From positions 1 to 43,926 of IMG/VR virus record IMGVR_UViG_3300031576_000111: 43,926 nucleotides of DNA. One strand, given 5' to 3'. Positions 1-43,926 of this stretch are shown here, piece after piece (the first letter of the stretch is position 1; every line of letters begins with the position of its first letter). A program made the position numbers and the translations under genes. The notes beneath the pieces were generated by a model, which did not search any database, was not told the origin of the DNA, and worked only from the letters and a program-made list of their open reading frames with translations. This stretch comes from a virus.

Positions 1-74
1 CTAATCGGTCAGGTCGTGTGGTGCTCGTGCAGATTGACGCTAATGGGACGGAAAGGCGCATTGAGATCGGGTAG
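1..74 (+). CDS. 3' end of small terminase subunit candidate (partial)
   Basis: These bases are the final codons and TAG stop (72-74) of the gene that begins at 43436; the reading frame and sequence match 43800-43873 exactly. Joining the window ends places the complete gene about 230 bases upstream of the large terminase start, the usual small-then-large terminase order. Nothing is missing once the circle is closed. Confidence 0.85.
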   Translation, partial: NRSGRVVLVQIDANGTERRIEIG

Positions 75-75
75 A

Positions 76-93
76 ACCACAAGGGGTTGTGGT
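76..93 (+). other. Hairpin after small terminase gene
   Basis: ACCACAA and TTGTGGT form a perfect 7-bp stem around a GGGG loop two bases after the stop of the small terminase candidate. No T-run follows, so it is not a standard intrinsic terminator. It could be an mRNA stability element or part of the packaging region. The rest of 94-256 shows no convincing gene; a TTGACA at 175-180 has no matching -10. Confidence 0.4.
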
Positions 94-301
94 GGACCAG
101 CATCTGTGGTGTCTCATAATCAGGCGGTTTCTTGTAAATCTATGATTGTGTGGGGTTAGATGGAAAGAGCAAAGTTGACATTTGATGCCTTATGCGACGT
201 TCGCACCACCCGAGAGACCCCCCACCCCCCCCTGGCGCAGATTCGGACTTTGATCGTTGCATCCCTCTCTGACAGAATACCCACTCCTGGACTTTTTCCC
301 C

Positions 302-1822
302 ATGGAGGGAGGCCCTGTGGCCGGTCCTAGCCTGAAACGCAATCGCACCCGTGCCAATCGCTTTGCCAAGCCCTCCATTCCCATCCCCGAAGGCGATTTT
401 TACCCCTTCCGTCCTCGGTCCTATCAGCGCAAGATCATCCAGGCCTTCTCGATTGACGAGACTACGAAGCGTCCACGGAGCCGTCATGGGATCTGGGTGG
501 TGCATCGGCGAGGCGGGAAGGATCTCACGGCGGCGGTGGGCATCTGTCTCCCCGCCATGATTATGCGCCCGGGCAATTATTTTCACATCTTCCCGAAGTT
601 CGCACAGGCGAAGAAGGCGATTTGGCATGAGGAGGAGAATTTTCTGGATCGGTTTCCGCCGCATTTCAATCCGAAGCGGATGGAGACCGAGCTGTATGTG
701 GAGTTGACCTTGCCCCCGAAGGGGCAAAAGGGGCGGTATTACCTCCTGGGAGCGGATGATACCGAAACGGTGTCCAAGTTAGTCGGCACCAATCCCCTTG
801 GCATTATCTACTCGGAGGCGGCGCAGATGGATGAGACGGTGCGACGCTTGCTCCGGCCAGCCCTCGCGGAAAACGGCGGGTGGGAGTTGTTGATTTCCAC
901 CCCCCGAGGGAAGAACTGGTTTCATAAGCTCTATCTGATGGCCGCGAACAACTCGGAGTGGTTTGCGGAATTGCTGACCATTGCGCAGACGGTGCGGGAT
1001 TCGGAGACGGATCGCGCCTTAGATGCGACCCGGTTCGGGCAATCCGTCATTCCCGTGAGCGAGATTGAAGCAGACCGCGTGGCCGGCATGACCCAGGAGG
1101 AAATCGAGCAGGAGTATTACTGCTCGTTTGAGGGCTATCAGATTGGGACGATCTTCGGTGACTGCATCCGGCAGGCCAGGCAGGACGGGCGGATCGGGCG
1201 GGTGCCGTATGATCCGCGTCTCCCCGTGGGGGCTATGCTGGACATAGGGCGCACGGACCTGACGGCTTGCTGGTTCTATCAAGTGTCGGGGAGTGAAATT
1301 CGCTTTATTGACTACTGGGCGGCACGGGGTGAAACGGCGGGGAGCACGATTCGGTATCTCAAGGAGAACCGCCCGTATCACTATGCCCGGATTGTGCTAC
1401 CACACGATGCGAAGGAGAAGCGGTATCAGGCGTCCGACAGCGTGGCCGAGGACTTCCGGCGGTGGTTCCGGGGTGCGGTGGTGGTGGCGGATCGCCTCCC
1501 TGTGCAACAGGGGATCAGTGCCGTGCGCAAGATGTTCTCGCGCTTCATCTTCGATGAGGTGAAATGCTCTGCGGAGCAGGGCGTCGATGTGCCGTCGGGG
1601 TTGGAGAGCCTCGGGAACTATCACCGCAAGTGGGATGATGAGCACAAAGCGTATAGCGTCGAGCCCGTCCACGACCAATATAGCCACGGGGCCGATGCGC
1701 TCCGCGTGGGGATGATCGCGTGGGAAGAGGGCTTGCGTTTTGCGGAGACCGAGGTGTCGGAGATCAAGGTAGAGAGCGATTTTGACCCGCGACGGGTAGA
1801 ACAGACACGGGGAGGATGGTGA
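302..1822 (+). CDS. terL: Terminase large subunit
   Basis: This is the ATP-driven DNA packaging motor and headful nuclease that docks on the portal. Counting from an in-frame TTG at 257, the Walker A variant HRRGGKD is at residues 83-89, Walker B (IIYSE) ends at E187 and the coupling motif LLISTPRGKN is at 211-220. The C-terminal RNase H-like nuclease shows acidic residues at D329 (MLDIGRTD), D384 (LPHDAK) and D480 (HGADALR). At 506 residues from ATG 302 it is a normal length. Neither ATG 302 nor TTG 257 has a clear ribosome site; ATG 302 is preferred because it keeps the conserved region and avoids a rare codon. The stop overlaps the next start (TGATG), so translation of the head genes is coupled. 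Confidence 0.97.
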   Translation: MEGGPVAGPSLKRNRTRANRFAKPSIPIPEGDFYPFRPRSYQRKIIQAFSIDETTKRPRSRHGIWVVHRRGGKDLTAAVGICLPAMIMRPGNYFHIFPKFAQAKKAIWHEEENFLDRFPPHFNPKRMETELYVELTLPPKGQKGRYYLLGADDTETVSKLVGTNPLGIIYSEAAQMDETVRRLLRPALAENGGWELLISTPRGKNWFHKLYLMAANNSEWFAELLTIAQTVRDSETDRALDATRFGQSVIPVSEIEADRVAGMTQEEIEQEYYCSFEGYQIGTIFGDCIRQARQDGRIGRVPYDPRLPVGAMLDIGRTDLTACWFYQVSGSEIRFIDYWAARGETAGSTIRYLKENRPYHYARIVLPHDAKEKRYQASDSVAEDFRRWFRGAVVVADRLPVQQGISAVRKMFSRFIFDEVKCSAEQGVDVPSGLESLGNYHRKWDDEHKAYSVEPVHDQYSHGADALRVGMIAWEEGLRFAETEVSEIKVESDFDPRRVEQTRGGW

Positions 1823-2025
1823 TGACGAGTTTCTTCTCAGGGCCGAAAGCCCCGAAGATTGTCATGCAGGAGACGCCCCCCCCGACGATTGCAGATACGG
1901 CGGTGCAGGAGGCGGCGGCGGAAGCGGCCCGGAAACGTCGGCGGTCCCGAGGGCGGCAATCCACCATTCTGTCCGACCTCATGGACACGGGGCAGCCGGG
2001 GTTACAGCAGACACTCGGACAGTAA
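1822..2025 (+). CDS. Small phage protein between terminase and portal
   Basis: A 67-residue protein with a hydrophobic start (MTSFFSGPKAPK), a proline-rich stretch, an alanine-rich helix and a basic motif KRRRSRGRQSTIL. Small proteins with the RRxGRxxTIL pattern commonly sit next to the portal gene in T7-like and related phages; their role is not established to my knowledge. ATG 1822 is chosen over ATG 1816 because GGAGG at 1811-1815 lies six bases upstream of it. It overlaps the terminase stop by one base. DNA binding through the basic patch is only an inference. Confidence 0.8.
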   Translation: MTSFFSGPKAPKIVMQETPPPTIADTAVQEAAAEAARKRRRSRGRQSTILSDLMDTGQPGLQQTLGQ

Positions 2026-2029
2026 CAGG

Positions 2030-3691
2030 ATGCCAGCGCACGGTCCTGACATCATCAAGCGCTATCTGCGCCTGAAGAACGACCGCCACAACTACGACGA
2101 GCGGTGGGAGCGCATGGCTCCGTTTATCGCCCCGTCCCGCGAGGGCGTCACCTCCTGGCGTAGCCCCGGGGAGAAGCAGCAGCGCGAGGTCTATGATTCG
2201 ACCACCATGATGGCGGCGGAACTCATGGCCCACTTCATCGCGGGGCACGTCATCAATCCCTCCCAGCAATGGATGCGGCTGCGGATGCACTCACCAGAGA
2301 TCGACCGCCTCGATCCCGTGCGCGAGTGGCTGGAAGAGTGTCGGGATCGCATCTTGCGGCGATTCGCGGGATCGGCCTTCTATGCTGAGGGGCCAGAAGC
2401 CTTGATTGATTGGGGCGGGTTTGGGACGGGCAATCTCGCCATTGAGGAACTCCCTCCACCCGTCAATGTCACCCGCGAAGGCTTCCGAGGCTTCTTCTTC
2501 CGGGCGACGAAGACGGGCCGCTTTGTCATCGCCGAAGGGCCGGATGGACTCGTGGACACGGAAATGAGCGAGCATCGCGTGACGGCACGTGCGGCCCGCG
2601 ATCAATGGGGGGAGAAGAATCTGCCGGAAAAGATCCAGCATTGTCTCGCCTCGGGCAAACTCGATGATGTCTTTACCTTCGTTCATGCAATATATCCCCG
2701 GCCCGTTTCCGAACGCGAGGCGGGTGCCCTCGGGATGCCGTGGTCGTCCTGTTGGGTCGAGCACGATAGTAAGGAGATTGTGCGGGAGAGCGGTTTTCGC
2801 ACGTTCCCACGTGCGGTCACGCGCTACCATCGGACGCCGGGAGAGGTCTACGGGCGCGGGCGGGGGGATCTGGCCTTCCCTGATACCTGGACACTGAACA
2901 CGGCAAAGCGAATGGGGCTCGAGGACTGGGCTTTGAAGATCCGCCCTCCTGTGCTCACGCGCCATGATTCCGTCATCGGGACATTACGGCTGCGTCCCTC
3001 GGCGCCGACGAGCATCAACACGCACGGCCAGCCGATCCGCGATGTCATTATGCCCTTCGAGACGGGCAGCCGCCCCGAGGTGTCGAGCCTCAAAGAAGAA
3101 GAGTTGCGGAAGTCCATCCGCCAGATCTTTTACGTCGATCACATCCTCATGCTCATGGAAGTCCAAAAAACTGAGATGACGGCCTATGAGTTTGCCAAGA
3201 AGCTTGGGCTGCTATTTCAGCTTATCGGTCCAGTGTATGGGCGGCTGGAATGGGAGTTCTTGAATCAGATCGTGGACGTCTCCTTTGACGTGATGTTGGC
3301 CGCGGGCGACTTTCCCCCGCCGCCCCCTGAGGTCTTTGCGTCCGATGGGCAGATTGACGTTGAGTTTCAGAATCCCATTGCCAAGGCGCAGCGGGCGGGG
3401 GACGTGGAGGCCATCACGCTCGCCATTGCCGATCTCGCTCCGTTGGGGCAGATCTTCCCGCAGATCTGGGATGGCTTTGATCCCGACAAGACGCGACAGC
3501 AAATCTTTGACATTCGCGGTGTCCCCGCCACCGTCGTGCGATCCGACAAAGAGGTGGCCACGGTGCGGGCGGCGCGGCAGCAGCAGGACCAGGCCGAGCA
3601 GATGATGGGTGAAGCCTTGGCGGCGACCGAGGCGATGAAGAACGTCGCCCCGATGGCGAAGGCGATGCAGCGTCCCGGTCAGGCCGCATGA
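2030..3691 (+). CDS. Portal (head-tail connector) protein
   Basis: This 553-residue protein forms the dodecameric ring at the capsid vertex through which DNA enters and leaves. It matches the T7 Gp8 / head-to-tail connecting family by length (T7 Gp8 is about 536 residues) and by motifs: an N-terminal RYLRLKNDRHNYDERW segment, AGHVINPSQQWMRLRM near residues 70-85, an AKRMGLEDWALKIRPP stretch in the middle and a glutamine-, alanine- and methionine-rich C-terminus. The open frame continues upstream to 1859, but ATG 2030 starts the family-like sequence and lies just after the preceding stop. Its stop overlaps the next start by four bases (ATGA). Confidence 0.95.
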   Translation: MPAHGPDIIKRYLRLKNDRHNYDERWERMAPFIAPSREGVTSWRSPGEKQQREVYDSTTMMAAELMAHFIAGHVINPSQQWMRLRMHSPEIDRLDPVREWLEECRDRILRRFAGSAFYAEGPEALIDWGGFGTGNLAIEELPPPVNVTREGFRGFFFRATKTGRFVIAEGPDGLVDTEMSEHRVTARAARDQWGEKNLPEKIQHCLASGKLDDVFTFVHAIYPRPVSEREAGALGMPWSSCWVEHDSKEIVRESGFRTFPRAVTRYHRTPGEVYGRGRGDLAFPDTWTLNTAKRMGLEDWALKIRPPVLTRHDSVIGTLRLRPSAPTSINTHGQPIRDVIMPFETGSRPEVSSLKEEELRKSIRQIFYVDHILMLMEVQKTEMTAYEFAKKLGLLFQLIGPVYGRLEWEFLNQIVDVSFDVMLAAGDFPPPPPEVFASDGQIDVEFQNPIAKAQRAGDVEAITLAIADLAPLGQIFPQIWDGFDPDKTRQQIFDIRGVPATVVRSDKEVATVRAARQQQDQAEQMMGEALAATEAMKNVAPMAKAMQRPGQAA

Positions 3692-3960
3692 GGCGATTTA
3701 CCGAATGGCTCGCCGCGAAATGGCAGCGACACGATGACCGACTGGCGCACGATGCCCGAGCAACCTTTTCCTCTGAGCCGGGGCGGCGATTCATGCAATA
3801 TCTGATTGATCGGGTCTATGCCACGGTGTACGAGGGTACGGATGCTCAACAACTCTGGCAGCACAACGCACGACGGGCACTCGTGCATGAGATGTTGGAG
3901 CTGATGGACCATGCAGACCATCCCGACAAATACACCCCGCACGTTGAGGAGGGATTATGA
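3688..3960 (+). CDS. Small Bbp19-like phage protein
   Basis: A 90-residue, helix-rich protein. The central part, with GRRFMQYLIDRVYATVY followed by NARRALVHEMLELM, resembles the small Bbp19-type proteins encoded beside portal genes in many podoviruses; function unknown. It is translationally coupled on both sides: its ATG overlaps the portal stop and its stop region overlaps the scaffold start at 3957. The context suggests a head-assembly accessory role. Confidence 0.8.
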   Translation: MRRFTEWLAAKWQRHDDRLAHDARATFSSEPGRRFMQYLIDRVYATVYEGTDAQQLWQHNARRALVHEMLELMDHADHPDKYTPHVEEGL

Positions 3961-4841
3961 CGCCCGATGACATCTTGGCCCAGGTCGGTGGTTGGCACGG
4001 GCTCTTACCCGCCGATGCCACAGTTGAACAGAATGGGCAGGCGGTGCCGCTGAAGGAACTGCCTGACATCAAAAATGCGAAGGATCTGGTGACGCTGGCC
4101 AAGAACTACGTGGAGTCGCAGCGGGAGATCGGGCGGCGGGTGCGTCTTCCAGGCAAGGAAGCGAAGCCCGAGGAGCTGTCTGCATTTCGCCAGCGCATCT
4201 ACGATGCGGGCATTATGAGCGCCCCGCCCGCCCGTCCAGAGGATTACGGCGTGACGAAGCCCGACGTTCTTCCAGATGGTCTCGGCTGGAATGATGAATT
4301 GGGCTCTCGATTTGCGCAGACGCTTCACAAGCATGGGGCACCTTCGGCGCTGGCGAAAGATCTGCTGGATCTCTACGGGGAAGCCATTCTTGGGGCGCAG
4401 GCATCGCTAAAAACCTCCTACGATGAGGGCATGACGGCACTCCGCAAGGAACATGGGGCCAACTTTGATCGACTCAGAGAGGGAGCCAAGCGTCTCACCT
4501 CGGCGGTGTTCAAGACGCCGGAGGAAATTGAGTTCTTTGAGCGCATGGGGTTGGGCGATCATCCGGGGTTTTTGTCCGTCATCATGCGCCTGGCCCCCCT
4601 CGCGGAGCAGGATTCCAGTTTCCTCAAAGATGTGGAGCGACCTGCGGGGGCGATGGCGAGCGATGAGATCAAGGCGGAACTCGCCCGCATTATGAGCGAC
4701 AAGACGCATCCGATGCACGAGGGGTGGGTCCGGCGCGATCCGAAAGTCTTGGAGCACGTTGACAGCATGTATCGCAAGGGCTATGGTGAGGCCAAGGTGG
4801 ATTTGGCGGGCGGCGTGACGGTGCAGGGGAGGCCGCAGTAA
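3957..4841 (+). CDS. Capsid assembly scaffolding protein
   Basis: A 294-residue acidic, mostly helical protein directly before the capsid module. The segment RRVRLPGKEAKPEELSAFR followed by a PEDYG-type sequence is characteristic of podovirus scaffolding proteins, which guide procapsid assembly inside the shell and are then released. The C-terminal third holds charged helices and a basic segment (residues near 265-285) that could contact the coat protein. No protease motif is visible. It overlaps genes on both sides (ATGA at 3957, TAATG at 4841). Confidence 0.85.
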   Translation: MTPDDILAQVGGWHGLLPADATVEQNGQAVPLKELPDIKNAKDLVTLAKNYVESQREIGRRVRLPGKEAKPEELSAFRQRIYDAGIMSAPPARPEDYGVTKPDVLPDGLGWNDELGSRFAQTLHKHGAPSALAKDLLDLYGEAILGAQASLKTSYDEGMTALRKEHGANFDRLREGAKRLTSAVFKTPEEIEFFERMGLGDHPGFLSVIMRLAPLAEQDSSFLKDVERPAGAMASDEIKAELARIMSDKTHPMHEGWVRRDPKVLEHVDSMYRKGYGEAKVDLAGGVTVQGRPQ

Positions 4842-5098
4842 TGCCACAAATGAGCAAGCCCTTGTGGGCCGCACGACGCCGCTTGCAGGAGATGCCCAAG
4901 GAGAGGCCTGTGGTGCGCGAAGAGAAACCACACGTTGAAATGCGATCGCCGTCCTATGCGGGGGTGGACGTCAATCATCCCCGCATCGTGGAGGCGATCA
5001 CGGCACTCTCGAAGCAGGGGAAGCGCGTCGAAGAAATTGCCAAGATTGTCGGGATGCCTGCGGAGGTGATTCGCAAGCATCAAGACGGCGCGTCCTAG
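4841..5098 (+). CDS. Small protein with helix-turn-helix-like C-terminus
   Basis: An 85-residue protein. The first 45 residues are basic and proline-rich; the last 40 include VEEIAKIVGMPAEVIRKH, which reads like the two helices of a simple helix-turn-helix. Its start overlaps the scaffold stop (TAATG), so it belongs to the head operon. It could be a DNA-binding or head-completion factor; I do not recognise a named family. Confidence 0.7.
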   Translation: MPQMSKPLWAARRRLQEMPKERPVVREEKPHVEMRSPSYAGVDVNHPRIVEAITALSKQGKRVEEIAKIVGMPAEVIRKHQDGAS

Positions 5099-5276
5099 CT
5101 TCTTTATCTGACCGGGCAGCCCCCCTCGTGGGGTCCGGTGGTGCGCAGCAGAAATGCTGCCGTCTGCGCCGCGTGATGGCGTAGGTGGGTCCGCGTGAGC
5201 GGGCAGCCCTCCGGGCGGTTGCGGTTCCCGCCAAATAGACCGCGACACAACCACGATACGGAGGGGGTAGTATCCC
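5099..5276 (+). other. Structured leader before the capsid gene
   Basis: This 178-base gap is the only sizeable break in the head operon. It can fold into a compound hairpin at 5111-5139 (ACCGG pairs with CCGGT, enclosing CCCC-TCGT-GGGG) and a second at 5143-5169 (GCGCAG with CTGCGC). A third GC-rich fold is possible at about 5199-5235. A ribosome site GGAGGG at 5260-5265 precedes the capsid ATG by 11 bases. No T-run follows any hairpin. It may process or stabilise the abundant capsid message, or hold a promoter I cannot recognise. Confidence 0.5.
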
Positions 5277-6278
5277 ATGAGCACATTCACGCGACTGCTG
5301 AAACGGCTTTCGGTTTCAGTCGGTTATCTCTTGAATCAGCGCGGGAGCGTGACCGTGGATCAGTCGTGGGTCTATCGGTTTCACGACATGATCCACCTGA
5401 CCTACCAGCAGATGTCGTCCCTGGTGCAGGGTCGAGTCTTGCCAGGGGTCATTCACCGCGATGTCAAGGCCCAGGTCGATTTCTTTGATCGGATGGGCAA
5501 CGTCATTGCGAATGACGTAATCTCGCCCTTTGGACAAACCAAGATCCTCAATCCCGACCATTCCCGGAGAGCCACGCGGCTGCAATCGTCTGATGCGGCA
5601 GTCCTCGTGTCGGATGAGCACACGCTGCGGGCGATGGTGGACCCGACGAATGACTATCGGGACACCATTGTGGCGGCCCTCGTGCGCCGGGGTGACAAGC
5701 ACATCATCGACGCCGCCACAGGTACGGCTGAGACCGCCAGTGTGACGGCGGGATCTGGCACCATCACGTTTGGGACACAAACCCTGCCGTCGGGTCAGAA
5801 GATCGGCGGGGCCACCGCGATAGACCTGGCCAGGATCATCAACTCGGCAGAGCTGTTGAGCAAGGCGGCGGTGCCGAACGGGGCTGGCGAGCGGGTGTTT
5901 TTCTACTCGCCTGGGCAGCTCCGGGACATTCTGGCCATCACGCAGGCGTCGTCCTCGGACTTCACCAAGAACATGATCCATGACCGAGGCACGATCAACG
6001 GCGTGGATTGGGAAGGATTCACCTGGGTGGAGATCCCCGATGTAGTCGATCCAGCCCTCACGGTGCTCCAGCGTATGCTGACGCTGACCTCGACCACGCG
6101 CAGTTGCATCGCCATGTATCGGGGTGCCGTGGGTCTGGCCATCGGTCGGGAGATCAACACCCGGATCAACGAGCGGCCCGATCTCAACAACAGCATTCAG
6201 GTCCGTTCGCTGATGATGATGTCATCCGTCCGGCTGTTTGAGGGCGGTGTCGTTCAAGTGGATACGCTAGAAAACTAA
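5277..6278 (+). CDS. Major capsid protein
   Basis: A 333-residue coat protein expected to adopt the HK97 fold and form the icosahedral shell. The segment around residues 100-150 (RATRLQSSDAAVLVSDEH, then VDPTNDYRDTIVAALVRRGD) is typical of the phage capsid family found in podoviruses with T7-like connectors. The C-terminal part has the repeated hydrophobic beta pattern expected of the A-domain (RGAVGLAIGREI, VRSLMMMSSVRLFEGGVV). It follows scaffold in the standard order, has a strong ribosome site, and is of typical length. Confidence 0.93.
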   Translation: MSTFTRLLKRLSVSVGYLLNQRGSVTVDQSWVYRFHDMIHLTYQQMSSLVQGRVLPGVIHRDVKAQVDFFDRMGNVIANDVISPFGQTKILNPDHSRRATRLQSSDAAVLVSDEHTLRAMVDPTNDYRDTIVAALVRRGDKHIIDAATGTAETASVTAGSGTITFGTQTLPSGQKIGGATAIDLARIINSAELLSKAAVPNGAGERVFFYSPGQLRDILAITQASSSDFTKNMIHDRGTINGVDWEGFTWVEIPDVVDPALTVLQRMLTLTSTTRSCIAMYRGAVGLAIGREINTRINERPDLNNSIQVRSLMMMSSVRLFEGGVVQVDTLEN

Positions 6279-6298
6279 ATGAACGGAGGTGAGATCCC

Positions 6299-6736
6299 AT
6301 GGGAGCGGTAACGAGGGACACCACCCTCTATGACAATTTGCATGTGAAGAAGTTTATCGCCGATGCGCGGGATCATGTGGGTCGCCGGATCAAGATGCCG
6401 ATTGACGTGACGATCATCTCGGCGTCCAGCGCATCCGATGTGTACCGCGTCGGCGTCCTGCCCGCGAATTGTGAGGTCGTGGATCTGTATGTCGTGACGG
6501 ACGGCCTCGGTGCGTCGGCGGGATCGAGCGTCGATGTCATCATCGGCGATGCGACTGATGATGACCGCTATCTGATTGCGGCGGACTTCGATGTGACCGG
6601 CGCAAACGGTAGGCTGGCGATCACGGGCATGCGGTTTCGGCCCACAGCAGATACCATCGTGTTGCTCAAGCATGATGCCGTAGCCGTGGTCGGCAAGAAG
6701 GTCAAGGGCTGGATCGAATACACGCCGGGCGTGTAG
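6299..6736 (+). CDS. Probable capsid decoration or head protein
   Basis: A 145-residue beta-rich protein without cysteines, placed 20 bases after the capsid gene with the ribosome site GGAGGTGAG. The sequence alternates short hydrophobic strands with glycine/aspartate turns (for example SSVDVIIGDATDDDRYLIA) and ends in GWIEYTPGV. Position and composition suit a decoration or head-fibre protein, but I recognise no named family, so the role is inferred. Confidence 0.65.
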   Translation: MGAVTRDTTLYDNLHVKKFIADARDHVGRRIKMPIDVTIISASSASDVYRVGVLPANCEVVDLYVVTDGLGASAGSSVDVIIGDATDDDRYLIAADFDVTGANGRLAITGMRFRPTADTIVLLKHDAVAVVGKKVKGWIEYTPGV

Positions 6737-7380
6737 TGGCCGTCTGGAATGCGGACAGTATGACCGCACACGGCTCGACGTGGACATACGGCTGGTATCA
6801 CGGTGCTGGCAACGTGGCCGGGTTGCTCGGGATCTATGCGGGCAATCCGGCCATCGTCGCCGGTGCGGCTGAGGGCGTGTTTCTAGAAGTGTTGGACGCA
6901 CGGGCGAAACTCGGGATCGAGGCGGTCGTGTTCGCAGCGAATGACGTGGGGATGTATCTGGATCGCCTCGATCATTGGGTCAGCCTCCATGCGGACCACC
7001 TCATGCCGTGGAAGCAGGCAAGGTGGTTGCACCATAAAGGGCCAGAAGATGTCAGGTTTCACGCGCCGCAGATGAGGGATGGGATTGACTATGTGTGGGA
7101 TGGACTGACACCCATGTTCGCGCTCTCAGGGTATTTCGCCATGCAGATTGCGTATCTCATGGGGTGCGAACCGATTATGCTGTGCGGATGTCCTGGCGAT
7201 CGGACGCGGCGTTTCTTCGAAGCCGATTCGCGGCGCGATTTCGGCTACGGCAATCACCCCGAAGGTCGAGATACGGGGTGCCGGGAGCAGTTAGAGCAGG
7301 CGATGAAACAGCAGCCAGATTTTAAGGCAAAAGTGCGGTCTATGAATGGGTGGACCAAAGCGTTTTTCGGGGGGCTATAA
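6736..7380 (+). CDS. Rossmann-like protein similar to MptE/DUF115 family
   Basis: A 214-residue protein starting at a GTG that overlaps the preceding stop (TAGTG). It shows alternating beta/alpha units: NPAIVAGAAEGVFLEV, IEAVVFAANDVGMYLD, WVSLHADHL, and SGYFAMQIAYLMGCEPIMLCG followed by CPGD. This last unit resembles the phage-encoded DUF115/MptE-like proteins often found beside glycosyltransferases. Such proteins are thought to act in sugar or nucleotide transfer, but the reaction here is unknown. Two further transferase-like genes lie at 13778-15014. Confidence 0.6.
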   Translation: MAVWNADSMTAHGSTWTYGWYHGAGNVAGLLGIYAGNPAIVAGAAEGVFLEVLDARAKLGIEAVVFAANDVGMYLDRLDHWVSLHADHLMPWKQARWLHHKGPEDVRFHAPQMRDGIDYVWDGLTPMFALSGYFAMQIAYLMGCEPIMLCGCPGDRTRRFFEADSRRDFGYGNHPEGRDTGCREQLEQAMKQQPDFKAKVRSMNGWTKAFFGGL

Positions 7381-7384
7381 GCTG

Positions 7385-7843
7385 ATGCGAAAAGCACTGA
7401 CAATCCTCGTGGGTGCTGCGGTGCTCTTGGCCGTGAGCATCGTCGTGACCAGCAATGCCCAGGTCTATATCCGACCAGGGCAACTCTCGCAAAGCTGGAC
7501 ATGCTCACTCGATGGCATTGCGGCAACGTTGACGGAATGTAAAGCAGCTCGTGGGGCAGGATTGAGCCTCTATCTGACGGATGTGGTCGCACAATCCACG
7601 ACTGCGATTGGGGGTCAATTCCTATTGAGGACTGGGACAGGCACTAACTGTGCGACTGGTACGGCGTCACTATTGCCAAGTGCGGCAACGGTTGTCCGGC
7701 TGGCGCATCCGGCAAACACGGTAGAGCCACTTCTCATTAGATTTGTCACGCCGATCAAGACTCCGGCGAACTCAGCCATCTGTGTGTTGGGCGTGGCAAC
7801 GAATACGGTCACGATTCAACTCTCGGGCTTCACCGCACCATAG
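7385..7843 (+). CDS. Exported beta-rich protein, unknown
   Basis: A 152-residue protein. The start at ATG 7385 gives a typical signal peptide: a basic start (MRKA), a hydrophobic core (LTILVGAAVLLAVSIVV) and a likely cleavage after SNA before QVYIRPGQ. The mature part is threonine- and alanine-rich, with four cysteines that could form disulphides and a predicted beta pattern. An exported protein inside a virion-structure operon is odd; it could be secreted to the periplasm or act in lysogeny. No family is recognised. Confidence 0.65.
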   Translation: MRKALTILVGAAVLLAVSIVVTSNAQVYIRPGQLSQSWTCSLDGIAATLTECKAARGAGLSLYLTDVVAQSTTAIGGQFLLRTGTGTNCATGTASLLPSAATVVRLAHPANTVEPLLIRFVTPIKTPANSAICVLGVATNTVTIQLSGFTAP

Positions 7844-7855
7844 GGGGAGGAGAAT

Positions 7856-8050
7856 ATGGCGGCATTTACGACGTTTTCGGCATGCGAGACCAGGGCGAAG
7901 GCGAAGGTCGCTGACAAGACCTGGATCAACGCCCATGCCGCACGCAACAAAACTGGCACGCTTATCGTGCGTGTCCAGCGCAAGATGAGTCCAGGGAGCG
8001 GTCTCGTAAATGGGGGATGGGTCGAAATTACCGATGATGGCACCATCTAG
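7856..8050 (+). CDS. Small hypothetical protein
   Basis: A 64-residue basic protein preceded by a strong ribosome site (GGGGGAGGAG). The N-terminal half is alanine- and lysine-rich; the second half, TGTLIVRVQRKMSPGSG and GGWVEITDDGTI, looks like two beta strands. Its end overlaps the start region of the next gene. I do not recognise it. Confidence 0.65.
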   Translation: MAAFTTFSACETRAKAKVADKTWINAHAARNKTGTLIVRVQRKMSPGSGLVNGGWVEITDDGTI

Positions 8051-8324
8051 ACTCGTCGGTGTATGCAACCAATGCGGCCTCTGCTGTATGCCCTATGGTT
8101 TACGGTGTCAACATTTGATCGTGATGGGTGATCCTGGTCAGCCGATGGTGACGGAGTGTGCGGTGTATCACTCATTGCGCTATGACGGGATGCCGATTCT
8201 GCTGTTTGACCGCGATGGGCGGTTGGCGGGGGAGTCGAAATGTTGGAAGGGGTCTCCGAAAGAGGATGAAGGGATTATCGAGCTGGGCATTGGGAAGGGA
8301 TGCTCACTACGCATAGAGGAGTGA
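8010..8324 (+). CDS. Cysteine-cluster protein (zinc or iron-sulphur type)
   Basis: Up to 104 residues with the cluster CNQCGLCC near residues 19-26 and further cysteines at CQHLIV, TECAVYH, KCWKG and GCSL. The pattern recalls YkgJ-type metal-cluster proteins, where the cysteines bind zinc or an iron-sulphur centre. The true start may be ATG 8034 or 8037, which would cut the overlap with the preceding gene to under 20 bases. It lies in a run of small accessory genes in the late operon. Confidence 0.65.
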   Translation: MGDGSKLPMMAPSRLVGVCNQCGLCCMPYGLRCQHLIVMGDPGQPMVTECAVYHSLRYDGMPILLFDRDGRLAGESKCWKGSPKEDEGIIELGIGKGCSLRIEE

Positions 8325-8328
8325 GGCG

Positions 8329-8796
8329 ATGGCAGAGGACATGACCCACGAGCAGGCATTGAGTTTCTTAAACCGCATGGACGCTGAGGACCGCAACTTT
8401 CAGCAGCAGTTTCAGGCGCGGCAATATGTCAAAGGCGTCATCCAGGCGTACACGGCGGCACAGAAGGGACTGGCCGAATTGGAGGAGCATCAGGCACGGC
8501 TAGAGGCATCCATCGCTGGGCTCAAGGCGAGACATACCGCTGAGCGCAAGCAGGTGGAAGATGACATTGCCAAAACGAGAACGGAATTGGAGATGAGCGT
8601 TGATCCTTTGCGTCAACAGATTGCAGATCTCAAGACGGAAGCGGCGCGTCTCGATGCGGACCTGAAAGATAAGCAGCTCTTCGGATCGCGGAGGTCGGCT
8701 GAACTGCAAAAGGAGATTGAGGCGAAGGTGCAGGAATTGGAGGGATTGAAGGCCGACATCATACAGCTACGCAAGAAGCATGGCCTGGGGGGATAG
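8329..8796 (+). CDS. Long coiled-coil protein
   Basis: A 155-residue protein dominated by heptad repeats from about residue 45 to the end (alternating L, A, I with E, K, R, Q), for example QIADLKTEAARLDADLKD. The first 40 residues are a short globular or amphipathic part. It has no cysteine and no membrane segment. Coiled coils of this kind serve as fibre shafts, spacers or chaperones; nothing here decides which. It starts four bases after the preceding stop with a GAGG-type ribosome site. Confidence 0.7.
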   Translation: MAEDMTHEQALSFLNRMDAEDRNFQQQFQARQYVKGVIQAYTAAQKGLAELEEHQARLEASIAGLKARHTAERKQVEDDIAKTRTELEMSVDPLRQQIADLKTEAARLDADLKDKQLFGSRRSAELQKEIEAKVQELEGLKADIIQLRKKHGLGG

Positions 8797-8799
8797 GCG

Positions 8800-9099
8800 A
8801 TGGCGGTCAACAGCAAGGTTGATTGTCTAGAGCAGTTCTACGATAGGGATGTTTTGCTCTTGCCCGATGCGCGGCTCGCCCGCGACACGCACCGCAAGAC
8901 GCGCCCGTTCTGGCACCGGCTCCTGGGCCGCGTCGAGATGACGGCGTGCTACTGCGTGAACTGCGGATCGCCTGGAGGGCTGATCCTCAATCTCCCGTTC
9001 ATGTTCTATCTCTGCGACAACTGCGAGAAGTGGGGGAAGCTGCCGGTGCCGGAAGTGCCGGAAAGTGTAGCGAGAGGAACTGATGGGACACACGAGTGA
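8800..9099 (+). CDS. Small zinc-finger-like protein
   Basis: A 99-residue protein with a CYCVNCG motif near residues 51-57 and CDNC near 74-77, a four-cysteine arrangement typical of a zinc ribbon. The N-terminal half is charged (RLARDTHRKTRPFWHRLLGR). The C-terminus overlaps the next gene by 17 bases in another frame. Function unknown. Confidence 0.65.
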   Translation: MAVNSKVDCLEQFYDRDVLLLPDARLARDTHRKTRPFWHRLLGRVEMTACYCVNCGSPGGLILNLPFMFYLCDNCEKWGKLPVPEVPESVARGTDGTHE

Positions 9100-9334
9100 C
9101 GATCTCTGCATGTGCAGCCATTTGTTCGGTCATCATGCGTTTGAAGGCCACGGGGATCAGGGTTTCACGGGACGGTGCGCTATCGGTATGCCTGATTTCA
9201 TTATGAGGCCGGGGACACGACAACAGGAGCCGATCCTAATTGACGGGAAGCCTATTCCCAACCCGGAGCGATGCTTATGCACCCGCTTTCGGCCAGGGAC
9301 CATGCAGATCATTCCAACGGAGGAGGTAAGTTAG
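9083..9334 (+). CDS. Small Cys/His-rich protein
   Basis: An 83-residue protein with CMCSHLFGHHAFEGHG near the start and two further cysteine sites (GRCAIG and CLCTRF). The spacing suits a small metal-binding fold. A strong AGGAGG for the next gene lies in its last codons. It overlaps the preceding gene by 17 bases. No named family. Confidence 0.6.
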   Translation: MGHTSDDLCMCSHLFGHHAFEGHGDQGFTGRCAIGMPDFIMRPGTRQQEPILIDGKPIPNPERCLCTRFRPGTMQIIPTEEVS

Positions 9335-9820
9335 ATGGGTTTCTACTATGATCTGGAACGGGCCATCACCACGAACGGGACCACGCAAACGCTCTCGACC
9401 CACTTGCGGCTGCTGACGGCTGCGGCGGCTGCCGGGGTTTCCCCTGGATGGATCACGCAGCTCTTCGTCAAGGCCCGCCACGGAACCGCTGGGGGATTTA
9501 CGGCACGGCTCATCACGGCGGCGGTCGCCGGGTCGGGCGGAACAGCGCAGACCCCGCAGCCACGGCATCCTGACAACCCGGCAGCGGACATGACCGCCTT
9601 CAATGATGCGACGGCGATCACCCCTGGAACTACGCCTACCGTCCGTGCCTCGGCTGGCTTCGCGCAGACGGGTGGCCAGGGCGCGTGGGTCGCCAATGAG
9701 CGGGATGCGGCGATCACCCTCAAGCAGGGCGCAGGCGCAGCGGGGAACGCCGAGGTCGCAACGATTGGTATTGGAACATCCGTGCCGGGTGACATCACCC
9801 TGGAGTTTGCTGAAGGCTAA
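9335..9820 (+). CDS. Probable virion beta protein, unknown
   Basis: A 161-residue protein rich in alanine, threonine and glycine with no cysteine, preceded by an excellent ribosome site (GGAGG, 9320s). Low-complexity stretches (LLTAAAAAGVSPGW, GAGAAGNAEVATIGIG) alternate with short beta strands and it ends in GDITLEFAEG. Such composition is common for decoration and tail-associated proteins. Its place in the late operon supports a virion role, but this is an inference. Confidence 0.6.
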   Translation: MGFYYDLERAITTNGTTQTLSTHLRLLTAAAAAGVSPGWITQLFVKARHGTAGGFTARLITAAVAGSGGTAQTPQPRHPDNPAADMTAFNDATAITPGTTPTVRASAGFAQTGGQGAWVANERDAAITLKQGAGAAGNAEVATIGIGTSVPGDITLEFAEG

Positions 9821-9844
9821 ACCAGCTTTTACAAGGAGAGCTGA

Positions 9845-10216
9845 ATGAAGTGTGCGGTCGTCTGTCTCGCGCTCCTGTGTGCTCTCGCCTCCCCGGCATG
9901 GGCCGCCGGCGTTCGCGTCGATCTCAACGGCGTGATCTCCTGGGACGCCAACCTGGAAGTGGACCTCGCTGGCTACAAAATCTATCTTACCCGCCAGCCG
10001 GGGCAGTACCAGGCCCCGATTGATGTCGGCAACGTCACGAACTACACGCTCGCCCAAGCGGGGGTGACGCAGTACGGCCAATGGTACGTCGCGGCGACGG
10101 CCTACGACACGTTTGGGAACGAGTCGCTGAAGAGCGTCGAAGTCCCTTTCGACTTGGCCGACCTCACCGCCCCAAAGGCCCCAAGCGGTGTGAAGGTCGG
10201 CCCGCCGGTGAATTAG
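9845..10216 (+). CDS. Exported fibronectin type III-like domain protein
   Basis: A 123-residue protein with a clear signal peptide (MKCAVVCLALLCALASPAWA, cleavage after AWA) followed by one domain of about 85 residues that reads as fibronectin type III: ISWDANLEVDLAGYKIYL, a central VGNVTNYTL strand and WYVAATAYDTFGNES near the end. FN3 domains in phages usually mediate surface or carbohydrate contacts, but a Sec signal peptide on one is unusual. The ribosome site AAGGAGAG lies just upstream. It could be deposited on the host envelope or taken from a host gene. Confidence 0.75.
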   Translation: MKCAVVCLALLCALASPAWAAGVRVDLNGVISWDANLEVDLAGYKIYLTRQPGQYQAPIDVGNVTNYTLAQAGVTQYGQWYVAATAYDTFGNESLKSVEVPFDLADLTAPKAPSGVKVGPPVN

Positions 10217-10224
10217 GGGAGTGA

Positions 10225-11286
10225 ATGCCGTTCTACATTAGCGAGTATATCGGCTCTGGCGCGAAGCTTGATGCCTTCCGCCCCCGCGGGAGTGCCCAGA
10301 TGGGTTGGAAGGCCATCGACCTTCGGCCCGATGGTGGGGCAACGCTGGATGGCGGCGGTCTCAACGCCTGCCTGTTGTGGCTACCAGTTCACGATCCCGA
10401 TGTCAGGCTTGATCGCATTTCTGACGAAACCAAGGAAGCACTTTCTGTGGCGACGAAGCAGCGCATCCGAACCAAGTTGAGCGTGGACCTCCAGGCGGCG
10501 ACGTTGGAGGATGCGGTCTTGGAGCTGATGATCCTTCCGCCAGCGAACGGGTGGAAACCTCTGCGGGCAAGCCGGATTTCCGGGCTCTTGATGGTGCATC
10601 TCGGCCCCGTCGCCAAGGCCCTACGGGTCATCAGTGGTGGGGCATCTATCACCGAAGATTGGAACTGTGCGGACAGCACAAACCTGACCTGCGATTTGAC
10701 GTGGACGGAGTACAACGGGACTGCCCTTGGCATCGTCGGGAACCGAGCCAACATCAGCGGGGGTGTGGGATTTAATTCGGCGCGGGCGGAGCATGACCTC
10801 TCCACCGATGACCACTTCGCTCAATTTGTGATTCCGACCTTCACTTTCGTATCCAGTCTTATATCCGCAGAGGTGGTGTGCCGACTAGATTCTGGAGGTG
10901 TGAATACGGATCAGTATCTCCACATTGTTCAAAACTCTGGTGGTGTAATGGATCACGTCCTTCGCAAGGTGGTGGGTGGTGTTGATACGGATCTTGATAC
11001 TGATCCGACCGATTGGGAGGCCAACGAGGTACTCCGAGTTGAGGTGGATGGAAGTACGATCATCGGGCGTCGAAACGGGGTGATTATTAACGGCCCCATC
11101 ACCGATACGGCGATTGCGGGCGCCACACGGACACGCTGCGGAATCAATGCGTATTCAGACGCAGCCGGAAACGTGGTGGAGGTGGATGACTTCCAGGCCG
11201 CAGATTTGATCGCGGCAGGACCAAATAAAATCCCATTTCGTAGCGGCTCCAGACCCGCACCATTTGCGCCGGGGGTAGGCTTATGA
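10225..11286 (+). CDS. Probable adhesion or head-fibre protein with lectin-like domain
   Basis: A 353-residue protein. Residues 1-125 form an N-terminal part containing LSVDLQAATLEDAVLELM. Residues about 130-315 show the strand pattern of a concanavalin A/LamG-like jelly roll (DHFAQFVIPTFTF, ISAEVVCRLDSG, VLRVEVDGSTIIGRRNG, RTRCGINAYSD). Lectin-like domains of this sort are frequent in phage decoration and adhesion proteins. The C-terminus ends in a proline-rich tail after an RSGSRP motif. Its stop overlaps the next start (ATGA). Confidence 0.7.
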   Translation: MPFYISEYIGSGAKLDAFRPRGSAQMGWKAIDLRPDGGATLDGGGLNACLLWLPVHDPDVRLDRISDETKEALSVATKQRIRTKLSVDLQAATLEDAVLELMILPPANGWKPLRASRISGLLMVHLGPVAKALRVISGGASITEDWNCADSTNLTCDLTWTEYNGTALGIVGNRANISGGVGFNSARAEHDLSTDDHFAQFVIPTFTFVSSLISAEVVCRLDSGGVNTDQYLHIVQNSGGVMDHVLRKVVGGVDTDLDTDPTDWEANEVLRVEVDGSTIIGRRNGVIINGPITDTAIAGATRTRCGINAYSDAAGNVVEVDDFQAADLIAAGPNKIPFRSGSRPAPFAPGVGL

Positions 11287-11846
11287 GCAGACAGTATTGG
11301 AAAGAACTGCTGACGTGGGAAGTGACTGATGGCACAGCCATCGCCAACACGACGACTGAGACGATTATTTATCCGAACGTGACTATTCCTGGAAACTACA
11401 TGGCTGATGGCCGCGCCCTGCATCTTGTCGTCCGTGGGAAGCATTCTGTCGCGGCGGCGACCACACCCACCTTGACCTTCCGGTTGCGGTGGGGAGGAGT
11501 AGCAGGAACGGTGCTCACCGCCTCCGGTGCGATGGTTACGGGATCGGGCGTCACCAACGCGATGTTCGCCCTTCAACTATGGATACAGACGCGGGTGAAC
11601 GGAGCATCGGGGTCTCTCCTGGTTATGGGGGAGGCTATTCTGTGGGACGATGCGACCACCACAGTCGGCTCGGCCACGAACAACCAGGCACACGACCCAA
11701 TGGGCTCGGCTGGCGTGGCGGCACCCGCCGCTGTCACTGTGGACCTCACTGCCGATATAGCTTTGGCGATCTCGGCGCAGTGGGGCACAGCTTCAGTGAG
11801 CAACACGCTCACGGGAATGCAGCGGTTCCTGGGTTCGCTGAACTAG
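11283..11846 (+). CDS. Beta-rich virion protein, paralogue of 12062-12634
   Basis: A 187-residue protein of alternating strands: TETIIYPNVTIPGNYM, TLTFRLRWGG, FALQLWIQTRV, and a C-terminal TADIALAISAQWG segment. These blocks line up in the same order with the protein at 12062-12634 (TFRVYVGG, NVEVWCAMQ, TADWALRLTWANG), so the two are divergent copies of one fold, probably a jelly-roll decoration or receptor-contact protein. It overlaps the upstream gene by four bases. Confidence 0.7.
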   Translation: MSRQYWKELLTWEVTDGTAIANTTTETIIYPNVTIPGNYMADGRALHLVVRGKHSVAAATTPTLTFRLRWGGVAGTVLTASGAMVTGSGVTNAMFALQLWIQTRVNGASGSLLVMGEAILWDDATTTVGSATNNQAHDPMGSAGVAAPAAVTVDLTADIALAISAQWGTASVSNTLTGMQRFLGSLN

Positions 11847-11855
11847 GAGGGTCTC

Positions 11856-12062
11856 ATGGCGGAGAACGCGAAGCCCCCATTGATGCAGTTGGTTATCACC
11901 TGGAATGGCCCAGGCATGCCTGTGAGCGTGACCGGCCCCATAGACGACAGGACACTCTCCTACCCCATGCTGGAGATGGCGAGGGATGCCATCTTCGAGC
12001 GATACCTAGAGAGCAAAAAGCGTATGGTCGTCCCCCAGGTTCACGTTGATGCGAGACTCTAA
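11856..12062 (+). CDS. Small conserved-type phage protein
   Basis: A 68-residue protein starting with MAENAKPPLMQLVITW, then a short beta part (VSVTGPIDDRTLSY) and an amphipathic helix (PMLEMARDAIFERYL). Small late-operon proteins with this strand-then-helix pattern are common in phages; role unknown. Its ribosome site is AGGAGGG, and its stop overlaps the next ATG (TAATG). Confidence 0.65.
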   Translation: MAENAKPPLMQLVITWNGPGMPVSVTGPIDDRTLSYPMLEMARDAIFERYLESKKRMVVPQVHVDARL

Positions 12063-12634
12063 TGTCGGATACGCGGTCCATCGTCTCGACGCCCTACGAC
12101 GGTCGTGGTGGCGTGGTTACTCGGGAGACGACCCTCATCTCAATCGCCTCCTCGATTACCGAGACCGACATCTTCAACCGCATCATCTCGAAGAACATCA
12201 TGGGCATTCATCGGATGCTGCGTCTCAGTCTTATCGGGGCGAAGCTCAACAACTCCGGGGCGGCGGAGGCGGCGTGTACCTTCCGGGTCTATGTCGGCGG
12301 TACGCTCAGATTTCAGGATACTCTGGCTCTCATTGCCACGAGTGCCACCTGGGTGCCCTTCAACGTGGAGGTCTGGTGCGCGATGCAGGATGCCTCCAAC
12401 ACGATGATCCTTGGGGGCAACCTCTTCTTCGGTGTGACGGCTGCGCCCAACACTGGCATTGGAGACACGACTACAGACGAGCAATCCGGTCTAGCCCCAT
12501 TCGGGTCAGCCACGGGGACAACCTTCACGCAGGACACCACGGCGGATTGGGCACTACGGCTGACATGGGCGAACGGGACAAGCAACGCCAACGTGATCTT
12601 TAGGAGACACTACGCTATCGCAGAGGTGCTATGA
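12062..12634 (+). CDS. Beta-rich virion protein, paralogue of 11283-11846
   Basis: A 190-residue protein matching the 11283-11846 product block by block, with the strongest likeness in the last 40 residues (TADWALRLTWANG against TADIALAISAQWG). It differs at the N-terminus (SIVSTPYDGRGGVVTRETTL). The small gene at 11856-12062 separates the two copies. Coupled to the upstream gene by TAATG and to the downstream gene by ATGA. Confidence 0.7.
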   Translation: MSDTRSIVSTPYDGRGGVVTRETTLISIASSITETDIFNRIISKNIMGIHRMLRLSLIGAKLNNSGAAEAACTFRVYVGGTLRFQDTLALIATSATWVPFNVEVWCAMQDASNTMILGGNLFFGVTAAPNTGIGDTTTDEQSGLAPFGSATGTTFTQDTTADWALRLTWANGTSNANVIFRRHYAIAEVL

Positions 12635-13512
12635 GTTTTATCCAACGGAGGAGTCCATACTTTGACTTCCCAAGGACGAGTCCATCTGAGGAGGCTCCTT
12701 TCCTACCGGATGATCGCGGGCTCATCCTGTATCCCTGGGCTCTGCGCAGAACTAGGTTTTACCCGCACTATGCCTTCTTCCCCCAGGATTTCGATGCCCC
12801 TGCTCCTCCTCCAGAGGAACATACGGACTCAGGCATCGTCCTGCGTCCTTGGTCCCTTCGCCAGACCAAGTTTTATCCACAATACACCTTCTTCCCGCAA
12901 GATTTTGACGTACCAGCGCCGGTTGAGCCAACAGATGTTAGCATCATCCTGCACCCTTGGACTCGCAGGCAGACGAGATTCTACCCCAACTTTGCCTTCT
13001 ATCCACAGGATTTCGACGTCCCCGTGGAGCACACGGAGGCTGTGTTTGTCGCCCAGCCGTGGCCTCTACGGAGCACTAAGTTCTATCCGTACTATACCTA
13101 CCGCCAGACCGATGACGGCGCGCCCACTGAGGAATTCGACGGGCGGACACTCATCCTGCACCCCAAGGATGTCAGGCCGTGGGAGTTTCTGCCACGCTAC
13201 CTCTACCCGTCCACCGATGTTGAGGTGGCTGCACCCGAGGTCGATACGCCGGTCATCTGGATACCGGAGCGGAGGCAGGGCCGGTTTGTGCGGTACTACC
13301 CCTACTACATCTCTGCCCCCACCGACGAAGCGCCAGTCGTGGTGGTTGACGAGGGGGGACTGGTCACGTTCCTGCGGCGGTGGGACGAGGGGTGGTATCG
13401 CCCGGTGGACCTACTATTCCCGGGATACGCACAGGATGAGAGTGTTGTCGTGGAAGCCATGAAAAAAGAATGGCGTCGTAGTCATTTATGGCATCGCCAC
13501 TCTGGGAGTTAG
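12631..13512 (+). CDS. Aromatic/proline-rich tandem repeat protein
   Basis: A 293-residue protein made largely of imperfect repeats of 34-38 residues. Each unit has a hydrophobic strand, a PW (or degenerate) pair, LRxTKFYPxYxF, then FPQDFDVPAP and an acidic linker. Units begin near residues 29, 67, 103, 137 and 171, with two more degenerate ones to the C-terminus. The first three are the most alike, so repeat turnover is recent at the N-terminal side. A basic tail ends the protein. No known repeat family comes to mind; it may form an extended aromatic-rich rod or surface protein. It overlaps the upstream stop by four bases. Confidence 0.8.
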   Translation: MSFIQRRSPYFDFPRTSPSEEAPFLPDDRGLILYPWALRRTRFYPHYAFFPQDFDAPAPPPEEHTDSGIVLRPWSLRQTKFYPQYTFFPQDFDVPAPVEPTDVSIILHPWTRRQTRFYPNFAFYPQDFDVPVEHTEAVFVAQPWPLRSTKFYPYYTYRQTDDGAPTEEFDGRTLILHPKDVRPWEFLPRYLYPSTDVEVAAPEVDTPVIWIPERRQGRFVRYYPYYISAPTDEAPVVVVDEGGLVTFLRRWDEGWYRPVDLLFPGYAQDESVVVEAMKKEWRRSHLWHRHSGS

Positions 13513-13791
13513 ATGGCGAATAACGTCACCAACGATCCCATCATCGTGGATACACCTGGGGCTGGCGTACTCGTCTCCGATCCCATTCGCGTGAAGGGTA
13601 TCCGATGGGTGGGGGCCACGACGGCAGGGCATCAGGCCATCGTCACGGACAAGAATGACAATCTGAAATGGAAGTCCGTTGCGAGTGGAGCTAACAACGT
13701 CGAATCCGACTTTGCCGAACGAGAGAAACTGTGGAATGGCCTCAAGGTGACGACGCTTCAATCGGGAGAATTGCACATTGAACTCTGGTAA
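13513..13791 (+). CDS. Conserved small phage protein
   Basis: A 92-residue protein: DPIIVDTPGAGVLVSDPIRVKG, then WVGATTAGHQAIVTDKN and LKWKSVASGANNVESDF, ending GLKVTTLQSGELHIELW. The strand-rich IIxDTxGxxVLVxDxIRVKGIxWVGAT pattern recurs in small late proteins of many phages, probably virion-associated; function not established as far as I know. A GGGAG ribosome site precedes it. Its last codons contain the start of the next gene. Confidence 0.75.
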   Translation: MANNVTNDPIIVDTPGAGVLVSDPIRVKGIRWVGATTAGHQAIVTDKNDNLKWKSVASGANNVESDFAEREKLWNGLKVTTLQSGELHIELW

Positions 13792-14434
13792 TTCCATCGT
13801 TGTGTGCGTCAAGGTCGGCAATGCCTATGGGCCGGAATATGTCAACCGCCTCATGGGTATGCTGGTGGGCCACACGACAAAATTGCCACGGTTTCTGTGT
13901 CTCACGGATGATCCGAAGGGGTTAGAGGTCCCGTATACCGATGTCGGGACGGATCTGCCAGGGTGGTGGGCCAAACTCGTGCTGTTTCGCCCCCATCCGG
14001 CCATTGAAGGTAGGCGGGTAATCTATTTCGATCTGGATACGGTCATCATGGGCAATGCGGATTTTCTCTTTGAGTACGACGGTCCATTCTGTGTCATCAA
14101 GGACTGGTGGGCGAAGGGATATAACACCTCACTCATGTCCATTGCGCCGAGGTTTGGCAAGGATACGATCTGGTCTCCGTTCCACAGGGAGGCCAAGGCA
14201 ATCATGGGACGTATGCATGGCGATCAAGATTGGGTCAGTGAACGGGTGAAAGCCGACACATGGCAGGACATTGCCCCAGGAAAGGTCGGGTCATATAAGG
14301 CCGACCACCTCGAGGCTGGTCCGAAGGATTTTTCCATCGCGTGCTTCCACGGCAAACCCAAGATGGCCGATTTCAGCGAGGGGTGGGTGCATGCCCATTG
14401 GGTTCAAGCAGATCAATGGCTATCTGTGGCCTGA
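13778..14434 (+). CDS. Glycosyltransferase, GT-A fold (GT8-like)
   Basis: A 218-residue protein with the features of a GT-A sugar transferase. These are an N-terminal strand (IVVCVKVGNAYGPEYV), the DxD metal/nucleotide-sugar motif in VIYFDLDTVIMGN near residues 81-93, HGDQDWVSE near 148, and FHGKPKM near 194 with a closing histidine segment (WVHAHWV). The start is a TTG with a GGGAG site eight bases upstream. It overlaps both neighbours and is followed by an FkbM-type methyltransferase. The pair could modify virion surface proteins or host surface glycans; the acceptor is unknown. Confidence 0.75.
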   Translation: MNSGNSIVVCVKVGNAYGPEYVNRLMGMLVGHTTKLPRFLCLTDDPKGLEVPYTDVGTDLPGWWAKLVLFRPHPAIEGRRVIYFDLDTVIMGNADFLFEYDGPFCVIKDWWAKGYNTSLMSIAPRFGKDTIWSPFHREAKAIMGRMHGDQDWVSERVKADTWQDIAPGKVGSYKADHLEAGPKDFSIACFHGKPKMADFSEGWVHAHWVQADQWLSVA

Positions 14435-15014
14435 GTGCGACACCGATTGTGCTGCCGTCATCTTTGACCGGGTTGCCGACATGGAGCGGGCCATCCAACA
14501 TTGTAATTATTTTCGTGTCGTCGTTCAGGCGGGGGGGAATACGGGCGTCTGGCCGAAGCGATTAGGGCAACGATTTGAGGCGGTTTATACCTTTGAACCA
14601 GAACCCGACAATTTCTATTGCCTCGTGAACAACTGCCCCGAGGAGAACATCATCACAATCCAGGCGGCACTCGGCAATGAGCATGGGAGGGTTGGTATGG
14701 GGTATCCAGAAGGTCGCCGCAACATGGGGGCCTGTAATGTGAAGGGAACCGGCCTGATTCCCACATTACGGATTGATGATTTCCGCTTCGCATATTGCGA
14801 CCTGATTCAGATGGATATTGAAGGCTACGAGTCCCATGCCATCGCGGGAGCCCAGGACACGATCCATCGCTGTCGCCCGGTGCTGATGATTGAGGACAAG
14901 GGCCTCTCAGACCATTATGGTATTCCGAAGGGATGGACCAAGACATTTGCTGATGAGCACGGATACACGATTACCGAGACGATTGCGCGGGATGTCATTA
15001 TGGTCCCGAGGTGA
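14391..15014 (+). CDS. FkbM-family methyltransferase
   Basis: A 207-residue SAM-dependent methyltransferase. Motif I appears as VVVQAGGNTGVW, followed by VYTFEPEPDNFYCL (acidic end of strand 2), a QAALGNEHG turn, a DLIQMDIEGYE strand and the HAIAGAQDTI helix; this order is typical of FkbM enzymes, which often O-methylate sugars. ATG 14391 is preferred; it lies inside the end of the glycosyltransferase gene with GAGGGG upstream. Overlap with the transferase gene suggests a shared pathway of glycosylation then methylation. Confidence 0.8.
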   Translation: MPIGFKQINGYLWPECDTDCAAVIFDRVADMERAIQHCNYFRVVVQAGGNTGVWPKRLGQRFEAVYTFEPEPDNFYCLVNNCPEENIITIQAALGNEHGRVGMGYPEGRRNMGACNVKGTGLIPTLRIDDFRFAYCDLIQMDIEGYESHAIAGAQDTIHRCRPVLMIEDKGLSDHYGIPKGWTKTFADEHGYTITETIARDVIMVPR

Positions 15015-15017
15015 TTG

Positions 15018-15617
15018 ATGCCGAGTGAAACCGACATCCTCAATGCGGCTCTGAGCAAGATCGGCGCGCGGAGAATTACGGCGATGGACGATGACTCGAC
15101 GGAGGCCAATCATTGTCAGGTGTTCTACCCCCTCCTGCGTCGGTCTCTCCTGCGCAGTCACCATTGGAATTTTGCTGAGACAAGGACCGAACTCGCCCAA
15201 GACGCCACGGCACCTGCCTTCGAGTTCGCCTTCAGCTATACGCTTCCGCCCGATCTGCTCAAGCTCAAAGAATACAACGGGGTGAACCTCGATACGTCAA
15301 ACCTGAGCCTCTTCGAATCCGTTGACCCCTCACGCTACAAGGTTGAGGGACGCAAGCTCTACACGAACGATGGCACCGTCAAGATTGTCTATGTCAAGGA
15401 TGAGACCGATCCGAATGTCTGGGATGCCCTGTTTGCTCAGACCCTCATTGCGTGGCTGGCGTCCGATCTGGCAATGGCGATCAGCAAGGATAGTCGCCTT
15501 TCGCAGCGGATGCTTGAAGAGGCGATCAATCTGCTCTTGCCAATGGCCGCAGCGGTCGATGGGCAAGAGGGCAGCGTGAACAAGTTTATCACCGATGAAC
15601 TGATTTGGGGGAGATAG
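15018..15617 (+). CDS. Tail tubular protein A-like (tail tube/adaptor)
   Basis: A 199-residue protein close in length to T7 Gp11 (196 residues). It begins with the typical segment SETDILNAALSKIGARRI, followed by CQVFYPLLRRSLLRSHHWNF and a YTLPPDLLKLKEY strand. In T7-like phages this protein forms the ring joining the portal to the nozzle. ATG 15018 is preferred over TTG 15015, with GAGG five bases upstream. Unlike T7, the fibre gene rather than the nozzle gene follows. Confidence 0.9.
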   Translation: MPSETDILNAALSKIGARRITAMDDDSTEANHCQVFYPLLRRSLLRSHHWNFAETRTELAQDATAPAFEFAFSYTLPPDLLKLKEYNGVNLDTSNLSLFESVDPSRYKVEGRKLYTNDGTVKIVYVKDETDPNVWDALFAQTLIAWLASDLAMAISKDSRLSQRMLEEAINLLLPMAAAVDGQEGSVNKFITDELIWGR

Positions 15618-15618
15618 C

Positions 15619-17202
15619 ATGACCGTCTCTGCGCATAGCGGAAGAAATAATTACGTCGGCAATGGATCGCAGCTTGCCTTTTCCTATACGTTCAAGATCT
15701 TCACCAAGAACGATATTGAGGTCTTGGTGGATGGCGTGACCAAGACTGTTGATACCGATTACACTGTTTCAGGCTTGGGCGTCGCTGGTGGGGGTACGGT
15801 TACATTCACGGTCGCGCCTGCAAATGGCAAGGCCGTCACGCTCCTTCGCAAGCAGACTCTTGAGCAACAGAGCGACTATCAGGCCAACGAGGATTTTCCG
15901 GCGGAGCGCATTGAGAAGGATCTGGATAAGCTCATCATGGATGTCCAGATGCTTCAGGAGCGACTGGCCCGTGCGGTCCTCTTTGCCAAGAAATCGACAT
16001 TGGCGAATAAGACCTGTGACGATTTTGTGGCTAGTAAATTTCTTCAAGTGAAAGCCGATCTCTCCGGCTTACAGATGGCAACTGGCGTTTCGGTCGGAAC
16101 ACTCAGCCTTCCCGTCGGTATTTCGGACGGGGGTACAGGATCTACGACGCCATCTGGAGCCCGAGATGCCTTGTTATCAGATGAAGATGCCCGCACGAAC
16201 ACCGTCAAGGTCGTGGCGACGCAGAAATCCACCACGACTGTGACGCCAGCAGTCGGCATCGGTGTGGGCGAGAAATTCCAGGCCGAATCAGCCGACGAAG
16301 CCCCATCAGATTTTGGTCAGATAGAGTTTGTAGCATCCGATGTCGGTGCAGGGACAGAGGACACATATTTTCAAATTCTATTGCGTATTGCTGGTGCGGT
16401 CCTTGCCGTATCCTACCGATTTGTTGCCACCACAGCCTTTCGGGCCATTTTCTCCCATGCCAACAGTGCCGACCGCACCTATACGCTACCGAATAACAGC
16501 GGAACGATTGCATTAACCACCGACATCCCAGCCAGCGGATTTCCGACTGGCGGCATTATGCCATTCGGAGGCGTGTCCGCTCCTACTGGCTTTTTATTGT
16601 GTGATGCAAGTTTGTTTGACATGGATTCTCAGGGGAATCTTGCCGATGTCATCAAAGATTTCTATGGGAGGGATACGGGGTCAACCTTTACCGCCGATGC
16701 CGGAACGGATGTTATTACATCAACGGCGCATGGTCTGTCGGACACCAATAGAGTTGTCGTATCGACGACAGGAACTTTGCCGGGGGGACTCAGTGTTAAT
16801 ACAATATATTTTGTGAGGGATGTGACGACCAATACATTCAAATTGGCGCTCACATCTGGTGGGGCTGCCATTGACATTACCAGTGCGGGAACGGGGACGC
16901 ATCGGTGGCATAACCAGGTGAAGGTGCCCGATGGCCGAGGACGAACCTTTGTGGGATTCGACAGTGGGCAAACTGAATTCGACGCCATGGGCAAAACTGG
17001 TGGAGCAAAGACACACACTTCAACAATTGCGGAGATGGCACCACACACACACGCGCACGGGTCCGATCCCGTCGCTGGTGGTGCGGCTGGGAGCGGGCTC
17101 ATGGGTCTTGGCGCTAGTCTGACGACTCAAGCAACGGGTGGTGGGGCGGCCCACAATAACCTACAACCGTACATAGTCGGCAACCACATTATAAAGACAT
17201 AA
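15619..17202 (+). CDS. Tail fibre with T7 anchor and interrupted tail-collar domain
   Basis: A 527-residue fibre. Residues 1-125 match the T7 tail-fibre N-terminal anchor (YVGNGSQLAFSYTFKIF, then FPAERIEKDLDKL), which binds the nozzle. Residues about 155-305 form a beta-rich shaft. Residues 311-352 open a phage tail-collar domain (GGIMPFGGVSAPTGFLLCD) that resumes at 434 (KVPDGRGRTFVGFDSG) and ends with HNNLQPYIVGNHIIKT. Between them, residues 355-433 are an extra strand-rich domain (TAHGLSDTNRVVV, NTFKLALTSGG). Histidine-rich HTHAH near 476 is typical of collar-type tips. Confidence 0.93.
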   Translation: MTVSAHSGRNNYVGNGSQLAFSYTFKIFTKNDIEVLVDGVTKTVDTDYTVSGLGVAGGGTVTFTVAPANGKAVTLLRKQTLEQQSDYQANEDFPAERIEKDLDKLIMDVQMLQERLARAVLFAKKSTLANKTCDDFVASKFLQVKADLSGLQMATGVSVGTLSLPVGISDGGTGSTTPSGARDALLSDEDARTNTVKVVATQKSTTTVTPAVGIGVGEKFQAESADEAPSDFGQIEFVASDVGAGTEDTYFQILLRIAGAVLAVSYRFVATTAFRAIFSHANSADRTYTLPNNSGTIALTTDIPASGFPTGGIMPFGGVSAPTGFLLCDASLFDMDSQGNLADVIKDFYGRDTGSTFTADAGTDVITSTAHGLSDTNRVVVSTTGTLPGGLSVNTIYFVRDVTTNTFKLALTSGGAAIDITSAGTGTHRWHNQVKVPDGRGRTFVGFDSGQTEFDAMGKTGGAKTHTSTIAEMAPHTHAHGSDPVAGGAAGSGLMGLGASLTTQATGGGAAHNNLQPYIVGNHIIKT

Positions 17203-17207
17203 GACAT

Positions 17208-19436
17208 ATGCCCAAGGCACGACGGATACAAACAAACTTTTCCAAAGGTGAGTTGTCTCCGCTTATTGAGGGACGTCCAGATCTCGCTTCATATTTTGAA
17301 GGCTGCAAGACATTAGACAATTGGATTTTACTCCGTCAGGGTGGAGCAAAAAGACGCGCAGGAAGTCGATTCGTTGCTGAAGTCAAAGATTCATCAAAGG
17401 ATACGATCTTAATGCCATTTGAATCAAGCGTGGACGATGCTTTTGTGCTCGAGGTTGGGCATAGATACATACGATTCTATAAAAACAAAGCAAGGATCGA
17501 GGCGGGTCCACCCGTCGAATTGTCAACCCTATACTTAGAGCAGGACTTGCGAAACATCCACTTTACGCAATCGGTTGATGTGCTGTTTCTCTTCCATCCT
17601 GACGTACAGCAACATCGTATCAGCCGTATTAACGATACCACATGGTCCATTGCCGCCATCAGTTATGCACCCCCGCCATCCTTTGAGGCGGACACGGACA
17701 TCTCGGGTGGAACCGCAACGCTGACGCCTGGGGCGACGAGTGGGAACGGAGTCACCTTTACGGCTTCGAGTGCTGTATGGCTCGCCGCTGATGTGGGGCG
17801 ACAAATTATCTTTGGGGCGTCTCGGGCCATCATCAAGACATTGCCTAGTGGAGGCTCTACGTCGGTGACGGCTGATATTATCGACAATTTCCCTAACACT
17901 AACCCTATCCCCGCTGGCCAATGGTTTCTGCGCAATTCTCCGCAGACGACGCTCGACCCCAATCTCAAAGATCCGGTCGGGGCACTGGTCACGCTTGTGG
18001 CCGGGGCCAATGCGTTTCGGACTGCTGATGTGGGGAAGTTCATCAAAATATATTCAGGCGTGGTTCGGGTAACGACGCGGAATTCGGCAACTAGCGTGAG
18101 TGGCATCATAGAAAGCAGCTTGACAGGTGCCACGTCTGCCGACCCTGCGGCAGCCCCAGCGGGTGCGTGGACACTAGAAGAAGCCTCGTGGAGCGTCGCC
18201 AGAGGATTCCCGCGCACGGCAGAGTTTTTTCAGGGTCGCTTAGGCCAAGCGAGCACGGACAGTCAAAAGACCACATTTTGGCTCTCGGCCTCGGATGACT
18301 TTGACAATTACGCCGTGGGTACACTGGCCGACAATGCCATTGAATACACGATTGCCTCTCGCCAGTTGAATCAGATCGAATGGATTGCGGACAACGATGA
18401 TCTCTTTATCGGCACGTCCGGTTCTGAGCATCTCGCCCGCAGTCCACGCGACGAACCCTTGGGGGGCGACGTGGTGCCATTGGTCAAGCGGCTCACGTCC
18501 AATGGCTGTGCCGCCATTCAGCCCATCACGCATGACGGTCTGACAATCTTTGTTGACCGCAGCAGAAAAAAGATCGTAAGCCCCAAATTCAACTTTGACC
18601 AAGATCGGTTTGAATCCAATGAGCTGACTGACATTGCAGAGCACATTACCGGCACGGGCCTCAGACTTGGCCCGATGGCCTTTCAGCGGAGACCAGATCC
18701 CCGCATATGGTTGATCAGGGACGATGGCCAAATGGTTGCTCTGACCTTTTTCTTTGCCGAAAAGGTGATTGGATTCTCGCGGATTAAGACGGACGGAACC
18801 TTTGAATCCGTGGCCTCCATTCCTGGATCATCGTCGGATACCAGGGATCAGGTCTGGGCCATTGTCAAGCGCACGATCAATGGGCAAACGAAAAGATACG
18901 TCGAGGTCTTTGAGGATAATGCCACCGAGCTTTCTGGGCGACCGTGGAAGGAACTCCATACCGACTGCGCCAAGGTGTATAGCGGAGCATCCACTACGAC
19001 GATTACTGGCCTGTCGCACCTTGAGGGCAAGACCGTTGATGTCGTGGCCGATGGGGGCTATCGGGGCACCAAGGTTGTTTCGGGGGGCCAAATCACCCTT
19101 GATGAAGCCGCAACCCAGGTGGAGGTGGGCCTGCATTACGAGTCAAAACTGGTCACGATGCGCCCCGCCATAGAGGGGTCGGTGATTGAGGGTATGCCCC
19201 GCTCCTGGGACAGTCTCTTTGTGCGAGTGAAGGATACCATCGGCGGCAAGATCAATGGCGAATTTCTCCAATACGTTCCCAGCGATCTCGATGCCCTTGG
19301 TCTCTTTGAAGGGGATCGCCAGGTCGTGGGCCAAGGCTGGGACATGGACGGGCGTGTGACCGTTGAGCAGACTGAGCCCTATCCCATGACCGCCTTGGCG
19401 ATCTTCGGTACGCTCTCGGTGGCGGAACGTGATTGA
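17208..19436 (+). CDS. Tail tubular protein B-like (tail nozzle)
   Basis: A 742-residue protein matching the T7 Gp12 / tail nozzle class in length and in its N-terminus (IQTNFSKGELSPLIEGR, then LLRQGGAKRRAGSRFV). It forms the conical channel through which DNA is ejected. Residues 180-244 and 258-326 are two related strand-rich units (each with an ADVG-I-G core and ending in PAG-W-L), inserted before the conserved FPRTAEFFQGRLGQAST segment. The C-terminal third carries the LTSNGCA and YPMTALAIFG regions. It follows the fibre gene rather than preceding it. Confidence 0.9.
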   Translation: MPKARRIQTNFSKGELSPLIEGRPDLASYFEGCKTLDNWILLRQGGAKRRAGSRFVAEVKDSSKDTILMPFESSVDDAFVLEVGHRYIRFYKNKARIEAGPPVELSTLYLEQDLRNIHFTQSVDVLFLFHPDVQQHRISRINDTTWSIAAISYAPPPSFEADTDISGGTATLTPGATSGNGVTFTASSAVWLAADVGRQIIFGASRAIIKTLPSGGSTSVTADIIDNFPNTNPIPAGQWFLRNSPQTTLDPNLKDPVGALVTLVAGANAFRTADVGKFIKIYSGVVRVTTRNSATSVSGIIESSLTGATSADPAAAPAGAWTLEEASWSVARGFPRTAEFFQGRLGQASTDSQKTTFWLSASDDFDNYAVGTLADNAIEYTIASRQLNQIEWIADNDDLFIGTSGSEHLARSPRDEPLGGDVVPLVKRLTSNGCAAIQPITHDGLTIFVDRSRKKIVSPKFNFDQDRFESNELTDIAEHITGTGLRLGPMAFQRRPDPRIWLIRDDGQMVALTFFFAEKVIGFSRIKTDGTFESVASIPGSSSDTRDQVWAIVKRTINGQTKRYVEVFEDNATELSGRPWKELHTDCAKVYSGASTTTITGLSHLEGKTVDVVADGGYRGTKVVSGGQITLDEAATQVEVGLHYESKLVTMRPAIEGSVIEGMPRSWDSLFVRVKDTIGGKINGEFLQYVPSDLDALGLFEGDRQVVGQGWDMDGRVTVEQTEPYPMTALAIFGTLSVAERD

Positions 19437-19851
19437 TCTCGTGCCTTTCAAAATAGAGCACCTGACACAGATGGGCGTCTCGGAACCGTGGCAGCTGATG
19501 ATGTGGAAGGAAACGGGAGGGCCAGCCTTCACGGCGATGGAAGGCGACATCCCCATTGCCTGCGGGGGTATTGTCATCGTCTGGTCGGGTGTTGGGATTG
19601 CATGGACCGTCATCAGCGATGCGGCACGAAAACACGGTCTCTTGCTGACGAAAGCGGCCCGACGCATTCTCGATGATGTGGTGCGGTCCCATGCGTTGCG
19701 TCGCATTGATGCGATGGTCGTGGATGGCGACGAGAGAAACGCAAGATGGATTCAGGTACTCGGGTTTTCCCCGGAGAATGGCAGGGCGAACCGATATATG
19801 CCGAATGGAGATGACGCGATACGGTATGAGAGGCTTGCATGGAAATTGTAG
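19429..19851 (+). CDS. Gp13-like internal virion protein with GNAT fold
   Basis: A 140-residue protein starting at GTG 19429, overlapping the nozzle stop by eight bases. The sequence follows an acetyltransferase (GNAT) plan and resembles the T7 Gp13 family: a PIACGGIVIVW strand, a LTKAARRILDDVV helix, and DERNARWIQVLGF with the conserved N-x-x-x-x-x-x-x-GF ending. In T7 this protein helps assemble the internal core. Whether it retains catalysis is unclear; the acetyl-CoA loop (Q/R-x-x-G-x-G/A) is not evident. Confidence 0.8.
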   Translation: MIDLVPFKIEHLTQMGVSEPWQLMMWKETGGPAFTAMEGDIPIACGGIVIVWSGVGIAWTVISDAARKHGLLLTKAARRILDDVVRSHALRRIDAMVVDGDERNARWIQVLGFSPENGRANRYMPNGDDAIRYERLAWKL

Positions 19852-20309
19852 CCATTGCGGGACTGGTTACAAGCTTGGTCGGTGTTGCTGGGAGTACCCT
19901 GAGCCAAGCGCAATCCGTGCGTGCTGCGTCACAAGCGGCAGAAACAGAGGCGGGTTTCCGGGAGGCAGAGGCGCGGAGCGCGGAACAGGTTGCTGCGGCA
20001 GAAGAGGCGCAGGATAGGCGAAGAACAGAACGAATCATTGCCAAACAAAGGGCAATTTCCGCCGCGTCTGGCATTGATATTTCGTCGGGCAGTCCACTCT
20101 TGCAGGAGCTAGATGCGGCACGCGAAGCGGAAATCAGTGCATTGACCATTCGCCAACGTGGGGCTGTGCAAGCTCAGGGCCTTCAGGGCGAAGCATCACT
20201 GGGGCGGTTTCGTGCGAGAGCAGGAAAACGAGCCCTCACGGGCATTGCCGTTGGAGGAGGAGCCAAAGCTGGAAGCATCCTGACTTCTTGGCTGGAACCA
20301 AGGGTGTAA
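19839..20309 (+). CDS. Internal virion protein B-like (Gp14 type)
   Basis: A 156-residue helical protein. It begins with a hydrophobic segment (VAIAGLVTSLVGVAGSTL), then a long alanine/glutamate/arginine helix (residues 25-75), the SAASGIDISSGSPLLQEL turn characteristic of Gp14-like core proteins, and a second helical part. Such proteins are ejected into the host envelope to form part of the DNA channel. It overlaps the Gp13-like gene by 13 bases. Confidence 0.85.
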   Translation: MEIVAIAGLVTSLVGVAGSTLSQAQSVRAASQAAETEAGFREAEARSAEQVAAAEEAQDRRRTERIIAKQRAISAASGIDISSGSPLLQELDAAREAEISALTIRQRGAVQAQGLQGEASLGRFRARAGKRALTGIAVGGGAKAGSILTSWLEPRV

Positions 20310-20311
20310 GT

Positions 20312-21685
20312 ATGCCGCGTATTCCGATCCTCACATCAGACATACAACCCAGAGTCTCGCAATTCCCCCGGCGAGTGCCCATTGGTATCGACATTGCCCC
20401 AGGGGAGGGATTTGCCGTCCAGGGCTTTGAGGAACTGACCCGCTTCGGCGGAAAGATGGTGCAGATTGCCGACGCATTTCAACGGAGCAAGGACGAATTG
20501 GAGTTGCTGAATCTGCGCGGCGAATATGACGGTCAGGTAAAAAACGCAGCCCTTGAAGTGCAGGCTGACCCCGAATATACCGCACAGCCGAAACGCTTTC
20601 TGGAGAAAGCCGAAACAATCCAAAAGGATATTTTGGCCAAGACCACCCGAACGCCTGTGCGGCAAGCCCTGGAGGGTTACTTTGGCAAGACGCTTCCGAC
20701 GCAGATTGTCGAGGTCAAGGATGGTGCCCTCAAGCTCATGCGTCAATCCATTGTAGCGGACATGGACAGGAGCGAGGATGCTTTGAGTCGCAAGGCGGGC
20801 GAGGGTACGCCAGACGAGCGAAATGAAGCCATTAAGGAATATGCGGATATTGTGACTCGGAACGAGTCGCGGGGCGTGATTAACCCTATTGACGCGGAGA
20901 AGCGGCGCCAGTCTTTTCGAGAAAAATCACTTGAAAGGAATATGGACATTCTCCGGCGCACCGACCGCAAACAGTTGCGCGAATTGGACCGCAAGGGCGC
21001 ATTTGATGATCTAGCAACCGAGAAACGGCTAAAGATTTTGGAAGCAGCACGACAAGATGAGGAAGCGGAGGAGCGTCGAGAGGAAAGGCATTTCAACAAA
21101 GCCAAGGAAGTGGTGGAGCAATACTATTCTTCGCTGGCCAACTTCGGGTCAATCGCTGAATCCGAGTTGCAAGATATGTTGGTCGGCAAGCACCCTTTCA
21201 TTAGTCCAGACAAGGCCCGCCAGCTTCAGCAAGTGAATGAATCACCCCCAACGGGTCAAGGGAATATACAGGTCAGGACCATCATGCAGGAATACTACTC
21301 TGGAGCACGGACACAGGAGAGGATTGACCGCACACGGTCGGAGTTGCGCCGACTTGCGACGAGCCGACCGAGTACGGTCTTATCTAAGGCATTCAATGAA
21401 CTCCAGGCCGATGAAATGGGTATGCGCGGCGTTCAGGCTGCTGAGATCAATGCGGGCATTCAATGGGCAGGGAACGCCTACGATACGATGGTCGGCCCGA
21501 TCCTGCCAGGCAAGCTCGGCACCTTTCAGCGCAACCAAGCCCAAGCGGAGAAGGCAGAGATCAATAAGCGGATTCGGGAAGGGGAAAATCCCCAGAAGGT
21601 GCTTGACGAAATCCAGAAGCGCAAGGAAGCCGAGCGTGATTTGGTGCCAGAACGGAATCAAGGCGTGATGGAGTTGACCCGATAA
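20312..21685 (+). CDS. Internal virion protein C-like (Gp15 type)
   Basis: A 457-residue, highly charged helical protein. Its position between the Gp14-like and the very large ejection protein, and the N-terminal PRIPILTSDIQPRVSQFP followed by helices containing QKDILAKTTRTPVRQALEGY, fit the Gp15-type core proteins. These form a tube with the large protein in the periplasm during ejection. An upstream in-frame TTG at 20288 exists, but ATG 20312 just after the previous stop is preferred. Its stop overlaps the next start by one base. Confidence 0.8.
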   Translation: MPRIPILTSDIQPRVSQFPRRVPIGIDIAPGEGFAVQGFEELTRFGGKMVQIADAFQRSKDELELLNLRGEYDGQVKNAALEVQADPEYTAQPKRFLEKAETIQKDILAKTTRTPVRQALEGYFGKTLPTQIVEVKDGALKLMRQSIVADMDRSEDALSRKAGEGTPDERNEAIKEYADIVTRNESRGVINPIDAEKRRQSFREKSLERNMDILRRTDRKQLRELDRKGAFDDLATEKRLKILEAARQDEEAEERREERHFNKAKEVVEQYYSSLANFGSIAESELQDMLVGKHPFISPDKARQLQQVNESPPTGQGNIQVRTIMQEYYSGARTQERIDRTRSELRRLATSRPSTVLSKAFNELQADEMGMRGVQAAEINAGIQWAGNAYDTMVGPILPGKLGTFQRNQAQAEKAEINKRIREGENPQKVLDEIQKRKEAERDLVPERNQGVMELTR

Positions 21686-24600
21686 TGCCTCAGTTGCAGA
21701 AACCAGAATCTGACCGGCTTCAGAAGATCCGAGCGATCAGGCTTGAGGACATTGAGGATACCTACCGCAAGGGCTATATCACCGCCCAGGACCGCAATAA
21801 TCTCGTGCGGGAGAAGGCTCGGGCCACCGTCGGGCAGGTGTTAGAGGATGAAGGATACTTTGGGGCCATCCTCAAACAAACGATCCAGCACCTCAATGAT
21901 GGGTGGGAAAATCTGAAAGAGTCGTCGATACGGGAACCAACCGGGGATGTGCGTACAGAACTGTATTACGTCGGACTGGCGATGTGGGGCCAGATTCAAA
22001 TGCTGACCTCGGCGTTCAACGCTTTCGGAGAAGTCACGGGCCAGGTAGCTGAGAACATGTCGCTGCGAGCCGGGGCATCTCCAGGGCTGGCCCGAGCCAT
22101 TAACATTGCCGTCGATATTGGAACGGGTGTTCTCCCAGTTGGTGCGGCTGTTAAGAGCGGTGTTAAGGGAATCCAGGCTCTTGGCAAAACCCAACAAGCA
22201 AAGGCAGCCCTGAAAGCAGAGCAGTTAGCGGGCAAACAAGCCTTGTCGGCCATCCTTGAGGGCCTTGAAATTGATGGAGTGAAGGGCGCGCGGAAGGTCA
22301 TGGGCGAGGCAGCGGAAGCGGCTGGGAAAGAAGCACCAGATCTCCGGGTAGTGAAAGAAGGCATTGAATCCGTCGCGTCCAAGGCATCAGCATCCATCAA
22401 AGATACCTTTCTTTCGGATCTTAGGAAATTTCGCCGCGAGATGGAGAAGATTACCGCTACGCAAGCGCATGAGGAAACGGCGAAACTGGCAGATCGCCTT
22501 GGGCTGAGCCTTGACGATCTTCGCAACGTCATTCCCGGTCAAGCCCTCGATGAGAAGCAAATGCTGGCCTATCTCAAAGCCCTGGAGCCGCAGGTGGATA
22601 CCCTGATTGATCTGGCCCGCAAGACCGTGCAGGAAGGCACGGAAGAAGCGGCAAATGCCCTCGCTCAACACGCCTCAGAGTTCTTCACCCTGGCCCCAGT
22701 CTTTCGTTCCGCCGAAGTCACGGCTGGTCGAAGCGTGGAGATTTTGAAAGAAACGCCCCCCATGAAGAAGCTGACCGATATGCTCATGGGCTGGGATGCC
22801 GAATCCTTAGCCAAGGGCGACTTTCAGGGGGCCATGAAAACCTTTGCCGAGGACATTGTGTCCCTTGCCGATCAACCCGACAAGATTCAGGCAATGGCGG
22901 TCATCAATCAAGGGCTGTGGCATCGGTTCAAGGAAGGCGGCTGGCCCATGATGCGCGAGGCATACATGAACCTGCTCCTCGCTCGTCCATTGACGCAAGT
23001 GAAAAACTTTCTGGGCAATAGTGTTGCAGCCACGAATACCATCCTTGAGCACATGGCGGGATCGGCGTTCTCCATTGATAAGCAAGCGGGCCTCGTCGGC
23101 AAAGAGGGCGTCTATATGGCCAAGGGGATGATGATGGCCATTGGCGACGGCCTAAGTGCATTCGGCAAGGCGTTTAAGAACATCACGCCAGACGAGGCGA
23201 GCAAGTTTGATTTCGTCCCACACAAGATCCCTGGCGTATTAGGCCGAATTATCAACATACCTGGCGATACGATGCGGGGCATGGATAATTTCTTCAAGGA
23301 GATTCTTAAGCGCGGCAGCTATTACTCCGAAGCGTTGCGCGATGGGCTGCATAAGGGGTTGGCCGGCAAGGAACTGACCGATTTTGTAGCGCGTCGGGTC
23401 TCCAATCCCACCAAGACGATGCTGGATAACGGAGCCCAATTTGCCTTGGAAAACACCTTCCAAAATGAGTTGGGCAAGATGGGCCAGATTGCTCAAAAAG
23501 GATTGCAGGCTGGACCATTGGCTCTGTGGTTTCCCTTTATGAAAACGCCCATGAATCTTGCCAAGTATGCGTGGAACCGCACGCCCGGCCTTCAATTGCT
23601 CTCTACCTCTCTTTACAAGGACATCATGGCTGGAGGGGTCAAGGCGGATATGGCGATTGGCAGGCTCACCGTCTCTAATCTCATGGGCATGTTTCTCTTT
23701 GAGATGGCCAAGGACGGGATAATTACGGGCAGCGGCCCAGTTGATCCAGCATTGAGGCGGGCGTGGTTGGCGACACATCAACCCTACTCTATACGCACGA
23801 AAGATGGCTGGATGCCCATTACGAATACGGAACCCGGCACGACCATCTTGGGCATGGTGGGCGATTACGCCCAAGTGATGAATCAGTTGGACGATCCCAC
23901 AGCCGAACAGGCCGCGATGGCCATTGCGTTTACGATTATGAATGATCTGGCTGATAAGACCTATTGGAGAACGGTCAGCGATCTTGTGGATGTGGCGAGC
24001 AGCGCAAAGTACGGCGAAGAACCGATGAAGAAAATCGAAAAAACGCTCATGGCTCCTGTCGTGACGGTTGCAACAGGTGGTCCGGCGGTTGGTGCCGTCA
24101 CGAGGGCGATTGATCCCATTCGCCGTGAGAGCCGCAGCTTCATGGATGAAATCGTCAGTCGAGTTCCGGGATATTCCAAGACCCTTCCCCCGATGCGCGA
24201 TGGCTATGGCGATCCCATCTTACCTCCACAGGCCATTGGGGGTGCGTGGCTGGGGATTGCGAGCCCACTAACATTCAAGTCTGAGACGGACGATCCGCTG
24301 AAGCAGATGGGCAGTAAGCTCCAAGCGAAGTTGCCCCGATTCCCGTGGACGATTGGCGGCAAGACCCACGATGAGTTTGATTTGCGCCAACCCATGCCCG
24401 AAGATCGTATTGCCGTGGAACTCACGCCGCAGCAACGCGACCGGGCTCAGCAAATCTATAAGAACATGATCCGTCATCCCGAGCATGGCATGGAGACAAC
24501 CTTGCTCAACAATGCAACCTTCCAGAAACAGACCCGAGCGATGCAGCGTGAGATGTTTGAGAGTTTCTTGGCCGATGCGAAATCAACGGCGCTGGATGCC

Positions 24601-24798
24601 CTGTTAGTAGAAGATCCCCCACTATTCAAGAAGGTTTTGCAATCTGAGGCGATGAGTCTGAAGCCGCTGATGAATGAACAGGATCAGCGCACATTGGAGC
24701 GGCAGGTGGGCGAGGCAACCACGTTGATGGAGAGCCTTGCCCCTGAGCAGAGACGGAATCTCATGCGCTGGGGCATCTTGGAGTCACCAGCGGAGTGA
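21685..24798 (+). CDS. Large internal virion (DNA ejection) protein
   Basis: A 1037-residue protein, the largest here and in the position of T7 Gp16. The N-terminal 400 residues are helical with a glycine/alanine hydrophobic segment near 125-155. The central ARPLTQVKNFLGNSVAATN (near 433) and FPFMKTPMNLAKYAWNRTPG (near 615) are typical of large polyvalent or ejection proteins in phages. I see no lytic transglycosylase motif at the N-terminus, unlike T7 Gp16, and no other cell-wall domain. It should form the trans-envelope channel for DNA entry. Confidence 0.8.
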   Translation: MPQLQKPESDRLQKIRAIRLEDIEDTYRKGYITAQDRNNLVREKARATVGQVLEDEGYFGAILKQTIQHLNDGWENLKESSIREPTGDVRTELYYVGLAMWGQIQMLTSAFNAFGEVTGQVAENMSLRAGASPGLARAINIAVDIGTGVLPVGAAVKSGVKGIQALGKTQQAKAALKAEQLAGKQALSAILEGLEIDGVKGARKVMGEAAEAAGKEAPDLRVVKEGIESVASKASASIKDTFLSDLRKFRREMEKITATQAHEETAKLADRLGLSLDDLRNVIPGQALDEKQMLAYLKALEPQVDTLIDLARKTVQEGTEEAANALAQHASEFFTLAPVFRSAEVTAGRSVEILKETPPMKKLTDMLMGWDAESLAKGDFQGAMKTFAEDIVSLADQPDKIQAMAVINQGLWHRFKEGGWPMMREAYMNLLLARPLTQVKNFLGNSVAATNTILEHMAGSAFSIDKQAGLVGKEGVYMAKGMMMAIGDGLSAFGKAFKNITPDEASKFDFVPHKIPGVLGRIINIPGDTMRGMDNFFKEILKRGSYYSEALRDGLHKGLAGKELTDFVARRVSNPTKTMLDNGAQFALENTFQNELGKMGQIAQKGLQAGPLALWFPFMKTPMNLAKYAWNRTPGLQLLSTSLYKDIMAGGVKADMAIGRLTVSNLMGMFLFEMAKDGIITGSGPVDPALRRAWLATHQPYSIRTKDGWMPITNTEPGTTILGMVGDYAQVMNQLDDPTAEQAAMAIAFTIMNDLADKTYWRTVSDLVDVASSAKYGEEPMKKIEKTLMAPVVTVATGGPAVGAVTRAIDPIRRESRSFMDEIVSRVPGYSKTLPPMRDGYGDPILPPQAIGGAWLGIASPLTFKSETDDPLKQMGSKLQAKLPRFPWTIGGKTHDEFDLRQPMPEDRIAVELTPQQRDRAQQIYKNMIRHPEHGMETTLLNNATFQKQTRAMQREMFESFLADAKSTALDALLVEDPPLFKKVLQSEAMSLKPLMNEQDQRTLERQVGEATTLMESLAPEQRRNLMRWGILESPAE

Positions 24799-24879
24799 CT
24801 AATCAAAGATGCACGCAAGCACGACGAGAACCATGATGACTGCCAGGAGACCTTGGGCCATGAGCAATATGAGATCCAT
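24799..24879 (-). CDS. 26-residue hydrophobic membrane peptide with own promoter
   Basis: A minus-strand gene encoding a 26-residue peptide that is almost entirely one membrane helix (LLMAQGLLAVIMVLVVLACI), with D at position 2 and D at the end. GGGAGG (24886-24891) lies six bases before ATG 24879, and a TTGACA / GATATT promoter with an 18-base spacer lies just upstream. Its TAG stop abuts the TGA of the plus-strand ejection protein with no gap. The size and hydrophobicity recall type I toxins and small superinfection-exclusion peptides, but the function is not known. Confidence 0.6.
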   Translation of the reverse strand: MDLILLMAQGLLAVIMVLVVLACIFD

Positions 24880-24902
24880 TCCACACCTCCCTTGGCAATC
24901 AA

Positions 24903-24932
24903 AATATCGTGGCGAAGGGGGGTTTCTGTCAA
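24903..24932 (-). promoter_or_regulatory. Sigma70-type promoter for the 26-residue peptide
   Basis: Reading the minus strand, TTGACA (24932-24927) is followed after 18 bases by GATATT (24908-24903). The predicted start near 24896 gives a leader of about 17 bases carrying GGGAGG. It opposes late transcription. The match is good, but 18-base spacing and GATATT are not perfect. Confidence 0.55.
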
Positions 24933-24963
24933 GTGCAACATTGCTAACTATGGATAAACACGC

Positions 24964-25125
24964 ATGTATTGGTGCCGCACCTGCAAAACATGGGTGAGTC
25001 CCAGTTGCACCCTGGAGGCCGACGAGGCGGGCATGGCCTACGTCTGTCGGTGTTCACGATGTCAGGCGATGCTCAACGCGAGATTCGATTTAGAGAAAAG
25101 TCCAGATTTCGTCCTTGGGAGCTGA
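24964..25125 (+). CDS. 53-residue zinc-ribbon protein
   Basis: The sequence begins MYWCRTCKTWVSPSC and continues with VCRCSRCQAML, giving CxxC pairs at residues 4-7 and 30-33 (plus extra cysteines at 15 and 28), a zinc-ribbon layout. It ends FDLEKSPDFVLGS before TGA at 25123. There is no strong ribosome site; translation may depend on the late message. Part of its 3' end overlaps another frame. Confidence 0.6.
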   Translation: MYWCRTCKTWVSPSCTLEADEAGMAYVCRCSRCQAMLNARFDLEKSPDFVLGS

Positions 25126-25274
25126 AACGACTCTGGGTGCTCTACGGCGTACCCGTGAAGTCGGTCATGGACATGACGCGATCACTCTTGGATAGCTTTG
25201 TTCAACCCGAACCTGGGGGCAATTATATCTACGATGACGAGGCGCATCTGTATGAGCGACCCACGGGGCCGTGA
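25059..25274 (+). CDS. Small hypothetical protein, start uncertain
   Basis: A 71-residue frame beginning at ATG 25059 within the zinc-ribbon gene. The plausible part is from residue 17 on: FRPWELKRLWVLYGVPVK, a helix, and NYIYDDEAHLYERPTGP. The overlap with the upstream gene (67 bases) is large, so translation may start lower, at a GTG or ATG between 25136 and 25175. Ends three bases before the next ATG. Confidence 0.45.
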   Translation: MSGDAQREIRFREKSRFRPWELKRLWVLYGVPVKSVMDMTRSLLDSFVQPEPGGNYIYDDEAHLYERPTGP

Positions 25275-25277
25275 CGG

Positions 25278-25520
25278 ATGATCTATATCATCGAAATACG
25301 CATCCCTGATGAGTCAGAACATCGCATTGTGGAGGAATCGGCAGACGACTTTCTTTTCGCAGCCAAGCAATTAGCGCGCCGTTGGCCGGGGGTGCATCTT
25401 GACCCCAAATCGTGCCCTGACTGCTCGTGCAAGATGGACGTGCGCATATTTTGGAAGGTCTATTTGGCACGGTGCTTGAACTGTGGGACTCGGCAAATCG
25501 GGTGGGCGATATGGCAATGA
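25278..25520 (+). CDS. Small zinc-ribbon protein
   Basis: An 80-residue protein. The first 40 residues form a strand-helix unit (MIYIIEIRIPDESEHRI, then DDFLFAAKQLARRWPG). The second half carries CPDCSCK at about 46 and CLNC at about 67, a four-cysteine zinc ribbon, and ends GWAIWQ. It lies in a run of small genes before the lysis module; function unknown. Confidence 0.65.
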   Translation: MIYIIEIRIPDESEHRIVEESADDFLFAAKQLARRWPGVHLDPKSCPDCSCKMDVRIFWKVYLARCLNCGTRQIGWAIWQ

Positions 25521-25530
25521 GGGTTAACCC

Positions 25531-25782
25531 ATGTTAACAGACCCAACCCCGATTAACCAACTGTCTATTGATGTCGCTGTGCTCAGAGAACAGGTATCTG
25601 CGATGAAGGACACCCTGGATCGCATCGACACGATACTGACGCAAAACGGTCTGGTGGAGAAAGTGATTACCAATCAGGCCAGGATTGAGTCGCTGGAGTC
25701 CATGAAGGCGTGGGCCTTCTGGGTCTTGGGGAGTCTCATCGTCGGGGTGATCTTAAGCCTCGTGGGGTTTCGATTGAAATGA
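25531..25782 (+). CDS. Coiled-coil plus C-terminal membrane segment (XhlA/holin-like)
   Basis: An 83-residue protein with an N-terminal heptad region (VAVLREQVSAMKDTLDRIDTI) and one C-terminal membrane helix (AWAFWVLGSLIVGVILSLVGF) followed by RLK. This coiled coil-then-anchor plan matches XhlA-like and other holin-associated proteins close to lysis genes. Its stop overlaps the next start (ATGA). A lysis role is inferred from layout and neighbourhood. Confidence 0.6.
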   Translation: MLTDPTPINQLSIDVAVLREQVSAMKDTLDRIDTILTQNGLVEKVITNQARIESLESMKAWAFWVLGSLIVGVILSLVGFRLK

Positions 25783-25919
25783 GCGAGTGGGTGTTTTGGT
25801 TTGTGGCGGGTGAGTTGCTGATGTCTGGAGCGTACACGCTCTATGAAGAGGTCCGCAAAGAATACGAAGATACACCACTCCCACCAGGCGTTTACCGCCT
25901 GACGTGGGGATCATCCTAG
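25779..25919 (+). CDS. 46-residue membrane-associated peptide
   Basis: Begins MSEWVFWFVAGELLMSGAYT, a short hydrophobic helix, followed by an acidic segment (YEEVRKEYEDTPLPPG). The ATG overlaps the preceding stop by four bases, supporting coupled translation. It is too short for a family assignment. Confidence 0.55.
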   Translation: MSEWVFWFVAGELLMSGAYTLYEEVRKEYEDTPLPPGVYRLTWGSS

Positions 25920-25938
25920 ATGAAGGGAGGTGATGTGC

Positions 25939-26172
25939 ATGACTAAGACAGAAGCGTTCATGGCTGCCTTGCGTCGATTGCTGCGGTTGGTGGCTGCCGG
26001 AGTTATCGGCGTTCTCGCCGCAAACATGCCAGGCATTGAGGATCTGTTTAAGGTGATCGTCCCAGATGCACTCTATCTCTATGCTGGGCCGATCTTCGGG
26101 CTGATCCTCAACGTCGTGTTCAAGTTCCTCCGGGGCGTGTTCCCAGAGGCAGCTATGGCGAAAGTTTTGTAA
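25939..26172 (+). CDS. Small two-segment membrane protein (holin candidate)
   Basis: A 77-residue protein with two hydrophobic helices (LVAAGVIGVLAANMPGI and ALYLYAGPIFGLILNVVFKFL), short basic stretches and no cysteine. ATG 25939 is chosen because GGGAGG at 25925-25930 lies eight bases upstream; an earlier GTG/ATG pair is too close. Size and layout suit a class II holin, but another candidate lies downstream at 26846. Confidence 0.6.
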   Translation: MTKTEAFMAALRRLLRLVAAGVIGVLAANMPGIEDLFKVIVPDALYLYAGPIFGLILNVVFKFLRGVFPEAAMAKVL

Positions 26173-26192
26173 CAAAGAGACATCCTGTGGTG

Positions 26193-26211
26193 CCGGGGTT
26201 CGAGCCCCCGG
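26193..26211 (+). other. T-arm-like hairpin in 95-base gap
   Basis: CCGGGG and CCCCGG pair around the 7-base loop TTCGAGC, exactly the form of a tRNA T-arm (G-TTCGA-C). No acceptor, D or anticodon arm can be built around it, so this is not a tRNA gene. It could be an attachment-site remnant of a host tRNA 3' end or a weak terminator (ACTTTTAG follows). The rest of the 26173-26266 gap is unremarkable. Confidence 0.4.
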
Positions 26212-26266
26212 TTGGACTTTTAGCCTATGGTGATGTGGACGCTTCAGCTTATTTGGTTAGGTTAAG

Positions 26267-26431
26267 ATGGCTGAGACCAAGACCGCATTGCTCAATCTCA
26301 TTGAGAGAGTCCAGGCCGACCAGGAGCGTATGCAGGAACTCCTTGAGGCGATGCTGAAAATTCAGTCCGACATGAACCGGCGGTTAGAGAAGTTGGAAGA
26401 GAGGGTCTGGAATTGTTTACCAGAATCCTGA
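26267..26431 (+). CDS. 54-residue coiled-coil protein
   Basis: A small protein of continuous heptads (LLNLIERVQADQERMQELL, then MLKIQSDMNRRLEKLEERV) ending NCLPES. It sits directly before the endolysin gene. Short coiled coils near lysis genes are frequent, but no function can be assigned. Confidence 0.6.
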   Translation: MAETKTALLNLIERVQADQERMQELLEAMLKIQSDMNRRLEKLEERVWNCLPES

Positions 26432-26452
26432 CCTACTAACAGAAGGTGTGGA

Positions 26453-26821
26453 ATGGGTGATTTGACCAAGGATTTTTCCGTCTCAGAGTTCGCCTGCCCA
26501 TGCGGGAAATGCGAGCCGCAAATCAGTGCGCAATTGGTAAACTCATTGCAACACATTCGGCAAGACATTCAGATGCCCATCCGAATCACGAGTGGCTTTC
26601 GATGCAAAGAGTATAACGACAAGATCGGCGGAGAGGAAAATTCATCTCACACACAAGGCGAGGGGGCGGACATCGCCATACCCAACAACCAGTTTCGCCA
26701 TCTCTTCTTAAATCAGGCCCTTCAATGGTTTGGTCGGATCGGGATTTATACGAACCATGTGCATGTGGATGTGTCGAAAACTCTTCCTTCGCCTCGTTTA
26801 TGGATTGGCGTGAGCAAATAG
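26453..26821 (+). CDS. Endolysin: peptidase M15 (D-Ala-D-Ala peptidase type)
   Basis: A 122-residue zinc peptidase expected to cut peptidoglycan cross-links. It shows the M15 plan: FSVSEFACPCGKC, ITSGFRCKEYN, the zinc site SSHTQGEGADIAI (H66, D73) and HVHVDV (H104, D106). The length is typical of the short M15 endolysins, with no signal peptide, so it needs a holin for export. Upstream is a coiled-coil gene and downstream a small membrane protein. An unusual feature is the pair of cysteines near the N-terminus (CPCGKC). Confidence 0.9.
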   Translation: MGDLTKDFSVSEFACPCGKCEPQISAQLVNSLQHIRQDIQMPIRITSGFRCKEYNDKIGGEENSSHTQGEGADIAIPNNQFRHLFLNQALQWFGRIGIYTNHVHVDVSKTLPSPRLWIGVSK

Positions 26822-26845
26822 GTAGGATCTCTGGAGGAAATTGTA

Positions 26846-27052
26846 ATGCTAAAAAGGATCACTCGTATTGTGCTCATCGGCACCGCCGCTGTTTGGCTGG
26901 TGTGGGATCTCATCGCGTTCAACTTTGGTGGCTTGCCCGCTTCCATCTCTGGCATGGTGCCAGAGTGGGGATGCACTTATCCGCAGATCATTTTCTTGGT
27001 GGGGGTGGTGTGTGGGCATCTCTTTTGGCCTCAAATACCACGGAAGCGATAA
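26846..27052 (+). CDS. Two-helix membrane protein (holin-like)
   Basis: A 68-residue protein with a first helix (ITRIVLIGTAAVWLVWDLIAF), a short loop with GGLPASISGM, and a second helix (PQIIFLVGVVCGHLFWP). The WDxxA...GGxxxSIS...GHLFW pattern recurs in small phage membrane proteins beside endolysins, which are probably holins or antiholins. It follows the endolysin with a GGAGG site upstream. Confidence 0.7.
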   Translation: MLKRITRIVLIGTAAVWLVWDLIAFNFGGLPASISGMVPEWGCTYPQIIFLVGVVCGHLFWPQIPRKR

Positions 27053-27164
27053 GTGGACATTTTCTCGGACATCTTAGCAAGCATAGATGCGATAAGCTTC
27101 TAGTAATAAAGACTCTGTGGGCTTGGCGGTACCGGACAAAAACACGGACAACTTGGGGGGATAA

Positions 27165-27680
27165 ATGCTATTAGGAACGGGAGTTTTCACGGTCATCGAA
27201 ACAGTCACGCTGGCTGGATGGCTCGCCCTGGTCTTGGCGGGACAACCGATCCTTGCCATCGTTGTCCTCTTGGTGGGGCTGACAGTTGAACACGTGATTT
27301 CATATAACGTGAGGAACGGGCGTGGGCTGCTTCGGTTCGGGGGTCTGCCCATACTCCCCATCCTGCTCATCGCCGCCATTGAGACAGGCACCTGGGCGGG
27401 GTGGGAAGCCTTGGGGTCGACGAGTGTTCTGGCGATAGCCGTCTTGATCGTCGGCCTAATCCTGGGCCACGGACTTGAGCTGAATGTCGTCAGACAGCGC
27501 GACGCCTTTGAGCGGTACGGACTGCGCCTCGTGCAGTCCATTGACATTACCGCCATCGAAACGGTGATCGGGCTCTTGTGGCGTATCCTGGTCCGCATGG
27601 GGCAGCCGATTATCGGGGCGGGGGTGCTAGCCGTGGGGCTGTTTGTGGAGCACACCGTCTCTGGGAAGAAGCGGATATGA
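27165..27680 (+). CDS. Membrane protein of three internal repeats
   Basis: A 171-residue protein built from three units, near residues 8-50, 67-109 and 125-168. Each has an IET-containing helix (VFTVIETVTLAGW, LLIAAIETGTWAGW, DITAIETVIGLLW), a polar turn and a second helix ending in a GL-x-x-x-(E/G)H motif. This predicts six membrane helices with a conserved glutamate near the first helix and histidine near the second of each pair. A GGGGGG site precedes ATG 27165. Unknown family; its place in the lysis module suggests a role in pore formation or envelope disruption. Confidence 0.75.
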   Translation: MLLGTGVFTVIETVTLAGWLALVLAGQPILAIVVLLVGLTVEHVISYNVRNGRGLLRFGGLPILPILLIAAIETGTWAGWEALGSTSVLAIAVLIVGLILGHGLELNVVRQRDAFERYGLRLVQSIDITAIETVIGLLWRILVRMGQPIIGAGVLAVGLFVEHTVSGKKRI

Positions 27681-27940
27681 TCCCCCTTGCTGGGCTCTTG
27701 GCCGGCCTTGGGGCCGAAGTCGTTTCCTCAGTCATCAAGGAGGGTGCCCAATGGCTCAAGGAGCAACAGGTCAAAGGAGCGATCGAAGATTCCGTGAGGC
27801 TCAAGATTGCAAACGACATGATGGAGACAGCCAATGTGGCGTTACAAATCAAGTCTGCTCTGCTTAGGGATCCTGATGCTGTCGATCGTGGGGTGCTCGT
27901 CCCAGATCCGACAGTACCAGTACCGCCTGAACATTCCTAA
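27677..27940 (+). CDS. Inner-spanin-position protein (uncertain)
   Basis: An 87-residue protein with a short apolar start (MIPLAGLLAGLGAEVVSSV) and a charged helix (AQWLKEQQVKGAIEDSVR). It overlaps the triplicated protein's stop (ATGA), and its 3' part contains the start of a lipoprotein in another frame. That nesting is typical of spanin pairs, in which an inner-membrane protein and an outer-membrane lipoprotein fuse the membranes. However, the N-terminal segment is weak for a membrane anchor, so the role is tentative. Confidence 0.5.
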   Translation: MIPLAGLLAGLGAEVVSSVIKEGAQWLKEQQVKGAIEDSVRLKIANDMMETANVALQIKSALLRDPDAVDRGVLVPDPTVPVPPEHS

Positions 27941-28103
27941 AATTAGAGTGCACATTTTCGAGTGCCCCTCATTGGGGCCAGGCACCCGCTGTGCGTCAGT
28001 GCGCTTGGATGAATTACGCGATCTGATTATCGAACTCAAGACCGCGTGTATTGCACTAGGAGGCACACGAGAAGAGTGTCACATCCCCAAAGACTTACGC
28101 TAG
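27834..28103 (+). CDS. Outer spanin-like lipoprotein
   Basis: An 89-residue protein with a classic lipoprotein signal: MWRYKSSLLCLGILMLSIVGC, giving a lipobox (SIVGC) with Cys21 as the lipid site followed by SSQ. The mature part is short and contains further cysteines. It begins inside the preceding gene in a different frame, as in Rz/Rz1 pairs, and is near the endolysin. It implies a Gram-negative host. The usual proline-rich stretch of Rz1 is absent. Confidence 0.65.
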   Translation: MWRYKSSLLCLGILMLSIVGCSSQIRQYQYRLNIPKIRVHIFECPSLGPGTRCASVRLDELRDLIIELKTACIALGGTREECHIPKDLR

Positions 28104-28465
28104 TTGTCCTCGCCTGCCTCACCCTCGCCTGGTCCTGGCCCGCCCATTGGCAACCGAACGGCCCGGCACAACGCGCCATGGCTACGATCACCAAGGTCGA
28201 CAATGGGGACATCTATCGAGGACTATATGTCGTCTACCGGGACGGGACGGCGGTGCATTGGGTGGAGGACGCGCAGGGGGGCTTTCGGCCTATTGTGGTT
28301 GATCAGGTCCCGGACGCTCCGTGTGATGATTTTTGGCGGGATATGGCGGTGATTTCAGCGGGACTCGAAAGCGTTAGGCCGAGAGAAGCGTGGGGCGAAT
28401 CAGAGTGGGTGCTAGGGCCGAGCCAGCATTCGGCGTGTCAGCCGATCCAGGGGGAGCCGGCATAG
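28076..28465 (+). CDS. Exported protein of unknown function
   Basis: A protein of 129 residues from GTG 28076 (GGAGG 11 bases upstream), with a hydrophobic export segment (LTLVVLACLTLAWSWPA) and a mature part with a YVVYRDGTAVHWVEDAQGG strand pair and two cysteines. An alternative GTG at 28046 lengthens it by 10 residues. It is the last late plus-strand gene; its end overlaps the convergent HNH gene. Confidence 0.55.
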   Translation: MSHPQRLTLVVLACLTLAWSWPAHWQPNGPAQRAMATITKVDNGDIYRGLYVVYRDGTAVHWVEDAQGGFRPIVVDQVPDAPCDDFWRDMAVISAGLESVRPREAWGESEWVLGPSQHSACQPIQGEPA

Positions 28466-29004
28466 CTGTTGTCAATATCCCCTGGACATGTTGACAATAT
28501 GGCCGGTGCCATCGGGTCACAGTGGGAGGTAGGAGCGATGTCGTCGCTTGACCCGTGGCTCATCGGCACCCGGCCAGTGCCGTTTCTATAATTCCCCATC
28601 CTGATATTTCTGCAAACACGACAAAGGCGGTTCCCATCGCGTCGAATGTATGTATTCGCCTCATTAAATTCGTGTCCGTTTTTGCAATGAGTTTTTCTGG
28701 CATGCATAGCCGTAGCACCAACACCACGAAGAATGTTTTCTTTCCTAGTAACTGGTTCAAGATGGCTTGGATTGACGCAAAGAGGATTTCGACAAAGATG
28801 GTCTATGGTCAAACCAGAAGGGATAGGTCCAACCAAAGCCTCATATGCGTATCTATGTGCAAGAACAGATTTACCGTTAATCTCAAAATGACCATACGGA
28901 CCAGTACTATGACCCGTCTTCTTTGCCCCAGTCCAGATCCAACACGAATCAGTTTTCTCTACCCTGGGCCAGAACCTCTCTTCCGGTGATCCGTATCGGC
29001 CCAC
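28438..29004 (-). CDS. HNH endonuclease
   Basis: A 188-residue nuclease with the HNH_3 core: LAHRYAYEALVG, LTIDHLCRNPLCVNPSHLE (the histidine pair and asparagine) and VTRKENILRG. It is followed by a zinc-knuckle-like part (CKNGHEF with a second C-x-x-C). The last 35 residues (SSDDIAPTS onward) look like read-out beyond the domain and coincide with the operon-end inverted repeat. GTG 29004 overlaps the preceding stop (TAGTG). It may be a free-standing homing endonuclease or a DNA-processing enzyme. Confidence 0.88.
   Translation of the reverse strand: MGRYGSPEERFWPRVEKTDSCWIWTGAKKTGHSTGPYGHFEINGKSVLAHRYAYEALVGPIPSGLTIDHLCRNPLCVNPSHLEPVTRKENILRGVGATAMHARKTHCKNGHEFNEANTYIRRDGNRLCRVCRNIRMGNYRNGTGRVPMSHGSSDDIAPTSHCDPMAPAILSTCPGDIDNSYAGSPWIG
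28457..28506. other. Bulged inverted repeat at the junction of the two operons
   Basis: CCGGC (28457-28461) pairs with GCCGG (28502-28506), ATA with TAT, and TTGTCAA (28469-28475) with TTGACAA (28491-28497), leaving a 4-base bulge and a 15-base loop. It lies between the convergent late and early minus operons and could terminate or stabilise both messages. There is no clean T-run, so an intrinsic terminator is unproven. Confidence 0.4.
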
Positions 29005-29282
29005 TAACGATCCCCCCTTTCTACTTTTTTACTCTCAATATACGTCCTTTTTGAGGCGAGAAACGCCGCGGATGGCTTTCTGCCTGTCCCTGACCGTATC
29101 TTGGCAAACCTGACGTTCTTTTCGTCTCCAACCCACGAAGAATAAGGGCCTAATCGCTGTTTGGTGATCTCCTTCAGCCCTAGCGATTTGAGCCTATGTT
29201 TCACGCGATTTGACGTAGTGTCTATGCGGACACGGCCAGTTTCGTGGTCAATGGTGATGGCGGTCTCTTTGATTTCAGCCAT
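29004..29282 (-). CDS. Small hypothetical phage protein
   Basis: A 92-residue basic protein. AITIDHETGRVRIDTTSNRV forms a strand pair, followed by a lysine-rich KSLGLKEITKQR region and a C-terminal helix. It is coupled to the HNH gene by the overlapping stop and start. Not recognised. Confidence 0.7.
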   Translation of the reverse strand: MAEIKETAITIDHETGRVRIDTTSNRVKHRLKSLGLKEITKQRLGPYSSWVGDEKNVRFAKIRSGTGRKPSAAFLASKRTYIESKKVERGDR

Positions 29283-29318
29283 TTATGCCTTCCCCCCAGG
29301 CTTGACCTTGGCATACCT

Positions 29319-29909
29319 TCACAACCTGCCCCTCAATACCGCCCGCTCGACTGCGGTCAGATCCCACGACGCCATTACCGCAAAGAGCATCCCCGATAGA
29401 CGACGGAGCAGGATCGGGTCACTCGGCGGCTCTGGCGTCCACTCAGCCTCCCACAGGACGTGATAGTTAGACAGGTCCGACTTGGGGCGAAACTGCGGCG
29501 GGACGCATGGCACCTGCGCTTTAATCAAATCGCAATTTGGATTCGTGTTGTAAGACACATCATCCCATGGAAAGGTGGATGGGAGCAGTCGAACATAGCG
29601 CATCGTAGCTCTGCCACTTATCCAGCCACTATCCATCTGAAATGTCCCTGCGCCGCCTCTTTCTCGACGGAACCAAACATGGGTAGCATCTGCACGACAA
29701 ATGGCGAGCTTCGGCTGATAGAGGTGATTGCATCCAGCTTGCTTCATTACGTCAGCCAGATCGAGCAGAATCTTGCCTTTTGCGAGTGCCCGATAGCCGA
29801 CCATGAGGGCGTGATCCTCCTTGGTGAACCGAGCCCTCACGGATGATCTGTAGTGAAGGAAAGCCTCACGCGCCTTGGTTTTGTCCATAGTGATCGTTTG
29901 TATATTCAT
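29319..29909 (-). CDS. Hypothetical phage protein
   Basis: A 196-residue protein with the ribosome site AGGAGG before ATG 29909. The N-terminal helix-rich part (EAFLHYRSSVRARFTKED, then YRALAKGKILLDL) recalls a conserved phage family of unknown role. The middle has aromatic strands (HVWFRRERGGAGTF), and there are conserved tryptophans near 150. A possible later start is the MDKTKARE methionine at residue 8. Confidence 0.65.
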   Translation of the reverse strand: MNIQTITMDKTKAREAFLHYRSSVRARFTKEDHALMVGYRALAKGKILLDLADVMKQAGCNHLYQPKLAICRADATHVWFRRERGGAGTFQMDSGWISGRATMRYVRLLPSTFPWDDVSYNTNPNCDLIKAQVPCVPPQFRPKSDLSNYHVLWEAEWTPEPPSDPILLRRLSGMLFAVMASWDLTAVERAVLRGRL

Positions 29910-30057
29910 TTTCTCCTCCTTTATGCAGAAATAACAGCTCTCCTGTGCTTTTTACAATACATCTTCCCATCCGCTTCATATATACCCCTAAAGCTACATT
30001 GACGGCTCCTGTTGTTATACCAGGGTCGCCGAATTCTGGCTTGACATTGGGAGGCAA
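29866..30057 (-). CDS. Doubtful small ORF in a 170-base gap
   Basis: A 63-residue frame starting at TTG with no ribosome site, overlapping the next gene by 44 bases. It happens to be in frame with the gene at 30082 after a single TGA (30082-30084), and the 71 sense codons after that stop include a short hydrophobic stretch (GAVNVALGVYMKRM). Chance openness cannot be ruled out. The gap 29910-30081 otherwise shows no clear gene. Confidence 0.25.
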   Translation of the reverse strand: MPPNVKPEFGDPGITTGAVNVALGVYMKRMGRCIVKSTGELLFLHKGGENEYTNDHYGQNQGA

Positions 30058-30081
30058 AACATCGGCAAGTATGACAATGCT

Positions 30082-30498
30082 TCACTCAATCCTCCTCGCC
30101 TCCAGCCCATCCTTGCCCAATACGATGGCGTAACGCCTAAGCATCCAGGTGCGCCGTTCCCCCTTGGGGCTTGGCTTGGTCCAGACATGGATCTCGGCCT
30201 TGCGTCCAGCCTTAATGTATGTCATAAACTCTGGCCCCCCATTGTACGCGATCAGTCGACGCTCAATCGCGGGGTCTGCCGTAGACTGCACAAGGATGTC
30301 GTCACTACCCATAATGCGATTGCCCAAGAAAAGCACATCCCCGAATCCAAATAAATCCTTGCGCCAATATCGCATTTTGGGCATCTTGCAACTACGGCAC
30401 CGATGTTTGCCGATGGGAAGCCACTTCGCCTGTTCTACGTCCCCGACGAGGTAGCCCATCTTGCGACCCCAGACCATCGTGCGGGCTTTGGCCGTCAC
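30082..30498 (-). CDS. Hypothetical protein with CxxC motif
   Basis: A 138-residue protein starting at GTG 30498, which overlaps the TGA of the preceding small gene. It contains HRCRSCKMPKMRYW near residue 33 and a beta-rich middle (DDILVQSTADPAIERRLIA). The C-terminus RRYAIVLGKDG is strand-like. No family is recognised. Confidence 0.6.
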   Translation of the reverse strand: MTAKARTMVWGRKMGYLVGDVEQAKWLPIGKHRCRSCKMPKMRYWRKDLFGFGDVLFLGNRIMGSDDILVQSTADPAIERRLIAYNGGPEFMTYIKAGRKAEIHVWTKPSPKGERRTWMLRRYAIVLGKDGLEARRIE

Positions 30499-30659
30499 GC
30501 CAGCAGCCTCCCCACCTTGCAGGATTTCTTGTGCCCCGCTTTTTTGTTCCGATCACAGCATATCCATACTTCATCTTTACCATCGCAAACATACATTGTA
30601 GCCGTAGCATATGATGAGAGGACTTTCTGCAACGCCTTGATCTTTGCGTCTTTGGTCAT
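30495..30659 (-). CDS. 54-residue Cys/His protein
   Basis: Reads MTKDAKIKALQKVLSSYATA, then MYVCDGKDEVWICCD and a lysine-rich end with H43 and C47. It joins neighbours on both sides by overlapping codons (its ATG with the previous TGA, its TGA with the next GTG). A small metal-binding fold is plausible. Confidence 0.6.
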   Translation of the reverse strand: MTKDAKIKALQKVLSSYATATMYVCDGKDEVWICCDRNKKAGHKKSCKVGRLLA

Positions 30660-30889
30660 TTCTTGCCTCGGGCGTGGATGGCGGCGGCAATTTTGATCCC
30701 AACAGACATAGGTTCCTCTCTACCAATAACCTCAACTGCATCTCCGTATGGATCTTCAGCCAAGATGGCACACGCCTCCCGCTCCTCCTCCACGGCGGCA
30801 CGGATGGCTTTACAAACAAAACACGGCTCAATGGATGTCGTCCCTTTGTACGGGCAATGTGGATCATGCCCAAGAATATCTGGCGTCAT
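30656..30889 (-). CDS. Small phage protein, EREACA type
   Basis: A 77-residue protein with ATG 30889 (site GGAGGGGG). It contains CPYKGTTSIEPCFVC and the helix AAVEEEREACAILAEDPYG, ending with IAAAIHARG. The pattern EREACAxxAE with a terminal AxxIRxRG is common in small phage proteins of unknown role. Its stop overlaps the following gene's start. Confidence 0.7.
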   Translation of the reverse strand: MTPDILGHDPHCPYKGTTSIEPCFVCKAIRAAVEEEREACAILAEDPYGDAVEVIGREEPMSVGIKIAAAIHARGKK

Positions 30890-31002
30890 CGCCCCCTCCA
30901 CCCAATGAGTTGCCAAATAACTGGGATAGCACCATAGTAGAGGGCGACCGCCGCACCGATGCCTGCAAGAGTCAAAACAAGAACGCGACCTGCGAATCTC
31001 AT
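30886..31002 (-). CDS. 38-residue membrane peptide
   Basis: MRFAGRVLVLTLAGIGAAVA and then LYYGAIPVIWQLIGWRGR give a small protein dominated by one membrane helix with a basic C-terminus. AGGAGA lies a few bases upstream of the start, and both ends overlap neighbours (ATGA). Possible membrane or exclusion peptide; function unknown. Confidence 0.6.
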   Translation of the reverse strand: MRFAGRVLVLTLAGIGAAVALYYGAIPVIWQLIGWRGR

Positions 31003-31472
31003 TGCTTCTCCTGCACAGCTTTAACACCAGGATGGGCGAGGGCTTCCTTTAGTTGATCTAAATACCCTGTATCAAGGTCTGGCATTCGGCAGTAGCGTTC
31101 CACCACGAGCGAGGCTATCGCTGCCACCACCCGCAGGACGGCGATCTCGTTCGCATTTGTCTTTAGCTGATAGCCTAGTCGGAGCACATCATTATCGTCT
31201 TTAGCCCCATCATATCCCGCCCACCAGGCAACACGAAGTTCGGGGTCTGTGTGGGGATTGGCGTCACGAGACTTGCTGTGGAAGAAGGCTGTAACACCAT
31301 CAACGGAGGCTTGGTCGATGCCCTGCAACCGCCGCACCTCGGCTATGAGGGCTTGCAACCACCGTGGAGCTTGATATTCAAAGTCCTGACATAAACGGCA
31401 ACGACAACTGATGGGATGCGTTTCTCGTAACTGCGAGTCTCCCTCAATCCGCTCAAGGTCGGCGTCGTTCAT
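30999..31472 (-). CDS. Hypothetical phage protein
   Basis: A 157-residue mostly helical protein with a CRCRLC motif near residue 24 (ISCRCRLCQDF), helices rich in leucine and alanine, and a C-terminal amphipathic segment. The region ELRVAWWAGYDGAKDDND is distinctive. Coupled on both sides by overlapping start and stop codons. Not recognised. Confidence 0.65.
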   Translation of the reverse strand: MNDADLERIEGDSQLRETHPISCRCRLCQDFEYQAPRWLQALIAEVRRLQGIDQASVDGVTAFFHSKSRDANPHTDPELRVAWWAGYDGAKDDNDVLRLGYQLKTNANEIAVLRVVAAIASLVVERYCRMPDLDTGYLDQLKEALAHPGVKAVQEKQ

Positions 31473-31591
31473 GGCTGCTCCTCTTCAATGCCCCATTCAT
31501 CGCCTTCGGCATAACAAGACCAGCAGATATCAGGCACAATACTGAATACCTCTACTTCTTCTCCGCACGCCTTGCAAATCATAAGTCCCAT
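31469..31591 (-). CDS. 40-residue zinc-ribbon protein
   Basis: The sequence starts MGLMICKACGEEVEVF and contains CWSC near the middle, followed by an acidic end (EGDEWGIEEEQP). The two C-x-x-C pairs suit a minimal zinc ribbon. Ribosome site poor. The next gene downstream overlaps by four bases. Confidence 0.55.
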   Translation of the reverse strand: MGLMICKACGEEVEVFSIVPDICWSCYAEGDEWGIEEEQP

Positions 31592-31598
31592 GGCTGCT

Positions 31599-31760
31599 CT
31601 ACTGAGCAGTTCCTGGATTCTTCCGATCCCTCTGCTGCGCCCGCCAACCGACCCACCACGCCAGCACATGGGCGAGGAGATAGAACGTCATGGCCCCAAC
31701 GATGCCGCCGACGGTGCCCTCGATGATGTGGCCGAGGATGGCAGGAAGTGGATCGGTCAC
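31599..31760 (-). CDS. 53-residue membrane protein
   Basis: Starts at GTG directly after the preceding TAA, and reads MTDPLPAILGHIIEGTVGGI followed by a membrane helix (VGAMTFYLLAHVLAWWVGW) and a basic tail with RAQQRDRKNPG. It has no strong ribosome site of its own; re-initiation after the previous gene is likely. No function assignable. Confidence 0.5.
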   Translation of the reverse strand: MTDPLPAILGHIIEGTVGGIVGAMTFYLLAHVLAWWVGWRAQQRDRKNPGTAQ

Positions 31761-31925
31761 TTAATGTCCCGTGGCTGATCTATGTCCACATTTGCAGCAG
31801 TATTTTCCAGCCGTGTCCTCTTTGCAGTAGCAATGGGCACAATCCGCGCTCGCGCTTGTCTGACCTTGCCACACAATGGTGAACAGGTATTTGGATGGAC
31901 TCCACTTGAGAACTGGTGTAATCAT
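31761..31925 (-). CDS. 54-residue zinc-ribbon protein
   Basis: Cysteine and histidine residues at CAHCYC and YCCKCGH (near 29-34 and 42-48) give a compact zinc ribbon, preceded by a beta start (MITPVLKWSPSKYLFTIVW). GGAG lies before ATG 31925. Its stop adjoins the next GTG. One of several tiny zinc-ribbon genes in this genome. Confidence 0.65.
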   Translation of the reverse strand: MITPVLKWSPSKYLFTIVWQGQTSASADCAHCYCKEDTAGKYCCKCGHRSATGH

Positions 31926-31991
31926 GACTCACTCCATCTCATCTATAATGCACGGTGAATTCCAGGCATGCGAACGGGCCAGCCATTATTC

Positions 31992-32061
31992 ATCCGCGCA
32001 CGGACCAGCTAGCTAGGCTGGCAGATTACCTCGGCGAACGCGCCCGCCGCCGTGCGCGGAT
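31992..32061 (-). ncRNA. Three-way-junction-like structured element
   Basis: Perfect 12-base arms (31992-32003 and 32050-32061, ATCCGCGCACGG) enclose 46 bases that form two further hairpins: CCAGC/GCTGG (32005-32009 with 32017-32021) and CGGCG/CGCCG (32032-32036 with 32045-32049). One hairpin abuts the outer helix directly and the other is one base away, so the whole folds as a compact junction. It sits three bases past the lipoprotein stop and about 65 bases before the next ATG. The other 75 bases of the gap show nothing. Confidence 0.55.
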
Positions 32062-32064
32062 TCC

Positions 32065-32499
32065 TTAATCGTCGTTATCGTGTCGTGGTCGTTTCTGACC
32101 CTTCTGTTTTTGGGTCTGATTCTGCTGCTGGAATTGACCTTGACCTTGCGATTGCCGAGCCGATCCTCCATCACCACCGTAAGCGTTTACAGAATCATCC
32201 TGGAGTGCGAGTCCTGCTCCGATAGCTGCGCCAGCAGCCGCTCCGTTGAAGATTGCTTTGAGGAAGCTCGCAGACGCCCCGCCAAACTCACCGACCTTGG
32301 TGCATTTCCCTTGGTCTCCCTCCTTCGGGCATTGCATCACGATTCCGTAGTTGATGTCAGTACCTACGATCGTGTCAGCCTGGAGCTTGACAGCCTTCAA
32401 GCGAGATCCGTCAGGGAGATCGTTCCATCCAACCGTGTTGAACGTCGCGCACCCTGTCAGAAAGGCAATGGACAGCCACAGCATCAATCGCACGATCAT
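32065..32499 (-). CDS. Lipoprotein with glutamine-rich C-terminus
   Basis: A 144-residue protein with a lipoprotein signal (MIVRLMLWLSIAFLTGC, lipobox LTGC, Cys17). The mature part holds two cysteines around residues 57-66, a glycine/alanine hydrophobic segment (AAAGAAIGAGLAL) and a tail rich in glutamine (GQGQFQQQNQTQKQK) ending in basic and acidic residues. Outer-membrane lipoproteins encoded in phage early regions often block superinfection, but this is an inference here. Confidence 0.65.
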   Translation of the reverse strand: MIVRLMLWLSIAFLTGCATFNTVGWNDLPDGSRLKAVKLQADTIVGTDINYGIVMQCPKEGDQGKCTKVGEFGGASASFLKAIFNGAAAGAAIGAGLALQDDSVNAYGGDGGSARQSQGQGQFQQQNQTQKQKGQKRPRHDNDD

Positions 32500-32519
32500 T
32501 CGTCATCCTCCTTCGTATG

Positions 32520-32891
32520 TTATTTGCGTTTCTCAAAATCCACTGTTTCCGAATAATAGCCATTGGATTCTCCGTACCATCGAATTGTCACATGCCCCCT
32601 GTTCGTTGTGAGGTTATAGAATGTCCAAGTAAAGCTCTCCTGATACTCTTTTGTGATGCCAGAAGGATTCTCATTGCTGGTATCCTCCCTTGCGTCGAGA
32701 ATTGGTGTGCCAATTAAATCCGCTACGTCTCCGCATACGTCCTCAACGAGGACGGATTCACATCAATCCCGTTCGTGGTGCATGTTGAATGCAGATCCAT
32801 CGGTGCAGTAAAAGACAACCAATTCGGAACCAGCCCCAAGGCCTTGAATAGTGTCTAGTGTTTTTCCAATCAAATTACTAATATTGCCCAT
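32520..32891 (-). CDS. DUF7448-like protein with an in-frame UGA (possible selenoprotein or nonsense mutation)
   Basis: A 123-codon gene (TAATG-coupled to its neighbour, AGGAGG seven bases before ATG 32891) is open except for one TGA at 32765-32763, codon 43. The sequence before ([20 protein letters not shown]) and after ([46 protein letters not shown]) matches the phage DUF7448-type family throughout. In relatives I recall, the motif is H-E-x-D-C-C-E-x-V; here the UGA replaces the first of the two cysteines. A perfect stem-loop (7 bp, 3-base loop starting with G) follows immediately. Cys-to-UGA with a downstream hairpin is the mark of selenoproteins; a point nonsense mutation or a sequence error are the rivals. 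Confidence 0.7.
32738..32754 (-). promoter_or_regulatory. SECIS-like hairpin after in-frame UGA
   Basis: On the minus strand, CGTCCTC-GTT-GAGGACG forms a perfect 7-bp stem with a GTT loop. It begins 8 bases after the UGA at 32763, and the loop starts 15 bases after it, close to the 16-37 range I recall for bacterial SECIS elements. A guanosine opens the loop, as expected. The pairing falls on codons for V-L-V-E-D, so conservation alone could mimic it. Confidence 0.45.
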
Positions 32892-32995
32892 TAGTCATCC
32901 TCCTTCGTGAATTGTTTGCGAAATGTGACCCCAAGCCAGATCAGCCCGACAATGGAGCCAATGAGCCAAATGGCGATGAGGATGGGGGCGGTCAT
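32891..32995 (-). CDS. 34-residue membrane peptide
   Basis: Reads MTAPILIAIWLIGSIVGLIW followed by a basic end (RKQFTKEDD). It has one membrane helix, overlaps the HNH stop (ATGA) upstream and the next gene (TAATG) downstream. Its GGAGG near the end serves as the ribosome site for the next gene. Function unknown. Confidence 0.6.
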   Translation of the reverse strand: MTAPILIAIWLIGSIVGLIWLGVTFRKQFTKEDD

Positions 32996-33411
32996 TTGAG
33001 CCTCCGAATATATCCTTTGCCGGGACTGGGATTATCAACAAGCCTTGCGGCTATGAGTGCTTGGCGATGATGGTTGATATGACATGCTCTACATAGCGGC
33101 TCTATGTTCCGTGAATCAAGGTTGAGTCTGTTTTCGTCCCGATGATGCAACAGATACGATGGATTGCCGCACCGATTACACTGACCGTTTCTGAGGTCTG
33201 CATATCGCTGTTTCGTTCTCCACATCTTTGCTGCTTCGCTAGGGTTAGATTTCACGGCCCACGCATTTCCTCTCATGTCGGGTCGTGGCTTCTTGGCAGC
33301 ACAACTCCTTGAGCAGAACCTTCTTCCTCGTTTGACCCGAAAGGGCTTGGCAAAGAATGTCTTTCTGCATCGTTCACAGGTAACGGGTAGAAAGAGTGCT
33401 GGCCTACCCAT
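32992..33411 (-). CDS. HNH endonuclease with N-terminal zinc finger
   Basis: A 139-residue protein from ATG 33411, which lies inside the preceding gene's last codons. It has an N-terminal zinc-finger-like region (CERCRKTFFAKPFRV then FCSRSC) and a C-terminal HNH domain (CNRCGNPSYLLHHRDENRLN then RNIEPLCRACHINHHRQ), with paired cysteines bracketing the catalytic histidines. Longer starts at 33507 extend into the exonuclease gene and are unlikely. Could process DNA ends or be a mobile nuclease. Confidence 0.85.
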   Translation of the reverse strand: MGRPALFLPVTCERCRKTFFAKPFRVKRGRRFCSRSCAAKKPRPDMRGNAWAVKSNPSEAAKMWRTKQRYADLRNGQCNRCGNPSYLLHHRDENRLNLDSRNIEPLCRACHINHHRQALIAARLVDNPSPGKGYIRRLK

Positions 33412-34138
33412 AGCATCGCTGCCATTCCCACAGCTTCTTCGCTGCGAGAAACACGTCAAAGAGGCCAGGGTCATCCGGAACGGAGACAACCTCGAAGGCG
33501 GGATCATCTAGCGTCTTTGGGAGACGAACGATCCTGCCTTGAAACTCACCAGGGCTTCGATCTAACATCTCAGATCTGGCGATTCGATATGCCCAATTTT
33601 GCAAGTACGCCTCTGGCCAGACTTTCTTGCCCGTTTTGTAGTCCACGATTGTTGGTGCGCCCAGATCCTCACCCTCAAGGTCAAGCGTGCCCGCAAATTC
33701 GTACCGCTTGCTGTATACGGTTATCTCCGTTTGTATGGGTCGGAAGCCGCTTTTCTTTCTCCAATCCTCCCAAGCCATGTACGCCAGCTCCGCCTCATCC
33801 TTCACTTGTGGACGAGGCCCTACCACAAGACCCAATTCTCTCTTCGTGCCCCATTCAATGAGTGCATGGGCCTGTGATCCAATCTCCCTGGCCTTCTCCT
33901 TCTCTACTTCTCCAGCCTTCTTCGCCTTGGCAAGATCCTGAACGCTGGCGATGACGGCATCTGGCCCTTCTGGATGCTGGGGGTCTGTAAGAATGTCATG
34001 GAGGGCCGCCAGGAGATAGATCCGCTCCATCTTGGCCATCCACGGTCCAAGAGCTGGCTTGGAAATGACAGACAGGATAGTGGTGACAGATGGCAATCGC
34101 TGTCCATCTATCTCGTACCAGCGTTCATCCCGAGCCAT
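33404..34138 (-). CDS. PD-(D/E)XK exonuclease (RecB/Cas4-like)
   Basis: A 244-residue nuclease. Motifs: IGSQAHALIEWG (conserved H near residue 92), FAGTLDLEGED with D152-type metal site, and IVDYKTGKKVWPEAYLQNWAY, which gives the D-x-K and Q of the RecB-like nuclease. The N-terminus (LPSVTTILSVISKPAL) is typical of phage exonucleases of this group. Beside the recombination-associated gene at 34138-34848, it would act as the exonuclease of a phage recombination pair. TGATG coupling links the two. Confidence 0.85.
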   Translation of the reverse strand: MARDERWYEIDGQRLPSVTTILSVISKPALGPWMAKMERIYLLAALHDILTDPQHPEGPDAVIASVQDLAKAKKAGEVEKEKAREIGSQAHALIEWGTKRELGLVVGPRPQVKDEAELAYMAWEDWRKKSGFRPIQTEITVYSKRYEFAGTLDLEGEDLGAPTIVDYKTGKKVWPEAYLQNWAYRIARSEMLDRSPGEFQGRIVRLPKTLDDPAFEVVSVPDDPGLFDVFLAAKKLWEWQRCYG

Positions 34139-34848
34139 CAGCCCTTCTCCTTCGCCTTCGCCTTATGAATCTCCCGCGCCTTCTCTACGGTTGGCACTTC
34201 ATCCCAGGAGGAGTATCCGTGGGTACCGAGATATTCAATGGCCTTGCTCTCGCCGCCGCAGAGCTTGCTGAGAGCTTCCTTAAAATCCTTGCGCCAGCCG
34301 TCGCCCGTTGCTTTTGCATCCTGCCTCACCCGTGGGGCGACTGTTGGGGCGGTATTGTCAATTGGCATCTCTTCTGCCGGCGTGGGTTCATACCCCGCAA
34401 GCTTCGCCACGAAACCAAACTTGTTCCTATAGGCGCGGCTCGCCGCCCAGGTCTGGGCCGCTGACCGTGCCGCCTTCTCTTGCTCGGAGCCGACCTTGCC
34501 ACGACAGGGAAAGGCATCGAAGCCGCAAGAGGATTCGCCACTAGATACCACCCTGCCGTCACGGTCCACGATGTTGACCCTGGCCTCGTAGCCGATCTTC
34601 TTGTCGGCTTCGAGCCACGGGCGCGTCCACTCCACGATGGGCGTCACACCGCACAGCTCACCCACTACCTGCCACCCTTCGACCTGGAGATATTTCTTGC
34701 CTTGGATAAGAGTCGCCATCTTCTTTTTTTCTACAATGTCCATCAGCTTCTCAGCCCAATAGGTGGCGATCTCAATGCGGAGGTCAGCTTGGCGTTTCAT
34801 TTCTGGCAGATTGGTAATCTGTTCTGGAATGGCGAGGGCTTCCGTCAT
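34138..34848 (-). CDS. Recombination-associated phage protein (family not named)
   Basis: A 236-residue protein beginning at ATG 34848 (TGATG coupling, GAGAGG site). The N-terminal helix is followed by LIQGKKYLQVEGWQVVGEL and GYEARVNIVDRDGRVVSS, then SAAQTWAASRAYRNKFGFV and LAGYEPTPAEEMP. These blocks recur in phage proteins next to RecB-type exonucleases, so it may be a single-strand annealing or recombination mediator. I cannot place it in a known annealing superfamily from the sequence alone. The C-terminal third may bind nucleic acid. Confidence 0.65.
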   Translation of the reverse strand: MTEALAIPEQITNLPEMKRQADLRIEIATYWAEKLMDIVEKKKMATLIQGKKYLQVEGWQVVGELCGVTPIVEWTRPWLEADKKIGYEARVNIVDRDGRVVSSGESSCGFDAFPCRGKVGSEQEKAARSAAQTWAASRAYRNKFGFVAKLAGYEPTPAEEMPIDNTAPTVAPRVRQDAKATGDGWRKDFKEALSKLCGGESKAIEYLGTHGYSSWDEVPTVEKAREIHKAKAKEKG

Positions 34849-34964
34849 CACATACACCTCTCTAGCGTTTCATCTCCGTTTGGATAGCAGCGAGGGCATC
34901 TCTCACCAAAGAAATACCCGTGATCGAAACACCAACCGACGATATAGGCGTCAAGGACGGGCAT
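34848..34964 (-). CDS. 38-residue small protein
   Basis: MPVLDAYIVGWCFDHGYFFG then ERCPRCYPNGDETLERCM: a small protein with a CPRC pair and aromatic segment. Its ATG has GAGGGA upstream and lies inside the end of the preceding gene; its TGA overlaps the next ATG. A possible metal-binding knuckle. Confidence 0.55.
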   Translation of the reverse strand: MPVLDAYIVGWCFDHGYFFGERCPRCYPNGDETLERCM

Positions 34965-35385
34965 CTTGTCCCTCGAATTCCACACCAGAGATAAGTCCGT
35001 CATCTGTAATAACTGCTGAAACAGTCCACCCAGCCCTGATTGCAGCAAGCCATTCTTCATAGGTGGCCGTTCGTCCGGCAAAAGCATTGGCATCGTTGTC
35101 GGTCAACCACCGCGCCAAAGACTCTGGACTTTCCATGACAGGAGAAATGGGCGTACCTTCTGTGCAGTCCTCATACATCTGATAGTGTGTGCGCTCATCA
35201 TCAGACCATTGTGGCATTATTGGTAAATTGTAGTGCGGCGGTTGCCCACTCAACCAACCACCCTGCAATCCCTCCTTTACTTCTTCGGGGGTATAGGTGA
35301 ACTTTTCGTATGTGGGGATATAATTCCCACTAGAATCTCTCGGGTGCCTCCAATCTCGCGGAACTCTCCTAACGGTTCTACCCAC
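34951..35385 (-). CDS. Conserved phage protein with RRVPxDWxHP start
   Basis: A 144-residue protein from GTG 35385 (AAGGAG seven bases upstream). The start VGRTVRRVPRDWRHP, the middle MYEDCTEGTPISPVM, and a C-terminal region with LARWLTDNDANAFAGR and a beta pair (VSAVITDDGLISGVEF) are found together in many phages and prophages. The function is not established. A longer ATG start at 35418 lacks a ribosome site. Confidence 0.75.
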   Translation of the reverse strand: MGRTVRRVPRDWRHPRDSSGNYIPTYEKFTYTPEEVKEGLQGGWLSGQPPHYNLPIMPQWSDDERTHYQMYEDCTEGTPISPVMESPESLARWLTDNDANAFAGRTATYEEWLAAIRAGWTVSAVITDDGLISGVEFEGQDARP

Positions 35386-35572
35386 GCTGACTCTCCTTCT
35401 TTCCCTTGCCAATGCCATACTTCTCTTTCAGGGCAGCGTAATTTTTGATGATGTAGAGGTACTTTTCCCGTGATAGCCCAGTAGCTAGACGAGCATGAGG
35501 ATTAAACATATTAAAAAGTCCAGACATCTGCACCCTGACATATTCAGCGAATTCCTGCTTTGTCACCTTCAC
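35378..35572 (-). CDS. Small basic phage protein
   Basis: A 64-residue protein from GTG 35572 with GGGAGGAGGG upstream. It has a helical N-terminal part (EFAEYVRVQMSGLFNMFNPH) and a lysine-rich tail (KEKYGIGKGKKESQRG). It overlaps both neighbours by a few bases. Not recognised. Confidence 0.6.
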   Translation of the reverse strand: MKVTKQEFAEYVRVQMSGLFNMFNPHARLATGLSREKYLYIIKNYAALKEKYGIGKGKKESQRG

Positions 35573-35744
35573 GTCGTCCCTCCTCCCGAAACCGCTTCGC
35601 ACAGCGGCGACACAGCCCATGCGACACGTCATGCCCAGGCTTCGCTCGTGGTCCTGCAATGCGAAACTCACGGCCATGCCACATCAGGTGCCAGGAACAC
35701 ATCGTCGTCAGCTTCTCTTCGGGCCTATCCCACCGCTTGACCAT
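35544..35744 (-). CDS. Small zinc-binding phage protein
   Basis: A 66-residue protein: MCSWHLMWHGREFRIAG near residue 15 and SHGLCRRCAKRF near 41 place cysteines and histidines for a zinc finger. The combination with a terminal basic stretch is common in early phage genes. AAGGA precedes ATG 35744, and it overlaps the next gene downstream. Confidence 0.65.
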   Translation of the reverse strand: MVKRWDRPEEKLTTMCSWHLMWHGREFRIAGPRAKPGHDVSHGLCRRCAKRFREEGRREGDKAGIR

Positions 35745-36563
35745 CTACGTTTCCTTTGCGATGTCAACATCCGGCCAGGGAAACGTAGTTCGCCTCGCCT
35801 CTTCGCAGGTATTGACACCTGGGGGAACGCGGAGTGCGTGAACAAAGCCCGTTGATGGACAAATCACCTTGAGGAGATAGATGGGCTCCGCGTCCACGTC
35901 CTTCTCAATGCGCCGGAGTTCCATGCCGTTATCAGAATGGAGCAGAGTATTGGGCAATACGGCCATGATGCGATGATACCCAAGGCCCTGGATGAGGACG
36001 CGCCGCCGTTCAGCGTTTTTTTCGGTGAGCAACCAGGCGTGATCCCAATGCTCGGAGTGGACCTTGCCCCATGCGTCAGGAATACGCACACCCCGCCAGA
36101 AATAATAGCATTCGCCGTTTGGATATTCGACGGCTGGGACTCCATCGCCATGGAGGTCTTGTCCTCGGAAACGAAATAGAGGTCTTTGCATGGCAAAGAT
36201 CTCTCTCTCTTGAATCCAATAAATGAAGAGACCAGCTTCGAAAGCATCTACAATGGGCATCCATATGGCACGAAGTTTCGGATAGTCTTTGTGATCGCTT
36301 AAAGCATTACTGATGGCCGCATCCCAGGCCGCATCCCGGGCCGCACCCCAGGCCGCACCCCAGGCCGCACCCCGGGCCGCACCCCAGGCCGCACTATTGA
36401 TGCTTTTGATAAACCGCACAGGACGGATAGGTAAATTAAGTGCCGTAAGGTGTGCGGCAAACGCCTGCTCTATGTTCCCAATATCTGGAAGATAGGGTCG
36501 CGTCTGATCCACAGACCGCAGCCTATCAATGATCGCCTGTGCTTCCGCGTTAATCAACGACAC
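35745..36563 (-). CDS. DUF6745-like protein with Ala-Trp repeat
   Basis: A 272-residue protein. GTG 36563 with GGTGGA upstream is the chosen start; a TTG at 36602 is less likely. Residues near 57-83 contain a four-residue repeat of GAAW or GAAR/DAAW type, coded by a 12-base tandem repeat. The C-terminal part holds GVPAVEYPNGECYYFWRGV, EKNAERRRVLIQGLG and HALRVPPGVNTCEEARR, in the style of DUF6745 proteins. The preceding gene at 36550 is its usual partner type. Function unknown; phage and plasmid carriage suggests an accessory role. Confidence 0.7.
   Translation of the reverse strand: MSLINAEAQAIIDRLRSVDQTRPYLPDIGNIEQAFAAHLTALNLPIRPVRFIKSINSAAWGAARGAAWGAAWGAARDAAWDAAISNALSDHKDYPKLRAIWMPIVDAFEAGLFIYWIQEREIFAMQRPLFRFRGQDLHGDGVPAVEYPNGECYYFWRGVRIPDAWGKVHSEHWDHAWLLTEKNAERRRVLIQGLGYHRIMAVLPNTLLHSDNGMELRRIEKDVDAEPIYLLKVICPSTGFVHALRVPPGVNTCEEARRTTFPWPDVDIAKET
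36315..36392 (-). repeat. 12-bp tandem repeat coding for Ala-Trp units
   Basis: Six copies of GGCCGCACCCCA-type units (variants at two positions) plus a half copy, in frame inside the DUF6745-like gene, encode GAAW/GAAR repeats. Near identity of the units means copy number is likely to vary by slippage. Confidence 0.8.
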
Positions 36564-36885
36564 GATTCCACCCTTCTGGCTGGTATTCGCGTTGCGGTGC
36601 AAACTCGTAGAGCGGAAAATCGGTCAAAGGCACGGGGTCGTGATGGGTCCCTGGTATGTACGCAGCACCAGCATCTTTGTGGACCAGTCGTGGCTGTGCC
36701 GAAATCGGTTTGACATAGATGGTCCCGTCCTTTTCGTACAGCTCGCAGTCTTCGACTTCATGCACATGATTGGTGACCTCGCCCCGTGCAAGGATGGTGT
36801 GGTCCAGCCTCCGCGCACCCTTGGGCAACTCTTGGCACCCCGCAAGAAACACATCACCTTGTCGATAGACCTTTTTTGTTTTCAT
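36550..36885 (-). CDS. RQGD-type accessory protein partnered with the DUF6745-like gene
   Basis: A 111-residue protein with YRQGDVFLAGCQELPKGAR at the start, LARGEVTNHVHEV (the conserved GE-x-T-x-H-x-H) in the middle and REYQPEGWNRVVD at the end. These match the small proteins encoded beside DUF6745-like genes on plasmids and phages, whose role is unknown. A GGAGATC site precedes ATG 36885, and its stop overlaps the next gene. Confidence 0.75.
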   Translation of the reverse strand: MKTKKVYRQGDVFLAGCQELPKGARRLDHTILARGEVTNHVHEVEDCELYEKDGTIYVKPISAQPRLVHKDAGAAYIPGTHHDPVPLTDFPLYEFAPQREYQPEGWNRVVD

Positions 36886-36960
36886 GCCCGTGATCTCCTT
36901 TCTTTAATTGCGTGACTGAAGTGACAGAAACCCAAACCACCTTAAGAGCTTAACGTGTGG

Positions 36961-36997
36961 CCAAAAATACCCCTGAAGGATCAACGCCTTCACGGGG
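36961..36997 (-). terminator. Intrinsic terminator or attenuator after first early gene
   Basis: On the minus strand CCCC-g-TGAAGG (36997-36987) pairs with CCTTCA-GGGG (36979-36970) around a 7-base loop, followed by TATTTTTGG. This is a good rho-independent terminator between the gene ending at 37005 and the operon starting at 36885. Either the operon has a second promoter, or antitermination lets transcription through. The rest of the 36886-37004 gap holds no convincing gene. Confidence 0.7.
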
Positions 36998-37004
36998 ATG
37001 GCGA

Positions 37005-37220
37005 CTAGTCGCATGTTGCCTCCTCTCGATGGTCCTGTGTCTGCCGCAGCTCATACGCATCGGCATCTTCAATGAGCTTGAACAGGACATCCTCAACCAT
37101 GATGGTGATTTCTCCAACCGACCGCGTATAGCCGTCAATCCGCTCACCCGTAAGCTGATCACGGATCTCCAAGTGGACGCGGCCATGATCGGTGAGGCGG
37201 AGGATGTATTCGCGCTTCAT
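37005..37220 (-). CDS. First early gene, small hypothetical protein
   Basis: A 71-residue protein from ATG 37220 with GGGAGGG upstream. The sequence REYILRLTDHGRVHLEIRD forms a strand pair, then TRSVGEITIMVEDVLFKL and an acidic C-terminus. It is transcribed from a strong promoter and followed by a terminator, so it is expressed as a separate early message; a regulatory role (antirepressor or antiterminator) is possible but unproven. Confidence 0.65.
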   Translation of the reverse strand: MKREYILRLTDHGRVHLEIRDQLTGERIDGYTRSVGEITIMVEDVLFKLIEDADAYELRQTQDHREEATCD

Positions 37221-37242
37221 GTAACCCTCCCTTGTGCCCCCA

Positions 37243-37272
37243 AATATAGTGCATCTCCGCAACCCTTGTCAA
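37243..37272 (-). promoter_or_regulatory. Early leftward promoter
   Basis: TTGACA (37272-37267) and TATATT (37248-37243) on the minus strand, spacing 18 bases, lie just before ATG 37220. Both boxes match or nearly match the sigma70 consensus. One operator-like site lies between the boxes and two more lie upstream. Confidence 0.75.
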
Positions 37273-37316
37273 GGGGAAAGGTTGCACATTCGCAATCTTT
37301 TTTGCGTAGATGTAAC
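37248..37316. promoter_or_regulatory. Cluster of three operator-like sites
   Basis: Three 15-base copies of a motif TTGCGnAnATGnA are found: 37248-37262 (minus, inside the early promoter), 37281-37295 (minus) and 37302-37316 (plus). The last two form an imperfect 16-base inverted repeat (12 of 16 matching). They suit binding by one of the XRE proteins encoded at either side of 37760-37858. Confidence 0.6.
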
Positions 37317-37335
37317 CTAGTGATTGTACGGGGGG

Positions 37336-37758
37336 CTAACGCTCTCTTCGGGTTTTTCGCCTGATTTGGTTGATGTAGCGGGAGAGCTTGGTGATGTGGG
37401 AGAACATGCCGACGAGCTGATCGGGGTTGCCGTGGCGGAGGATAAAGATTAGTTCGGACACAAGTGTTTCTTCGCGCTCCTCAAGGTTGCCGTGTTCCCC
37501 GATAAGGCGTCCCCACGAATCTTCTCCTGGCAGAGTGCCCCGAGAGGTGTCGAACCAATACAGCACGGGTACGCCGAGTTTTTCGCTAATCTTAGCGAGC
37601 GTGTCGATGGTGGGGCTTTGCGATCCCTTGATGATCCGCTGAATCGTGCTCGGCTCGACCCCCGCCTTCAGCGCGAGTTGGCGCATCCATCTCGGCCCGT
37701 ATCGGCGCGATCCTAGCTCCGTTAGCTTGGTTACCAAGTCGGATCGCATAATGTGCAT
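37336..37758 (-). CDS. XRE-family (CI/Cro-type) regulator
   Basis: A 140-residue DNA-binding protein. Residues 24-65 carry the helix-turn-helix (RQLALKAGVEPSTIQRIIKG, then PTIDTLAKISEKLGVPV); the rest is a helical C-terminal part that may dimerise. It faces the regulator at 37859 and reads toward the early promoter. A weak promoter (GCAACA, 17 bases, TATATA) lies upstream, overlapping the other promoter region. A shorter start at 37749 (MRSDL) is possible. It is the better candidate for a lysogeny repressor because its target-like sites flank the early promoter. Confidence 0.8.
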   Translation of the reverse strand: MHIMRSDLVTKLTELGSRRYGPRWMRQLALKAGVEPSTIQRIIKGSQSPTIDTLAKISEKLGVPVLYWFDTSRGTLPGEDSWGRLIGEHGNLEEREETLVSELIFILRHGNPDQLVGMFSHITKLSRYINQIRRKTRRER

Positions 37759-37766
37759 TTGCGCAC
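37752..37766. promoter_or_regulatory. Operator-like site at the regulator start
   Basis: TGTGC-ATTTGC-GCACA is a palindrome covering the start codon region of the XRE gene and matches the three sites by the early promoter (11 of 15 against the site at 37248). It would allow autoregulation. Confidence 0.55.
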
Positions 37767-37774
37767 AACGCCCC

Positions 37775-37780
37775 TATATA
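37775..37780 (-). promoter_or_regulatory. -10 element for the minus-strand regulator
   Basis: TATATA on the minus strand, with GCAACA 17 bases further upstream, a poor -35. Weak -35 and good -10 resemble a maintenance promoter that needs activation. Predicted leader is only about 10-19 bases. Confidence 0.45.
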
Positions 37781-37823
37781 GTCAAGCGGAATCGGGCTGT
37801 TGCATGCACGCCAAAAAAACCAT

Positions 37824-37852
37824 TTGACAACGGTGCAGACTCGCAATATATT
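37824..37852 (+). promoter_or_regulatory. Promoter of the rightward regulator, leaderless
   Basis: TTGACA (37824-37829) and TATATT (37847-37852) are separated by exactly 17 bases. The -10 ends six bases before ATG 37859, so transcription would begin at or next to the start codon. That gives a leaderless message like lambda cI from PRM. Confidence 0.8.
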
Positions 37853-37858
37853 GGGAGC

Positions 37859-38098
37859 ATGGCAAAGCTGACGCCGCTTGCAAAGAACCTCCGCCGTCTC
37901 AGGGAATCCCGCGACTGGAGCCCGCTCGATGTGGCGAGGGAATCGGGTTTGGCGCACACGACCATCATCCGTATTGAGTCGGGCGAAATTCGCAGTCCAC
38001 GCCTCCGAGTGCTGGAAAAATTAGGCATCACATTTGGCCTATCGGTGACGGAACTCATCACGGTCGCGTCACAATCACGGGAAACACATACTGCTTGA
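37859..38098 (+). CDS. Small XRE-family regulator (Cro/CI-like)
   Basis: A 79-residue protein. The helix-turn-helix occupies most of it: LAKNLRRLRESRDWSPLDVA, ESGLAHTTIIRIESGEIRS and LRVLEKLGITFGLSVTELI. It lacks a C-terminal cleavage domain. ATG 37859 is the only start in phase with the motif and lies just after the -10 box. Divergent from the 37336-37758 regulator across about 100 bases, it forms the other half of a bistable switch. Its end overlaps the convergent small gene at 38058-38213. Confidence 0.85.
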   Translation: MAKLTPLAKNLRRLRESRDWSPLDVARESGLAHTTIIRIESGEIRSPRLRVLEKLGITFGLSVTELITVASQSRETHTA

Positions 38099-38213
38099 TG
38101 GCTTCCCCCAGGGGGATGAGTAGGTAGAGGATGCCGCCCATCAGCAGCACAGCCGACAAACCAATGAGGCAACACAACAGCAGGAACCCCAGCGAGCGCA
38201 ACGCCGCCTTCAT
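38058..38213 (-). CDS. 51-residue membrane protein
   Basis: MKAALRSLGFLLLCCLIGLS then AVLLMGGILYLLIPLG gives two hydrophobic segments and a short tail ending VIVTRP. GGAGGGG lies two to eight bases before ATG 38213. It is convergent with, and overlaps, the regulator by 41 bases. No promoter is evident, so it could be expressed in lysogeny from a downstream rightward region or be non-functional. Confidence 0.5.
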   Translation of the reverse strand: MKAALRSLGFLLLCCLIGLSAVLLMGGILYLLIPLGEAIKQYVFPVIVTRP

Positions 38214-38311
38214 GGCCCCTCCTTACCCCCAGGTAGCTCCTGGTGGGGACACCGTGCCCGGGCAGCACGTCGGGGGGGCTTTCCTTGCCCACACCCAACC
38301 CGGAGGGCGTC

Positions 38312-38602
38312 ATGCATCCACTCAACGGCAAGAAAACCGAAGTCACCCATATTCGTCTTTCCTCGGATCTTCTGAACATGGCCCGTGGGTATCATTCCTG
38401 GCGTCGCCAAACCCATCCCCGTCTGACCCTCCAAGCCGCCCTCGGCGAATTGCTCTATCAGGGCGTCATGGGGTTTCAGGCAGTCATGGCTAGTATCGAG
38501 CGCCAAGGGGCGATCGAGCAAGACAAAGCGTGTAGCGAAAACGCGGACTTTGCAACAAAATTGCTCGGACCGCGAGGGGCTGTTGAAACTCAATATCTCT
38601 AA
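38312..38602 (+). CDS. Small helix-rich protein, possible RHH type
   Basis: A 96-residue protein from ATG 38312 with GGAGG upstream. EVTHIRLSSDLLNMARGYHS followed by helices resembles a ribbon-helix-helix start (strand, then helix), and the C-terminal half is helical with a single cysteine. Located between the regulator and the integrase, it might control integration. Bases 38214-38311 show hairpins but no gene. Confidence 0.55.
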   Translation: MHPLNGKKTEVTHIRLSSDLLNMARGYHSWRRQTHPRLTLQAALGELLYQGVMGFQAVMASIERQGAIEQDKACSENADFATKLLGPRGAVETQYL

Positions 38603-38613
38603 GGGGTTGCGCG

Positions 38614-39561
38614 TTGAGAGACTTGACGGGACCGACCGATCAGGGATACACTCAGCCTCCTTTGGAGGCCGACGTGCTGCCGCACGATCTCTTCAGCCAA
38701 TACCTGACCCACATCCAACATCGCCGATCCCCGCTGACCCATGTAGCCTACACCTCCGACCTCAAGACGTTTCAGAAGTTCCTCGAGGCCGCTGGGCTCA
38801 AAGCCCGGAAGCGGGAGATCAGTCCTGCTCTCTTGGACCACTACCTCGCGTGGCTGAAGGGGTGCCAGTTTGCGGACGGGACGATCCAGCGACGGCTGCA
38901 GGGGCTCAAGTCATTCTTCCGGTGGGCGGTCAAGCGGCGGTATCTGCGGGACGATCCATTCATCCATTGGGAGCTGCCGCGGGCGAGACAACCCCTGCCG
39001 AGGCCGCTGACGCCCGAGGAGGACATGCGGCTGTTGGGGATCCTTGGTGCCCCTCACAAGACGAGCTACCGAAGGACGGTCATCGTGGCGATCCGCCTGG
39101 CACGGTTCGCCGGTTTGCGCCGGAGCGAGTGCAACGCCCTGGAGTGGCAGGACGTGGACCTGGTGAAGGGGATGCTGATCGTGCGCCACGGCAAGGGCGA
39201 CAAGGACCGCGCCGTGCCGATCCCGGACGCTGGGCTCCGCCAGCCGCTCCTGGCATGGTGGGAGGCCGCCGGCAAGCCAGAGTCGGGCTGTGTCCTGACT
39301 GGCTTGCGACACCGACCACTACACGACAGGGCGTTAAGCCAGAGCATCAAGCACGTTTATCGCGCTGCACGGGTTGCGGACGCTACCTTTCACACACTCA
39401 GAACCACCTATGCGACCCGCCTCTTGGAACTCGGGGCCGACATCCGCACGATTCAGGTCTTACTCGGCCACGCCAGCCTCAACACGACGATGCGATACTT
39501 GGGAATCACGGACTTACGGAAGCGGGAGGCGGTGAATCTGCTGGACAGGGATGTGACCTGA
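38614..39561 (+). CDS. int: Tyrosine recombinase integrase
   Basis: A 315-residue integrase. Residues 24-110 form the SAM-like core-binding domain (FSQYLTHIQHRRSPLTHVAY, then LKSFFRWAVKRRYL). The catalytic domain shows R169 (GLRRSE), K194 or K197 (HGKGDKDR), H260 and R263 (HTLRTTYATRL), H286 (LLGHASLNTTMRYLG) and nucleophile Y295. The start is a TTG with AAGGGG seven bases upstream. It inserts and excises the phage genome at a host attachment site; no att site pair is recognisable around it. The 39562-39664 gap, a likely attP location, has no visible repeat. Confidence 0.95.
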   Translation: MRDLTGPTDQGYTQPPLEADVLPHDLFSQYLTHIQHRRSPLTHVAYTSDLKTFQKFLEAAGLKARKREISPALLDHYLAWLKGCQFADGTIQRRLQGLKSFFRWAVKRRYLRDDPFIHWELPRARQPLPRPLTPEEDMRLLGILGAPHKTSYRRTVIVAIRLARFAGLRRSECNALEWQDVDLVKGMLIVRHGKGDKDRAVPIPDAGLRQPLLAWWEAAGKPESGCVLTGLRHRPLHDRALSQSIKHVYRAARVADATFHTLRTTYATRLLELGADIRTIQVLLGHASLNTTMRYLGITDLRKREAVNLLDRDVT

Positions 39562-39664
39562 ACGGCTGTATCGTATCTCATGTACCAACCTCGGAAAGTC
39601 CACATAATCACAGCATAAAACCCACGCAAAAACAATCCCTCGGTCATAAAAAAGGCGGAGAACT

Positions 39665-39811
39665 ATGATCCGCCACGGCTTTCGTCTCTCTAAAATGGTC
39701 AAGGCGCAACGAGAGAGAGGCGAGCTACGCGGTGGGGGCAAGTTGGCCTCACGGCGGCGGCTGGAGAAGGTGTGGCGGGAGGCAGATCGTGGCCACCGAA
39801 AACAAATATGA
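39665..39811 (+). CDS. 48-residue basic protein
   Basis: MIRHGFRLSKMVKAQRERGE continues as a strongly basic helix (RRRLEKVWREADRGHRKQI). GGCGGAGA lies before ATG 39665; its end overlaps the next gene. Size and charge suit an excisionase or small DNA-binding factor, but no motif confirms it. Confidence 0.5.
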   Translation: MIRHGFRLSKMVKAQRERGELRGGGKLASRRRLEKVWREADRGHRKQI

Positions 39812-40130
39812 CCTGACCATCACGCTAGCACTTACCAAGAAAGACGTGAGCCGCGCTGATGCCGTACACGCCGCCCAGGACATCCTCAACGCCCTCGGCG
39901 TGAGTGAGAATGGCATACATATGACCGTTGAGGGGCCGACGGTGTTACGCCAGTTACGGTCCAACACTCAGACGTATCTGGATGAGTGTGAGCGCACCGC
40001 CGCCGTCCATGCCCAGACCAAGGACCTCCTCGCCACAGCCCGCACGTTGGGCATCGCCCGTCAAACCGTCACCGCGAGGTTGGAACGATGGCAGCAGCTA
40101 CAGCGAAAGAAGGCTCTGCAAGGCGCATAG
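39789..40130 (+). CDS. Protein with C-terminal helix-turn-helix
   Basis: A 113-residue protein from GTG 39789 (GGGAGG upstream). The C-terminal part LLATARTLGIARQTVTARLE matches a Fis/Trp-type helix-turn-helix. The N-terminal half is strand-helix (YDLTITLALTKKDVSRADAV). A DNA-binding role in early rightward control is likely; it sits before the replication genes. Confidence 0.65.
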   Translation: MATENKYDLTITLALTKKDVSRADAVHAAQDILNALGVSENGIHMTVEGPTVLRQLRSNTQTYLDECERTAAVHAQTKDLLATARTLGIARQTVTARLERWQQLQRKKALQGA

Positions 40131-40324
40131 AGACCGAAACGGCATTCAAATCGGAACTGTCGCTCTACCTGCAAGAACGGGTGAGGGCGCGCAAGGCCCT
40201 CTTGGCAACCCAGAACAAGCAATTACTTCAGACATGGGCAAAGATGAGTGGGTTGAGACACTGGCACACGTCCAGCGGGATTGTGGTTGGACAGCGGAGT
40301 CAGGGGTGTCCGTTGTGCCAATGA
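40088..40324 (+). CDS. Small basic protein, unknown
   Basis: A 78-residue protein starting at ATG 40088 inside the preceding gene. The first half is a charged helix (SELSLYLQERVRARKALL); the C-terminus has a CPLC pair. No clear ribosome site. Plausible because the frame is closed by a stop just before the next gene's ribosome site. Confidence 0.5.
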   Translation: MAAATAKEGSARRIETETAFKSELSLYLQERVRARKALLATQNKQLLQTWAKMSGLRHWHTSSGIVVGQRSQGCPLCQ

Positions 40325-40336
40325 AAGGATAAGATG

Positions 40337-40642
40337 ATGGCAAACGCACCGAAATATGCGCGCACAACACACTCACTAAATGTAATGATAAATCCAACAA
40401 TTCATGCCGATCTTGCCGAATTAGCTAAAACACAGGGAAGAAGCATTGGTGAACTAATGCGAGAAGCCATTATAGCCATTTTAGATAAATACAAAAGCGG
40501 GAATAAGTTTGAAAAATTAGATGTAGCACAAATTGTTGGTCGTGAAATTGAAAGGCATGAGAATTATCTCAAGCAAGAGGTAAAGGTTGAACATGAACAT
40601 TGGACAAGGTGTGGTCCCGATTGTGCGTGTGGGGGAAAATAG
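40337..40642 (+). CDS. AT-rich gene, RHH-like small protein
   Basis: A 101-residue protein with a ribbon-helix-helix-like start: THSLNVMINPTIHADLAELA then GRSIGELMREAIIAIL. It ends with a cysteine-rich CGPDCACGGK. AAAGGA lies seven bases before ATG 40337. The gene is markedly richer in A and T than its neighbours (about 300 bases), suggesting recent acquisition. It may regulate the replication genes downstream. Confidence 0.65.
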   Translation: MANAPKYARTTHSLNVMINPTIHADLAELAKTQGRSIGELMREAIIAILDKYKSGNKFEKLDVAQIVGREIERHENYLKQEVKVEHEHWTRCGPDCACGGK

Positions 40643-40643
40643 G

Positions 40644-41342
40644 ATGCCCCGTATTCGACGGTGGTTCCACGTCTCCCATGACATCAATAGTGACCCCGAG
40701 GTGTGGGAGCTTACAGAACGATTTGGGGACAGGGCCTTTAGGGTTTGGGTGGAGATTTTGAGTATAGCTGACCGCTATGATGGGCTAGTACCAGGGGAGA
40801 ACAAGTACCTTAGTAGTGCCCTAGCAGGCAAGTGCAAGACCAAAACTAAGACGGTAGAAGGCATCTTGAAGTATGCTGCTGACAAACAATGGTTGGTGTA
40901 CGACCCATCTAGAAGAGTGCGTAATCATCTGAAATATAGGCCCACTCGGGGTGATAAACAAATCCCAGAAGGGAAATTAACAACATCCCCTCCTCTCCTA
41001 CACACTCCTACACACTCCTCTAAGAGAGACAAAAAAGAACTATTGTCCGGCTCTGAAGATCCGAACCGGACGATAGCTATTTCGGTGCTCTCCTACCTGA
41101 ACGAAAGAGCCGGGACAAAATACCGCATCAACGGAGGGAAAAGCCTGTCCCACGTCATCGCCCGCATCCATGATGGCTTTGGGCTCCCCGACCTCAAAGC
41201 CGTCATTGACTTGAAGCTCGGGCAATGGGCGAACGACGCCAAAATGTGCAAATACCTGCGCCCCGAAACCCTCTTCGGCTCCAAGTTTGAATCCTACCTC
41301 AACGAAACGATCATGGTGCGGGAGGAAGATCCGAACCCATGA
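40644..41342 (+). CDS. Replisome organizer (Phg_2220_C C-terminal domain)
   Basis: A 232-residue protein. Residues 1-80 (PRIRRWFHVSHDINSDPEVW, then ERFGDRAFRVWVEILSI) form a DnaD/replication-initiator-like winged helix. A charged linker with SSKRDKKELLSGSED leads to the C-terminal domain, including ISVLSYLNERAGTKYRING, LKAVIDLKLGQWAND and KYLRPETLFGSKFESYLNE, a signature of the Phg_2220_C family. It loads the helicase gene product at 41339, with which it overlaps (ATGA). It binds the phage origin, which may lie nearby, but I see no iteron array. Confidence 0.88.
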   Translation: MPRIRRWFHVSHDINSDPEVWELTERFGDRAFRVWVEILSIADRYDGLVPGENKYLSSALAGKCKTKTKTVEGILKYAADKQWLVYDPSRRVRNHLKYRPTRGDKQIPEGKLTTSPPLLHTPTHSSKRDKKELLSGSEDPNRTIAISVLSYLNERAGTKYRINGGKSLSHVIARIHDGFGLPDLKAVIDLKLGQWANDAKMCKYLRPETLFGSKFESYLNETIMVREEDPNP

Positions 41343-42466
41343 AGTGGGATGACATTGCCCGCAAGGTGCTGGGGAAGGCGATGCTGGACAAGGGGGCCTT
41401 GTCCCTCATGCTGCGTCACGCAGAGCCGAAAGATTTTCCCCAGCGATACCGTGCCGTCGCTGTCGCTATGCGAAACTGCGCCCTTGAGGGCACGCCAATC
41501 GACGTGGCTGTATTGACCGACGCGTACCCTGAGCTGTCGGAGACGGTCATGGACCTCGCCATCGGGGAGTTCACGACGGCGGATCAGTCGTACTGGATTC
41601 AACGCCTGCTGGAGTGTGAACAAGAGGAGCGAGCGAAAGATGCGGTCGGTCGGATGCAGGATCTGTTGCTGAAGGATCAGCGGCCCTATGGCGCTAAGCG
41701 TACTGAGATGACAAGGACATTCACCGAGGCTGTCACAGTTAAGGATGCCTCGCGGCTTATTGCCATCAGCCAACCGATGGAGACGGATAATAGCTTCGGT
41801 CCCTTTGTAGGCTTTGCCCCGTGGGACGACATTGTGAACGGCTTGGGCGAGGGGCGTTTGCATGTCTTGGCCGGCCGGCCTGGACGCGGAAAAACGACGA
41901 TGGCGGTGCAATGGTCCCGTATGGCGACCTGTGCCTCGGTGATTGTGCCTCTGGAGATGGGACATCGGGATACGGCAGTCCTGGCGGCACGACAAGGGAC
42001 GTTGCGCGATGACTGCTATGTCTTAACCGATCCTGTCACTATCTGGGCGCAGTTGCGCTTTGACGTCGCCTGGGCGGTGCAAGCATCGGGCGCAAAACTT
42101 GTGGTCTTTGACCACTTGGGTTATCTCAAGCTACCAGCACCCAAGACACAGAATCGCGTCAGTGAAATAGGCGATATTCTCCGAGCCATTAAGCAGCTCA
42201 TGCGGGAACTGAAGGCGTCGGCGGTGATCGTGTGCCAGCTCAATCGGGCCGTTGAGGGGCGCAAACTTGAGAAGCCGGAACTGTCTGACCTCCGCGAGTC
42301 TGGGGAAATCGAACAAGAGGCCGATACCGTGACCTTCTTGTGGGCGAAACGCGGCCAGGAGTATGAGCCCGAGGCGAAATACTGTCTGACGGTTTCGAAG
42401 AATCGACACGGCAGTACGGGGGGCAAAGAGATTATTTTCAACAGGCCAGAGCGCAGGTTTGAATAA
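41339..42466 (+). CDS. DnaB-like replicative helicase
   Basis: A 375-residue RecA-fold ATPase. The N-terminal helical domain (about 1-145) includes FTTADQSYWIQRLL. The motor shows Walker A AGRPGRGKTT (near residue 177), Walker B KLVVFDHLGYL, VIVCQLNRAVEGR, the LSDLRESGEIEQEAD strand and VSKNRHGSTGGKEIIF, which includes the arginine region. The length is short compared with bacterial DnaB (around 450-470). It unwinds the phage fork with a host polymerase. No phage primase is encoded. Confidence 0.93.
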   Translation: MKWDDIARKVLGKAMLDKGALSLMLRHAEPKDFPQRYRAVAVAMRNCALEGTPIDVAVLTDAYPELSETVMDLAIGEFTTADQSYWIQRLLECEQEERAKDAVGRMQDLLLKDQRPYGAKRTEMTRTFTEAVTVKDASRLIAISQPMETDNSFGPFVGFAPWDDIVNGLGEGRLHVLAGRPGRGKTTMAVQWSRMATCASVIVPLEMGHRDTAVLAARQGTLRDDCYVLTDPVTIWAQLRFDVAWAVQASGAKLVVFDHLGYLKLPAPKTQNRVSEIGDILRAIKQLMRELKASAVIVCQLNRAVEGRKLEKPELSDLRESGEIEQEADTVTFLWAKRGQEYEPEAKYCLTVSKNRHGSTGGKEIIFNRPERRFE

Positions 42467-42473
42467 AATACAA

Positions 42474-42503
42474 CAGGGCCTAGCCGAGTGGGGCCAAGCC
42501 CTG
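42474..42503 (+). other. Hairpin after helicase gene
   Basis: CAGGGC and GCCCTG form a 6-bp stem around an 18-base loop containing further pairing. No T-run follows. It lies between convergent genes and may slow or stop transcripts from either side. Confidence 0.3.
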
Positions 42504-42538
42504 AAGGTGGAGCTGGAGGTGCCGTTTTAGGATTTATC

Positions 42539-42763
42539 CTATGGCGTCGCCGCTTTTTTTATCGCCAATCGCCAGCCCTCGCGCACGAGCAAGCATTGGC
42601 GATCATCCATGACCTCGATAACGTATTGGTGGCATTTCGCGCTGATGGTTCCTCGGGATGATGCGATACCCGCTCGCCGAATCTCTGCATTAAACGCTCG
42701 ACCGACAGCAATGTCCCACTGTTTGTAAGTGATAATTTCCTTCACTGTGGATTGGCCAATCAT
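42539..42763 (-). CDS. Small hypothetical protein
   Basis: A 74-residue protein from ATG 42763 (AAGGAGAA upstream; overlapping the preceding zinc-ribbon stop). TVKEIITYKQWDIAVGRAF leads to a helix, then strands such as HQYVIEVMDDRQCLLVREGW. No recognised domain. Confidence 0.6.
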   Translation of the reverse strand: MIGQSTVKEIITYKQWDIAVGRAFNAEIRRAGIASSRGTISAKCHQYVIEVMDDRQCLLVREGWRLAIKKAATP

Positions 42764-42894
42764 TTGCTTTCTCCTTTCGGCTCCGCCCACTTCGGGCTCT
42801 TACACTTCGGGCACAGATACACCTTGTCTCTCCGTGGCGTCCAGGCGTGGCCGCAACGGGTACAGGTGAGGGAGGGGAGGCTAACTTGTTTCAT
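42760..42894 (-). CDS. 44-residue zinc-ribbon protein
   Basis: MKQVSLPSLTCTRCGHAWTP then VYLCPKCKSPKWAEP: C11/C14 and C28/C31 form a minimal zinc ribbon. It overlaps neighbours at both ends (ATGA). Function unknown. Confidence 0.6.
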   Translation of the reverse strand: MKQVSLPSLTCTRCGHAWTPRRDKVYLCPKCKSPKWAEPKGESK

Positions 42895-43073
42895 GGCCGA
42901 CCACTTTTTGCAAGTGGATAGACCGACTTGCCGTTGTATGGCAGCATTGGAGACATGTCTTGCTTGCAGTTATCACAGACGCAAGGGTACAGATGTCCAT
43001 GGCCTGTCAACATATAGGCGTCATCAAGATTGGTCGTAGAGTTACCGCACAGGCAGAGATAGTGCTTTTCCAT
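42891..43073 (-). CDS. 60-residue zinc-ribbon protein
   Basis: MEKHYLCLCGNSTTNLDDAY then YPCVCDNCKQDMSPM: cysteines at 7, 9, 31, 33 and 36 suit a zinc knuckle. AAGGAGGG precedes ATG 43073. It is the first gene of the three-gene minus operon driven from 43095-43123. Confidence 0.6.
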   Translation of the reverse strand: MEKHYLCLCGNSTTNLDDAYMLTGHGHLYPCVCDNCKQDMSPMLPYNGKSVYPLAKSGRP

Positions 43074-43094
43074 TTTTCCCTCCTTTCACCCCCC

Positions 43095-43123
43095 AATATA
43101 ACTACGGATAAGTAAGGATTCAA
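43095..43123 (-). promoter_or_regulatory. Promoter of the minus three-gene operon
   Basis: TTGAAT (43123-43118) and TATATT (43100-43095) on the minus strand, 17 bases apart. ATG 43073 follows after a leader of about 15 bases. Good sigma70 match. Confidence 0.7.
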
Positions 43124-43155
43124 GTGTGTCAATTCTACATAGGCAAATTATTTTC

Positions 43156-43184
43156 TTGACACAAGCTATTGAATTTGTTACTGC
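43156..43184 (+). promoter_or_regulatory. Possible weak rightward promoter before the small terminase
   Basis: TTGACA (43156-43161) followed after 17 bases by TACTGC (43179-43184). The -10 is poor, so it may need activation. The rest of 43074-43435 shows no gene. It is AT-rich at its start and may hold the packaging site before the small terminase gene. Confidence 0.4.
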
Positions 43185-43435
43185 TCAAAAAGGCTCTACA
43201 CAAGGGGTTGGTTGCGATTCTGCAACAGCGCAAGAGAGCGTGGGGAAGCAGTTTTGATACACCCATCAGAAACATGTCAAGTAAAATATGGTCGGTCTCT
43301 TTCAAGGATAATCGCTACTTATCACTTGACCCAGACGCGCATCCCCAAATCACCCCTACACTCTAACCAGTCACGCATCAGCAAGAGCGTGAGGCTGAGC
43401 ACAAAGCATACCGACGTGGATGGAGGTTCAGAACG

Positions 43436-43873
43436 ATGCCGTTGACTAGTGAGGCGAAGAAAGAGTATCAGCGTGTGTATATGCGTAAGACACGCCATGC
43501 GATTGCCAAGGCACGTCAACAGGCATTGGCGGTGGGGAAAAGATTGAGTGGTGCGGCCCTGACCTCTGTTGCGGGCAGTAATGTGGCTCAGGAGATGCTG
43601 CGGGATGCGTTAGACCAGCACGGATTGAAGATTGGGCTTACGCTGAACACGGTGAAAGGGTTGCATGAAGCGGAAAGGCCGTATGGGAAAGAAGCCGTAC
43701 CTGGGCCAGACAATGATGCGAGAGCTCGTGCCTGCGATTTGGCGATCCGGCTGCATGAACGTGCAGGCACCATCCCCGTAAAGCCACAAGAAGAAACACC
43801 TAATCGGTCAGGTCGTGTGGTGCTCGTGCAGATTGACGCTAATGGGACGGAAAGGCGCATTGAGATCGGGTAG
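43436..43873 (+). CDS. Small terminase subunit candidate
   Basis: A 145-residue basic protein just upstream of the large terminase once the circle is closed. The N-terminal part (SEAKKEYQRVYMRKTRHAIA) is charged and helical; the middle (VAQEMLRDALDQHGLKIGL) and DNDARARACDLAIRLHERAG near residues 98-117 resemble the helix-turn-helix and oligomerisation helices of small terminases, which bind the packaging site. GGAGG at about 43422 precedes ATG 43436. The identification rests on position and composition rather than a close match. Confidence 0.65.
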   Translation: MPLTSEAKKEYQRVYMRKTRHAIAKARQQALAVGKRLSGAALTSVAGSNVAQEMLRDALDQHGLKIGLTLNTVKGLHEAERPYGKEAVPGPDNDARARACDLAIRLHERAGTIPVKPQEETPNRSGRVVLVQIDANGTERRIEIG

Positions 43874-43926
43874 AACCACAAGGGGTTGTGGTGGACCAGC
43901 ATCTGTGGTGTCTCATAATCAGGCGG
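43800..43926. repeat. Exact terminal direct repeat, right copy
   Basis: Identical to 1-127, showing the molecule closes in a circle. Confidence 0.95.

Follow-up and report, generated by a model that had tools for sequence, protein, structure and literature searches.

A phage-borne DUF7448 gene with an in-frame UGA at a conserved cysteine codon is a probable selenoprotein gene

The phage DNA analysed here (a record of 43,926 bases, taken at its full length and called the window below) carries on its minus strand a DUF7448 gene with a single in-frame UGA, at codon 43. This is very probably a selenoprotein gene, in which we infer that selenium is inserted at the UGA; for the UGA form of DUF7448 as a whole, the same reading, again with a predicted insertion of selenium, is held with greater confidence still. 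The initial annotation of the window had proposed selenocysteine at this codon, and the proposal is supported by an exchange of Cys and UGA among relatives, by SECIS-type hairpins, by the recurrence of the UGA, and by selA, selB, and selD genes in a genome linked to one copy. The features concerned are as follows.

32520..32891, minus strand: DUF7448 gene of 123 codons and a TAA stop, interrupted by a single in-frame UGA; it matches PF24240 and phrog_2650
32763..32765, minus strand: codon 43, a UGA, with selenocysteine predicted; of 221 distinct relatives, 211 have Cys here and 10 have UGA
32760..32762, minus strand: Cys44 (TGT), which is predicted to form a U-C pair with the selenocysteine; of 221 distinct relatives, 218 have Cys here and none has UGA
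32738..32754, minus strand: SECIS-like hairpin, with a 7-bp stem (32754-32748 with 32744-32738) and a GUU loop (32747-32745)
32899..32904, minus strand: Shine-Dalgarno sequence AGGAGG, separated by 7 nt from the start codon ATG (32889-32891)

Minus-strand translation confirmed that the 123-codon gene is intact save for the one UGA, as the initial annotation had it: with TGA read as sense, there is no further stop before the TAA. Residues 6-119 of the read-through product match Pfam PF24240 (DUF7448) with E 6.3e-27 and 94.5 bits, where the gathering cut-off is 27 bits, and the match spans positions 2-104 of the 104 in the profile; the match to phrog_2650 has E 6.6e-43. The conservation claimed for the sequence downstream of the UGA is borne out by this match to the whole domain and by the residues invariant in a 65-sequence alignment, which the window copy keeps (C44, T88, Y92, G99, W105, G107, S109, G111, Y113, and E115). 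The record has terminase, head-tail adaptor, major head, tail, and replication genes, and it uses the standard code: an alternative code with UGA as sense throughout was rejected, UGA being the terminator of 10 of the 22 window genes examined. Elsewhere in the window, two putative HNH-type homing endonuclease genes were recognised by eye (32992-33507 and 28438-29004; one adjoins the DUF7448 gene), and a 285-residue protein (35745-36602) contains a run of Ala-Ala-Trp-Gly/Asp repeats (AAWGAARGAAWGAAWGAARDAAWDAA).

An IMG/VR search blind to the codon in question gave 80 DUF7448 loci, with TGT or TGC at the aligned position in 73 and TGA in 7, the latter of three sequence types; a second family search then enlarged the comparison to 221 distinct DUF7448 proteins. 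No residue other than Cys (211 proteins) or UGA (10) occurs at codon 43 of these, and codon 44 is Cys in 218. In the family motif, D-C-C-E, C43 is invariant except for UGA, so the Cys that the initial annotation gave for this position is indeed found in every relative without the UGA. The window shares its UGA with nine other distinct copies, and all ten are otherwise open. The sole other stop among the 221 is a TAG in one relative (L041, match at 5001-5354), in frame at a conserved Gln codon; a recoding of this TAG as Gln was considered and rejected, since ORF cover is no better with TAG recoding. Among 116 proteins sampled regardless of codon 43, UGA occurs in five, every time at codon 43; with about 14 codons per gene lying one step from UGA, the probability of this by chance is ~2e-6, assuming equal mutability and independence.

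Pattern scans of IMG/VR gave a similar picture. A search for [DN]-UGA-Cys followed by a degenerate downstream context returned 12 contigs, all DUF7448 and all open on either side of the UGA (the corresponding pattern picks up 53 of the 80 loci, roughly two thirds of the family), and the Cys-Cys version returned more than 120 matches. Matched-control scans of the same collection for UGA at the second Cys, for UAA or UAG at codon 43, and for UGA at the invariant Trp of R-W-x-G-E-S-N-G each gave zero matches; random stops in related phages, which the initial annotation had named as evidence that would count against selenocysteine, were thus not seen in these scans. Bacterial and archaeal genomes yielded one Asp-UGA-Cys match in DUF7448, here called L093, in a Desulfobacterales MAG. 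A tree of the UGA and Cys states needs eight changes, but because its forks are weak, and also compatible with fewer, the number of independent UGA origins may be less than eight. One 103-kb phage contig (IMGVR_UViG_3300033489_000004) has both a UGA copy (L083) and a Cys copy (L039) of DUF7448, along with several tRNA genes.

The hairpin described after the UGA is present in the window, with its 7-bp stem (CGTCCTC/GAGGACG) and GTT loop; its MFE is -13.5 to -13.7 kcal/mol (z -2.0), and 98.8% of synonymous-codon shuffles fold less stably (P 0.012). The resemblance to a bacterial SECIS holds for stem and loop and is imperfect in spacing: the distance from the UGA to the start of the loop is 15 nt, which is one nt short of the published range. 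That model (PMC13188914) specifies a loop of 3-9 nt, a stem of 4-16 bp, a spacing of 16-37 nt, and an MFE of at most -7.5, and requires a G within the first two loop bases. A bacterial SECIS check, as the initial annotation had suggested, finds the hairpin in the UGA copies and rarely in the Cys copies. Since the UGA copies are related sequences, the P values of the hairpin tests are too small and serve as guides only: with the lower spacing bound set to 15, 9 of 10 UGA copies pass versus 26 of 141 Cys copies (Fisher 7e-6), and the longest unbroken stem with a G in the loop is 6-12 bp in all UGA copies versus mostly 3-5 bp in Cys copies (rank test 1.4e-6). With a lower bound of 16 the counts are the same, the window then passing solely by another hairpin, a weaker one at 31 nt. 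Eight of the ten UGA copies fit the published model throughout, as does the main hairpin of the window except in spacing; in the remaining copy, L082, the stem is good but its energy of -7.3 kcal/mol is outside the limit.

In each of the ten UGA copies the stem is unbroken over 6-12 bp, a G stands among the first two loop bases, and the hairpin follows the UGA by 15-20 nt; the registers are few: the loop lies 17, 18, or 20 nt after the UGA, or 15 in the window. Within the 18-nt register group 94% of cells pair, with double compensatory changes in 6 of 9 pairs; in the 20-nt group 100% of cells pair, with such changes in 2 of 7. In synonymous shuffles, six of the ten UGA copies stand at P 0.03 or lower, while for L082, L086, L087, and L092 the result is not significant (a shuffle folds as well in over 5% of trials). 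The hairpin overlaps conserved codons. An Rfam search with it gave no relevant match.

No tRNA-Sec was found in the window, which agrees with the earlier remark that this phage lacks SelC, nor in 12 other phage records with the UGA form. Sub-threshold matches in these records are Leu or Tyr tRNAs, and a phage-borne tRNA-Sec was rejected on that ground. We therefore infer that the UGA phages depend on the Sec machinery of their hosts. As to the host genes, selABCD, whose presence the initial annotation had made a point to check, the genome linked to L093 was searched: the Desulfobacterales MAG has selA (609 bits), selB (389 bits), and a selD with an in-frame UGA of its own, and selC is the part of the set that was not found, tRNA-Sec not being seen among the 150 of 553 candidates scored in this fragmentary assembly. 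The neighbours of L093 are phage- or prophage-like, and include a metallo-beta-lactamase fold and, by eye, RecT-like and SbcC-like proteins. For the window itself, a DNA-similarity search for the host found no near phage; its tail protein has 32-37% identity to podovirus proteins and 40-45% to a 4-kb contig from one genome in the phylum of the Desulfobacterales MAG, identities too weak for naming a host. Taken over the family, phages have probably turned the active-site Cys of DUF7448 into Sec repeatedly, using host machinery; this would make DUF7448 a selenoprotein family encoded by phages, its UGA form being confined to those whose hosts use selenium (often anaerobes), and one phage would keep both a Cys and a Sec copy.

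Under the proposed mechanism, ribosomes arriving at UGA-43 of the phage mRNA would insert selenocysteine, the in-frame stem-loop just downstream recruiting host SelB charged with Sec-tRNA(Sec), and SelA, SelC, and SelD likewise being supplied by the host. The product would be a full-length DUF7448 protein in which a Sec-Cys pair replaces the Cys-Cys pair of the family.

Several other readings of the UGA can be considered. A plain nonsense mutation or a sequencing error, in a decaying or dispensable gene of which only the 42-residue N-terminal fragment is made, would require one step from TGC or TGT to TGA; it would be in keeping with the isolate phages examined (Pseudomonas, Bacillus, Sinorhizobium, E. 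coli, and others), all of which have Cys at codon 43, and the stray TAG of L041 indicates that occasional nonsense does occur in the family. Such changes would strike anywhere, however, and yet a single codon holds all ten UGAs, and neither the neighbouring Cys nor the Trp has any. The frames behind the UGA are also open and conserved (the UGA copies share 44-70% identity with L087), the hairpins of the UGA copies are absent from most Cys copies, and one UGA version (L088) is common to four separate contigs and another (L082) to two. Simple loss of the gene product by nonsense or error is accordingly considered quite improbable.

Some bacteria recode Sec codons to Cys, and a tRNA-Cys with anticodon UCA, or some other non-Sec suppressor, would give an ordinary Cys-Cys product, as might be expected from the Cys in all other relatives. 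This is very improbable: a suppressor needs no SECIS hairpin and would permit UGA at the second Cys as well, no suppressor tRNA is found in the window, the tRNA candidates scored in phages and MAG are of ordinary kinds (Leu, Ser, Tyr, Trp, and similar), and the linked genome encodes SelA, SelB, and the UGA-containing SelD. In some viruses, hairpins 3' of stops can stimulate read-through, and the UGA and hairpin might be imagined to set the ratio of truncated to full-length product by such programmed read-through, the residue inserted being unimportant. The identity of residue 43 does matter, however, since the codon is only ever Cys or UGA in 221 proteins; moreover UAA and UAG never occur there, and the loop G and the spacing match the SECIS rule over a generic hairpin. 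Regulated termination of this kind is extremely improbable, and insertion of selenocysteine is the preferred reading.

A confident structure model of the DUF7448 protein (pLDDT 92.8, pTM 0.85) is mostly beta, with C43-C44 in a loop preceding the strand at 46-53. Neither sequence search nor fold search found relatives among solved structures. A fold search of BFVD returns DUF7448 proteins, some of them from giant viruses (mimivirus, Hokovirus, Tupanvirus, and Pithovirus), which extends the family beyond phages. In isolate phages, DUF7448 genes (L248, L253, L241, L249, and L251) were observed among or next to genes for ribonucleotide reductase, thioredoxin, or glutaredoxin, which offers a lead to function: contexts include a position between ribonucleotide reductase subunits with thioredoxin close by, and others near glutaredoxin, near anaerobic reductase genes, or near thyX. 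In Bacillus phage Goe3 (L241), an unannotated, intact DUF7448 gene (1501-1842) lies between reductase alpha and thioredoxin genes. Behind the UGA copy L081 lies a thymidylate-synthase-like gene. The link to ribonucleotide reduction is striking in isolate phages, but a general one was rejected, a reductase being nearby at only 2 of the 80 IMG/VR loci.

Sec generally takes the place of catalytic Cys. By analogy with this general rule, the U/C-C pair would be redox-active, or, less likely, metal-binding. Our best guess is that DUF7448 is a putative dithiol/selenol redox protein of the early phage programme, with metal binding as the alternative.

A catalogue exists of bacterial selenoprotein families that show Cys/Sec exchange and carry an in-frame bacterial SECIS (PMC13188914; method in PMC1088965). 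The UGA form of DUF7448 is like them in the alignment of its in-frame UGA with a conserved Cys of homologues, in its conserved flanks, in the hairpin that follows, which has a G among its first two loop bases, and in the Sec machinery (selA, selB, and selD) of the linked genome; it is unlike them in being carried by phages, on contigs without tRNA-Sec. The main text of that 2026 prokaryotic selenoproteome review names neither DUF7448/PF24240 nor phages (PMC13188914), and no NCBIfam model covers DUF7448. The Cys form (PF24240, phrog_2650, D-C-C-E) belongs to the same family, with the domain intact, and the window differs from it by UGA for Cys43.

Among viruses, molluscum contagiosum and fowlpox virus carry captured glutathione peroxidase selenoproteins (PMC8310308). 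These too are encoded by the virus and use host Sec machinery, as is predicted for DUF7448, but in eukaryotic viruses, with a eukaryotic SECIS and a captured host enzyme family, whereas DUF7448 is a phage family with a bacterial-type hairpin. Genes for tRNA-Sec have been reported in Basilisk-like phages (PMC6145125) and huge phages (PMC10747093), and likewise point to an involvement of phages with selenocysteine; these reports, in the parts available, describe a tRNA and name no selenoprotein, while the UGA form of DUF7448 provides a protein and no phage tRNA-Sec. No report of an earlier phage selenoprotein was found in the open full-text literature.

Catalogued selenoproteins come from bacteria, archaea, and eukaryotes, and captured ones are carried by a few animal viruses. 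If the selenocysteine reading of DUF7448 is true, the fate of these phages would be tied to the selenium metabolism of their hosts, and the UGA would be a clue to host range, as the host must decode Sec. Gene callers would truncate the UGA genes. Cys43 would be marked as the residue that matters chemically in DUF7448, a large phage family that includes members from E. coli K-12 phages; with such a residue and such members, the function of the family would be testable.
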